From Solirubrobacterales bacterium (lineage in GTDB: Bacteria; Actinomycetota; Thermoleophilia; Solirubrobacterales; Solirubrobacteraceae), in NCBI GenBank assembly GCA_019240115.1, contig JAFAYV010000015.1:1-47350 (forward strand): a stretch of DNA of 47,350 nt, in the 5' to 3' direction. The translations under genes and the position numbers were made by a program. Shown in pieces: positions 1-47,350 of this stretch; within the stretch, counting starts at the first letter, position 1, and every line of letters starts with the position of its first letter. The notes below the pieces were generated by a model. That model saw only the letters and a program-made list of their open reading frames with translations, did no database searches and was not told where the DNA came from.

Positions 1-911
1 AGGTCGCGTCGGCGCTGGTATATCTCGTTCATTGCCTTGACATGCGCGTCGACCGCGGGCGCCAGCGCCGCTGCTCCGGCCAGCTGGACGGCCTCGAACA
101 GGCCCGAGTCGATGTTCGACTTCAGCTGCCAGTAGTGCGAGATCGCCTGGGCATTGCCGACGATCGCCGCGCAGCGCCACCCGGTCATGTTGTAGCCCTT
201 GGAGAGCGAGAACACCTCGACCCCGACCTCGCGGGCGCCGGGGGTGGCCAGGAACGAGGGCGCCACGTAGCCGTCGAACGTCGTCTCGGAGTAGGCGTTG
301 TCGTGGACGACGAGCAGGTCGTTGGCGCGCGCGAGCTCAATCGCCCGTTCGAACAGGCCGTCGGGCACGACCGCGCCCGTCGGGTTGTTCGGATAGTTGA
401 GGAACATGAGCTTGGCGCGGCGCAGCACGTCGCCCGGGATGGCGTCGAGGTCGGGGGCGAAGTCGAGCTCGGGCTCGAGGCCGAGCAGGTAGGGCTCGCC
501 GCCGGTCAGCAGCGGGCCGCCGGTGTAGACGGGATAGCCGGGGTCGGAGGCGAGCGCAACGTCGCCGGGATCCAGGAACGCGAGGTTGAGGTGAAAGATG
601 CACTCCTTGGCGCCGATCGCCGCCATCACCTCGCTCGCCGGGTCAAGCGCGACGCCGAAGCGCCGCTCATAGAAGGCGGCGACCGCCTCGCGGAACTCGG
701 GCCGGCCCCGGTTGCTCGGGTATTGGTGGGTGCCGGGATCGGCCACCGCGCGCTGGGCCGCCGCGACGATCGGGGGATAGGTGGGCGTGTCGGGATCGCC
801 GATCCCGAGGCTGATGACGTCGATCCCGGCGGCGCGCTTCTCCTCGATCTTCCGGGCCAGCTCGGCGAACAGATACGGCGCGATCGTGTCGAGGCGCTTA
901 CTCGGTCGCAT
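1..911 (-). CDS. dapL: LL-diaminopimelate aminotransferase (C-terminus beyond window)
   Basis: PLP-dependent class I/II aminotransferase that would convert tetrahydrodipicolinate to LL-diaminopimelate with glutamate as donor (cytoplasm, lysine and peptidoglycan precursor pathway). About 303 codons are visible; the 3' end lies left of base 1. Seen: MRPSKRLDTIAPYLFAEL start, an SLGIGDPDTPT segment, YPNNPTG near residue 172, and the Schiff-base lysine in SLSKGYNMTGWR at Lys238. The KSNIDSGLFEAVQ segment after it is typical of DapL rather than AspC. The ATG lies 14 bases inside dapF, so the two genes overlap and are probably translationally coupled. The dapF partner supports the DapL assignment over a general aspartate or alanine aminotransferase, though substrate cannot be proved from sequence. 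Confidence 0.85.
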   Translation of the reverse strand, partial: MRPSKRLDTIAPYLFAELARKIEEKRAAGIDVISLGIGDPDTPTYPPIVAAAQRAVADPGTHQYPSNRGRPEFREAVAAFYERRFGVALDPASEVMAAIGAKECIFHLNLAFLDPGDVALASDPGYPVYTGGPLLTGGEPYLLGLEPELDFAPDLDAIPGDVLRRAKLMFLNYPNNPTGAVVPDGLFERAIELARANDLLVVHDNAYSETTFDGYVAPSFLATPGAREVGVEVFSLSKGYNMTGWRCAAIVGNAQAISHYWQLKSNIDSGLFEAVQLAGAAALAPAVDAHVKAMNEIYQRRRD

Positions 912-1752
912 GCAGCTCCTTGATGAAGTCGTCGGCCAGGGTGCCGGAGAACACCGGCGCCGCCCAGCCTGAGAGATTGACCTGAAGATCGTCTGAGACC
1001 TCCACCCCGAGCTCGCCCCCGTCGAGCACGACCGTCACCGGCGAACCGCCGCCGGCGAGGACGTGGGCGACGGCAGCCCCGGTCGCCCCGGTGCCGCTCG
1101 CCGAGGTCTCCCCGACCCCCCGCTCGAAGATCCGCGCCCGGATCCGGTCGGCGGTCAGCGGGACGTACCACGAGACGTTCGTGCGGTTGGGAAACAGTGC
1201 GTGGCGCTCGATCCCGGGGCCGATGCTCGGCAGGTGCAGCGCCTCGAGCTCCCCGAGGTCCGCAACGCGGATCGCGCACTGGGGGTTGCCGACCTGCACG
1301 TGCTGGAAGCCGATCGGGTCGCGGCCGTCGCCCGCCAGCTCGCCGCGGCCGTCGGGCGGTCCCGAGGGGAAGTCGGCGCTGGCCAAGCGCATGCGGCCGA
1401 TGCTCAGCCGCGCGGTCGTCGGCGAGGTGATCGTCGGACGGATCTCGCCGGCCGCCGTCTGGATCGAGAACTCGTCGGAGTCGGTCCAGCCCCGGCGCCG
1501 AAGGTAGAGCACCGCCTCGCGGGCGCCGTTGCCCGACATCTCGGCCTCGGAGCCGTCGGGGTTGAAGATCCGCAGCCGCGCCACGTAGCCGGGCTCGTCG
1601 GGGGCCGACAGGAGCAGGATGCCGTCGGCGAACACGCCGGTGTGGGCGGCACAGAGCGCCCGGACCCGAGCTGGGGTCAGCTCGAACGGCATCCGGGCGG
1701 CCTCGACGATCGCGTAGTCGTTGCCCAGCGCCTGCCACTTCTCGAAGTCCAC
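898..1752 (-). CDS. dapF: Diaminopimelate epimerase homologue with Ser/Ser active site
   Basis: DapF family: interconverts LL- and meso-diaminopimelate using two cysteines as acid and base. The GTG start at 1752 gives 284 aa beginning VDFEKWQALGNDY, which matches the family start; an upstream ATG at 1788 would add 12 residues. Family landmarks are clear (GNDY, EMSGNGARE, ERGVGETSASGTGA). However, the first catalytic cysteine (normally CGNG) is Ser73 (codon TCG) and the second (normally ACGTG) is Ser219 (codon AGC). The rest of the fold is intact and the frame is open, so this is a coherent substitution rather than decay. It overlaps dapL by 14 bases. A TACACT -10-like hexamer 8 nt before the GTG suggests a leaderless mRNA. 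Family assignment is firm; activity is uncertain. Confidence 0.88.
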   Translation of the reverse strand: MDFEKWQALGNDYAIVEAARMPFELTPARVRALCAAHTGVFADGILLLSAPDEPGYVARLRIFNPDGSEAEMSGNGAREAVLYLRRRGWTDSDEFSIQTAAGEIRPTITSPTTARLSIGRMRLASADFPSGPPDGRGELAGDGRDPIGFQHVQVGNPQCAIRVADLGELEALHLPSIGPGIERHALFPNRTNVSWYVPLTADRIRARIFERGVGETSASGTGATGAAVAHVLAGGGSPVTVVLDGGELGVEVSDDLQVNLSGWAAPVFSGTLADDFIKELHATE

Positions 1753-1790
1753 GCGGCGGCAGTGTATGTGTACCGTCGCCTCGGTCATGG
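1748..1790. promoter_or_regulatory. Interleaved divergent promoters, dapF / glycosyltransferase
   Basis: The ATG of the plus-strand gene (1787) and the upstream ATG of dapF (1788) share bases, so there is no ordinary intergenic space. Minus strand: ATGACC (1788-1783), 16-nt spacer, TACACT (1766-1761), then 8 nt to the dapF GTG. Plus strand: TACCGT (1771-1776), then 10 nt to the ATG at 1787. Neither start has a well-placed Shine-Dalgarno. Inference: two leaderless transcripts from promoters lying inside each other. Confidence 0.4.
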
Positions 1791-3151
1791 TTCGGCGCCC
1801 GCGCCTCCGGTCGCTCTCGCCGCTGGTCGCGCTCGCCGTGCTCTCGGTCCTGTCGTTGGCCGCGCGCGGGCTCCTGCTCGACGAGCCCTGCCAGTCGCCG
1901 TGCACGACCGCCTCCGAGCACACGCTCATCTTCGACGAGGCCTATTACGTCAACGCCGCGCGCGTCATCGCGGGCATCCGGCCGCCCGCCGGCTCCCACT
2001 ACGACCGATCACCGCTGCGCACCGACCCCAACGCCGAGCATCCCCAGGGCGCCAAGCTGATCATGGCCGCGGCGATCGAGATCTTCGGCGACGGTCCCTT
2101 CGCGTGGCGGATCGGCAGCCTGCTGTTCGGGTCGCTGGCGATCCTCGGCATGTACGCGCTCGTCCGCGCCGCCGGCGGCGGTCCGTGGTCGGCGTTCGGA
2201 GCCGCTGCGCTGATGGCCTGCGACAACCTCCTGCTCGTCCACGGGCGGATCGCCACGCTCGACATCTACGCGGTGGCGCCGATGGTCTGGGGCGTCGCCG
2301 CCTACCTGAGCGGGCGACCAGGGCTCGCCGGCGTGCTGCTCGCAGTCGCCGACTGCTTCAAGGAGGTCGCGCCCTACGCGCTGTTCGTGCTCGGCCTGCT
2401 CGAGCTCGGTCGCGTCCTGGTCGCGTGGCGCGATCGGCGCCAACCCACGGATTGGGGCTGGCGCCCCGCGCTGCGGCGGCTGGTCGTCGCGGTCGCGGTC
2501 AGCATCGTCGGCTTCGTCGGCCTGCTCGGGATCATGGGCCTGATCGCCAGGCCCTACGCCGACGCCGAGGGGCGGCTCATCACCGGCGGCCCGATCGACC
2601 ACCTGCGGCACATGATCACCTACGCCGAGGCGCTGGTGGCGCCGCACGGCGCGACCGGGATCGCCTCCTATCCGTGGCAGTGGCTCGTGGATTACAAGCC
2701 GATCGTGTACGTGCGCATCAACTCGTCGCTGCCCGGCCAGGGGCTGGGGGCGATCCACCCGGTATCGGCGTTCATCGGCATGGTCAGCCCGCCGATCCTC
2801 GCGCTCGGACTCGCCGGGGTCCTGTTCGCCCTGTTCCGGCTGACGCTCGCCCCGCGGCTGGCCGCCGGCGTGGCGACTCGCTCGGCGCCCCAGCTGCAGC
2901 TGGCGATCCTCGGCGCCGCCTGGTTCATCGGCACGTGGGCGCCGTATCAGTTCCAGAGCGCCGTCGACCACCGGATCAGCTACCTCTACTACATGGTCGT
3001 GGTGATGCCGGGGCTGTACGTGGCCGCGGTCAGCCTCGCCTCGCTCGGCTGGCGCACCGGCCGTCGCTGGCTGCGGTGGCTGATCGCCGTCTGGAGCGTG
3101 ACGGTCCTCGTCGCCGTCGTGCTGATGTATCCCTTCGTGGCGGCGTTCTGA
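1787..3151 (+). CDS. PMT/GT39-like membrane glycosyltransferase
   Basis: A 454-aa polytopic membrane protein of the dolichyl-phosphate-mannose mannosyltransferase type (GT-C fold). Family role: transfer of a sugar from a polyprenyl-phosphate donor to protein or glycan on the outer face of the membrane. Seen: a first membrane segment at residues 11-27, then the acidic loop motif LIFDEAYYVNAA (the Asp-Glu pair typical of GT-C catalytic loops), about nine further hydrophobic segments, and a C-terminal segment ending VVLMYPFVAAF. It ends 4 bases before the convergent miaA stop. Start chosen at ATG 1787 because it places a short basic tail before the first helix. Acceptor unknown; ArnT-like activity is an alternative. 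Confidence 0.75.
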   Translation: MVRRPRLRSLSPLVALAVLSVLSLAARGLLLDEPCQSPCTTASEHTLIFDEAYYVNAARVIAGIRPPAGSHYDRSPLRTDPNAEHPQGAKLIMAAAIEIFGDGPFAWRIGSLLFGSLAILGMYALVRAAGGGPWSAFGAAALMACDNLLLVHGRIATLDIYAVAPMVWGVAAYLSGRPGLAGVLLAVADCFKEVAPYALFVLGLLELGRVLVAWRDRRQPTDWGWRPALRRLVVAVAVSIVGFVGLLGIMGLIARPYADAEGRLITGGPIDHLRHMITYAEALVAPHGATGIASYPWQWLVDYKPIVYVRINSSLPGQGLGAIHPVSAFIGMVSPPILALGLAGVLFALFRLTLAPRLAAGVATRSAPQLQLAILGAAWFIGTWAPYQFQSAVDHRISYLYYMVVVMPGLYVAAVSLASLGWRTGRRWLRWLIAVWSVTVLVAVVLMYPFVAAF

Positions 3152-3155
3152 GCGG

Positions 3156-4067
3156 TCACGCGGCGGTCCACCAGCGCACGACCTCGCCGGCGGCGTCGTC
3201 GGGCGAGCGCTCGGTGACGTCGAGCACGCGCGCGCCGGCGAGCTTGCGCATCCAGGTCAGCTGGCGGCGGGCGTACTGGCGCGTGCGGCGCTTCATCGTC
3301 TCGATGTCGTCGACCAGCAGCTCGTCGAAGCCGAGCGCGCGGCGCGCGGTCCCCGAGGCGCCGGCGGCGTGGGCGCGGCGCACCTCGTCGCGCACGCCGG
3401 CAACGAGCATCGCGTCGACCCGGTCATCGATGCGCGCATACAGCGCCTGGCGCTCCATCGTCAGCCCGACGAGCAGGGTCGGGCGGCGGGTCTGCGCCGT
3501 CCACAGCTGCGACTCGCCCTCCGGCGGCTCGAGCTCGCCGCCGTCGGAGAGCTCGAGCGCGCGCACGATCCGCTGGCGATCGGTCGGCGCAATCTTCGCC
3601 GCCGCCCACGGCGCCCGCTGCGCGAGCACGGCGTGCAGCGCCGCCGGTCCCCGCGCCTGAAGCTCGGCGATCCACCGGGCGCGTACCCCCTCGGCCGGCG
3701 GCGGGCGCAAGCTCAGCTCGGTCAGCGCCGCACGCAGATACAGGCCGGTGCCGCCGACCACGAGCGGTCGCCGGCCGGCGGCGAGCGCGTCGTCGATCTC
3801 GGCGTGCGCCAGCTCGGCGTAGTGCCCGGCGCTGAAGCCGGCGTCGACGGGCAGGAACGACAGCAGCCGGTGCTCGAGGGCGGCGCGGTGCGTCGCGTCG
3901 GCGGCGCCGGTGAGGATCTCGAGCCCCGAGTAGACCTGCAGCGCATCGGCCGAGATCGCCACCGGATCCTCCCCGAGGACCCGGAGCCGCCGCGCGACCG
4001 CGACCGCCACCTCGGTCTTGCCGACCCCGGTGGGACCGAACAGCGCGATGACCTCGAGCGCGGCCAC
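3156..4067 (-). CDS. miaA: tRNA dimethylallyltransferase
   Basis: MiaA transfers a dimethylallyl group to N6 of A37 in tRNAs reading UNN codons, the step before MiaB methylthiolation. The GTG start at 4067 gives 303 aa, a normal length. Seen: P-loop GPTGVGKT at residues 9-16, SADALQVYSG with the conserved Asp, VVGGTGLYLRA, and a basic C-terminal RRQLTWMRKL segment before the WWTAA tail. An open frame continues far upstream (to 4505), but that part overlaps the tandem repeat and the FIST gene and lacks MiaA similarity. miaB lies about 6 kb away on the same strand, so both tRNA-A37 steps are in the window. Confidence 0.92.
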   Translation of the reverse strand: MAALEVIALFGPTGVGKTEVAVAVARRLRVLGEDPVAISADALQVYSGLEILTGAADATHRAALEHRLLSFLPVDAGFSAGHYAELAHAEIDDALAAGRRPLVVGGTGLYLRAALTELSLRPPPAEGVRARWIAELQARGPAALHAVLAQRAPWAAAKIAPTDRQRIVRALELSDGGELEPPEGESQLWTAQTRRPTLLVGLTMERQALYARIDDRVDAMLVAGVRDEVRRAHAAGASGTARRALGFDELLVDDIETMKRRTRQYARRQLTWMRKLAGARVLDVTERSPDDAAGEVVRWWTAA

Positions 4068-4124
4068 ACGGGGAGTATCGTGGGGCGATGGTCGCGTGTG
4101 GTCGACGCGCACGAGGGCCGGACC

Positions 4125-4205
4125 ATGAGGACCGGCGCGTGAGGACCGGCGGACCGGCGCGTGAGGACCGGCGCATGAGGACCGGCGCATGAGGACCGGC
4201 GCATG
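4125..4205 (+). repeat. 14-bp tandem repeat forming start-codon ladder before FIST gene
   Basis: Five to six copies of a 14-bp unit, GAGGACCGGCGCAT or ...CGT, run from 4127 to 4204; one copy carries an 8-bp insertion (4141-4162). Each unit holds GAGG (Shine-Dalgarno-like), 8 nt, then ATG or GTG. Starts fall at 4125, 4139, 4161, 4175, 4189 and 4203, and the last is the FIST gene. Most open a five-codon ORF, (M)RTGA, whose TGA overlaps the next start as ATGA or GTGA; the one at 4139 is longer and ends at 4192. The chain runs up to the FIST start. Confidence 0.8.
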
Positions 4206-5360
4206 AGAGCCGGTGCCGGCATCTCCGCCGACGCCGATCCCCGGGCCGGGGCGATCGCCGCCGCGCGCGACGCCGCGCGGGCGCTGAACGGCGCGGACGT
4301 CGACCTCGCGGTCGTGTTCGCCGCGGGGGCGCATCTGGCCGCTGCCGAGGTCACGCTCGAGAACGTCGCCGCCGAGCTGCGTCCGGGGGCGCTGATCGGC
4401 TGCGGCGCGGGCGGCGTGCTCGGCGCGGGGCGCGAGCTCGAGGCGGGCACCGCGGTCTCGGTGTGGGCGGCGTCGCTGCGCGAGGGCTCGGCGCGCCCAT
4501 TCCACGCCGTCGTCACCGAGATGGCCGGCGGCGGGATGCTCGAGGGGATGCCCCAGCCAAGCGCCGGCGGCGCGCTGATCATGCTCACCGACCCGTACTC
4601 GTTTCCGATGGACGCCGTGCTCGACGGGCTCGCCCGCGACGCCCCCGGGGTGCCGGTGCTCGGCGGGCTGTCAAGCGGTCGCACGCCCGACGCGGCCGCG
4701 GCGCTGTTCGCCGACGACGAGGTTCACGACGCCGGCGCCGTCGGCGTCTGCCTCGAGGGCGTCGAGATGCTCCCCTGCGTCTCCCAGGGCGCGGCCCCGC
4801 TCGGTCGCGAGATGACGATCACCGCCGCCGAGGGCAACGTCATCCACGAGCTCGCCGGCCGCCCCGCGGTCCAGGCGATCGAGGAGGCGATCGCTGAGCT
4901 GCCGACCGCCGAACGCGTGCTCGTCGCCGCCGGCCTGCTGATCGGAATCGTCATCGACGGCGGCAAGCCGGAGTACGAGCAGGGCGACTTCCTCGTCCGC
5001 GGCGCCCTCGGCGCCGACACGGACACCGGCGCGATCGCGGTCGGCGCCGGCGTCGGCACCGGTCAGATCATCCGCCTGCACGCGCGCGACGCCGAGTCGG
5101 CCGGCGAGGACCTCCGCCGCGCACTCGGCCTGCGCGCGCTGGCGAGCGGCTCGGCGCCCCCCGCCGGCGCGCTCGTCTTCTCGTGCAACGGCCGGGGCCA
5201 GGCGATGTTCGGCGCGCGCGACCACGATGCCGGCCTCGTCGACGAGGTGCTCGGCGGCGCGCCCGCCGCGGGCTTCTTCGCCGCCGGCGAGGTCGGCCCG
5301 GTCGGCGGGCGCAGCTTCGTGCATGGGTTCACGGCGACCGTCGCCGTGTTCCCGCGATGA
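4203..5360 (+). CDS. FIST N/C domain sensory-type protein
   Basis: A 385-aa soluble protein with a FIST_N domain (about residues 15-210) and FIST_C domain (about 215-385). The C-terminal signature GEVGPVGGRSFVHGFTAT is diagnostic for FIST_C, and VFAAGAHL / IGCGAGGVLG are typical of FIST_N. FIST domains are proposed small-ligand sensors often attached to or near signalling enzymes; no such enzyme is fused or adjacent here. The ATG at 4203 is the last start of the 14-bp repeat ladder, with GAGG 8 nt upstream. Its stop overlaps the next start by ATGA (5357-5360), so it is coupled to the short-chain dehydrogenase. Ligand unknown. Confidence 0.82.
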   Translation: MRAGAGISADADPRAGAIAAARDAARALNGADVDLAVVFAAGAHLAAAEVTLENVAAELRPGALIGCGAGGVLGAGRELEAGTAVSVWAASLREGSARPFHAVVTEMAGGGMLEGMPQPSAGGALIMLTDPYSFPMDAVLDGLARDAPGVPVLGGLSSGRTPDAAAALFADDEVHDAGAVGVCLEGVEMLPCVSQGAAPLGREMTITAAEGNVIHELAGRPAVQAIEEAIAELPTAERVLVAAGLLIGIVIDGGKPEYEQGDFLVRGALGADTDTGAIAVGAGVGTGQIIRLHARDAESAGEDLRRALGLRALASGSAPPAGALVFSCNGRGQAMFGARDHDAGLVDEVLGGAPAAGFFAAGEVGPVGGRSFVHGFTATVAVFPR

Positions 5361-6214
5361 CGGCGCGCCGGCGCCCGCGCATCGCGCTGCATCGACCGAC
5401 GACTCGGCGACCGGGGCTGGCGCTGGATCGGGCGACGGCGCTGGTCACGGGCGCGACCGGCGGACTCGGGCAGGCGATCGCGCGCGCCCTGGCCACGCGC
5501 GGGACGTCGGTGCTGCTCAGCGGTCGGCGGGCGGACGCCCTGGGCGAGCTCGGCGCCGAGCTCGGCGCCCGCTGGGTCGTCGGCGACCTGAGCCGGGCGC
5601 AGGACGTGGCACGGATCGGCGACGAGGCGGCGGCGGCGGGCGTCGACGTGCTGGTCGCCAACGCGGCGCTGCCGGCCACCGGTCAGCTGGCCGCACTGAC
5701 GATGGACGAGATCGATCGCATGCTCGCGGTCAACCTGCGCGCCTCGATCGCGCTGACCCACCGCCTCGCGCCGGAGATGGCCGCGCGGGGACGCGGGGCG
5801 CTGGTGTTCGTCTCGTCGCTGTCGGGTCAGGTGGCGTCCCCGGCGTCCTCGCTGTACTCGGCAACCAAGTTCGGTCTGCGCGGCTTCGCCCTCGGCCTGC
5901 GCCAGGATCTGGGCCCGCGGGGGGTCGGCGTGTCGCTCGTGATCCCCGGCTTCGTCCGCGACGCCGGCATGTACGCCGACGCGGGCGTCGCGCTGCCGCC
6001 CGGCGTCGGCACCAGCACGCCCTGCCAGGTCGCGCTCGCGGTCCTCCGCGCGATCGAGCGCGCGCCGGCGCAGGTGTACGTCGCGCCCATGAGCCTGCGC
6101 GTCGGCACCGCCCTGGCGTCAATCGCCCCCGTGACCGCGGCGCGGGTCGCCCGGCTGGTGGGCTCGGACGCGATCGCGGAGCGCTTCGCCGAGCGTCAGC
6201 GCGACCGGCGCTGA
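5357..6214 (+). CDS. Short-chain dehydrogenase/reductase
   Basis: Classical SDR of 285 aa, an NAD(P)-dependent oxidoreductase with unknown substrate. Seen: about 24 basic residues, then the Rossmann motif TGATGGLG, VANAAL (NNAG equivalent), the catalytic serine in VFVSSLSGQ and the tyrosine/lysine pair in YSATK, so the catalytic set is intact. A C-terminal extension of about 40 residues contains hydrophobic stretches. It starts in the FIST stop codon (ATGA), which argues for co-translation and perhaps a shared pathway. Its stop codon lies inside the first copy of a 25-bp tandem repeat. Confidence 0.85.
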   Translation: MTARRRPRIALHRPTTRRPGLALDRATALVTGATGGLGQAIARALATRGTSVLLSGRRADALGELGAELGARWVVGDLSRAQDVARIGDEAAAAGVDVLVANAALPATGQLAALTMDEIDRMLAVNLRASIALTHRLAPEMAARGRGALVFVSSLSGQVASPASSLYSATKFGLRGFALGLRQDLGPRGVGVSLVIPGFVRDAGMYADAGVALPPGVGTSTPCQVALAVLRAIERAPAQVYVAPMSLRVGTALASIAPVTAARVARLVGSDAIAERFAERQRDRR

Positions 6215-6279
6215 CGCCGCCGGTCCCGGCCGGGGCTGACGCCGCCGGTCCCGGCCAGGGCTGACGCCGCCGGTCCCGG
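6210..6279. repeat. 25-bp tandem repeat, about 3 copies
   Basis: A unit beginning GCTGACGCCGCCGGTCCCGG starts at 6210, 6235 and 6260 (period 25). The SDR stop codon (TGA, 6212-6214) is in the first copy. It lies in the convergent spacer before the terminator-like hairpin. The period is not a multiple of three, so it is non-coding. Confidence 0.85.
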
Positions 6280-6289
6280 ATGCGGTGCG

Positions 6290-6318
6290 GGGCGTCCCGG
6301 CCGGCGGCCGGGGCGCCC
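6290..6318. terminator. Terminator-like hairpin between convergent genes
   Basis: An 11-bp GC-rich stem with one G-T wobble (left arm 6290-6300, right arm 6308-6318) and a 7-nt loop lies between the convergent SDR gene (ends 6214) and secreted-protein gene (ends 6333). No T-run follows on either side, which is common for high-GC actinobacteria. It could end transcription from both directions. Confidence 0.4.
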
Positions 6319-6332
6319 GCGTGACCGCCTTG

Positions 6333-7820
6333 CTAGGAGAATGACCTCACGAAGGTGCGCTGCTCGGCGCGGGTGCGGGTCAGCGCTCGGTTGGCGATGC
6401 CGATCTCCTGCACCGTCTTGCCGGGAGCCTTGAGGATGACCTCCTGGTTGCCCAGGCGGCCGAGGTACCACGTGTTCCTGCCCACCTTGAACCCCCGGCC
6501 CAGGTGCAGCTTGCGCTTGGCTGCGGCCAGCTTGGCGCCGGGACGGATGCCGCGGATGGCGTATTTGGTGTTGGAGGTCGAGATCCACACCACCCGGTTG
6601 GCAAGCGCCGCGCGCTGGGACCTGCGCAGCAGACGCATCGCCGTCGGCGACGCGTAGCCCACGCGGACCCCACTCGGTGCCAGGCAGAAGAAGTCCTCGT
6701 AGCGGTAGCCGCGACGTGAGACCTTGATGAACGCCCGCCGCGCCTGCTTGCGGGTATCGCCGAGTTGCGCCCGCCCCAGGAGGCTCGCGCCCACCGTGCC
6801 GGAGGCGGCGGGACAGCCGGGGGGATACGGGATGCGCAGGCGCGCCGAGTCCGCCGTCCTGGCCCCATCGGCGTTGTGCGCCGTCACCCTGAAGGTCAGA
6901 TACTGGCCGGCGTCAAGGAGGGTCGTCCTGTACGTGCTGTGCCTCGCGCCGCGGATCGCCCTGCCGTCTCGATACCACTGGTAGGTGTACGTGATCGGCT
7001 GTGCGCCGCTCCACAAGCCGGGGTTGGCCGTCAGGACCATGCCGACGCCGTCGGCGCCGTCGATCGTGGGCGAGCCCGAGCCCGAGCCTCCGCTGCCGCC
7101 GACGTTGACCGGGGCGCCGGTGCTGCGGCCGGGGCTGGTCGCCGCGCAGGGATCGGACTGGGTCTGCGATGCCTGCGCCTGGCCGGCGTCGAGGGCCAGC
7201 CCGGTGCCCGCGCCCCCGAGCAGCTGGACGTACAGCAGCGTTTCGGTGTCCGAGCTGGCGGTCGAGGCGTGCTGGTTGACCAGGATGGTCGCCACTCCGG
7301 GAACCGACAGGTCCTGCGGAAGCCCCGTGAGGTTGATCGGCCTCCCGTTGATCGTGATGACCTTGAGCGTCGAGCCGTAGTGCTTGACGAGCTGGTTGTC
7401 GACGCACGCGTAGTCGACGTCCGCCGTCGACGGTCCGGCCTGGAGGGAGAGACCGGAAACCGCGAGGTTGAGCGCGTTGACCGTGCTCTCCGAGTCCGCC
7501 TCCGTGTACGTCGAGCCGCCTGCCGGCGAGGTGCCGAGCGTCGTCTGGGCCGATACGGGTCCCAGCGACAGCGTCAATCCGGGAACGTTCGTGACCGTCG
7601 TCGGATTGAGCAGCGACGATCCATCCGCGCATGGCACGTTGGCCTGGTTGGCGCTGGTTGCGCCGGGCAACAGGTTCGTCCCCTGCAGGCTCGCGCTGGC
7701 CGTGCTCGCCGTGCAACCGAACGGGTTGCCCGATTGTGCCGACGCCGAGCTCGTGAAAGCCAGTGCCGCCACCGCGGCGGCGAGCGGCATGGACAAGTGC
7801 CATGCGTGTCTACGTGCCAT
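6333..7820 (-). CDS. Secreted protein with Ig-like/PKD-type domain
   Basis: Predicted exported protein of 495 aa. ATG 7820 is preferred over the adjacent GTG 7823 because AAGGAG lies 5 nt upstream. N-terminal Sec-type signal peptide: basic MARRHAW, a hydrophobic Leu/Ala stretch, and an Ala-Ser-Ala-Gln cleavage region near residue 29. Then come a Ser/Thr/Ala-rich domain (about 30-230), a Gly/Ser linker (VNVGGSGGSGSGS), an Ig-like beta domain (about 245-325) with the ITYTYQWYRDGRAI strand typical of bacterial surface repeats, and a basic C-terminal domain rich in RNTWYLGRLG-type beta strands. No sortase motif or membrane anchor. Function unknown; probably cell-surface or matrix. Its upstream leader may be structured. 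Confidence 0.7.
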   Translation of the reverse strand: MARRHAWHLSMPLAAAVAALAFTSSASAQSGNPFGCTASTASASLQGTNLLPGATSANQANVPCADGSSLLNPTTVTNVPGLTLSLGPVSAQTTLGTSPAGGSTYTEADSESTVNALNLAVSGLSLQAGPSTADVDYACVDNQLVKHYGSTLKVITINGRPINLTGLPQDLSVPGVATILVNQHASTASSDTETLLYVQLLGGAGTGLALDAGQAQASQTQSDPCAATSPGRSTGAPVNVGGSGGSGSGSPTIDGADGVGMVLTANPGLWSGAQPITYTYQWYRDGRAIRGARHSTYRTTLLDAGQYLTFRVTAHNADGARTADSARLRIPYPPGCPAASGTVGASLLGRAQLGDTRKQARRAFIKVSRRGYRYEDFFCLAPSGVRVGYASPTAMRLLRRSQRAALANRVVWISTSNTKYAIRGIRPGAKLAAAKRKLHLGRGFKVGRNTWYLGRLGNQEVILKAPGKTVQEIGIANRALTRTRAEQRTFVRSFS

Positions 7821-7868
7821 CACTACTCCTTGACTGAAGATGTCAGCGGCCCGCCGTCCCGCGAAGAC

Positions 7869-7931
7869 CGCAGTTGTTGTGCTGCGTAGCCGGTCGTCCG
7901 TTTCTCCGCTTTCCAGTAGGCGACCGGCAGC
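7869..7931 (-). promoter_or_regulatory. Foldable leader of the secreted-protein gene
   Basis: Read on the minus strand, GCTG then CCGGTCG (7931-7921) pairs with CGACCGG (7896-7890) and, after a 4-nt bulge, CAGC (7884-7881). The same CGCAGC segment can instead pair with CTGCG at 7873-7869. The two pairings exclude each other. The SD AAGGAG follows at 7831-7826. I recognise no known riboswitch class; this is inference from base pairing only. Confidence 0.3.
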
Positions 7932-7934
7932 GGG

Positions 7935-8168
7935 CTGGACGTGTGTTCGAGACCAGGCGGCTCAGGCGCTGGACGCGTGTCCGAGATCGGAGCGGCTCGG
8001 GCGCGGGACGGGTGTCCGGGCGGTGGACGCGTGTCCGAGACCGGAGCGGCTCGGGCGCGGGACGCGTGTCCGGGCGCTGGACGCGTGTCCGAGACCGGAG
8101 CGGGTCAGGCGTCGGACGGGTGTCCGGGCGCTGGACGCGTGTCCGAGACCGGAGCGGCTCGGGCGTCG
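7935..8168. repeat. Composite 34+20-bp minisatellite (54-bp period)
   Basis: About four copies of a 54-bp unit; GTCCGAGA recurs at 7979, 8033, 8087 and 8141 exactly 54 apart, and a degenerate first copy at 7945 is 34 bp away. Each unit is a 34-bp part plus a related 20-bp part, each carrying the near-palindrome GGACGCGTGTCC. It fills most of the spacer between the secreted-protein gene and mscS. The 18-codon repeat it would encode is Arg/Gly/Ser only and has no start context, so I treat it as non-coding. Confidence 0.85.
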
Positions 8169-8251
8169 ACCATCACGGCCTGTCGGCCGCGGCCAACCAC
8201 GGAGGGCGCGGCCCGGCGCGTGGCTCGGGGGCGCGGCCCGGGGGCGCGGCC

Positions 8252-9211
8252 TCAGCGCACGTCGTGGGTCTCGGCGGCGTGCTCGCCGGTCACCGAGGTC
8301 AGCGCGGCCATGATCTGGTCGGCCAGCTGCGCCCCGTCCGCCGCCAGCTCGGGGGTGGCCTGCACGCGGACGACCACGTCGTCGCCGTCGACCTCCTCGA
8401 GCAGGACGGCCTTGGAGCTCGTCGGAACGCCAACCTGCTCGTCGAGGATCGCCTGGACCTGGCTCGGGCGCACCCCCGAGGTCAGCCGGACCTTGACGTC
8501 GACTCCCTTGGGCTCGCGCAGCGGCACGACCGCCGCGCTCAGCACGACGTTATTGGGGATCATGACCCGGTCGGCGCCCCGGGTCAGCGTCGTGTACAGC
8601 AGGCCGAGCGAGCTGACGATGCCCTCGACCGAGCCGCCAACCGCGCCCGCCTGCAGCCGGATCCGCTCCCCTACCCGGAACGGACGCGCGCTCAGCAGCA
8701 CCATGCCGGCGATGCCGTTGCCGAGCGTCTGCTGCGCCGCGAGACCGACGACGACGGCGGTGAAGCCGCCGCCGAGCGCGAGGGTCTGCAGATGCGCGCC
8801 CGCCACCCGCAGCGCGATCAGCACGGTGATGACGATCGTCAGCAGCCGGATGAGGAAGCCGACGGTGCCCGCGGTCGCGGGATCCATCCGCCGCAGGAAG
8901 GTCGGACCGGCGAACCGGCTGGCGTCGCGCGCCAGCGCCCAGCCGATGACGATGAGGACGAGCGCGATGACGATCTGCAGCGGTGTCTGGAAGTTCTGGA
9001 CGGTCGTCCTGCCCAGTAGCGCGACCCGGTGGTCGTAGGCGATGATGACCGCGACGAGCGCGACGATCAGCACCGCCGCCTCGCGCTGCGCGCGCGTGAC
9101 GGCTCGCGCGCTGTAGTCGACCGACAGCCCGACCCGCTCCCAGGCCTCGCTGCGAGTCTCGAACATCGGCCCGAGGTTGAGGTCCTTCGGTGGCTTGAAC
9201 TGGCGTGGCAT
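8252..9211 (-). CDS. mscS: MscS-family mechanosensitive channel
   Basis: Small-conductance mechanosensitive channel of 319 aa that would release solutes on hypo-osmotic shock. Seen: three hydrophobic helices (about residues 44-62, 78-97, 112-132), the Gly/Ala-rich pore helix (LQTLALGGGFTAVVVG about 139-154), the beta domain with RPFRVGERIRL and SVEGIVSSLGLLYTTL, then VMIPNNVVLSAAV, the family signature, and an alpha/beta C-terminal domain. An AGGGAG Shine-Dalgarno precedes the ATG. It lies downstream of the radical SAM gene on the same strand (72-nt gap) and may be co-transcribed with it. Confidence 0.88.
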   Translation of the reverse strand: MPRQFKPPKDLNLGPMFETRSEAWERVGLSVDYSARAVTRAQREAAVLIVALVAVIIAYDHRVALLGRTTVQNFQTPLQIVIALVLIVIGWALARDASRFAGPTFLRRMDPATAGTVGFLIRLLTIVITVLIALRVAGAHLQTLALGGGFTAVVVGLAAQQTLGNGIAGMVLLSARPFRVGERIRLQAGAVGGSVEGIVSSLGLLYTTLTRGADRVMIPNNVVLSAAVVPLREPKGVDVKVRLTSGVRPSQVQAILDEQVGVPTSSKAVLLEEVDGDDVVVRVQATPELAADGAQLADQIMAALTSVTGEHAAETHDVR

Positions 9212-9283
9212 GACTCCCTGCGATGGACAATGTGGCTGGGTGCTCGCCCCGCTGCGCGTCGGCTGGTCGCCGCGACCCTGGAT

Positions 9284-10291
9284 CTAGAACAGACGCCCCT
9301 GATCTGGCTCGGCGACCGCCGACGGAGGCGGCTCCGGCCCGCGAAACGAAGCTCGGCCGCGCTGCCTCGGAGCCAACTCGGGTCCCGACAGCAGGGCCGC
9401 CAATCGCCTTCGCTCGCTCACCGGCGCGTACGCCCCACGGCGATACAAATCACCATAGCGAGGCACCAGGTCGGGTCGATTCTCCGCCAGCCATTGCATG
9501 AAGACCTGCCGCACCTCGCCCCGCAGATGCAGCGCGATCCCGGTCACGTAGACGGCGCCCGCCTCGGCCGCCCGCGCCAGGATCGGCTCCACCTGCTCGG
9601 GCGCATCGTTGATCCCCGGCATCAGCGGCGCGACGAGCACCCCGGTGCGGATACCGGCCCGGTTGAGCTCGGCCACCGCCTCCAGCCGCGCCCGCGGATG
9701 GGGCGTATGCGGCTCGGTCGCCCGCCACGCCTTCTCATCGAGCGTCGGCACCGACAGCGCCGCCGCGAACTGCGCCCGCCGGTTCAGCTCGCGCATGAGC
9801 TCGAGGTCGCGCAGCAGCAGCGGCGACTTGGTCAGGACCGAAGCGGGGTTGCGCGCGTCGATCATCGCCTGCCAGATCTCGGGCATCAGTCGGTAGCGGC
9901 CCTCGACCCACTGGTACGGGTCGGTGTTCGTCCCCAGCGCGACGTGCTCGCCGCGCCACGATGGACGCGCCAGCTCGACACGGAGGCGCTCGGGCGCATT
10001 GACCTTGACCACGATCTCGCGCTCGAAGTCGCGCCCGGCATCGAAGTCCAGGTAGGTGTGCGTCGGCCGCGCGAAGCAGAAGACGCACGCGTGGCTACAC
10101 CCCCGGTACGGATTAATGGTCCAGCGAAATGGCATCCGCGACGCCTCCGGCACGCGGTTCAGGATCGACTTGGCGCGGACCTCGTAGAACCGGGTCGCGA
10201 TCGAGCCGGGGGCCTCGAAGTGGCGCACGACCGCATCCTCCCGATAGCCCGGCAGGCGCGCGCGCTCCTCGGCCTCGAGGCTCAGGTTCAT
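9284..10291 (-). CDS. Rv2578c-family radical SAM protein (SOS-box gene)
   Basis: Radical SAM enzyme of 335 aa related to spore photoproduct lyase-like proteins. The [4Fe-4S]-SAM motif is CSHACVFC (C-x3-C-x2-C) in the context NPYRGCSHACVFCFAR, which defines the Rv2578c group; then come TNTDPYQWVEGRYRL and ITGIALHL-like strands. Substrate unknown; the family is plausibly linked to DNA damage. I chose ATG 10291 (MNLSLEAEERAR) over ATG 10300 because 10300 lies inside a palindromic LexA-type box and only 2 nt from the -10-like TAGGTT (10308-10303); from 10291 the gap is 11 nt. Located downstream of miaB and upstream of mscS. Confidence 0.85.
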   Translation of the reverse strand: MNLSLEAEERARLPGYREDAVVRHFEAPGSIATRFYEVRAKSILNRVPEASRMPFRWTINPYRGCSHACVFCFARPTHTYLDFDAGRDFEREIVVKVNAPERLRVELARPSWRGEHVALGTNTDPYQWVEGRYRLMPEIWQAMIDARNPASVLTKSPLLLRDLELMRELNRRAQFAAALSVPTLDEKAWRATEPHTPHPRARLEAVAELNRAGIRTGVLVAPLMPGINDAPEQVEPILARAAEAGAVYVTGIALHLRGEVRQVFMQWLAENRPDLVPRYGDLYRRGAYAPVSERRRLAALLSGPELAPRQRGRASFRGPEPPPSAVAEPDQGRLF

Positions 10292-10299
10292 CCATCGCA

Positions 10300-10315
10300 T
10301 CGAACCTATGTTCGC
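10300..10315. promoter_or_regulatory. LexA/SOS box of the radical SAM gene
   Basis: TCGAACCTATGTTCGC matches the actinobacterial SOS box TCGAAC-N4-GTTCGA at 11 of 12 defined bases. It covers the -10-like TAGGTT of the minus strand, so LexA binding would block the promoter. As I recall, M. tuberculosis Rv2578c has also been listed among LexA targets, which supports a conserved pairing of this gene with SOS control. Confidence 0.7.
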
Positions 10316-10320
10316 ACGCG

Positions 10321-10380
10321 CCTCGGACGACGCCCTCGGACGACGCCCTCGGACAACGTCCTCGGACGAGGCCGTCGGAC
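10321..10380. repeat. 13-bp tandem repeat, about 4.6 copies
   Basis: CCTCGGACGACGC begins at 10321, 10334, 10347, 10360 and 10373 (period 13), with growing divergence in the last two copies. It lies just upstream of the SOS box, in the 112-nt spacer between miaB (ends 10413) and the radical SAM gene. Confidence 0.85.
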
Positions 10381-10412
10381 CCGAGGGTCGCCGCTTGCGC
10401 GGCTCGACGGGG

Positions 10413-11738
10413 TCAGGCGCCGGCGCTCGCGAGGAGGGACGCCTCGCCGGTCAGCGTCTGGCTCGTGGCGGCGGTGATGCGGACGTCGATCAGCTCGCCG
10501 GGAGCGGCGAGGCCGTCGAAGTTGACGACCCGATTATGACGCGAGCGGCCGCGCAGGCGCGTCGGATCGGTCCGCGACGGCCCCTCGACGAGCACCTCGA
10601 GCGTGCGGCCGACGAACCGCTGGGCGCGCTCGCGCGCGCGGCGCTGCACGACCTCGACGAGGCGCTCCATGCGCGCCACCTTGCGCTCGTGCGGCACCTG
10701 ATCGGCCAGCGTCGCCGCCTCGGTCCCCCGGCGCGGCGAGTAGATGAACGTGAACGCGCCGTCGTAGCCGACCGCCTCGGCGACCTCGAGCGTCTGCTCG
10801 AAGTCGGCCTCGGTCTCGCCCGGGAAGCCGACGATGATGTCGGTCGTCAGGGCGCAGTCGGGCACGTGCTCGCGGATGAGCGCGACCCGGTCGAGGTAGC
10901 GCTCGCGCGAGTACGTGCGCCGCATGCGCCGCAGCACGGCGCTCGAGCCCGACTGCAGCGGCAGGTGGATGTGCTCGCACAGCGCGGGCAGCTGCGCATG
11001 GGCACGGATGACGTCCTCGCGCATGTCCTTGGGATGCGGGCTCGTGTAGCGGATGCGCCGCACCCCCGGCACGGCGTCGATCTCGGCGAGCAGCTGCGCG
11101 AAGGTGATCCGGCGGTCGCGCGGCAGGTCGCGGCCGTAGGAGTTGACGTTCTGGCCGAGCAGCGTGACCTCGCGCACTCCGTCGGCGGCCAGGTCGGCGA
11201 CCTCGGCGACGAGCTCGGCGGGCGGGCGGCTAACCTCGCGGCCGCGGGTGGAGGGCACGATGCAGTACGAGCAGACCGAGTTGCAGCCGACGCTGATCTG
11301 CACCCAGCCCTGGTGCTCGCGGGCACGCTTGGCCGGCAGGTGCCCGGTGAACCCCTCGAACTCGAAGAACCCCTGCGCGGTCAGCGATTCCGCGGTGAGG
11401 AACTCGGCGAGCTTGTGTACCTGGCCGGGTCCGAAGGCGACGTCGACGAACGGAAAGCGCGCGAACACCTCCTCCTTGACCGACTGCGCCCAGCAGCCGC
11501 CGACCCCGATCACCCGCTCGGGATCCTCGCGCTTGAGTCGCTTGGCCTCCCCCAGGTGCGCGACGAAGCGGCTGTCGGCCGCCTCCCGGATGGAGCACGT
11601 GTTGAACAGGATGAGGTCGGCCTGCGCCCGGCTCGCCGCCGCGGCGTACCCGAGCGACTCGAGCATCCCCTGGATCCGCTCGGAGTCATGCGCGTTCATC
11701 TGGCAGCCGAACGTCGTCACGTGATAGCGCTTGGGCAT
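10413..11738 (-). CDS. miaB: tRNA-2-methylthio-N6-dimethylallyladenosine synthase
   Basis: Radical SAM methylthiotransferase of 441 aa, acting on i6A37 of tRNA after MiaA. Domains: N-terminal UPF0004 (about 1-120) with cysteines in FGCQMN, NTCSIR and GGCWAQ that hold the auxiliary [4Fe-4S] cluster; radical SAM core (about 140-370) with CNSVCSYCIVPSTRG (C-x3-C-x2-C); and C-terminal TRAM domain (about 375-441). The NTCSIREAA form fits MiaB rather than RimO or MtaB. The ATG lies 9 nt after TAGCCT (11753-11748), possibly its own near-leaderless promoter. Confidence 0.95.
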   Translation of the reverse strand: MPKRYHVTTFGCQMNAHDSERIQGMLESLGYAAAASRAQADLILFNTCSIREAADSRFVAHLGEAKRLKREDPERVIGVGGCWAQSVKEEVFARFPFVDVAFGPGQVHKLAEFLTAESLTAQGFFEFEGFTGHLPAKRAREHQGWVQISVGCNSVCSYCIVPSTRGREVSRPPAELVAEVADLAADGVREVTLLGQNVNSYGRDLPRDRRITFAQLLAEIDAVPGVRRIRYTSPHPKDMREDVIRAHAQLPALCEHIHLPLQSGSSAVLRRMRRTYSRERYLDRVALIREHVPDCALTTDIIVGFPGETEADFEQTLEVAEAVGYDGAFTFIYSPRRGTEAATLADQVPHERKVARMERLVEVVQRRARERAQRFVGRTLEVLVEGPSRTDPTRLRGRSRHNRVVNFDGLAAPGELIDVRITAATSQTLTGEASLLASAGA

Positions 11739-11813
11739 CGTCCGGCCAGGCTACCGCCCGCGCACGGGCGGATCAGCCGCGCCGGCGCGGATCAACGACT
11801 GGGGACCCGCCAC

Positions 11814-11909
11814 GCGCCAAATCCGGATCGCCACAAGCGGGTTTGGCGCATGCGGTCTCTATAGCGACGCTGATGCGCCAAATCCAGAACGTCCATCCGG
11901 ATTTGGCGC
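11814..11909. repeat. REP/BIME-like nested palindrome, copy A
   Basis: The outer arms GCGCCAAATCCGGAT (11814-11828) and ATCCGGATTTGGCGC (11895-11909) are perfect complements. Nested inside, 13-nt arms at 11839-11851 and 11873-11885 pair with one G-T wobble. The segment around 11864-11884 (AGCG-CG-TGATGCGCCAAATC) recurs nearly unchanged in copy B at 30875-30896. There is no ORF or transposase. Confidence 0.7.
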
Positions 11910-11922
11910 ACCGGGCACGTTG

Positions 11923-12028
11923 GCGAGCGCGCACCGCGCACGTCGGCGAACCCCGAGAACGCCCCGCGCGCACCGCGCACGTCGACGAACCCCGAGAACG
12001 CCCCGCGCGCACCGCGCACGTCGACGAC
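11923..12028. repeat. 39-bp tandem repeat, about 2.7 copies
   Basis: CACCGCGCACGTCG recurs at 11932, 11971 and 12010, exactly 39 apart, with the CGAACCCCGAGAACGCC filler between. It directly follows the REP-like copy A. The remaining spacer (12029-12247) up to the rny stop shows no gene or further repeat that I can recognise. Confidence 0.85.
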
Positions 12029-12247
12029 GCCCAACCACGCCCCGAGCCCCACCCGTCCCGCACCCCCACTTCGCATCGCAGCCGACAGCACGCGCGCGCC
12101 GCCACGAACGACGAGCTGGCGGGGCGGTCGGTGGTCGTCGTCACCGCCCTTGAGTCGCAAGCGCCCCCACCCCGCTCCGCGTCCCCAGTCGGAGGGCGGT
12201 GCGCGGCGACACACCGACACGTCCCGGCAGCCACCCAACGGCGGCGG

Positions 12248-13642
12248 TCAGCGCGCGTACTGAACGGCCCGCGACTCGCGAATCACCGTCACCTTGATCT
12301 GCCCCGGGTACTCGAGCTCCTTCTCGATCTCGCGGGCGATCTCATAGGAGAGCATCGTGGCGGCGTCGTCGTCGATCGCGCCCGGGGCGACCATGACGCG
12401 GATCTCGCGGCCGGCCTGCATCGCGTAGACCTTGTCGACGCCCCGGTGGCGGGTGGCGATCTGCTCGAGGTCGCGCAGACGCTTGACGTACTGCTCGAGC
12501 GACTCGCCGCGGGCGCCGGGGCGAGCGCCCGAGAGCGCGTCGGCGGCCTGGACGATGACCGCCTCGATCGTCTGGGGCTCGACCTCGTTGTGATGGGACT
12601 CCATCGCATGGGCGACGGCCTCGGACTCGCCGTGGCGCCGGGCGAGCTCGCCGCCGACGAGCGCGTGCGGGCCCTCGACCTCGTGGGAGACCGACTTGCC
12701 GATGTCGTGCAGGAGGGCGGCGCGGCGGGAGGTCTTGGCGCTGGCGCCGAGCTCGTCGGCCATCATCGCCGCGAGCTGGGCGACCTCGATCGAGTGCGCG
12801 AGGACGTTCTGGCCGTAGCTGGTCCGAAACCGCAGGCGGCCGAGGAGCTTGACCAGCTCGGGATGGACGCCCTGGACGCCGGCGTCGAACACGCCCTGCT
12901 CTCCGGCCTCGATCATGCGCGCCTCGAGCTCGGAGCGCGTCTGGTAGTAGGTCTCCTCGATCCGCGCCGGGTGGATTCGACCGTCGGTGAGCAGCTTCTC
13001 GAGCGTCAGGCGGGCGATCTCGCGGCGCACGCCGTCGAAGCCCGAGAGCACGACCGCCCCCGGCGTGTCGTCGATGATGAAGTCGACCCCGGTGATGTTC
13101 TCGAGCGCGCGGATGTTGCGGCCCTCGCGGCCGATGATGCGCCCCTTCATGTCGTCGGAGGCGAGCTGGACGACGGACACGGTCGTCTCGGCGGCGTGGG
13201 CCGCGGCGAGCCGCTGCATCGCGACCGAGAGGATGTTGCGCACGCGGCGCTCGGCCTCGCGCTTGGTCTCCTCCTCGATCTGGCGGATCCGGCGGGCGGA
13301 GTCGTGCTTGGCCTGCTCCTCGATGTCCTGCAGCAGCAGCTGGCGAGCCTTGGCGCCCGACATGCCGGCGAGGCGCTCGAGCGTCCGCTCGACCTCGACG
13401 CGGCTGTCGTCGAGCACCGCACGGTCGCGCTGCAGCGTCGACTCGCGCTCGGCGAGCGCCGTCTCGCGACGGTCCAGGTCGGCCCCGCGCTCGGCCAGCG
13501 CGGTCTGCAGGGCGGTCGCGGTCGCGCTTTCGGCCGGCGCCGAGCCGCCCGATCCGTAGGCCGGCGTCCGCGTCCGCCCGTAGAGCACCGCCGCGACCAC
13601 GAGTCCGGCCGCGATGAGCGCCGCGGCGCCGATTATTTCCAT
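12248..13642 (-). CDS. rny: Ribonuclease Y
   Basis: Membrane-anchored 5'-end-sensitive endoribonuclease that starts bulk mRNA decay. 464 aa, somewhat shorter than the about 520 aa of Firmicutes. Seen: an N-terminal transmembrane helix (residues 4-21), a coiled coil (about 45-140, shorter than usual), a KH domain with DDMKGRIIGREGRNIRA (about 160-220), and an HD domain with LLHDIGKSVSHEVEG and AMESHHNEVEP as metal-binding segments, then the conserved tail PGQIKVTVIRESRA. The ATG has no good Shine-Dalgarno. Mycobacteria lack this enzyme, so its presence with RNase J supports a deep-branching actinobacterium. Confidence 0.95.
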   Translation of the reverse strand: MEIIGAAALIAAGLVVAAVLYGRTRTPAYGSGGSAPAESATATALQTALAERGADLDRRETALAERESTLQRDRAVLDDSRVEVERTLERLAGMSGAKARQLLLQDIEEQAKHDSARRIRQIEEETKREAERRVRNILSVAMQRLAAAHAAETTVSVVQLASDDMKGRIIGREGRNIRALENITGVDFIIDDTPGAVVLSGFDGVRREIARLTLEKLLTDGRIHPARIEETYYQTRSELEARMIEAGEQGVFDAGVQGVHPELVKLLGRLRFRTSYGQNVLAHSIEVAQLAAMMADELGASAKTSRRAALLHDIGKSVSHEVEGPHALVGGELARRHGESEAVAHAMESHHNEVEPQTIEAVIVQAADALSGARPGARGESLEQYVKRLRDLEQIATRHRGVDKVYAMQAGREIRVMVAPGAIDDDAATMLSYEIAREIEKELEYPGQIKVTVIRESRAVQYAR

Positions 13643-13993
13643 GCTCGATCCATTGTGAGAGGCCTCCGCGTTCGGGGCCCGTCCGGCTGGGATGTTCTCA
13701 GCGAGCGATCGGCGCGCGGGACACGCGAACCGATGCCGAGCTCCACGGCCGGCGGTGGGCGCCCGACATCGCGTGCGACCGCGGCCGCGCTCGACTGGCG
13801 TCTGGAGCCGTCTCGTGTGTCTCGGGGATCGGAATCGTGAAGGTTTGCGGGTACTTCGTGTGGCCTCGGAGCCGCTCGTTCGCTGCCGTCAATCGTAGTA
13901 CCGGCTCAGAGGGGGTGCAATGAGCGCCCGGCGGGCGGCGCAGGAGGCGCCGGCTGCCTCGCGGGCGCCCCGTCGAACGCCTCGCGCGCCGGA
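13643..13993. other. Spacer recX-rny with probable rny promoter and long leader
   Basis: On the minus strand TTGCAC (13920-13915), a 17-nt spacer and TACGAT (13897-13892) form the best promoter-like pair, giving a leader of about 240 nt before rny. Such leaders can carry autoregulation, but I see no recognisable element. A 29-codon plus-strand ORF at 13920-14009 with a GAGGGGG upstream looks accidental. Confidence 0.4.
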
Positions 13994-14590
13994 TCACTCG
14001 CGCGCGTAGGCGGATAGCGCGTCGAGCGCCAGCTCGACCTCATAGCCCTTACGCAGCAGTACGCCGAGCGCCCGCTCGCGCTCGTGACGCTCCACCGGCG
14101 GAGTCGCACAGCGCCGCCGCAGCAGCTCGAGCGCGCGGTCGAGCTCGCTCTGCACCTCGCCCCCGGGCTCACCGCCGCCGGTGCGGCCGGCGGGGCCGCC
14201 GCCGGGGCTGTCGGCGGGGCCGCCGCCGGGGCTGTCGGCGGGGCCGCCAGCGCAGCTGTCGGCGGCGAGCAGCGCCCGCTCGGCGAGCTCGCGATCGACG
14301 CCTCGCGACGCGAGCCCCCGGCGGATCCGCTCGGTGCCCCACCGCTCGAGCTCGCGCTTGTCGGAGACGAACATCGCGGCGAAGCGCTCGTCGTCGACGG
14401 CGCCCTGCTCGACGAGCGCTCGGATCGCCCGCTCGGCCAGTTCCTCGGCGATGCCCCGGCGCCGCAACTGAGCGCGGACCTCGCCGACGGTCCGCTCGCG
14501 TCGGTGCAGATAGCCGTAGCCGAGGTCGAGCGCCTTCTGCAGTCCCGCGGGGGCGTCGAACAGCGTCGACTCGACATGCGAGGGTTCCAT
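13994..14590 (-). CDS. recX: Regulatory protein RecX with repeat insertion
   Basis: RecX binds inside RecA filaments and limits recombinase activity. 198 aa with the usual three-helix repeats: GYGYLHRRERTVGEVRAQL (about 24-42), a second unit about 55-105, and a C-terminal unit ending LRKGYEVELALDALSAY. Between the second and third units lies a Gly/Pro-rich insertion (about 113-145) containing GGPADSPG repeats encoded by three copies of a 24-bp repeat; this is outside the normal fold. Gene follows recA by 22 nt on the same strand, the standard recA-recX arrangement. Confidence 0.92.
   Translation of the reverse strand: MEPSHVESTLFDAPAGLQKALDLGYGYLHRRERTVGEVRAQLRRRGIAEELAERAIRALVEQGAVDDERFAAMFVSDKRELERWGTERIRRGLASRGVDRELAERALLAADSCAGGPADSPGGGPADSPGGGPAGRTGGGEPGGEVQSELDRALELLRRRCATPPVERHERERALGVLLRKGYEVELALDALSAYARE
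14191..14262. repeat. 24-bp tandem repeat inside recX
   Basis: CGGGGC units start at 14191, 14215 and 14239 (period 24, eight codons). Because the period is in frame, the repeat lengthens a Gly/Pro/Ala/Asp/Ser linker in RecX without shifting the frame. It is polymorphism-prone in principle. Confidence 0.8.
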
Positions 14591-14612
14591 CGGAGGCTCG
14601 CGCGTGCCGCGG

Positions 14613-15731
14613 CTAGGCCGCGTGCGCGGGCGCGATCTCCGCGACCGGCGCGGCGGGCTCCTCGTCGTGCGCGATCTCCTTGACGAGATCGCGGCTGATG
14701 CCGAGCGCGGCGTAGACCTTGTTCTCGATCTCGCTCGCCATCTCCGGGTGCTCGTCGAGGAACGCCTTGGCGTTGCCGCGCCCCTGGCCGAGCCGCTCCT
14801 CGCCGTAGGAGAAGAACGAGCCCGACTTGGTGACGATGCTCTGCTCGATGCCGTAGTCGAGCAGGCATCCCGAGGTCGAGATGCCCCTCCCGAACTCGAT
14901 GTCGAACTCGGCCTGCTTGAACGGCGCCGCCACCTTGTTCTTGACGACCTTGACCCGGACGCGGTTGCCGACCGCCTCGGTCCCGTCCTTCAGCGTCTCG
15001 ATCCGGCGGATGTCCAGGCGCTGCGAGGAATAGAACTTCAGCGCGCGACCGCCGGGCTGGGTCTCCGGCGAGCCGAACATGACCCCGACCTTCTCGCGGA
15101 TCTGGTTCGTGAACAGGCACAGCGTCTGCGCGCGATTGAGGTTGCCGGCGAGCTTGCGCATCGCCTGGGACATCATCCGCGCCTGCACGCCGACCGTCTG
15201 ATCGCCCATCTGGCCCTCGAGCTCGGTACGGGGGGTCAGCGCGGCCACCGAGTCGATCGCGACGACGTCGACGGCGCCCGAACGGATCAGCATGTCGACG
15301 ATCTCGAGCGCCTGCTCGCCGTAGTCGGGCTGGGAAACGAGCAGCTCGTCGATGTCGACCCCGATCTGCTGGGCGTAGAGCGGATCCATCGCGTGCTCGG
15401 CGTCCACGAACGCGCACACCCCGCCGAGCTTCTGCGCCTCGGCGATGATGTGGTACACGAGCGTCGTCTTGCCCGACGACTCCGGGCCGAAGACCTCGAC
15501 GATCCGACCGCGCGGCACGCCGCCGATACCGAGCGCGATGTCGAGCGAGAGCGCGCCGGTCGGGATCGCGTCGACGTTGACGCGCGCCTCCGGGTCGCCC
15601 ATCCTCATCACGGTCCCCTTGCCGAACTGGCGCTCGATCTGGGTCAGCGCGCCCTTGAGCGCGGCCTGGCGCTTCTCATCGGCCTTGGGGTTCGACGCGC
15701 CGACGGGTGCGCTTCTCTGGCTCTGGCTCAT
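14613..15731 (-). CDS. recA: Recombinase A
   Basis: DNA strand-exchange ATPase and LexA co-protease. 372 aa, normal length, with Walker [10 protein letters not shown], Walker [14 protein letters not shown], loop L2 with [21 protein letters not shown], and an acidic/Ala-rich C-tail. The ATG is preceded by AAGGAG (10-nt spacer). A TACCGT hexamer at 15777-15772 is a candidate -10. No intein is present, unlike M. tuberculosis recA. Downstream genes recX, rny and miaB share the strand. No SOS box is evident upstream, only a direct repeat of GAAC. Confidence 0.97.
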
Positions 15732-16041
15732 GCTGTAGCGACTCCTTATGTCTGTGCGCGTTCAACCGTTCACGGTACGGCTCGGGGCGGACGGAAACCG
15801 CCACGCCAGTGCCCCCGTCCGCACGTGGACGCTAGACCGCCTCCCCGTCACCGAACAAGGCTCATTCGTGACCGAAGAGCGACGGCTGCGTACCAACTGT
15901 GAACCCTCGCCCGGACGGCGAGCGGGCGGCAGTTCACGCGCGCGCGCAGGCATGCGCCCGCGGCCGTCGAAGACGACCGCCACACGGCGGCGGCGCGACA
16001 CGCGCCCGCACGACCCACACACCGACCCAGCGGAGGAGACC
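15732..16041. other. Divergent spacer recA / oxygenase-like gene
   Basis: Minus strand: TACCGT (15777-15772) and SD AAGGAG serve recA; TGAAC is directly repeated just downstream of the hexamer (GTGAACGGTTGAAC), not as the inverted SOS arrangement. Plus strand: GTGACC (15868-15873), a 17-nt spacer and TACCAA (15891-15896) may serve the gene at 16042. The remainder shows nothing recognisable. Confidence 0.35.
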
Positions 16042-16794
16042 GTGGCCACTCTCGCCGAATCCCTGAAGAACGAGCACACGAAGCGGATCCTCTACGTCAC
16101 CGGGGTCCGTCGTCCCTCGCTGATGCAGCGCAGCACCCCGCACTACCGCATGCCCGAGCTCGAGGCCAACGGCGGCTACCTGCGGCTGCGCCGCTACGAC
16201 GGGCCCGAGATCCCCGTCGAGGAGTTCGCGAACCTCAGCTACACCACCTACTCGAGCGACGACGCGACCCAGTTCGCGCCGATCACCTCGGCGAGCGGGG
16301 AGATCGAGCTACGGGGCTTCGAGGCCTACGGCAAGCCCGATCTCAACGGCGTGTGGACCGCCAACGCGCAGATGTGCCCGACGATCGTCCGCTGGGTGGA
16401 GAGCATCGGCGCCCGCTTCGGCCGCGTCCAGCTGCTCAAGATGCGCCCCAACACGATGCGCGAGTGCCGCTGGGGCCTGCACCTGGACAACAACAACGCC
16501 GCCAACGACCCCGCCGAGAACGGCTGGGTGGTCCGGCTGTGGCTCGAGCTGACCGACGACGACTCGAGCGCGCTGATCATCCGCCGCGACCAGTTCGACC
16601 GCCGCACCGAGTCCCGGATCGCGCTGCCCCGCTATCAGCAGGCGATCGTCGACTCCGAGTTCCTCTATCACGGCGGCTTCCACCGCGGCCCGGGCACCCG
16701 CTACGCGCTCATCACGAGCGTCGAGAGCGGTCCCGCGCTCGAGCGCTGGATCGAGTCCCAGCAGGTGGCCGTGCCGACCCCACTCGCGGCCTGA
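16042..16794 (+). CDS. Conserved protein, possible Fe(II)/2-oxoglutarate-type jelly roll
   Basis: I do not recognise the family with certainty. The GTG start at 16042 has GGAGG 5 nt upstream and gives 250 aa. It is soluble, with no signal peptide. The second half has the spacing of a double-stranded beta-helix oxygenase: WGLHLDNNN (H-x-D) about residues 149-157, VVRLWLELTDDD strand, then IVDSEFLYHGGFHRG with a late His and GTRYALI placing an Arg about 9 residues on, as in the 2-oxoglutarate carboxylate clamp. This resembles aspartyl/asparaginyl hydroxylase-type proteins. It is divergent from recA. The function is a hypothesis only. Confidence 0.7.
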   Translation: MATLAESLKNEHTKRILYVTGVRRPSLMQRSTPHYRMPELEANGGYLRLRRYDGPEIPVEEFANLSYTTYSSDDATQFAPITSASGEIELRGFEAYGKPDLNGVWTANAQMCPTIVRWVESIGARFGRVQLLKMRPNTMRECRWGLHLDNNNAANDPAENGWVVRLWLELTDDDSSALIIRRDQFDRRTESRIALPRYQQAIVDSEFLYHGGFHRGPGTRYALITSVESGPALERWIESQQVAVPTPLAA

Positions 16795-16874
16795 CCCACG
16801 CTCGCGCGCCCAGGCCGAGCGTCGCGCCAGGCCGAGCGCATCCAGCCAGAGCGCACGCCAGGCAGAAACGTCCC

Positions 16875-17390
16875 CTAGCGCACGGGGCGCAGGTCCACCG
16901 CGGCCTGCGCCTCGTAGCGCGTCCCCTCCCTCTCGGTTTGCGAGCGGTACAGCGTCACCCGAGCGCTGATGAAGTCCTGAGCCGGCGGCGCGGCCAGCGG
17001 CGGCGGGCGTCCCCGCGGCCCGCGCCGGAGCCGCAGCACGCTGACGTGCGGCGTAAAGCCGCGCTTCTCGGGCGCCAGCCAGCCGCCGTCCACGAGCGCC
17101 GCCGCGAGCGCCGCCTGCAGCTCGGCGAGCGCCCCCGAGTCGTCGTGCAGTCCCGCCGCCGCCACCCGCGGCCGGCGCGGCGGCAGCCACAGCGGCTCGC
17201 TCACCGCGAGCCGGACCGCCCGAGCGCCTGACGCGACCTCGTGGCACGCGGCGGCGATCTCCCCCACCCGCTCGGCGTCGACCGAGCCGATGAAGCACAG
17301 CGTCACGTGCAGCGATTCGACGGGCAGCGGTCGCGCGCCCGGCACCGCGTCGGCCACGGCGAGGCCCCACGCGCTCAGCGCCGAGCGCAC
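16875..17390 (-). CDS. thpR: RNA 2',3'-cyclic phosphodiesterase (2'-5' RNA ligase-like), start uncertain
   Basis: 2H phosphoesterase that opens 2',3'-cyclic phosphates on RNA. Both motifs are present: LHVTLCFIG (about residue 28 from this start) and PHVSVLRL. GTG 17390 is the first canonical start, giving 171 aa, but the conserved beginning of the family (VRLFVALDLPAEV) is encoded in frame just upstream (17426-17391). No ATG, GTG or TTG lies between that segment and the cinA TGA (17477-17475), which is in the same frame. Either a non-standard start (CTG 17420, ATC 17450), readthrough from cinA, or loss of the first strand must be involved. The 80-nt spacer downstream holds a weak AGGCCGAGCG repeat. 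Confidence 0.8.
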   Translation of the reverse strand: MRSALSAWGLAVADAVPGARPLPVESLHVTLCFIGSVDAERVGEIAAACHEVASGARAVRLAVSEPLWLPPRRPRVAAAGLHDDSGALAELQAALAAALVDGGWLAPEKRGFTPHVSVLRLRRGPRGRPPPLAAPPAQDFISARVTLYRSQTEREGTRYEAQAAVDLRPVR

Positions 17391-17474
17391 CTCCGCCGGC
17401 AGGTCGAGCGCGACGAACAGCCGGACGCGCTCGGACCCGGTCGCCGGGATCGCCCGCGCGGGGATCGCGCGGCC

Positions 17475-18797
17475 TCAGTCGGTCTCGCCGAGCAGGACCC
17501 GCCGCAGCATGTGCATCGAGACGGTGACCGAGCGATCGCGGATGTCGGCGCGCCCGCCGGGCATGACCGTGCGCCGGGTCAGGCGGCGGGGCTCGGTTGC
17601 GTTCGCGCCGGCCGCGTACACCGAGACGCAGACGAGGCCGACCGGCTTGTCCTCGGTGCCGCCGCCCGGTCCGGCGATGCCGGTGATGCCGACCCCGAGG
17701 TCAGCGCCGAAGCGGCGGGCGATGCCCTCGGCGAGCGCCGCGGCGACCTCGATGGAGACGGCGCCGTGGCGCTCGATGAGCTCGGGCGGGACCCCGGCGA
17801 GGTCGATCTTGGCCGCGTTGGAGTAGACGACGGCGCCGCCGAGGAAGTACTCGGAGGCGCCCGCCCGGTCAGTCAGCCGGGTCGCCAGGCCGCCGCCGGT
17901 GCACGACTCGGCGGCGGCGAGCGTGCGGCCGGCGAGCATCCCGGCGAGCTGGTCGTCGATCGTGGACCCGTCGAGCGAGAACAGGGTGGCGGCGTGGCGG
18001 TCGGCGATGAACGCGAGCAGCCGCTCGTAGTCGGCGGCGGCCTCGGGCTCGTAGCGGGTCGCGATCTCGATCTCGCCGCGGCGCAGGCAGGTCGTGATCT
18101 CGAGCGGCGCGAGGTCGAGCCCGTCGGCCTCGGCGGTCCGCAGGGTGTTGGCGATCTCGGACTCGGGGATGCCGAACAGCCGGACGATCGCGTTCTCGTA
18201 GGTGGTGGCGCCGGCGATCGCCGCCTGCACGGCCTCGGTCGCAACCGCGGTCGCCCACATCGGCTGCAGCTCGCGCGGCGGGCCCGGGAGGACGAGGACG
18301 GTCGGGCCGGCGCGCCCGTCGGCGGGCGGTACGACGAGCCCCGGCGCGGTCCCCTCGGGCTCGAGGATCGTCGCCCCGGCGGGCACGATCGCCTGCTTGG
18401 CGTTGCCGCGGCGCACCGCCTCCTCGGTCAGGTCGGGCCAGCGGCTCATCATCGGGCGCAGGATCTCGGCGATTCGCTCCTCGAGCGCGGTGTCGAGGAA
18501 CATCTCGCGCCCGCAGAAGCGACCGACGATCTCGGCGGTGAGGTCGTCGGCGGTCGGGCCGAGCCCGCCGCTGGTGATGATCAGCGCCATGCCCGCGGCG
18601 GCCATCGACTCAAGCGCCGCGAGCAGATCCTCGGGGCGGTCGCCGACGATCTCGATCATCGCGGCGTCGACGCCGATCTCGCGCAGCCGCTCGGACAGCC
18701 ACGGGCCGTTGCGGTCGGTGATGATCCCGGTGAGCACCTCGGTCCCGGTGACGAGGATGCCGGCCCGCGGGGCGCGCGTCTCGGGGTTCGGGCTCAA
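17475..18797 (-). CDS. cinA: CinA: competence/damage-inducible protein (NMN deamidase family)
   Basis: Two-domain protein of 440 aa: N-terminal MoCF/MogA-like domain (about 10-180; [25 protein letters not shown]) and C-terminal CinA/PncC domain (about 275-440; [38 protein letters not shown]). Family role: pyridine-nucleotide recycling (NMN amidohydrolase, ADP-ribose pyrophosphatase) and association with competence. TTG start at 18797 with GAGG 8 nt upstream, overlapping the stop of the rodZ-like gene. pgsA, often just before cinA in Gram-positives, is absent here. It ends in TGA in frame with thpR. Confidence 0.92.
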
Positions 18798-18807
18798 CGC
18801 GACGGCC

Positions 18808-19563
18808 TCAGGTGCATCGCGGCTGCTGGGAGGGAGGCAGAAGCTGGCGCCGGGTCGGGCTCAGGCGGTAGCCGATCGGCGACCCGGTCACGGGCACGGG
18901 GACGACGGCCCCGTTGACGCGCATGCGGATGCCGTCGTTGCCGAAGGTGACGAGAAGCTCTGAGGCGGTCTGCGTTGGAATCGGCTCGCCCACGTCGAAG
19001 ATCCTTCCCGGAATCAGCTGCTTGCCCGCGGCGTTGACGACACAGACGTAGACCTGCGCGGTCGCGCGCAGCGCAAGCTTGACGGTTCGCGGTGGGGCTC
19101 GCTTGACGGGGGGACGGCGGCGGCGGTGGGGATGGATCGGCTTGGCGGCCTGAGTCCGGGTCGAGGTCGACGGCCCCGTCTTCTGACGGCCGACGAGGAT
19201 GAGCACGACGACGATGATCGCCAGGATCGCCCCGATGACGAGCCACGGCGGGATGCGCAGGCGGCGCGGGGGCCGGTCGCGATCGCGGCCCGGAGGCGCG
19301 ATCGGCCGCAGCTCCTGGTCGGAGGGGCGCTCGTAGCGGCGGCGGAAGTCGTCGACGAGCTGTCGCGAGTCGAGGCCGAGGTAGTCCCCGTAGGTGCGCA
19401 GGAAGCTCTTGACGTACACCGCGCCGGGGAGCAGGTCCCATTGCTCGTTCTCGATCGCGCGCAGGTACTTGGCGCGGATCTTCGTGTGGACCTCGACCTC
19501 ATTGATGTCGATCTTCGCGTGCAGTCGCGCCTCGCGAAGCCGGGCGCCGATCTCGTCAGGCAT
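18808..19563 (-). CDS. RodZ-like helix-turn-helix membrane protein
   Basis: 251 aa from ATG 19563 (an upstream in-frame start at 19593 adds 10 residues lacking similarity). N-terminal HTH_25 domain (about 1-75; [49 protein letters not shown]), a basic linker, one transmembrane helix (about 104-124; [19 protein letters not shown]) and an extracytoplasmic beta domain (DUF4115-like, about 160-240; [18 protein letters not shown]). RodZ links MreB to the membrane in rods; whether this cell has MreB cannot be seen. Position between ftsK and cinA matches ymfM in Bacillus. TAGATT 8 nt before the ATG suggests a leaderless transcript. Confidence 0.85.
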
Positions 19564-19577
19564 CGCAGATAAATCTA
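19564..19577 (-). promoter_or_regulatory. Candidate -10 of rodZ-like gene (leaderless)
   Basis: TAGATT (19577-19572) sits in an AT-rich patch within very GC-rich DNA and ends 8 nt before ATG 19563. No Shine-Dalgarno is present and no good -35 is seen. Confidence 0.35.
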
Positions 19578-19632
19578 CCGTCGCGGCGGCCACAGAAAGC
19601 GCCGCAAATCCCGATGACGCGGGCTCCGTCGA

Positions 19633-22332
19633 TCAGCGTCCCGGCGTCGGGTCGCCGATTCCGGCGGCCGGATCTCCGGTCCCGCCCGGCGGATCGTCCA
19701 CTGGACCGGGAACCGGTGGCGGCGCGGGGCCGGCGCCGGAGGCCTCGGCGAGGTGGGAGAGGATCCGCGGCAGGTCGGCCTCGGCGATGAGCACCTGGCG
19801 GGGCTTGGAGCCCTCGTAGCCGGAGATGATCCCGCGCCGCTCGAGCATGTCGATGAGCCGCCCGGCGCGCGTGTAGCCGAGGCGCAGGCGCCGCTGGAGC
19901 ATCGAGGTCGAGGCGGTCTGCATCTGGGCGACGAGCGAGATCGCCTCCTCAAGCAGGGGATCCTGATCGGGGCTCGTCGTGTCCTGGTCAGCGGGCGAGG
20001 CCTCCTCGTCGACCACCTCCGCCAGCAGCTCGGCGTGAAACTCGGGCTCGCCCTGGCGGCGCCACGCCTCGGTGAGCTCGGCGATCTGGGCCTCGTCGAT
20101 GAAGGCGCCCTGGATGCGCTGGAGCTTGGAGGCCCCGACCGGCGAGAACAGCATGTCGCCCTGGCCGAGGAGCGCCTCGGCGCCGTTCTGGTCGAGGATG
20201 ACGCGCGAGTCGGTCTGGCTGGAGACCGCGAAGGCGATCCGCGACGGGACGTTGGCCTTGATCATGCCGGTGATCACGTCGACGCGCGGGGACTGGGTGG
20301 CGAGCACGAGGTGGATGCCGACCGCCCGCGCCTTCTGGGCGAGGCGGATGATCGAGTCCTCGACGTCGGCGGGGGCGACCATCATCAGGTCGGCGAGCTC
20401 GTCGATGACGCACAGGATGTAGGGCAGCGGCGGCTCTGAGCGGTTGGCGCGTGCGCGGTTGAGCTCGGGCAGGTTCCGCGTCCGGGCGAGCGACATCAGC
20501 GAGTAGCGCTGCTCCATCTCGCGGACGAGGTTCTGCAGCGCGTTGGCCGCCATCCGGGGGCTCGTGATGACCGGCGTCAGCAGGTGCGGGATCGACTCGT
20601 AGTGGTTGAGCTCGACCTGCTTGGGGTCGACGAGCACAACGCGCACCTCGTGCGGGGTGGCACGCAGCAGGATGCTCGAGAGCATCGAGTTGACGCACGC
20701 CGACTTGCCCGCCCCGGTCGTGCCGGCGACGAGCAGGTGGGGCATCTTCGCCAGGTCGGCGCCGATCGCGTGTCCGGCGATGTCCTTGCCCAGCCACACG
20801 GTGAGCGGCGACCAGTCGGGCGGCGGCGGCTGGAAGACGTCGCCGAGATGGACGATCCGGCGCCGTGCGTTGGGGACCTCGACGCCGACCGCCTGCTTGC
20901 CGGGGATCGGCGCCAGGATGCGGATGTCGATCGCGGCGAGCGCGTAGGCGAGGTCGTCCTTGAGCTGGGCGATCTTGGCGACCTTGATGCCCGGGGCGAG
21001 CCGGATCTCGTAGCGGGTGATATGCGGGCCGGTGACGCGTCCGATCACCTTGGCCTCGATCCCGAAGTGCCCGAGGGTCTCGAGCAGCGTGCGCGCGACC
21101 TGCGCCTGCCCGGCGGTATCGGGCCGGGAGTCGGCGGCGCTCGAGCGCGTCAGCGCCCGAGGCGAGGGCACCTTCCACTCGAAATCGGGGTCGTCGGTGA
21201 TCGACGCGCGGTAGCGCCCCTGCGGGGTCAGGTCGTCGGGGCCGACGTCGGCGCCGGGACGGCCGGCGGCGACGCCGTCGCCTTCGGGCTCCTCGGCCTC
21301 GTCGTCGAGTGAGACGACGAGGGGCTCCTCGTCGGCGGGCTCCGGCGGGGTTGCGTCGATCGGCGGGGCCTCGACGTGGGTGGCACGGACGATGAGCGCG
21401 GTCGTACCGGACCCCACCCGCCCCTCGGCGCCCAGCAGCAGCTCGGGCTCGCCCGCGTCGCCCTCGTCGCCGAGATCGGATACCGCCCGCCCACCGGCGT
21501 CGGGCGAGGCGACCTCCGAGTCGGCCGCGTCGGCCGCCCCGCGCGTCGTCAGGCGCCGGGCGGCCTCCGCGGCGCGGGCGGCAACCGTGGCCCCCGGGCG
21601 CGCGGCGAGCGACGCGGCGAGATCATCGTGGGTGCGCCGGAGCATCCGACCGGTGCCGAGCACGCCCGCCCCGGTGGTCCGGACGGCCCCGGCGAGGGTG
21701 GCACCGCTGATCAGGATGAGCGCCGCCAGCGCCAGGAAGATCGCGAGCACGTCGGCGCCCGCCGAGGAGAGCAGATGCGCGGCGGCCCACAGCTCGGCCT
21801 GCCCGACGATCCCGCCGCGCAGCGCAAAGCTCGCGCTGCTCCAGAAGTCGGCGGCCGGCGCCGGTCCCGGCCCGAGGCCGAGCGTGCCCGCGGCGAGCAT
21901 GAGCGCGAGCGCCGCGAGCAGGCACAGCAGCCCCGCGCGCAGCGGCCGACCCGGGGGGCGGAGCTCGCGGGCGAGGATGAGCCCCCCGGCGGCGACGAGC
22001 CCGGCCGGGACCACGTAGCCGAGCGCGCCGAGGAGATAGCGGGTGCCGCGCACCGCGCCGTCGCCGAGCGTCCCGCCCGCCCAGTGCAGATAGGCGACCC
22101 CGCCGAGGAACACCCCGATCGCGATCAGACCAAGGGCGAGCACGTCGATGTGATGGGGCGCCAGCGCCGGCGACGGGCTCGGCATCCGGGGCCGGCTCGC
22201 CAGGCGCGAGCGTCGCGCGCGCGTCGCGGGCCGCGCGGCGCGCCCGCGGACCGCGGCGGTCTTCTTGACCCGCGCGGCGGGCTTCGCGCGCTGGCGGGTC
22301 TTTGACTGCGGGGTCTTCGAACTGGCGGCCAT
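19633..22332 (-). CDS. ftsK: DNA translocase FtsK/SpoIIIE
   Basis: Membrane-anchored motor that pumps chromosomal DNA through the division septum. 899 aa from ATG 22332; the open frame runs on upstream to 23370 but only across the opposite-strand signalling genes. Seen: Ala/Arg/Lys-rich tail, four transmembrane helices (about 55-205), an acidic variable linker (about 240-390), then the motor: alpha domain GHFGIEAKVIGRVTGPHITRYEI, Walker A AGTTGAGKS, Walker B CVIDELADLMM, ATQSPRVDVITGMIKANVPSRI, and the C-terminal winged-helix gamma domain (QTASTSMLQRRLRLGYTRAG) that reads KOPS. Upstream lies a strong hairpin shared with the divergent response regulator. Confidence 0.95.
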   Translation of the reverse strand: MAASSKTPQSKTRQRAKPAARVKKTAAVRGRAARPATRARRSRLASRPRMPSPSPALAPHHIDVLALGLIAIGVFLGGVAYLHWAGGTLGDGAVRGTRYLLGALGYVVPAGLVAAGGLILARELRPPGRPLRAGLLCLLAALALMLAAGTLGLGPGPAPAADFWSSASFALRGGIVGQAELWAAAHLLSSAGADVLAIFLALAALILISGATLAGAVRTTGAGVLGTGRMLRRTHDDLAASLAARPGATVAARAAEAARRLTTRGAADAADSEVASPDAGGRAVSDLGDEGDAGEPELLLGAEGRVGSGTTALIVRATHVEAPPIDATPPEPADEEPLVVSLDDEAEEPEGDGVAAGRPGADVGPDDLTPQGRYRASITDDPDFEWKVPSPRALTRSSAADSRPDTAGQAQVARTLLETLGHFGIEAKVIGRVTGPHITRYEIRLAPGIKVAKIAQLKDDLAYALAAIDIRILAPIPGKQAVGVEVPNARRRIVHLGDVFQPPPPDWSPLTVWLGKDIAGHAIGADLAKMPHLLVAGTTGAGKSACVNSMLSSILLRATPHEVRVVLVDPKQVELNHYESIPHLLTPVITSPRMAANALQNLVREMEQRYSLMSLARTRNLPELNRARANRSEPPLPYILCVIDELADLMMVAPADVEDSIIRLAQKARAVGIHLVLATQSPRVDVITGMIKANVPSRIAFAVSSQTDSRVILDQNGAEALLGQGDMLFSPVGASKLQRIQGAFIDEAQIAELTEAWRRQGEPEFHAELLAEVVDEEASPADQDTTSPDQDPLLEEAISLVAQMQTASTSMLQRRLRLGYTRAGRLIDMLERRGIISGYEGSKPRQVLIAEADLPRILSHLAEASGAGPAPPPVPGPVDDPPGGTGDPAAGIGDPTPGR

Positions 22333-22400
22333 GTCCGAACCGCGGGCTTCGCCGCTCGGCGCCGCGCTCCTGCGCGCTGCAAGGCGCCGCTCACCGCGCC

Positions 22401-22434
22401 AGTGGTCGGCCCCGCGGGTACGGGGCCGACCACT
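22401..22434. promoter_or_regulatory. 14-bp perfect palindrome between ftsK and response regulator
   Basis: Arms AGTGGTCGGCCCCG (22401-22414) and CGGGGCCGACCACT (22421-22434) are perfectly complementary around the 6-nt loop CGGGTA. The right end touches TTGAGC (22434-22439), a -35-like element of the plus-strand gene. It lies between divergent genes, so a terminator role is unlikely; an operator (possibly autoregulatory) or an ftsK 5'-UTR hairpin fits better. Confidence 0.55.
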
Positions 22435-22464
22435 TGAGCACGGCTTCACCCCGCCGCATACCAT
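22434..22464 (+). promoter_or_regulatory. Candidate promoter of response regulator
   Basis: TTGAGC (22434-22439), a 19-nt spacer and TACCAT (22459-22464), followed 9 nt later by the GTG start. No Shine-Dalgarno is present, so the mRNA would be leaderless or nearly so. Confidence 0.4.
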
Positions 22465-22473
22465 TTCGCCACC

Positions 22474-23163
22474 GTGGCCATGTTCGAACGTCCCCCCCGC
22501 GTGCTCGTCGTCGAGGACGACGATGCGATCGCGCAGGTGCTGCAGCGCTCGTTGCGGATGGAGGGCTACGAGGTCCGCGTCGCCGACGACGGCTCCGCCG
22601 CGCTCGACGCGGCGCACGGCTTCCTGCCCGACCTGGTCATCCTCGACCTCGGCCTGCCGGGGATCGACGGGCTCGAGGTGGCCAAGCGCCTGCGAGCCTC
22701 CGACGACGACGTGCCGATCCTCGTGCTGACCGCGCGCGACGCGGTCGAGTCGCGCGTCGAGGGCCTGGACTCCGGCGCCGACGATTACCTCGTCAAGCCG
22801 TTCGAGCGCCAGGAGCTGCTGGCGCGCCTGCGCGCGCTGCTGCGCCGCCGGCCGCCGCGCGGACAGGCGCATCTGAGCGTCGGCGACCTGGCGCTGAACC
22901 CCGACACCCACGAGGTCGCGCGCGGCGGTCGCCCGGTCGAGCTGACCCAGCGCGAGTTCGAGCTGCTGGAATACCTGATGCGCAACGAGCGCATCGTCAT
23001 CTCCCGGCAACGGCTGCTCGACGAGGTGTGGGGCTATGACCCCTTCTCGATGACGAACACGATCGAAGTCTTCGTATCCAATCTGCGACGCAAGCTGGAA
23101 TCCGGTGGCGAGCCTCGACTCCTTCATACGATCCGCGGCGCGGGCTACGTACTCCGCGTATAG
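22474..23163 (+). CDS. OmpR/PhoB-family response regulator
   Basis: 229-aa transcription regulator. Receiver domain (about 8-122): acidic pocket VVEDDD, phospho-acceptor Asp58 in LVILDLGLPG, LTARD Thr and the LVKPF lysine. Winged-helix DNA-binding domain (about 132-229): ELTQREFELLEYLM, SRQRLLDEVWGYDPF, NTIEVFVSNLRRKLE and HTIRGAGYVLRV. It resembles the actinobacterial MprA/TcrX type. GTG start (an ATG lies two codons on) chosen because of the preceding -10-like TACCAT. The partner kinase starts 59 nt before the end of this gene. Targets unknown. Confidence 0.93.
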   Translation: MAMFERPPRVLVVEDDDAIAQVLQRSLRMEGYEVRVADDGSAALDAAHGFLPDLVILDLGLPGIDGLEVAKRLRASDDDVPILVLTARDAVESRVEGLDSGADDYLVKPFERQELLARLRALLRRRPPRGQAHLSVGDLALNPDTHEVARGGRPVELTQREFELLEYLMRNERIVISRQRLLDEVWGYDPFSMTNTIEVFVSNLRRKLESGGEPRLLHTIRGAGYVLRV

Positions 23164-24652
23164 GTCGGTCTCGATCCGCTGGCGCCTCGCCGGCGGGTCG
23201 GCGGCGCTGACGCTGATCATCCTGGCGAGCTTCGCCGGGATCGTCGGCGTGCTGACCAATCGCCAGGTGCGCACCCAGTTCAATGACCAGGAGAGCTCGG
23301 CGGTCTCCCAGCTCGTCGGGGAGCTCGACGGCCACCTGCGGATCGGCCTCGACGGGTCGCTCGACTGCAACCAGACCCGCCTTGACGACTACGCGATCGC
23401 CCAGGGCGCGGAGATCCGCTTCTTCGACTCCAGCGGGACGACGCTTCAGTGCTCCGCGCCGCCGGCATCGCTCGCCGACGCGACCCACATGTTCAGGACG
23501 CTGCCCGATCCGAGCCAGGGGACGTTCGCCCGCGGCGGCTACCGGGTGGTCGTCCGCCAGCTGTCGGCCAAGCCCGCGGGGACGGTCAAGCTGCTCTATG
23601 CGCTCCCGCTCTCCGACGTCGACCGCACGCTCGCCCGCGTCCGGGTGTTCCTGCTGCTCGGCGTGCTCGGCGGCGCGATCCTGGCCCTGCTCGCCGGCCT
23701 GTTCGTGTCCGCCCGGGCGATGAGCCCGATCGTCGAGCTGACCGATGCCGCGCGCGAGATCGAGCGCACCCGCGACGCCCGCCAGCGCCTCCCCCATCCC
23801 GAGGCCGACGACGAGATCGCCGAGCTGGCGCGCACGCTCGAGGGCATGCTCGGAGCGCTGGACTCGGCCCGTGCGGACACCCAGGCGATGCTCGACCGCC
23901 AGCGCGAGTTCGTCGCCGACGCCTCGCACGAGCTGCGCACGCCGCTGACGAGCGTGCTCGCCAACCTCGAGCTGCTGACCGAGGAGCTCGGCGGCGAGCA
24001 GGCCGACACCGCCGAGGCCGCGCTGCGCTCGACGCGGCGGATGCGCCGACTCGTCGGCGACCTGCTGCTGCTCGCCCGCGCCGACGCCCGGCGCACGCAG
24101 CCACGCCGGCCCACCGATCTCGCCGAGGTGCTCGTCGAGGCCGCGGCGGAGCTCGGCCCGATGGCCGAGGCGCACGAGATCTCGCTGCAGGCGGGGCCCG
24201 CGGTCGTCCGGGGGGTGCGCGACGAGCTGCACCGCCTCGTGCTCAACCTGCTTGAGAACGCCGTCCGCCACACCCCGCCGGGCACGCGGGTGTGCGCGCG
24301 GACCGCCACCCGCGGCGGCGAGGCGGTGCTGACCGTCTCCGACAACGGCCCGGGGATCTCCCCCGACCTCAGCCAGCGGGTGTTCGACCGCTTCGTGCGC
24401 GGCGGACGCGACGGCGGCAAGGGCTCGGGGCTCGGCCTGGCGATCGTGCGCTCGGTCGCCCAGTCGCACGGCGGCATGGTCGCGCTGCTGACCAGCCAGC
24501 CGGCCCAGGGCGCCCGGTTCGAGATCCGCATCCCGACCGCCGCGGCCGCGGATCTCGCCGAGGCGGCACCGGCGCACGGCGCCGACGAGGTCGAGGATCA
24601 GACCTCGACGACGACCGGCAGGACCATCGGCCGGCGTCGCAGCCGGTCGTAG
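23105..24652 (+). CDS. Sensor histidine kinase
   Basis: 515-aa membrane kinase, cognate to the preceding regulator. TM1 about 33-52, extracytoplasmic sensor about 53-180 (no recognised ligand fold), TM2 about 181-203, HAMP about 204-257, HisKA with phospho-acceptor His275 in DASHELRTPLTS, then HATPase: LVLNLLENAVRHTPPG (N box), VSDNGPGIS (G1), GSGLGLAIVRSVAQSHGG (G2). GTG 23105 is the only canonical start before TM1, so a 59-nt overlap with the regulator gene is forced. The last 55 nt overlap the convergent rnj gene; the terminal Thr/Arg-rich tail is probably dispensable. Confidence 0.92.
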   Translation: MASLDSFIRSAARATYSAYRSVSIRWRLAGGSAALTLIILASFAGIVGVLTNRQVRTQFNDQESSAVSQLVGELDGHLRIGLDGSLDCNQTRLDDYAIAQGAEIRFFDSSGTTLQCSAPPASLADATHMFRTLPDPSQGTFARGGYRVVVRQLSAKPAGTVKLLYALPLSDVDRTLARVRVFLLLGVLGGAILALLAGLFVSARAMSPIVELTDAAREIERTRDARQRLPHPEADDEIAELARTLEGMLGALDSARADTQAMLDRQREFVADASHELRTPLTSVLANLELLTEELGGEQADTAEAALRSTRRMRRLVGDLLLLARADARRTQPRRPTDLAEVLVEAAAELGPMAEAHEISLQAGPAVVRGVRDELHRLVLNLLENAVRHTPPGTRVCARTATRGGEAVLTVSDNGPGISPDLSQRVFDRFVRGGRDGGKGSGLGLAIVRSVAQSHGGMVALLTSQPAQGARFEIRIPTAAAADLAEAAPAHGADEVEDQTSTTTGRTIGRRRSRS

Positions 24653-26286
24653 ACAAACGTCGCCAGGTCGTCGTGCAGGACCTGCTGCAGGACATCGATC
24701 CCGCGGACGTCCTCGCGCGCGGCGGCGGCGAGCGAACGGTCGACCTCGTCGCGGATGTCAGCGGCGACCTCGTCGGCCTGCTCGATGAAGGGGACGCCGC
24801 GGAAGATCACCTCGGGCGGCACGACCGATTCGCCCGTCTGCTCGGAGACGGTGGCCACGACGATGAAGATCCCGTCGGCCGAGAGCATCCGCCGGTCGCG
24901 GAGCGCGACGTCGGCCGGGTCGCCGACGTCGACGCCGTCGACGAAGATCATCCCGGCCCGAACGGCGTCGCCGAGATGCGCCCCGGTGGCGTCGAGCTCG
25001 AGCGGGAGGCCGTTCTCGGACTCGAACACGGCGTTGGGGTCGATCCCGACCGCGTCGGCGAGCTGGGCGTGCAGGCGCAGGCGCTTGTGGTCGCCGTGGA
25101 GCGGGAGCACGTAGCGGGGGCGGACGAGGTTGAGCATCAGCTTGAGCTCCTCGACGTAGCCGTGGCCGGAGGCGTGGATCGGCGCCTCGCGGGGCGTGAT
25201 CACCTCGCAGCCGATGTGGTACAGGCGATCGACGGTCTCGTTGACCGCCCGCTCGTTGCCCGGGATCGGCGTCGCCGAGAAGACGATCGTGTCCCCGCGG
25301 CGCAGGGTGATCTGGCGATGGTCGTGGTAGGCCATCCGCCGCAGCGCGGACAGCGGCTCGCCCTGGGAGCCGGTCGAGACGACGACGACCCGATGGTCAG
25401 GCCAGTCCTCGACCTCGTGGGCGGCGATCATGATGCCCTCGGGGACGTCGATGTGCCCGAGCGAGCGGCCGATGTTGACGTTCTTGCGCATCGAGCGCCC
25501 GACGAGCGCGACCTTGCGCCCGAGCGCAGCGGCGGCGTCGACGACCTGTTGGACGCGGTGGATGTTGGAGGCGAAGCTCGTGACGACGATCCGACCCTCG
25601 GCGCGGGCGAAGACCTCCTGAAGGTGCGATCCCACGGTGCGCTCGGACGGCGAGAACCCTGCGCGATCGGCGTTCGTCGAGTCCCCGCACAGCAGCAGCA
25701 CGCCCTCGGAGCCCAGCTCGGCGAGTCGGCTGACGTCCGCCGGGACGCCGTCGACCGGGGTCTGGTCGAACTTGTAGTCGCCGGTCAGCAGCACCGTGCC
25801 GAACTCGGTGCGCAGGGCGACCGCGCACGCGTCGGGGATCGAGTGGGTCATGTGCACGAGCTCGAGCCCGAACGGTCCCACGTCGATGTCCTCCCCGGTC
25901 GGCAGGTCCTCGAGGTCGACGTCGCGGAGGTTGTGCTCGTCGAGCTTGGAGCGAGCCATGGCGATCGTCAGCGGCCCGCCGTAGACGACCGGCCAGGGCG
26001 ACTGCGCGGAGTCGCCGCGTGCGACCCCGAGCTCGCGCAGCACCCAGGGCAGCGCGCCGAGATGATCCTCATGGCCGTGGGTGATGACGATCGCCTCGAT
26101 GTCGGCTGCGCGCTCGCGCAGATAGGTGAAGTCGGGCAGCACGAGGTCGATACCGAGCATGTCGGTGGTCGGGAAGCGCAGGCCGGTATCGACGACGACG
26201 ATCCGTCCGTCGTACTCGACGACGGTCATGTTCTTGCCGATCTCGCCGAGTCCGCCGAGCGGCAGGACCCGCAGCCGTCCGCTCAC
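24598..26286 (-). CDS. rnj: Ribonuclease J
   Basis: Metallo-beta-lactamase/beta-CASP nuclease with 5'-3' exo- and endoribonuclease activity in rRNA and mRNA processing. 562 aa from GTG 26286. Seen: LPLGGLGEIGKNMTVVEYDG start typical of the family, zinc motif THGHEDHLGALPW (about 74-86), TGDYKFDQTPVDG, GDSTNADRAGFSPSE, beta-CASP segment STGSQGEPLSALRRMAYHDH, HASGHGYVEELKLMLNLVRP, and the C-terminal domain. The start overlaps the dapA stop as GTGA (26286-26283). This dapA-rnj order is, as I recall, also found in mycobacteria and corynebacteria. Confidence 0.95.
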   Translation of the reverse strand: MSGRLRVLPLGGLGEIGKNMTVVEYDGRIVVVDTGLRFPTTDMLGIDLVLPDFTYLRERAADIEAIVITHGHEDHLGALPWVLRELGVARGDSAQSPWPVVYGGPLTIAMARSKLDEHNLRDVDLEDLPTGEDIDVGPFGLELVHMTHSIPDACAVALRTEFGTVLLTGDYKFDQTPVDGVPADVSRLAELGSEGVLLLCGDSTNADRAGFSPSERTVGSHLQEVFARAEGRIVVTSFASNIHRVQQVVDAAAALGRKVALVGRSMRKNVNIGRSLGHIDVPEGIMIAAHEVEDWPDHRVVVVSTGSQGEPLSALRRMAYHDHRQITLRRGDTIVFSATPIPGNERAVNETVDRLYHIGCEVITPREAPIHASGHGYVEELKLMLNLVRPRYVLPLHGDHKRLRLHAQLADAVGIDPNAVFESENGLPLELDATGAHLGDAVRAGMIFVDGVDVGDPADVALRDRRMLSADGIFIVVATVSEQTGESVVPPEVIFRGVPFIEQADEVAADIRDEVDRSLAAAAREDVRGIDVLQQVLHDDLATFVYDRLRRRPMVLPVVVEV

Positions 26287-27152
26287 GCGGCGGCGACCAG
26301 CATGCCGTGGCGCTCGAGCATCGCGCGCACGGTGCACTGCTCGTCGGCGTCGAGCTCGACGTAGGGCAGCCGGGGCCCGCCGACGGGGACCCCGATCATC
26401 GCCAGTCCGGCCTTCAGGCTGCACGCCAGCGGCGCGATGGCCAGGTCCCGGTAGACGTCGCTCAGGCCGGCGTCGATCTCGCGGCGCCGGTCGGGCTCGT
26501 CGACCATCCGGCGCATCTCGGAGCCGAAGATGTGGCTGGCGGTCAGCACCCCGCCCGCCTCGCCGAGCTCGAGGACGTCGACGAGCATGTCGTCGTTGCC
26601 GGCGTAGATGGACAGGCCGTCGACGCGCGCCAGGTTCGCCGGGTTGGCCTGCTTGACGCCCTCGATGTGGTCGAGCTGGGCGAGCTCGGCGAGCAGATCG
26701 TTGGGCAGGTCGGCTCCGGTGCGCTGCGGGATGTTGTAGAGCAGGATCGGCAGGTTCGTCGCACGCACCACCTCGCAATAGTGGGCGATGATCCCCCGCC
26801 GGCTCGGGCGGTTGTAGTACGGATTGACCGAGAGCAGCGCGTCGACGTCGAGCGCGGTCGCGCGCTCGGTCAGCTCGACGGCGTGCCGGGTGTCGTTGGA
26901 GCCGACGCCGGCGACGACCGACGCGCCCGGGTGATTGCGCCGCACCTCGGCGACGACGACCTCGATGACCCGCAGGTGCTCGTCGTCGGCGAGCGTCGCG
27001 GCCTCGCCGGTGGTGCCGCAGACGACGAGGCCGTCGGACCCGTGGCCGAGCAGGTGGTCGACGAGCCGATGGATCGCCTCCTCGTCGACGCGCCCGTGGA
27101 CGTCGAACGGGGTCACCATCGCCGTGAGGATCGGGCCCAGGTGCAGCGCCAT
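26283..27152 (-). CDS. dapA: 4-hydroxy-tetrahydrodipicolinate synthase
   Basis: Condenses pyruvate with aspartate semialdehyde, the first committed step to diaminopimelate and lysine. 289 aa with a complete active site: GTTGEAATL, SVNPYYNRPS, Tyr in LLYNIPQRTG and the Schiff-base lysine in GVKQANPANL. GATACT (27164-27159) is placed 6 nt before the ATG and no Shine-Dalgarno is seen, suggesting a leaderless mRNA. Coupled to rnj by a 4-bp overlap. With dapB, dapL and dapF it supplies a minimal aminotransferase-type DAP pathway within the window. Confidence 0.95.
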   Translation of the reverse strand: MALHLGPILTAMVTPFDVHGRVDEEAIHRLVDHLLGHGSDGLVVCGTTGEAATLADDEHLRVIEVVVAEVRRNHPGASVVAGVGSNDTRHAVELTERATALDVDALLSVNPYYNRPSRRGIIAHYCEVVRATNLPILLYNIPQRTGADLPNDLLAELAQLDHIEGVKQANPANLARVDGLSIYAGNDDMLVDVLELGEAGGVLTASHIFGSEMRRMVDEPDRRREIDAGLSDVYRDLAIAPLACSLKAGLAMIGVPVGGPRLPYVELDADEQCTVRAMLERHGMLVAAA

Positions 27153-27158
27153 CGCGCC

Positions 27159-27211
27159 AGTATCGCAGGTGAGCCCCCGGAGAACGGGCCCCGCCCACCC
27201 ACCGTTACGAT
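27159..27211. promoter_or_regulatory. Divergent -10 pair, dapA / coiled-coil gene
   Basis: Minus strand GATACT (27164-27159) stands 6 nt before the dapA ATG. Plus strand TACGAT (27206-27211) stands 6 nt before the GTG at 27218. Neither gene has a Shine-Dalgarno, so both transcripts look leaderless. No clear -35 elements are seen. Confidence 0.4.
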
Positions 27212-27217
27212 CCGCTG

Positions 27218-28210
27218 GTGCCGGGCGCCATCGACCTCGAGGAGCGGATCGCGGGGCTCTACCGCGAGCCGCTGTCGGAGTTCACCGCCGCCCGCGACGA
27301 ACTGGCCAGGCAGCTGCGCCAGGACCGCCGCCGCGGCGAGGCCGACCGGGTCAAGGCGATGCGCAAGCCGAGCGTCACCGCCTGGGCGCTCAACCGCTGC
27401 CGCGCGCGGCACGCCGGGCTCGTCGACGACCTGCTCGACGCGGGCGAGCGGCTGCGCGAGGCGCATCGCGCGCTGCTGTCCGACGGCGATCGCGATGGCC
27501 TGCGCGCAGCCAGCGCCCGCGAGCGCGAGGCGGTCGAGACGCTGGTCGCCGCTGCCGAGCGCGAGCTGGCCGAGGCCGGGCACCCGACGACCCCGGCGGC
27601 GCGCACGCGATTGACCGCCACGCTGCACGCGGTCGCCGGCGACGAGGAGCCGCGCACGCAACTGGCGGGGGGGCGGCTGCACTCAGATCACGAGATCGGT
27701 GATCTGGGATTCGCGCTCGGCGGCGGCTCCGACGCGGCGCCGCCGGCGCGGGGCAGGCGGGCGCCGGCCAAAGCCGGCAAGACCTCCGAGCCCGCCAAGC
27801 CCTCGAAGGCCGCCCAGCCCGCCGAGCCCTCCAAGCCCGCCGAGCCCTCCAAGCCCTCCGAGCCCGCCAAGGCCGCCAAGCCCTCCAAGCCCGCCAAGGC
27901 CGCCAAGACCCCCGAGGCGGGTCGGGACAACGCAGCCAAGAAGCGAGCGACGGCCCTGGTGGCGGCCACCGACGCGCTGACCGAGGCCGAGTCCGCGCTG
28001 GCACACCGCGACGACGAGGTCGCGGCGGCCGAGTCAGAGCTGGCCGACGCGCGGTCCGAGCTCGACCGCGCTGGACGCGAGCTCGAGGCGGCTCGGAAAG
28101 CGGCGGAACGGGCGCGCGAGGCGGCAGAGCGGGCGCAGGCGGCGCAGACCAAGGCGCGCGAGCGCGTTTCGGACCTCGGCGCGCGCGTGCAGCAGCTCGC
28201 CGACACCTGA
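27218..28210 (+). CDS. Coiled-coil protein with Lys/Pro/Ala-rich linker, function unknown
   Basis: 330 aa; the N-terminal part (about 1-125: LYREPLSEFTAARDELARQL, KPSVTAWALNR) resembles an actinobacterial family of uncharacterised proteins, which I recall only in outline. A low-complexity linker follows (about 170-235) made of EPSKPAEPSKP-like repeats, then a long alanine/glutamate-rich coiled coil (about 240-325: EVAAAESELADARSELDRAG). No signal peptide or membrane helix. Start GTG 27218 is supported by TACGAT 6 nt upstream. Structure suggests a filament-, DNA- or envelope-associated scaffold, but nothing proves this. Confidence 0.75.
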   Translation: MPGAIDLEERIAGLYREPLSEFTAARDELARQLRQDRRRGEADRVKAMRKPSVTAWALNRCRARHAGLVDDLLDAGERLREAHRALLSDGDRDGLRAASAREREAVETLVAAAERELAEAGHPTTPAARTRLTATLHAVAGDEEPRTQLAGGRLHSDHEIGDLGFALGGGSDAAPPARGRRAPAKAGKTSEPAKPSKAAQPAEPSKPAEPSKPSEPAKAAKPSKPAKAAKTPEAGRDNAAKKRATALVAATDALTEAESALAHRDDEVAAAESELADARSELDRAGRELEAARKAAERAREAAERAQAAQTKARERVSDLGARVQQLADT

Positions 28211-28308
28211 CCCGATGTCGTGCTCGCCGGAGCGCGCCGCGGGGGCGTCGCGAAGCCCGGCCGGCTTGCCGCCCAGTCCGCCGCGACGAGGTGGACCACG
28301 CCGGACCG

Positions 28309-29430
28309 CTACGTCAGCGCGCGCTCGTAGACGCGCCAGCGCTTGACGACGCGACCGCCCATGGCCTGCAGGCCGCGGTTCATCGACGAGTTGGTCTCGA
28401 GGATCCACCCCGCCTCCCCGCGCTTCTGGCGGGTGCGCCCGGCGGCCGCGAAGTGCTCCATGTACAGCGCGGCGGCGACGCCGGTGTGCTGGTACTCGGG
28501 CAGCACGCCGAGGAAGCCGACGCGGAGCCGGTCGATGATCCGCGCCCGGCGCAGGTAGTACCACCAGCCGAGCGGCAGCAGCCGCCCCTGCATCTTCTTG
28601 TAGATCTGATGCACGTCGGGGATCGTGATCGCCATCGCGATCGTCTGGCCGTCCTGCTCGGCGATCATGAACCACTCGCGCGCGTAGACGAGCTGCATGT
28701 CGATCGCGTAGGCGTCGAGGTCGGCCTTCGTGTAGGGGGTGAAGCCCCAGTTGTGCGACCACGCGGCGTTGTAGACCTTGGCGAACTCGTCCATCTCGCG
28801 ACGGAGGTGGCGGCGCGACATCTTGCGGATCGTCACGCCGTGGCGGGTGCGCGCCCGCTCGGCGACCCGCGGCAGGACCGGGTCCATGCGCTCGAGGTTT
28901 GAGATCTCGAGGTCCCAGCTGAGCAGGTCCATCGCCTTGGTCAGCCCCGCGGCCTCGCACAGCCGCTGGTAGTAGGGCGGTTGCCACGGCTGGCGGATGA
29001 GCGGCTCGAGCTCGAAGCCCTCGATCATGACCCCGGACTCGTCGTTGAGCTGGAAGTCCATCGGCCCGATCATCCGATCGCATCCACGGCCGCGCAGCCA
29101 CGTCTCGGCGGCGCTCAGCAGGGCGTCGAGGATCTCGGGGTCGTCCTCGAGCTCGAGGAAGCCGAACATGCCGGTGCGGCTGTGGTGGTAGTCGTTGAAC
29201 GCGTGGTCGATCTGGGCGGTCGCGCGCCCGACGACCCGGCCGTCGCGCCGGGCGAGGAAGTACTCGGCATCGCCGTGGGTGAAGAACGCGTTCAGCTTGC
29301 GGGTGAGGAACAGGTAGCGCTCGAGCCGCAGCGGCGGGATCCACGGGGTCCCGGCGTGCAGGCGGTACGGGAGGTGGACGAACGCCCGGAGATCGCCGGG
29401 GCGCTTGACGAGTGAGATCTCGACGGGCAT
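28309..29430 (-). CDS. GNAT-superfamily N-acetyltransferase-like protein
   Basis: 373 aa. N-terminal region (about 1-160) has a GNAT-like strand set (EYFLARRDGRVVGRATAQIDHAFN), and the C-terminal half (about 190-365) has a second one with the acetyl-CoA-binding style segment VGFLGVLPEYQHTGVAAALYMEHF, including the R/Q-x-x-G-x-A-like turn. Belongs to a family seen beside many bacterial metabolic genes; acceptor unknown. It follows the nitrilase-like gene by 26 nt on the same strand and is probably co-transcribed. The 98-nt spacer downstream has only a short AAGCC/GGCTT palindrome. Confidence 0.7.
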   Translation of the reverse strand: MPVEISLVKRPGDLRAFVHLPYRLHAGTPWIPPLRLERYLFLTRKLNAFFTHGDAEYFLARRDGRVVGRATAQIDHAFNDYHHSRTGMFGFLELEDDPEILDALLSAAETWLRGRGCDRMIGPMDFQLNDESGVMIEGFELEPLIRQPWQPPYYQRLCEAAGLTKAMDLLSWDLEISNLERMDPVLPRVAERARTRHGVTIRKMSRRHLRREMDEFAKVYNAAWSHNWGFTPYTKADLDAYAIDMQLVYAREWFMIAEQDGQTIAMAITIPDVHQIYKKMQGRLLPLGWWYYLRRARIIDRLRVGFLGVLPEYQHTGVAAALYMEHFAAAGRTRQKRGEAGWILETNSSMNRGLQAMGGRVVKRWRVYERALT

Positions 29431-29456
29431 CGGTGGCAGCCTATAGGGACCGGTCG

Positions 29457-30530
29457 TCAGTCACGCGCCGGCGGCCGCCAGATGTCGCGACGCTGGAGCA
29501 GCTGCACCTGCCGCTCGGTCACCTGCGCCCGGTAGGCGGCGTGGTCGTAGGGCGGGCGGTCGAGGTACAGGTTGCGCGGGTAGATCGGCCGCCCGTAGAT
29601 GAGCTGGTACTGCTCGGTGGTCAGGTCCTTCAACCAGTTGTCCCACTGCGCGGTGGCCCGGAAGTGGCGCAGGGCCTCGATGTCGATCGTGCCTGCGATC
29701 CAGGTCGAGCCGCCGCCGTAGGGCACCTCGGTCACCACCTGCCCGCGGTAGTCGACGATCTGCGAGCCGCCGGAGAACGTGTCGATCGGCAGCTCGGACT
29801 CCCGGTCGAGATAGTAGGTGCCGAGGTTCATGCCGACGACGTACATGTTGTTGTCCAGCGCCCGCGCCCGGTTCTGGACCGAGAACATCTCGCTCATCAC
29901 GCCCGGCGCCGGATACGGGCCGCGATAGGCGATCTCGCAGCCGTTCATCGCCAGGCCCCGGGCGTTCTCGGGATACGAGGCCTCGTTGGCCATCATGATC
30001 CCGATCCGCCCGATCGCCGTGTCGGCCACGGGATAGAACGCGTCGAGCGTCGCGCCGTACAGCTCGATCCAGCGATCCCACACGTTGTGCGGGGTCAGCG
30101 AGTGCTCGACCGGCAGCAGCGGCACGACCTTGTGGTGGGTGAGGACCACGATGCCGTCCTCGGGCTCGATCACGAACCCGACGTTGAAGAAGCGGGCGGG
30201 AAACTCCGGATGGCGTGCCTTGGCCTGGGCGATCACGTAGGCGCCCCACCGGCGGGCAAGGCGTCCGAGCTCGTCGGTCTCGGGGCCGGGGATGTCGATC
30301 GCGCATTCGCGGGCGTAGGCTTCGTGGTCGAGGTCGAACACCTCATCGGTGAAGCCCTGCAGACCGCCCTCGGGGACGCAGATCAACCGCACCGGGAGGT
30401 CCATGCTCGACAGCCAGGAGGCCGCCTTGACCAGGTGGGCAATGTGCTCGAGGTTGACCGCGATCTCCTCGCGCTGGCGGATGCCGCGCATCGACTGGAT
30501 CAGTCCCACGACCTGGTACGGCTCGATCAT
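29457..30530 (-). CDS. Nitrilase-superfamily protein lacking nucleophilic Cys
   Basis: 357 aa of the carbon-nitrogen hydrolase fold, closest in style to aliphatic amidases/formamidases (SYPENARGLAMNG and RARALDNNMYVVGMN are typical). The catalytic Glu54 (VPEGGLQG) and Lys134 (THHKVVPLL) are present, but where the nucleophilic cysteine should be (C-x-[DE]...YPE) the sequence reads MMANEASYPE, with Ala181 (codon GCC). A Cys lies later in MNGCEIAY but not at the nucleophile position. The frame is intact and well conserved, so this looks like a non-hydrolytic homologue. ATG with GAGGAG upstream. Forms a unit with the GNAT gene. Confidence 0.82.
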   Translation of the reverse strand: MIEPYQVVGLIQSMRGIRQREEIAVNLEHIAHLVKAASWLSSMDLPVRLICVPEGGLQGFTDEVFDLDHEAYARECAIDIPGPETDELGRLARRWGAYVIAQAKARHPEFPARFFNVGFVIEPEDGIVVLTHHKVVPLLPVEHSLTPHNVWDRWIELYGATLDAFYPVADTAIGRIGIMMANEASYPENARGLAMNGCEIAYRGPYPAPGVMSEMFSVQNRARALDNNMYVVGMNLGTYYLDRESELPIDTFSGGSQIVDYRGQVVTEVPYGGGSTWIAGTIDIEALRHFRATAQWDNWLKDLTTEQYQLIYGRPIYPRNLYLDRPPYDHAAYRAQVTERQVQLLQRRDIWRPPARD

Positions 30531-30580
30531 CGCCCACTCCTCTCGGTTGATCCGGCCGGGACTCTAACCTCGGGGCGCGC

Positions 30581-30785
30581 GTGCGGCTCGATCACGTCCA
30601 GGTCGCCGCGCCGCCGGCAGGCCCATCCGGCGCTCGCGGTCGACGCCGCGCAACTGACCGAGCTGGCGGCGCGGCTGAGCGCGGCGGGGTGCGCGGTGCA
30701 CTGGAAGACCGACCTCCCGGGCGTCCGTAGGTTCTTCAGCGACGATCGGTGGGGCAACCGGATCGAGCTGCCGGTCCGGGAGTAG
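30581..30785 (+). pseudogene. VOC/glyoxalase-family remnant
   Basis: The first 13 or so codons (GTG 30581: VRLDHVQVAAPPAG) are the start of a glyoxalase/bleomycin-resistance protein; the end (HPALAV ... GVRRFFSDDRWGNRIELPV, stop 30785) is its C-terminus in another reading frame. The central part, roughly 50-60 residues by family length, is missing, with the junction near 30615-30625. So an internal deletion plus frameshift has destroyed the gene. Confidence 0.7.
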
Positions 30786-30825
30786 CGGGTCGGGCCCTCG
30801 GCGTGTCGCTGGGGCGCGACGCGGT

Positions 30826-30923
30826 TGCGACAAACCTGCAGTCGGCCGCGGGATTTTCCCATTCGGCTGCGCTCAGCGTCGGTGATGCGCCAAATCGAAT
30901 AGGCGGGATGCAGGTTTGTCGCA
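30826..30923. repeat. REP/BIME-like palindrome, copy B
   Basis: The arms TGCGACAAACCTGCA (30826-30840) and TGCAGGTTTGTCGCA (30909-30923) are perfect complements, 15 bp. Inside, ATTCG (30861-30865) pairs with CGAAT (30896-30900). The segment at 30875-30896 is shared with copy A (11864-11884). The arm sequence differs from copy A at several positions, yet both arms changed together. Confidence 0.7.
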
Positions 30924-31005
30924 CCCGCGCACGCCGCATCCGCGCACGCCGCACCCGCGCCCGCCGCACCCGCCGCACTGCACACCCCGCACCCGCACGC
31001 GCCGG
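30921..31005. repeat. 15-bp tandem repeat decaying downstream
   Basis: GCACCCGCGCACGCC begins at 30921 and recurs at 30936 and 30951 with single changes, then decays to imperfect GC-rich copies to about 31005. It follows REP-like copy B just as a 39-bp tandem follows copy A. Confidence 0.75.
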
Positions 31006-31041
31006 GCGTGAGTGACTCAGCGCGCGCGAACCGACCGACGC

Positions 31042-31827
31042 CTACAGGATCCCCGGGTACGCCCCGCCGTCGACGACGATCGACTGGGCGGTGATGTAGC
31101 CGGCCCGCGCGGAGCACAGAAACGCGCACGCCGCTCCGAACTCTCCGGGCTCGCCGAGCCGGCCGGCGGGGATCGAGGCGAGGCGCCGGCGGGCGATCTC
31201 GTCGGCCTCGACGCCCTCCTGCTCGGCCGCCGCCGCATAGTTGGAGCGGATCCGGTCGGTGTCAAAGGAGCCGGGAAGCAGGAAGTTGAGCGTGACGTTG
31301 GCGTGGGCGACCGAGCGGGCGACGCCGGCGAGGAACCCGGTCAGTCCGGCGCGCGCCCCCGAGGAGAGATCGAGGCCGGCGACCGGCATCTTCACCGAGA
31401 ACGACGTGATGTTCACGATGCGGCCGAAGCGCCGCGCCACCATCCCGTCGATGACCGCCTGGACGAGCGCGATCGGGGACGCCATGTTCGCCTCGATCCC
31501 GGCGAGCAGCGCCTCGTGGTCGACGTCGCGGAAGTCACGCAGCGGCGGACCACCGTTGTTGTTGACGAGGATGTCGGGCTCGGGCGCGGCCGCGAGCACC
31601 GCGGCGCGGCCCTCCGGGGTGCTGAGATCGCCGGCCACGGGGATGATCTCGGCCCCCGTCGCCGCGGTCAGCTCGTCGGCGGTGCGCCGCAGGGTCCCCG
31701 CGTCGCGGCCGTTGACCACCACCCGACAGCCGGCGCGCGCGAGCTCCGAGGCGCAGCCGCGGCCGAGGCCGCGGCTCGAGGCGCAGACGATCGCGGTCCG
31801 ACCGGCGATCCCGAGGTCGAGAGTCAT
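31042..31827 (-). CDS. Atypical SDR lacking catalytic Tyr/Lys
   Basis: 261-aa Rossmann-fold protein annotated in many genomes as FabG-like. The cofactor turn is CASSRGLGRG rather than TGxxxGxG; the NNAG site is VNNNGGPP. The serine is present (NITSFSVKMP), but the YxxxK position reads LSSGARAGL, so the tyrosine and lysine are missing. This matches the BKR-like SDR-like subgroup known to lack the standard tetrad. C-terminus has ITAQSIVVDGGAYPG, as in FabG. Start ATG 31827 overlaps the dapB stop (ATGA). Substrate unknown; coupling to dapB need not mean a role in lysine synthesis. Confidence 0.85.
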   Translation of the reverse strand: MTLDLGIAGRTAIVCASSRGLGRGCASELARAGCRVVVNGRDAGTLRRTADELTAATGAEIIPVAGDLSTPEGRAAVLAAAPEPDILVNNNGGPPLRDFRDVDHEALLAGIEANMASPIALVQAVIDGMVARRFGRIVNITSFSVKMPVAGLDLSSGARAGLTGFLAGVARSVAHANVTLNFLLPGSFDTDRIRSNYAAAAEQEGVEADEIARRRLASIPAGRLGEPGEFGAACAFLCSARAGYITAQSIVVDGGAYPGIL

Positions 31828-32513
31828 CGCAGCAGGTGCTCGAGGCCGACGACCGGGGACTCGGTCAACTCGCCGACCCGGCGAACCGCGAGCAGCACCC
31901 CGGGCATGAACGACTCGCGGTCGATCGAGTCGTGGCGGATGGTCAGCGTCTGGCCGACGTCGCCGAGGATGACCTCCTGATGGGCGACGAGGCCGGGGAG
32001 GCGGACCGAGTGGATCGGCACCTCGGGTGCGTCGGACCCGGCGCCGGCGCGCATGAGCCTCGCCGTCCGCGCCGCCGTGCCGCTGGGCCGGTCGAGCTTG
32101 CGGTCGTGATGGAGCTCGATGATCTCGGCGGAGGCCATGTGGCGCGCGGCCTCGGCGGCGAACTGCATCATCAGCACCGCGCCGATCGCGAAGTTCGGCG
32201 CCACGAACACGTTGGCGGGCGCGCCGCGGAAGGCTTCGAGCTCCTCCGGGGCCCAACCGGTGGTCCCGATGACGACGTGGATTCCGGCGGCGACCGCCTC
32301 GCGCGCGTTGACGAGCGCGGTGCCCGGCACGGTGAAGTCGACGAGCACGTGCGGACCGGCGGCGAGCGCGTCGGCGAGCGGGGCGGCGAGGGCGGGGTCG
32401 GCCCGGGCGACGAGCTCCATGTCGCCCGCGCCGGTGACCGCCCGGCACACGGTCTCGCCCATCCGCCCGGCGGCTCCGGCCACCGCCACCCGGATCGTCG
32501 CCTCCCGGGCCAC
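31824..32513 (-). CDS. dapB: 4-hydroxy-tetrahydrodipicolinate reductase
   Basis: NAD(P)H-dependent second step of diaminopimelate synthesis. GTG 32513 gives 229 aa, slightly shorter than the about 245-270 aa of most homologues. Seen: VAVAGAAGRMG nucleotide-binding start, VDFTVPGTA, GTTGWAPEEL, APNFAIGAVLM, the substrate motif ELHHDRKLDRPSGTA and HDSIDRESFMPGVLLAVR. The start lies 2 nt after the M16 peptidase stop, and the stop overlaps the SDR start, so it sits inside a tight operon pnp - M16 - dapB - SDR. As I recall, mycobacterial dapB is also near pnp and the M16 gene. Confidence 0.93.
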   Translation of the reverse strand: MAREATIRVAVAGAAGRMGETVCRAVTGAGDMELVARADPALAAPLADALAAGPHVLVDFTVPGTALVNAREAVAAGIHVVIGTTGWAPEELEAFRGAPANVFVAPNFAIGAVLMMQFAAEAARHMASAEIIELHHDRKLDRPSGTAARTARLMRAGAGSDAPEVPIHSVRLPGLVAHQEVILGDVGQTLTIRHDSIDRESFMPGVLLAVRRVGELTESPVVGLEHLLR

Positions 32514-32515
32514 GC

Positions 32516-33808
32516 TCAGACGGGGGAGGGCAGTGCCGGGGCGACCCCGCCGAGCGCCAAGTCGAAGCGATCGGACTCGGGCCCGATGCCCGCGGCCGAC
32601 AGTCGGTCGGGATCCCACAGCTCGTCGGTCAGCGCCCGCAGATCCTCAACGGTGACCGCGTCGATGCGCTGCACGACCTCGTCGAGCGCCATCAGGGGGA
32701 CGCCGGCGAGCGTCTCGGAGCCGAGCCGGCTCATCCGCGCCCCGGTCGACTCGAGCGCCAGGACGACCCGGCCCTTGAGGTTCTCCTTGGCGCGCGCGAG
32801 CTCGTCGGGGGTGGCCGGCGACTCGCGCAGGCGCTGCAGCTCGGTGCCCACGACCGCGAGAGCGGCGACGAGGTTGTCGGCGCGGGTCCCGACGTAGAGG
32901 CCGACCTGGCCGGTGTCCTGATAGGCGCCGGTGAACGAGTAGACCGCGTAGGCGAGGCCGCGCTGCTCGCGCACCTCCTGGAACAGGCGGGAGGACGACG
33001 TGCCCCCGAAGATCGTGTCGAGCACCCGCAGCGCGAACCGGCGAGGGTCGTGGCGCGAGAGCCCGGCCCCGCCGAGGCAGACGTGGTACTGCTCGGTGTC
33101 CTTGCGCTCGAACCGCCGTCGCGGCCGCGCGGGCGGGGCGCACGCGGACGCGGCGCCCGAGCGGCGGGGCGCCGGCGCGGCGGCGAGCGCCGGCCGGCGG
33201 CGGGCGAGACGCACGAGCTCGTCGTGATCGACCGCCCCCGAGGCGGAGATGACGACGTTGCCGGGCCGGTAGCGATCGCGATGAAACCCCGCGATCCCGT
33301 CGACCGGCGTGCCGGAGATGACCTCGGCCCGCCCGATGATCGCCCGGCCGAGGGGGTCGTCGCCGAACGTCGCCTCGCCGAGCAGGTCGAAGACCTTCTC
33401 CTGCGGGTCGTCCTCGTACATGGCGATCTCCTCGAGGATCACCTCGCGCTCGGAGTCGATCTCGCGCAGCGCGGGGGCGAACACCATGTCGGACATGACC
33501 TCGAAGGCGTCGGGGACGTGCTCGTCGATGACCCGGGCGTAGACCGAGGTCGTCTCCTTGCCGGTGCCGGCGTTCAGCTCGGCCCCCATCGCGTCGAAGA
33601 TCTGGTCGATCTGCACCGAGGCGTAGCGCTCGGAGCCCTTGAACAGCAGATGCTCGAGCAGGTGCGAGAGACCCGCCTGCTCGTCGGCCTCGTACCGCGA
33701 GCCCGTGCCGATCCAGAAGCCGAGCGACACGGACCGGACGGAGGGCATCGCCTCCGTCACGATCCGGACGCCCGACTCCAGCTCGGTCAGGCGGTGCTTG
33801 TGGTCCAC
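32516..33808 (-). CDS. M16-family zinc metallopeptidase
   Basis: 430-aa insulinase/processing-peptidase-type protease (PepR-like). Inverted zinc motif HxxEH in LSHLLEHLLFKG (about 47-58) with the distal glutamate in EREVILEEIAMYEDDP; the second, inactive half carries FGGTSSSRLFQEVREQRGLAY and DELARAKENLKGRVVL, typical of M16B. A Pro/Ala/Arg-rich stretch (about 205-230) joins the halves. No signal peptide, so cytoplasmic. GTG start 6 nt after the pnp stop; such pnp-M16 pairs are common in Gram-positive bacteria. Substrate unknown. Confidence 0.92.
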   Translation of the reverse strand: MDHKHRLTELESGVRIVTEAMPSVRSVSLGFWIGTGSRYEADEQAGLSHLLEHLLFKGSERYASVQIDQIFDAMGAELNAGTGKETTSVYARVIDEHVPDAFEVMSDMVFAPALREIDSEREVILEEIAMYEDDPQEKVFDLLGEATFGDDPLGRAIIGRAEVISGTPVDGIAGFHRDRYRPGNVVISASGAVDHDELVRLARRRPALAAAPAPRRSGAASACAPPARPRRRFERKDTEQYHVCLGGAGLSRHDPRRFALRVLDTIFGGTSSSRLFQEVREQRGLAYAVYSFTGAYQDTGQVGLYVGTRADNLVAALAVVGTELQRLRESPATPDELARAKENLKGRVVLALESTGARMSRLGSETLAGVPLMALDEVVQRIDAVTVEDLRALTDELWDPDRLSAAGIGPESDRFDLALGGVAPALPSPV

Positions 33809-33814
33809 GCCGGG

Positions 33815-36100
<2,286 letters not shown>

Positions 36101-36118
36101 ATTCAGTTTCCCTTCTGG

Positions 36119-36140
36119 CTCCGCCCTTCGGTCGGCGGAG
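36119..36140 (-). promoter_or_regulatory. Hairpin in the pnp leader
   Basis: Arms CTCCGCC (36119-36125) and GGCGGAG (36134-36140) form a perfect 7-bp stem with an 8-nt loop, ending about 6 nt before the pnp Shine-Dalgarno region. In E. coli a pnp leader hairpin is the site of RNase III cleavage and PNPase autocontrol; whether this one acts that way is inference. Confidence 0.4.
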
Positions 36141-36235
36141 TGCATCGTTGCTCTTCGTATCGATCCGAACCCCGACGATGCTAGCGCCTGCCCCGGAGGC
36201 TCCACGGCGCTACCGACGGTCGCGAGGAACGTAAA

Positions 36236-36251
36236 CGGACTACGAGGTCCG
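36236..36251. promoter_or_regulatory. Candidate TetR operator upstream of MFS gene
   Basis: CGGACTACGAGGTCCG is an inverted repeat with 5-bp arms around TACGAG, followed 9 nt on by TACGGT (36261-36266), a -10-like hexamer of the MFS gene. A TetR-family gene lies just downstream of the transporter, so binding here would form a local feedback loop. Confidence 0.4.
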
Positions 36252-36319
36252 CTTGTGTGCTACGGTAACCGGACCCCACAGTCTCAGTTTATCTCCACCC
36301 TCGACAGGAGCGCAGATCG

Positions 36320-37831
36320 ATGAGCAACACCGTGACCTCCAGTCCGCCCGCCGCCCGCGAGCGACGGCAGGGCGTCAACCCGTGGCTGGTCCTCGTGATC
36401 GCCTGCCTGGCGCAGTTCATGGTCGTCCTCGACATCAGCGTCGTGAACATCGCGCTGCCCCGGATCCAGAACGGCCTGCACTTCTCGGCCTCCGACCTGC
36501 AGTGGGTGGTCAACGCCTACACGCTCGTGTTCGGCGGCTTCCTCCTGCTCGGGGGGCGGGCCGCCGACCTGCTCGGCCGCCGCCGCCTGTTCATCGCCGG
36601 CGTCGTCCTCTTCTCGGCGGCGTCGCTGTTCAACGGTCTCGCGCAGAGCTCCGGGATGCTGATCGTCGGTCGCGGCCTGCAGGGCCTCGGCGGCGCGCTC
36701 GTCTCCCCCGCAGCGCTGTCGATCGTCACCACGACGTTCACCGACGGCGATCAGCGCACCCGGGCCCTCGGCGTCTGGAGCGCGATCGCGGCCGGCGGCG
36801 CCGCGGCGGGCCTGCTGCTCGGCGGCGTGCTGACCGACGTCGCCTCGTGGCGCTGGGTGTTCTTCATCAACGTCCCGGTCGGAATCGCCACCGTCGCGCT
36901 GGCGCTGCGGTATGTCGTCGAGTCGCGGCTGCAGGGCGTCCGGCGCTCGTATGACGTCGCCGGCGCGGTGACGGTCACCGTCGGCCTCGTCGTGCTCGTC
37001 TACGCGATCGTCAAGGCCCAGTCGTTCGGTTGGGGCTCGGCCCGCACGCTCGGCCTCGGCGCCGCGGCGGTGGTCCTGCTCGGCGCGTTCCTGTGGATCG
37101 AGAGCCGCTCGGAGGCGCCGCTCATGCGCCTGGGCATCTTCCGCGTGCGCTCGCTCGCGGTCGGTGACACGTCGCTGCTGCTCGTTGCCTCGGGCATGTT
37201 CGGGATGTTCTTCTTCGCCTCGCTGTACGTGCAGGACATCCTGCACTACAGCCCGCTGAAGGCGGGCCTGGCGTTCCTGCCGGTGACGGCGGGGATCATC
37301 CTCGGCTCGGGCATCGCCCAGGGGATCATCAAGCGCCTCGGGGTGCGCAACGTCGCCGCGTTCGGGATCACCGTGGCCACGATCGGGATGCTCATCCTCA
37401 CCCGCGTCCCGGTGCACGGCAGCTACGTCTCGAACCTGCTCGTCGGCCTCATCCCGCTCAGCCTCGGCCTGGGGCTGACCTTCGTCCCGGTCACGCTGCT
37501 CGGTACCAGCGGCGTCGCCCGCGAGGACTCGGGCCTGGCCAGCGGCCTGTTCAACACCGCGCAGCAGGTCGGCGGCTCGCTCGGCCTGGCGATCCTCTCG
37601 ACGATCGCCGCCAGCCACACGAGCAGCATCCTGCGCGCCGCCGGAGCGAGCGTCACCGCGGCGCAGGCGGCCCAGGCCCGGGTGTCCGGCTATCAGGACG
37701 CGTTCCTGGCCGCCGCGATCATGCTCGCGGTCGGCGCCGTGCTGCTCGCGGTCGGGCTGCGCCGGCGCCACATGCGCGAGATCGAGGCGGAGCTGGCGGC
37801 CACCGACGGGGTGACCGTCGCGGCCGCCTAG
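36320..37831 (+). CDS. MFS multidrug efflux transporter (DHA2, 14 TM)
   Basis: 503-aa EmrB/QacA-type drug:H+ antiporter. Fourteen hydrophobic helices; the first contains LVIACLAQFMVVLDISVVNIALP, whose Leu-Asp-Ile-Ser-Val-Val-Asn pattern is motif D1 of DHA2, followed by LQWVVNAYTLVFGGFLLLGG and the motif-A GRAADLLGRRRLF. C-motif-like LGGVLTDVASWRWVFFINVPVG in helix 5. AGGAG lies 9 nt before the ATG. Transcribed away from pnp, followed 65 nt on by a TetR-family gene on the same strand. Probable substrates: hydrophobic drugs; not determinable from sequence. Confidence 0.93.
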   Translation: MSNTVTSSPPAARERRQGVNPWLVLVIACLAQFMVVLDISVVNIALPRIQNGLHFSASDLQWVVNAYTLVFGGFLLLGGRAADLLGRRRLFIAGVVLFSAASLFNGLAQSSGMLIVGRGLQGLGGALVSPAALSIVTTTFTDGDQRTRALGVWSAIAAGGAAAGLLLGGVLTDVASWRWVFFINVPVGIATVALALRYVVESRLQGVRRSYDVAGAVTVTVGLVVLVYAIVKAQSFGWGSARTLGLGAAAVVLLGAFLWIESRSEAPLMRLGIFRVRSLAVGDTSLLLVASGMFGMFFFASLYVQDILHYSPLKAGLAFLPVTAGIILGSGIAQGIIKRLGVRNVAAFGITVATIGMLILTRVPVHGSYVSNLLVGLIPLSLGLGLTFVPVTLLGTSGVAREDSGLASGLFNTAQQVGGSLGLAILSTIAASHTSSILRAAGASVTAAQAAQARVSGYQDAFLAAAIMLAVGAVLLAVGLRRRHMREIEAELAATDGVTVAAA

Positions 37832-37896
37832 TCCCGGGGACCAGGTTCGAGCGTCCAGCCGTGAATACGTCCGCCGGGTGCGACAATGAGGAGTCG

Positions 37897-38559
37897 ATGG
37901 AGGAGGAACCTCGCAGGCTGCGCGCCGACGCGGAACGCAACCGCCGACGCCTGATCGAGGCCGCGACGGCGATGTTCTGCGAGCACGGCCTCGAGATCGG
38001 CGTCGGCGAGATCGCGCAGCGCGCGGGCGTCGGGCGCGGCACGCTGTTTCGCAACTTCCCCTCCAAGGAGCACCTGGTCGCCGCGGTCGTCGTGGACCGG
38101 ATCCACCGTTCGATCGACCGCGGCCGAGCGGCGCTCGCGGCCCCGGACGCCGGTCAGGCGCTCTACGACCTGATCGACCGCTCGATCGGTTGGGCCCGCG
38201 ACGATCGCGCGCTCTTCGACGCGATCGGCGACAAGCGCCTGGCCAACCCCGAGATCCATGCCGCCCACGCCGAGCTGATGGACACGCTCGACGCGCTGGT
38301 GCGGCGCGCGCAGGACCGCGGGGCGGTGCGCTCGGACATCGGCGCCGTCGACGTGCTGATGATGATCAAGGGCGTGTGCGAGGCGCTGCGCTCGTTCCAG
38401 CATTGCGATCCGGAGGTCGGCAAGCGCCAGCTCGACCTCGTGTGGGCGGCGATCAGCACCTCCGAGGCCCGGCGGCCGTTGCGCGGCGGCCCGCCCCCGC
38501 TGTCGGCGCTTGACCGGGAGCCGACCGAGGCGGCGGACCCCGGCGCGCTCAGCGGCTGA
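37897..38559 (+). CDS. TetR-family transcriptional regulator
   Basis: 220 aa from ATG 37897, with GAGGAG just upstream (a GTG at 37861 would add 12 residues). N-terminal TetR HTH: NRRRLIEAATAMFCEHGLEI, VGEIAQRAGVGRGTLFRNF, SKEHLVAAVV (about 14-70). The C-terminal ligand-binding domain (about 80-190) resembles the SbtR/TetR_C_33 type. It probably represses the adjacent MFS pump and binds the palindrome at 36236. Pro/Arg-rich tail overlaps the convergent dsbA-like gene by 11 nt. Confidence 0.9.
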   Translation: MEEEPRRLRADAERNRRRLIEAATAMFCEHGLEIGVGEIAQRAGVGRGTLFRNFPSKEHLVAAVVVDRIHRSIDRGRAALAAPDAGQALYDLIDRSIGWARDDRALFDAIGDKRLANPEIHAAHAELMDTLDALVRRAQDRGAVRSDIGAVDVLMMIKGVCEALRSFQHCDPEVGKRQLDLVWAAISTSEARRPLRGGPPPLSALDREPTEAADPGALSG

Positions 38560-39091
38560 GCGAGAGCAGCCGCCGCAGCTCGGCGATCGCGAGCGGCGCA
38601 AAGGCGCCGTCGGGGCCCGCCGCGAACGCGGTGGGGGCGGTGACGACGCCGGCGCGCACGCCGGCACGGAAGTCCGCGCGCACGCGGTCTGAGACGGCGT
38701 CGCTGCGCCGGTCAGCGTCGAAGCGCGCCAGATCGAGGCGCAGGCTCCGGGCGCGAGCCCACAGGTGCGGGTCCTCGAGGCGCCCCGGATCGGCGAACAG
38801 GGCGTCATGCATCTCCCAGAAGCGACCCTGCAGGCCGGCCGCCTCGGCCGCGGCGGCCGCCGGCCAGGCGCGAGGATGACTCGAGCGCACCGGGAAGTGG
38901 CGAAAGCACACCCGCACCGCTCCGGCGTACAGGCGGCCGTGCAGCGCGGCGCAGGCCGGGCACTCGAAGTCGGCGTAGACGATGACGATCGGCGCCTCCG
39001 CCGGGCCGCGGAGATGCTCGTCGGACCCCGGCGGCGGCACCGGCGCCGAGCGCAGGTCGTCGGGTCGCGCGTCGCTGTCTGACCCCGACAC
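38549..39091 (-). CDS. DsbA-like thioredoxin-fold oxidoreductase (cytoplasmic)
   Basis: 180-aa thioredoxin_4/DsbA-type protein. Active site CPAC (Cys44, Cys47) in YADFECPACAAL, helical insertion (about 70-130) and the cis-proline segment VTAPTAFAAGPDG. There is no signal peptide or lipobox, so it should stay in the cytoplasm; similar domains occur fused to the C-terminus of actinobacterial NhaA antiporters, which is an alternative ancestry. It follows the peroxiredoxin gene by 21 nt on the same strand, suggesting a thiol-redox pair. The 3' end overlaps the TetR gene. Confidence 0.85.
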   Translation of the reverse strand: MSGSDSDARPDDLRSAPVPPPGSDEHLRGPAEAPIVIVYADFECPACAALHGRLYAGAVRVCFRHFPVRSSHPRAWPAAAAAEAAGLQGRFWEMHDALFADPGRLEDPHLWARARSLRLDLARFDADRRSDAVSDRVRADFRAGVRAGVVTAPTAFAAGPDGAFAPLAIAELRRLLSLSR

Positions 39092-39112
39092 CGACTCGGG
39101 TCCTGGCCCCTC

Positions 39113-39565
39113 TCAGCCGGCGGCCAGGCCGTCGAAGATGAGGTTCGCGCCCGGCAGGTCGCCCGGCGACGGCGCCTGATAGCTCCAGCGCACGATCCTG
39201 TCGGGCCCGACGATGACGAGCGCGCGCTCCGGGAAGCCGCCCTCGTGCAGCACTCCGAAGGCGCGGCAGGTGGCGCCCTTGGGCTCGAAGTCCGACAGCT
39301 GCTCGATCGTCACCCCGAGCTGCGCCACGAAGGCCGTCTGCGAGTAGGTGGCGTCGCACGAGACGCCATACAGCGTGGCTCCCCGCTGTGCGAACTCGTC
39401 GAGCACCTCCTGATAGAGGTTGAACTGGTCGGTGCAGACCGGGCTGAAGGCGAAGGGATAGAAGACGAGGACCGACGTGCGCGCCTCGAGATCGCCGGGG
39501 GTGAACTCACTCTGGTCGGCGCGGCGCAGGACGAAGTCGGGGACCGGCGTCCCGGCTCCGATCAC
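39113..39565 (-). CDS. AhpE/BCP-type peroxiredoxin
   Basis: 150-aa thiol peroxidase. The peroxidatic cysteine is Cys44 in [12 protein letters not shown] (P-x3-S-x2-C; Ser instead of the usual Thr). Further cysteines at 70 (VSCDATYSQ) and 100 (GATCRAFGV) could resolve the sulfenate. Ends with the [13 protein letters not shown] segment typical of AhpE. GTG 39565 overlaps the rpsO stop as GTGA, so it is translationally coupled to ribosomal protein S15, an odd partner for an antioxidant enzyme. Reductant might be the adjacent DsbA-like protein. Confidence 0.9.
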
Positions 39566-39831
39566 CGCCGCAGGCCAAGCTCGCGGATCAGCGTCCGGTA
39601 GCGCTCGAGGTCGTTGCGCTGCAGGTAGTTGAGGAAGCGCCGGCGACGACCGACGAGCATCAGCAGCCCGCGCCGGGAGTGATGATCCTTGCGATGGGTG
39701 CGCAGGTGGTCGGTGAGCCCGTTGATCCGCTCGGTGAGCAGCGCGACCTGGACCTCGGTCCTGCCGGTGTCGGCGTCGCCCCCGCCGAACCTGGCGACGA
39801 GCTCCCGTTTGCGTTCCTGGGTCAGCAGCAT
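39562..39831 (-). CDS. rpsO: 30S ribosomal protein S15
   Basis: 89 aa, the canonical S15 length, from ATG 39831 ([15 protein letters not shown]); a longer frame to 39867 adds a non-conserved extension. Signature: [35 protein letters not shown] and [10 protein letters not shown]15 binds the central domain of 16S rRNA at the h20-h22 junction. It lies 26 nt after ribF on the same strand, and the stop overlaps the peroxiredoxin start. pnp does not follow directly, unlike most bacteria. Confidence 0.97.
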
Positions 39832-39857
39832 GCGGCCGGTGAGGCTAGCAGCCGGGC

Positions 39858-40724
39858 TCATCCGCACAGCGCGCGGGTCTCCGCGACGTCGCGTCGCATC
39901 TGCTCGATCAGCGCGTCGAGGTCGTCGAAGCGCAGCTCGCCGCGCAGGCGCTGGATGAACTCGATCTGCAGCGTCGTCCCGTACAGGTCGACGTCGCGGT
40001 CGAGCAGGTAGGCCTCGACGAGCAGCGCCAGCCCCGAGCCGAACGTCGGCCGCACGCCGATCGAGACCGCCGCCGGCCCGGCGTCGGCGCGCGCCGCGTA
40101 GACGCCGCGGGCGGGGCAGACGAGTCGCTGGTCGGGGATGAGGTTGGCGGTCGGGAAGCCGAGCGTGCGGCCCCGCTCGTCGCCGTGGACGACCTCGCCG
40201 CGAAGGATGAAGGGCGCGCCGAGCAGACGGCCGGCGCGTCGCACGTCGCCCTGCAGGACGAGCGAGCGGATGTGGCTGGAGGAGACGACCTCGCCGTCGA
40301 CCTGCACGAGCGCCACCACCCGGGTCTCGAAGCGCCCGTCGGCGGCGAGCATGCCCGGATCGCCGGCACCGGCGTGCCCGAAGCGGAAGTTCTCGCCGAC
40401 CGACACGTGCGTCACGCCGAGCCGTCCGACGAGCTCCGCGTCGACGAACTCCGACGCGGCCCGGGCGGCGAAGCGCTCGTCAAAAGGGATCACGATCAGC
40501 TCCCGGACCCCGAGCCCGGCCACGAGCTCGGCCTTGACCTCGAGGCTGGTCAGCAGCCGCGGGGCGCGCCCGGGGGTGATCACCGAGCGAGGGTGGGGTT
40601 CGAAGGTCAGCACCGTGTCGCTGCCGTCGATCACCGCGCGATGGCCGAGATGGACGCCGTCGAACTCGCCGATCGCCAGCCTCCGGGGCCGAGGTCGCGC
40701 GTCCGCGAGCATCGTCACCTGCAT
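39858..40724 (-). CDS. ribF: Bifunctional riboflavin kinase/FAD synthetase
   Basis: Makes FMN and FAD from riboflavin. 288 aa from ATG 40724. Nucleotidyltransferase domain (about 1-150) with [10 protein letters not shown] (HxGH motif) and [13 protein letters not shown], and [13 protein letters not shown]; riboflavin kinase domain (about 165-285) with [19 protein letters not shown] and [25 protein letters not shown]. About 15 residues of the helix that normally separates VHLGHRA from VLTFEPHP are missing (here [18 protein letters not shown]), so the first helix is shortened. Located in the usual truB-ribF-rpsO order. Confidence 0.94.
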
Positions 40725-40771
40725 CGCTGCACAGCCTATTCTGCGGCCGCGCGCCCCGGCCCGCCGGCCGA

Positions 40772-41605
40772 TCAGCGAAACCCGACCACGGGGCGCAGCG
40801 CCTCGCCGCCGGGCATCGGCTCGGCGAGCGCGACGAGCCCGTGGAGGTCGGTCAGTCGGACGGTGCGATCGTCGTCGAAGGTCGTGCCACGGGCCACGGT
40901 CTGCCCGTGGCCGGCGCGCCGCCCGCCGTCGGCGTCGAGGCGAACCTCGGGGAGGAAGTCGAGCGCGTCGCCGAGGGCGATCGGCGCCGACGGATCGGCC
41001 GCGGCGACGTCGAAGCGCCCGATCGCCGTCCGGCGCAGCGTCTCGCAGTAGGCGTCCCCGAGCTCGGCGATGAGACTGCGCACGTAGGTTCCCGACGAGC
41101 ACTCGATGGCAAAGCCACGCCGATCCCCGCGGCGCCAGCGCTCGTCGAAGCGGTAGACCTCGACCTCGCGCGCGGGCGGACGGACCGGCGTGCCCTCGCG
41201 CGCGAGCTGGTAGGCCCTCCGGCCCCCGACCTTGAGCGCCGAGTACGCCGGGGGCCGCTGGGTCAGGCGGCCGGTCGGCAGCGGCAGGTCGGCGTCGGGC
41301 ACGCGGCCGGTCTGCACGATCTCGCCCTCAGGGTCGCCGGTCGTCGAGGTCGCGCCGAATCGCGCGGCGACCTCGTAGCGCTTGGGCAGCGCCATGAGGA
41401 AGCGCTGCGTCCGGGTCGCGCGCCCGACGAGGACGAGCAGCAGCCCGGTGGCGAAGGGGTCGAGCGTGCCCGCATGTCCGACCCGGGTGCGGCCCGGCAG
41501 CCGCCGCCGGACGGCGACGACGACGTCGTGGGAGGTGACCCCGGCGGGCTTGTCGACGGCCAGCACGTAGTCGCCGGGCGCCAGCGGTGAAGAGTCGGGC
41601 AACAC
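40772..41605 (-). CDS. truB: tRNA pseudouridine-55 synthase
   Basis: 277 aa from GTG 41605. Isomerises U55 in the T-loop of tRNAs. The catalytic Asp is in GHAGTLDPFATGLL; DKPAGVTSHDVV, RPPAYSALKVGGRRAYQLAREG and CSSGTYVRSLIAELGD are the remaining family motifs; a small C-terminal domain closes with LVALAEPMPGGEALRPVVGF. It follows nrnA by 30 nt on the same strand. Confidence 0.95.
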   Translation of the reverse strand: MLPDSSPLAPGDYVLAVDKPAGVTSHDVVVAVRRRLPGRTRVGHAGTLDPFATGLLLVLVGRATRTQRFLMALPKRYEVAARFGATSTTGDPEGEIVQTGRVPDADLPLPTGRLTQRPPAYSALKVGGRRAYQLAREGTPVRPPAREVEVYRFDERWRRGDRRGFAIECSSGTYVRSLIAELGDAYCETLRRTAIGRFDVAAADPSAPIALGDALDFLPEVRLDADGGRRAGHGQTVARGTTFDDDRTVRLTDLHGLVALAEPMPGGEALRPVVGFR

Positions 41606-41635
41606 GCCACCCCAATATCCCAGGTAGGCGTCGGC

Positions 41636-42634
41636 TCAGGTCTGGCGGGCCAGCTGGTCGCGCAGGAAGCTGACCAGCTCGCCGTCGGTCAGGCCGGTGG
41701 TGAACCCGGCCGCCTGGCGGTGACCGCCGCCCCCCTGGACGCGGGCGATCGCCGAGACGTCGATGCGGTCGTTGCCCGCCCGCAGCGAGACCTTGCGCCG
41801 GCCACGGGCGTCGGGCTCGCCGATGCGATCGCGGACGAGGGCCGCGAGCTCGGTGCCCGCGACCGCGCGCAGATGATCGATGACGCCCTCGGAATAGCTC
41901 TCCAGCGCGTCGGACGCCGCGAAGTCCTCGGCGCTCAGCGCGGCCATGGTCAGCCGCCCGTCGTCATAGCGCCGCACGTTGGACAGCCCCCGCGCGAGCA
42001 GCGCGAGCTTGCCGTAGGGCACGTCCTCGTAGACGCGGCGGTAGATGTCGTGCACGTCGACGCCGGCCTCGATCAGGTCGGCGGCCATGAGGTGGGCGCG
42101 GCGCCCGGTGTTCTCGTACATGAACCGGCCCGTGTCGGTGATCAGCCCGACATAGAGCGCCTCGGCCACCGCGAGGGTCGGCTCGAGCTCGAGCGCGCCG
42201 AGCAGGTCCCAGACGATCTCGGCGGTGCACGAGGCCTCGTCACAGACGAGGTTGACCGTGCCAAAGCGCGTGTTGTCGTGGTGGTGGTCGATGTTGAGCA
42301 CCGGCATCCCCGGGCGACAGAACGCCTCGGCGGGGCTGCGCTGGACGTTGCCGCAGTCGAGGAAGACGATCGTGCGCTGGGCGAGGTCGGCCGGGGGCTC
42401 GGTGATCAGCTCGGGCAGCTCGAACCAGCGGTACTCGACGGGGAGCGGCAGGTCGCGCTGCGCGATGAACGTCAGGCAGTGCTTGCCCAGCGCGGAGAGG
42501 ATGCCCTGCATCCCGAGCAGCGAGCCGACCGCGTCGCCGTCGGGGTTCTCGTGGGTGACCACGACGAGCCGCTGCGCGGCGCGGAGCTCGTCGAGGGCCT
42601 GCTCGCGCTCCGAGACGCGCCCGTCGACGGTCAC
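41636..42634 (-). CDS. nrnA: Bifunctional oligoribonuclease/PAP phosphatase NrnA
   Basis: DHH/DHHA1 phosphoesterase of 332 aa that degrades nanoRNAs (and pAp or cyclic-dinucleotide products in some taxa). DHH domain metal ligands: THENPDGDAVGS, FLDCGN and NIDHHHDN; the DHHA1 domain ends in ARVQGGGGHRQAAGF, the substrate-binding GGGH loop. The GTG start overlaps the rbfA stop (GTGA). Position between rbfA and truB is standard for the family. Confidence 0.95.
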   Translation of the reverse strand: MTVDGRVSEREQALDELRAAQRLVVVTHENPDGDAVGSLLGMQGILSALGKHCLTFIAQRDLPLPVEYRWFELPELITEPPADLAQRTIVFLDCGNVQRSPAEAFCRPGMPVLNIDHHHDNTRFGTVNLVCDEASCTAEIVWDLLGALELEPTLAVAEALYVGLITDTGRFMYENTGRRAHLMAADLIEAGVDVHDIYRRVYEDVPYGKLALLARGLSNVRRYDDGRLTMAALSAEDFAASDALESYSEGVIDHLRAVAGTELAALVRDRIGEPDARGRRKVSLRAGNDRIDVSAIARVQGGGGHRQAAGFTTGLTDGELVSFLRDQLARQT

Positions 42635-42990
42635 TCGCCCGCCCCCGCCTCGGGCGTCGCGTCGTCGAGCAGGGCGCTGATCCGCAGGCCGCGATCGACC
42701 GACTCGTCATACGCGAAGGTGAGCGCCGGGGTGTGCTTGAGCGTCAGCTCGGCGGCGAGCCGGCGCTGCAGGAAGCCGTGCGCCGAGCGCAGCCCGTCGA
42801 TCGTCGCCTCCCGCGCCGCGTCGTCTCCGAGCACGCTCACGTAGACGCGAGCGTGTCGCAGGTCAGGGCTGGTCTTGACTCCGGTCACGGTCACGAAGCC
42901 GACGCGGGGGTCCTTGAGATCCGTGGAGATCGCGTCGGAGAGGACGGCTCGCATCGCCTCGTCGACGCGGCGCATTCGGCCTGCCCGCAT
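42631..42990 (-). CDS. rbfA: Ribosome-binding factor A
   Basis: 119-aa KH-type 30S maturation factor acting near the 5' helix of 16S rRNA. Family features: RMRRVDEAMRAVLSDAI, KDPRVGFVTVTGVKTSPDLRHARVYVSV and LKHTPALTFAYDESVDRGLRI. The C-terminal tail (DDATPEAGAGE) is short and acidic. It ends in a 4-bp overlap with nrnA and follows the DUF503 gene by 33 nt. Confidence 0.94.
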   Translation of the reverse strand: MRAGRMRRVDEAMRAVLSDAISTDLKDPRVGFVTVTGVKTSPDLRHARVYVSVLGDDAAREATIDGLRSAHGFLQRRLAAELTLKHTPALTFAYDESVDRGLRISALLDDATPEAGAGE

Positions 42991-43023
42991 CCTACCCCTC
43001 CCCCCTCGCGCGATGCGGTCCGC

Positions 43024-43353
43024 TCACGACCCGCCGACCCCGGCGCCCCACAGGTCCTGCACCGAGGCGACGAGCCGCTCGACGCGGGCGCCGTCGGGGC
43101 AGCGCGCGAGCACCCAGCGCTCGAGCTCGTCGACCGCGGCGTCCAGCACGCCCAGCGAGCCGCCGGTCAGTGCCGCGGTCAGCGTCGCGCGCTGCCACAG
43201 GTCCTGGTGGCCGGTCTCGGCCACCGCGGCGCCCAGACGCCCGCGCAGCTGGGCCTTGATCGAGGACAGCTCCTTGCGCTTGCCCTTCAGGCTCCCCGCG
43301 TCGGGAAAGTGCAGATGGATGACCAGCACCGCGACGAACCCGTCGCTCGCCAT
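43024..43353 (-). CDS. ylxP: DUF503/YlxP-like protein
   Basis: 109 aa, small alpha/beta protein of the DUF503 family, which is found beside infB and rbfA in Gram-positive bacteria and is thought to be linked to ribosome maturation. Seen: [22 protein letters not shown], where the LKGKR segment is the family hallmark, and [16 protein letters not shown]. Position infB-ylxP-rbfA is the classical one. Precise activity is not established. Confidence 0.88.
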
Positions 43354-43371
43354 GACGACCGGCGCAGCGGG

Positions 43372-45675
43372 CTAGGCGAGCTCGCGCTCGACCTGACGGG
43401 TGGTGTAGGTCTCCAGCACGTCGCCCTCCTTGACGTCGGCGTAGTCGCGCAACACGATTCCGCACTCGAACCCGGTCGCGACGTCGCGCACGTCGTCGTT
43501 GAACCGACGCAGGCTGGCGATCTCCCCGCCCCAGATGACGGTCCCGTCGCGGACGAGGCGCACCTTGGAGCCACGGGTGATCGTGCCCTCGGTGACATAG
43601 CAGCCGGCGATCGTCCCCACGCGCGAGGCGCGGAAGATCTGGCGGACCTCGGCGCTGCCCAACGCCTCCTCGACCTCCTCGGGGGCGAGCATGCCCTGCA
43701 TCGCCTGGCGCAATTCCTCGATCGCCCGGTAGATGACCGAGTAGTGGCGGATCTCGACGCCCTCGCGCTCGGCGACGGCCCGCGCGTCGCCGACCGGGCG
43801 GACGTTGAAGGCGAGGATGATCGCGTCCGAGGCCGCCGCCAGCATGACGTCTGACTCGGTGACCGCGCCGACCGCCCGGCGGATGACGTTGACCGACACC
43901 TCGTCCTGGGGCAGCTTGGCCACCTCGTCCTCGATCGCCTCCAGCGATCCGGCGACGTCGGCCTTGAGCACGAGGTTGAGCTCCTGCAGGTCGGAGCCGA
44001 AGATGTTCTCCAGCGAGACGCGCTTGCCGCTGCCCTGGCGCGCGAGCGACTCGGCCTTCAGGCGCGTGGCGCGCTCCATGGCCAGCTGGCGGGCGCGGCG
44101 CTCGTGCTCGACCGCGCGGACGATCTCGCCGGCGAGCGGCACGCCGTCGAAGCCGAGCACCTCGACCGGCTCGCCGGGGCGCGCCTCCGAGATCCGGTTG
44201 CCCGTGTAGTCCTGCATCGCGCGCACGCGGCCCCACTGGGCGCCGGCGACGAGCGCGTCGCCGACCTCGAGCGTGCCGCGGTTGACGAGGATCGTGACCA
44301 CCGGGCCGCGCCCCGGGTCGAGCTTGGACTCGATGACGGTGCCCGACGCGGCGGCGTCGGGGTTGGCCCGCAGCTCCTCGACCTCGGCCATGACGATGAT
44401 CGTCTCCAGCAGGTCGTCGAGCCCCTCGTGGGTCTTGGCCGACACGTCGACGAACTCGGTGTCGCCGCCCCACTCCACCGGTTGCAGGCCCAGCGAGGTC
44501 ATCTCCGAGCGCACGCGATCCGGCTGCGCGCCGGGAGTGTCGATCTTGTTGACCGCGACGAGCATCGGGACCGCGGCCTCCTTGGCGTGGTCGACCGCCT
44601 CCTGGGTCTGCGGCTTGACGCCGTCGTCGGCGGCGACCACGATGACCGCGATATCGGTGACCTTGGCGCCGCGGGCGCGCATCGCGGTGAACGCCTCGTG
44701 GCCGGGGGTGTCGAGGAAGGTCACGGTGTGGCTGTCGTGCTGGACCTGATAGGCGCCGATGTGCTGGGTGATGCCGCCGGCCTCGCCGGCCGCCACCTGA
44801 GTCGAGCGGATCGCATCGAGCAGCGAGGTCTTGCCGTGGTCGACGTGGCCCATGATCGTGACCACCGGGGCCCGCTGCACGAGGTCCTCCTCGGCATCGG
44901 CGAACACCGGCTCGGCGACCTCCTCGTCCTCGGAGTGGACGATCTCGACCTCCTTGTTGAGCTCGGAGGCGAGCACCTGGATCGAGTCGTCGGAGAGCGT
45001 CTGGGTCAGCGTCTTCATCTCGCCGAGCGCCATCAGCTTCTTCATCACCTCGGGCACCGGCACGTTGAGGTACTCCGCGACGTCCTTGACCGTCGAGCCC
45101 GAGTTGATCTGGATCGCGGAGGGGTCGGCGACCGCGACCCGGGCGGGACGCGACTCGGCCTCCTCGTCGTAGACCCCGCGCCGGCGCCGGCCTCGACGCT
45201 GGCGGCGCGGCGGCTGGTTGGACTGCGGCGGACCGCCGGTGCCCCCGGGGCCGCGCCGCGACGCCTGGGAGTCGATGACGACGCGGCGGCGACCGCCGGC
45301 GTTGCCGGGAGCGCGCTCGCCCTGGCGCGAGTCGCGAGTCGGGCGCTTGGGCGCGGTCTCGCCGTTCGCCGCACGCGCCTCGGAGCCGCGCGTGGCCTCC
45401 GCGCCGCCGGCGGCCTCGGGGGCCGGCGACGCGGCCGGGGCCGCGGGGTCCTGCCGCGACGCGGGCGGGGCCGGCGCGGCGGCGGTCGCCGTCGTCTCGC
45501 TCGGCGCCGCGGTCGCGGTCGCCGAGTCGCCGTTGGCCAGGACGCGCGCGGCGACCCGCTCGTCGACCGACGAGGAGGCCGCCTTGACGTCGACGCCGGC
45601 GGCCTTCAGGCGCGCGAGGACGTCCTTGGCGGCCAGGCCGCGCTCCTTGGCGATCTCATGAACACGTTTGGTCAT
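43372..45675 (-). CDS. infB: Translation initiation factor IF-2
   Basis: GTPase that brings fMet-tRNA to the 30S subunit. 767 aa. Domains: IF2N (about 1-50: [19 protein letters not shown]), a low-complexity Ala/Pro/Arg region (about 55-180), second IF2N (about 185-240: [21 protein letters not shown]), G domain (about 265-435; [22 protein letters not shown]), then domains II, III ([18 protein letters not shown]) and IV ending [16 protein letters not shown]. The N-terminal linker is shorter than in streptomycetes. It starts 23 nt after nusA. Confidence 0.97.
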
Positions 45676-45698
45676 CTACGGAGTGAGTCTACGAGCCT

Positions 45699-46964
45699 CT
45701 ACGAGCTTGCCGCCACCTGATCGGTGTCCTGGCCCGCGAGTGCCTGATGGGCCTCGATCCCGCAGTAGCGCGACGCGGGCAGGGCTGCGTTGGGACAGCG
45801 GCGCCCGTTGGAGAGGATCGCCGCGCAGCGACCCTGGGCCTCGTCCTCGTCGTAGCCGTGCTCGGCCTCCTCGGCGGCGAACTCGGTCTCGGAGCGGATG
45901 TCGATCCGCCAGCCGGTCAGCCGCGCCGCGAGGCGCGCGTTCTGGCCCTCGCGGCCGATGGCCAGCGACAGCTGATCGTCGGGGACGATGACCGTCGCCT
46001 GCTTGCCGGCGTCGTCGACGAGGACCTCGCGCACGCGCGCGGGCGACAGGGCCTTGGCCACGAACCGGGCGGGCTCGTCGTTGTAGGGGATGATGTCGAT
46101 CTTCTCGCCGCGCAGCTCGGAGACGACCATGCGCACCCGGGACCCGCGCGGGCCGACGCACGCGCCGACCGGATCGACGCCGTCGACGTGCGAGACGACC
46201 GCGATCTTCGAGCGATAGCCGGGCTCGCGTGCGACGTTGGTGATCTCGACCAGGCCGTCGGCGATCTCCGGCACCTCGAGCTCGAACAGCTGCTTGATCA
46301 GCTCGGGGTCGCGGCGCGAAACGATGATGCTCGGACCCTTGGTCGAGTTCGAGACGTCCTTGATGACCGCCTTGATGCGCTGCGAATGGTCGTAGCGCTC
46401 GCCCTCGACCTGCTCGGACTTGGGCAGCAGCGCCTCGACCCGTTCGCGCAGCTGCACGAGCGTGTAGCGCGAGTCGGACTGCTGCACGATGCCGGTGATC
46501 AGCTCGCCCACGCGATCGCGGTACTCCTCGAACATCATGTCGCGCTCGGCCTCGCGGATCCGCTGCAGGATCACCTGCTTGGCCGTCTGGGCGGCGATCC
46601 GGCCGAAGTCGTGCGGGGTGACGTCCTCGGTCTCGATCTCGTCCTCGTACTCCTTGAGCTTCTCGAGGTCGATCTCGGGCTCGGGGGGCTCGCGCATCTC
46701 GCCGGTCTCGGGGTCGACCGTGGGCTGCTCGGCCGGCGTGGCCTCGATCAGCAGTTGCTCCTCGAGCTCGGGCGGGATCTTGAGCTCCCACACCTTGAAG
46801 TCGCCGCTGTCACGGTCCATTTCCACCTTGGCGTAGCGGGCCGCGTCGGGCGTCTTCTTGTATGCCGATAAGAGCGCGTCTTCGAGCGCCTCCATCAGCT
46901 TCTCGGAGGAAATGTTCTTCTCCGCGGCAAGGCCGCGGACGGCCTCGACGATCTCTCTCGACAT
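45699..46964 (-). CDS. nusA: Transcription factor NusA with C-terminal C3H zinc-like tail
   Basis: Elongation/termination factor that binds RNA polymerase and boxA RNA. 421 aa, longer than the roughly 350-370 aa usual for Gram-positives. NTD about 1-150 with an extra acidic insertion (about 75-105: [17 protein letters not shown]), S1 about 155-220, KH1 and KH2 about 225-365 ([41 protein letters not shown]). After KH2 a tail at 380-406 reads Cys380-x9-Cys390-x10-Cys401-x4-His406 ([20 protein letters not shown]), resembling small zinc-binding C3H tags. ylxR, normally next, is absent. GGAG lies 9 nt before the ATG. Confidence 0.95.
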
Positions 46965-46968
46965 GACT

Positions 46969-47350
46969 TCAGTCTCCAGGTACGAGGTTGGAGCGGGCGA
47001 TTTGCTCGTAGGGGATCGTGACCACGCCCTCCTGCGCGGCGATCGTCACGTCGCTCTCCGACGCGCCGACCAGCTCACCGGTCACGCTCCGGTGTCCGTC
47101 GGAGGCATCCCGCAGGCGCACCCGGGCGTGGCGACCTAGAAAGCGCGTGTAGTGCTGCGGCTTGCTGAGCGGACGGTCCTGCCCGGGGGAGGACACCTCG
47201 AGCGAATAACGGTCGCGATAGTCGCCCAGCAGCCCCGAGACGCGCTCGCACAAGTCGAGCGTGACGCCCTCGGGATGATCGATGAACAGCCTCAGCGTTG
47301 CCCCGGAGACGACCTCGACAAGCAGCACCTCGACCTGAGGCTCGCTCGCG
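46969..47350 (-). CDS. rimP: Ribosome maturation factor RimP (N-terminus beyond window)
   Basis: The visible 127 codons run open to the window edge (frame reading EPQVEVLLVEVVSGATLRLF), so the real start lies right of 47350; an internal GTG at 47328 is not the true start. Family features: LFIDHPEGVTLDLCERVSG, SLEVSSPGQDRPLSKPQHYTRF (RimP signature), and the C-terminal SH3-like domain ending IPYEQIARSNLVPGD. RimP aids 30S assembly. The stop lies 4 nt before the nusA ATG: standard rimP-nusA-infB operon head. Confidence 0.92.
   Translation of the reverse strand, partial: ASEPQVEVLLVEVVSGATLRLFIDHPEGVTLDLCERVSGLLGDYRDRYSLEVSSPGQDRPLSKPQHYTRFLGRHARVRLRDASDGHRSVTGELVGASESDVTIAAQEGVVTIPYEQIARSNLVPGD

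What the first reader, a model, noticed from the sequence alone, without database searches (positions are those of the whole stretch)
898..1752. Diaminopimelate epimerase with both catalytic cysteines replaced by serine
The two DapF active-site motifs read MSGNG (Ser73, codon TCG) and SASGTG (Ser219, codon AGC) where the enzyme normally has Cys-Gly-Asn-Gly and Ala-Cys-Gly-Thr-Gly. The proton shuttle of the known enzyme is a Cys/Cys pair. The gene is otherwise complete and overlaps dapL, so the cell seems to keep it. Either a Ser/Ser epimerase exists, or the activity moved elsewhere and this protein has another role.
Basis: partly seen in the sequence, partly recalled or inferred. Interest (0 to 1): 0.7.

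Follow-up and report, generated by a model that had tools for sequence, protein, structure and literature searches.

The report
Ser/Ser DapF of Solirubrobacterales
A whole order of soil bacteria makes the cell-wall amino acid meso-diaminopimelate with what looks like its only epimerase, yet that enzyme has serines in place of both cysteines thought to do the chemistry; the same swap happened at least twice in the phylum, so a textbook two-cysteine mechanism can be tested directly.

Summary
The dapF at 898-1752 (minus strand) has Ser at both catalytic Cys positions (H. influenzae Cys73, Cys217). It is not a local mutation: Solirubrobacterales sampled (118 distinct proteins, four families, ten named isolates) are Ser/Ser, apart from one Ser/Gly species, and each isolate genome has exactly one DapF. 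In these proteins His159 is also always Gln, while every DAP-contact residue is invariant. Ser codons of both families (TCN, AGY) occur at both sites and Cys never does, so Ser itself is kept. The gene sits where the Cys/Cys dapF of the class sits (miaA-dapF-dapL-hflX). The order is reported to have meso-DAP walls; MurE has DNPR, LysA is present, and DAP dehydrogenase is missing in 118 of 120 genomes. Across Actinomycetota I found Cys/Cys, Ser/Cys, Cys/Ser and Ser/Ser pairs; a single origin of Ser/Ser is rejected (p 0.02). Best reading: a working DAP epimerase with a Ser/Ser acid-base pair, although engineered Cys-to-Ser mutants keep under 0.1% activity. No activity has been measured, the chemistry is inferred, and an unrelated epimerase is not excluded. 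I found no paper describing this in the open-access library searched.

The parts
898..1752 (-). dapF, Ser/Ser variant (284 aa from GTG 1752; alternative ATG at 1788 gives 296 aa, P0001)
   Evidence: ORF; TIGR00652 179 bits against cut-off 114.65; PF01678 131 bits against 34.7; AlphaFold2 pLDDT 91.6, nearest solved folds are DapFs
1534..1536 (-). codon TCG, Ser73 (P0001 Ser85), position of catalytic Cys73
   Evidence: Ser in all Solirubrobacterales sequences
1096..1098 (-). codon AGC, Ser219 (P0001 Ser231), position of catalytic Cys217
   Evidence: Ser in all but one species (Gly in G005 = L159)
1279..1281 (-). codon CAG, Gln158 (P0001 Gln170), position of His159 in H. influenzae DapF
   Evidence: Gln 145/145 in the order, His in all other groups
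1123..1125 (-). codon GAG, Glu210 (P0001 Glu222), position of Glu208, retained
1..911 (-). dapL, LL-diaminopimelate aminotransferase, cut by the contig start; overlaps dapF by 14 nt
   Evidence: TIGR03540 400 bits over the 303 residues present, best family NF006756
3156..4121 (-). miaA, upstream neighbour of dapF in this and related lineages
   Evidence: TIGR00174 169 bits, over cut-off; synteny

Best explanation
This is the order's own dapF and it works as the diaminopimelate epimerase, turning LL-DAP from DapL into meso-DAP for MurE (cell wall) and LysA (lysine), with a Ser/Ser instead of a Cys/Cys acid-base pair. SHOWN: the two Ser, their conservation, the intact DAP pocket, the orthologous gene position, a single DapF per isolate genome, and near-absence of DAP dehydrogenase. 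REPORTED: meso-DAP in the cell walls of the order. INFERRED: that the protein epimerises DAP, and how. Proposed mechanism: Ser73 and Ser219 sit on opposite faces of the substrate alpha carbon at the N-termini of two helices. One side chain, its ionisation favoured by the helix dipole, backbone amides and the bound substrate, takes the alpha proton while the other gives one back. Gln at the His159 position would be part of a rebuilt hydrogen-bond network. A possible advantage, also inferred, is that a Ser pair cannot be shut off by the disulphide that inactivates Cys/Cys DapF.
For: Ser/Ser in all order genomes with a DapF except one Ser/Gly species. Both Ser codon families (TCN, AGY) at both sites and no Cys. 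DAP-contact residues (Hi N11, N64, G74, N75, N157, N190, E208, R209, G218, T219) invariant in 145 Solirubrobacterales rows (the 147 order rows, Ser/Gly included, are 118 distinct proteins); these are residues that hold DAP in crystal structures (PMC12039745). Exactly one DapF above noise in each of ten isolate genomes. DAP dehydrogenase over cut-off in 2 of 120 order genomes; the control search finds it in 2 of 14 well-known genomes. LysA in the own genome; MurE with DNPR in eight genomes. Meso-DAP stated as diagnostic for all Solirubrobacterales (PMC3035278) and found in S. deserti CPCC 204708 (PMC10722151), whose own DapF is Ser/Ser (L210). Same position miaA-dapF-dapL-hflX as Cys/Cys relatives. 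Purifying selection, dN/dS 0.21-0.37. Further Ser/Ser, Ser/Cys and Cys/Ser DapFs, one per genome, elsewhere in the phylum; one origin of Ser/Ser rejected, p 0.02. Fold. Precedent: a Ser/Cys 4-hydroxyproline epimerase of a related fold is active (PMC4113996).
Against: No Ser/Ser enzyme of this fold has been shown to be a two-base epimerase in anything I read. Engineered single Cys-to-Ser mutants of DapF-type racemases keep less than 0.1% activity (PMC8225329) or are greatly reduced (HisR, PMC11602996). A serine hydroxyl is far less acidic than a thiol, and no new basic residue specific to the Ser/Ser order stands out next to the two Ser in the alignment. One species has Gly at the second site (L014 = L159). 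The meso-DAP statement for the order is chemotaxonomic, and only one strain was matched to its genome here.
Confidence: 0.72

Rival explanations
1. An unrelated enzyme (for example a PLP-dependent or broad-spectrum racemase) makes meso-DAP and the Ser/Ser protein keeps a DAP-binding or other role.
For: Cys-to-Ser normally kills the reaction (PMC8225329). Genomes have racemases of other families: mostly one Asp/Glu-racemase-family protein, none to three by genome, and one or two Ala racemases. Not all racemase families were searched.
Against: No Cys-type DapF and almost no DAP dehydrogenase. Extra Asp/Glu racemases are sporadic. The complete DAP pocket, for both ends of the substrate, is invariant. 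The replacement would have to recur where Ser variants arose: at least two Ser/Ser lineages and several Ser/Cys or Cys/Ser families.
Confidence: 0.14
2. The protein is the DAP epimerase, but the two Ser are not the proton shuttles: another group (retained Glu208 equivalent, a bound water, or the substrate itself) does the transfer and Ser only positions it.
For: Ser is a poor base; the Glu208 equivalent is invariant. One species has Gly at the second site. His159 to Gln goes with the Ser/Ser pair throughout this order, so the site was rebuilt.
Against: Ser, not Ala or Gly, is kept at both sites in all but one species, in both codon families. Ser/Ser outside the order keeps His159, so the Gln is not required. 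In the Ser/Cys 4-hydroxyproline epimerase the Ser is assigned as catalytic (PMC4113996).
Confidence: 0.1
3. The protein acts on another substrate or catalyses another reaction of this fold (as PhzF-type isomerases, which lack the Cys pair, do).
For: PhzF-type proteins share the fold (Foldseek ranks 27-29); that they lack the Cys pair is own knowledge.
Against: All residues that bind DAP are kept, the nearest solved folds are DapFs, and it sits in the dapF position next to dapL.
Confidence: 0.03
4. Sequencing or assembly error, or a decaying gene.
For: The genome is a draft assembly with 4% contamination.
Against: Same residues in isolate genomes and across the order; dN/dS well below 1; intact frames.
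Confidence: 0.01

Closest known systems
Cys/Cys diaminopimelate epimerase DapF (TIGR00652, PF01678; H. influenzae, E. coli, C. glutamicum, Anabaena structures)
   Same: Fold, DAP-contact residues, helix N-termini carrying the acid-base residues, gene position next to miaA/dapL/hflX.
   Different: Both catalytic Cys are Ser; His159 is Gln; the PROSITE active-site signature with Cys is not matched.
Proline racemase superfamily members with Ser/Cys (4-hydroxyproline epimerase B9JQV3) and Ser/Thr (t3HypD B9K4G4), PMC4113996
   Same: Related fold; Ser in the first catalytic position; the Ser/Cys pair does a two-base epimerisation.
   Different: Different substrates; neither is Ser/Ser; the Ser/Thr enzyme is a dehydratase needing one base.
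Laboratory Cys-to-Ser mutants of DapF-type racemases (HiDapF C73S and C217S structures 2Q9H and 2Q9J; PddB C101S and C233S; HisR C67S and C209S)
   Same: Same substitution in the same fold; 2Q9H and 2Q9J are among the nearest structures.
   Different: Mutants are single, and those measured in the papers read are nearly inactive; the natural form is double, order-wide and under selection.
DAP dehydrogenase (Ddh, TIGR01921)
   Same: An alternative route to meso-DAP.
   Different: Missing in the window genome and in 118 of 120 order genomes.

Membership tests
DapF (diaminopimelate epimerase) | Score over the curated cut-off of TIGR00652 (equivalog) and PF01678 | tested here: met
   179.1 against 114.65 bits; 131.4 against 34.7 bits
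DapF (diaminopimelate epimerase) | Two catalytic Cys on opposite faces (Hi Cys73, Cys217) | tested here: not met
   Ser at both; so it is filed as an orthologous Ser/Ser variant, not as a canonical Cys/Cys DapF
DapF (diaminopimelate epimerase) | PROSITE active-site signature with Cys (as quoted in PMC8225329) | tested here: not met
   The Cys of the signature is Ser in the window protein and its order; compared by eye
DapF (diaminopimelate epimerase) | Residues binding both ends of DAP | tested here: met
   N11, N64, N75, N157, N190, E208, R209, T219 equivalents invariant in 145 rows
DapF (diaminopimelate epimerase) | DapF fold | tested here: met
   AlphaFold2 pLDDT 91.6; Foldseek top hit DapF, E 8e-30, TM 0.85/0.91
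DapF (diaminopimelate epimerase) | Orthologous position shared with Cys/Cys dapF | tested here: met
   miaA-dapF-dapL-hflX in Cys/Cys L267 (miaA-dapF-dapL in L268) and in Ser/Ser lineages
DapF (diaminopimelate epimerase) | LL-DAP to meso-DAP epimerisation | not testable with these tools
   needs enzyme assay or complementation
PhzF-type isomerases | Closer to PhzF than to DapF in fold and sequence | tested here: not met
   PhzF ranks below the DapFs (E 2e-16, 19% identity)
DAP dehydrogenase route | Ddh gene in the genome | tested here: not met
   no match in G000; over cut-off in 2 of 120 order genomes

The most novel reading that the evidence does not exclude
A cofactor-free amino-acid epimerase that uses two serines as acid and base is the normal DapF of a whole bacterial order and arose more than once, showing that the thiol-thiolate pair is not needed for alpha-proton transfer in this fold.
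Probability: 0.6. Interest if true: 0.82.

Novelty: new variant of a known kind. Interest (0 to 1): 0.72.

Why it matters
Cofactor-independent racemases are explained by an acidified cysteine pair, and DapF is the model case. A natural double-serine DapF, kept by selection in bacteria that need meso-DAP, would show that the pair can be replaced and would ask how a serine can take a proton of pKa near 29. It would also matter for Cys-directed DapF inhibitors (such as aziridino-DAP, which alkylates the Cys), for oxidant control of DapF, and for genome annotation, because the family models call these proteins DapF whatever their catalytic residues.

Tried and rejected
A second, Cys-type DapF in the same genome: rejected; the only other copy (C30) is Ser/Ser too and is 97.8% identical over 3.8 kb to G007's contig, so it is probably a co-binned neighbour. 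A distant Cys/Cys DapF in G021 lies on a 4-kb contig, is 32% identical, and is treated as likely contamination. DAP dehydrogenase as bypass: rejected for nearly all of the order. A single origin of Ser/Ser: not rejected within Thermoleophilia (p 0.43), rejected when the two other Ser/Ser families of the phylum are included (p 0.02). The idea that Gln at the His159 position is what makes Ser/Ser possible: weakened, since other Ser/Ser lineages keep His. Library searches for a paper on natural Ser variants of DapF found none; most subscription journals are not in that library. Organisms outside Actinomycetota were not surveyed.

Full report
1. The observation. The window is contig C98 of a 4.0-Mb, 99-contig genome. 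Its first gene pair on the minus strand is dapF (898-1752, GTG start; an upstream ATG at 1788 is possible) and dapL (from 911, cut by the contig start). The DapF reads AEM-S-GNG and TSA-S-GTG. Aligned with H. influenzae DapF, the two Ser stand at Cys73 and Cys217. The protein passes the DapF equivalog model (179 bits, cut-off 115) and the Pfam model.

2. It is a trait of the order. Named relatives place the window in Solirubrobacterales, class Thermoleophilia. Of 80 named loci, including isolates of Conexibacter, Solirubrobacter, Patulibacter, Paraconexibacter and Svornostia, 79 are Ser/Ser and one is Ser/Gly. Some genomes are in both sets; the 147 order rows hold 118 distinct proteins. Over all loci, site 1 is TCN in most and AGC in three, and site 2 is TCN in 94 and AGY in 56. 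Cys codons, one base away from TCC and AGC, are never seen. Changing between TCN and AGY needs two base changes, so the residue itself seems to be kept. dN/dS of 0.21-0.37 agrees, though dS is compressed in such GC-rich genes.

3. What else changed and what did not. In all 145 order rows the residue at His159 is Gln; in every other group examined it is His. Other order-specific changes are E to S two residues after the Asn190 equivalent, A to G in the helix behind Ser219, and P to W near the C-terminus. By contrast every residue checked that contacts DAP in crystal structures is invariant: N11, N64, G74, N75, N157, N190, E208, R209, G218 and T219 equivalents (contacts in PMC12039745). The AlphaFold2 model (pLDDT 91.6) has each Ser immediately before the N-terminus of a helix (86-98 and 232-244), the arrangement described for the two Cys, and its nearest solved folds are DapFs, including the C73S and C217S mutants.

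4. Orthologue, not side copy. In Cys/Cys relatives of the class the order is miaA-dapF-dapL with hflX next (L267; L268 has the first three), and Ser/Ser lineages have similar surroundings. Among named order loci and the window with enough flanking DNA, miaA lies upstream in 63 of 65 and dapL immediately downstream in 54 of 74. Ten isolate genomes each have exactly one DapF; nothing else scores above noise even at E 10.

5. The cell needs the product. Published chemotaxonomy gives meso-DAP as the diagnostic wall amino acid of all Solirubrobacterales (PMC3035278), and meso-DAP was found in whole-cell hydrolysates of Solirubrobacter deserti CPCC 204708 (PMC10722151), whose DapF in our set is Ser/Ser (L210). 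MurE of eight genomes carries DNPR, the motif of DAP-adding enzymes (meaning of the motif: own knowledge). LysA is present in the window genome. DapL supplies LL-DAP. DAP dehydrogenase, the known bypass, is over the cut-off in only 2 of 120 order genomes. Asp/Glu-racemase and Ala-racemase families show no consistent extra member.

6. Wider distribution. In the same class, family f7 is Ser/Ser with His kept and mostly S for G after the T/S of the second motif, and genus g44 of family f9 is Ser/Cys. Thirty further genomes, nearly all from other families of the phylum, show Cys/Cys in about half, Ser/Cys in nine, Cys/Ser in four (L231, L236, L257, L258) and Ser/Ser in two (L238, L242), normally with one DapF per genome. 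On a tree built without the trait columns, site 1 and site 2 each need at least five changes. A single Ser/Ser clade cannot be rejected within Thermoleophilia (p 0.43) but is rejected for the phylum (p 0.02). So the pair has been altered repeatedly, each time in an otherwise normal-looking DapF.

7. How it most likely works. The accepted mechanism is a thiol-thiolate pair on opposite faces of the alpha carbon, its pKa lowered by helix N-termini and backbone amides, with no basic residue near (PMC12039745). Single Cys-to-Ser mutants drop below 0.1% (PMC8225329) or are greatly reduced (PMC11602996). Yet in the related proline racemase superfamily a Ser/Cys 4-hydroxyproline epimerase is active, with Ser as one of the two catalysts (PMC4113996). 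The simplest reading is that Ser/Ser DapF is the functional epimerase with serine as acid and base, in a site tuned by further changes. That it is the epimerase is a strong inference; that both Ser are the proton carriers is weaker. A possible gain is resistance to oxidation: in C. glutamicum DapF the two Cys form a disulphide and H2O2 inactivates the enzyme (PMC5296763); this link is speculation.

8. Limits. No activity was measured here or found in the papers searched. An unrelated racemase is not excluded. The meso-DAP evidence rests on general statements plus one strain matched by genome. The literature searched is open-access only. Organisms outside Actinomycetota were not surveyed.

Noticed in passing
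G000 contig C30 (L005, 4959-10800): A second miaA-mannosyltransferase-dapF-dapL-hflX block, 78% identical in DNA to the window but 97.8% over 3.8 kb to G007:C256; probably a contig of a neighbouring species binned into this genome.
   Followed up: partly
window 1721-3151: A mannosyltransferase-like gene (weak match to protein O-mannosyltransferase) lies divergently between miaA and dapF; in most other Solirubrobacterales miaA is adjacent to dapF.
   Followed up: partly
window 7965-8165 and 4107-4207: Tandem arrays: a 54-bp unit with 3.7 copies (92% matches) and a 14-bp unit with 7.6 copies.
   Followed up: no
L220, L221 (genus g18 of the order): Two genomes of one genus carry a clear DAP dehydrogenase (over 440 bits), the only ones of 120 in the order.
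   Followed up: no
L014 and L159 (one species of the window's genus): DapF with Gly instead of Ser at the second catalytic position; its own meso-DAP route would be worth checking.
   Followed up: no
L229-L258 (other families of Actinomycetota): Ser/Cys and Cys/Ser DapFs occur in several families, and most family f24 genomes carry two DapFs.
   Followed up: partly
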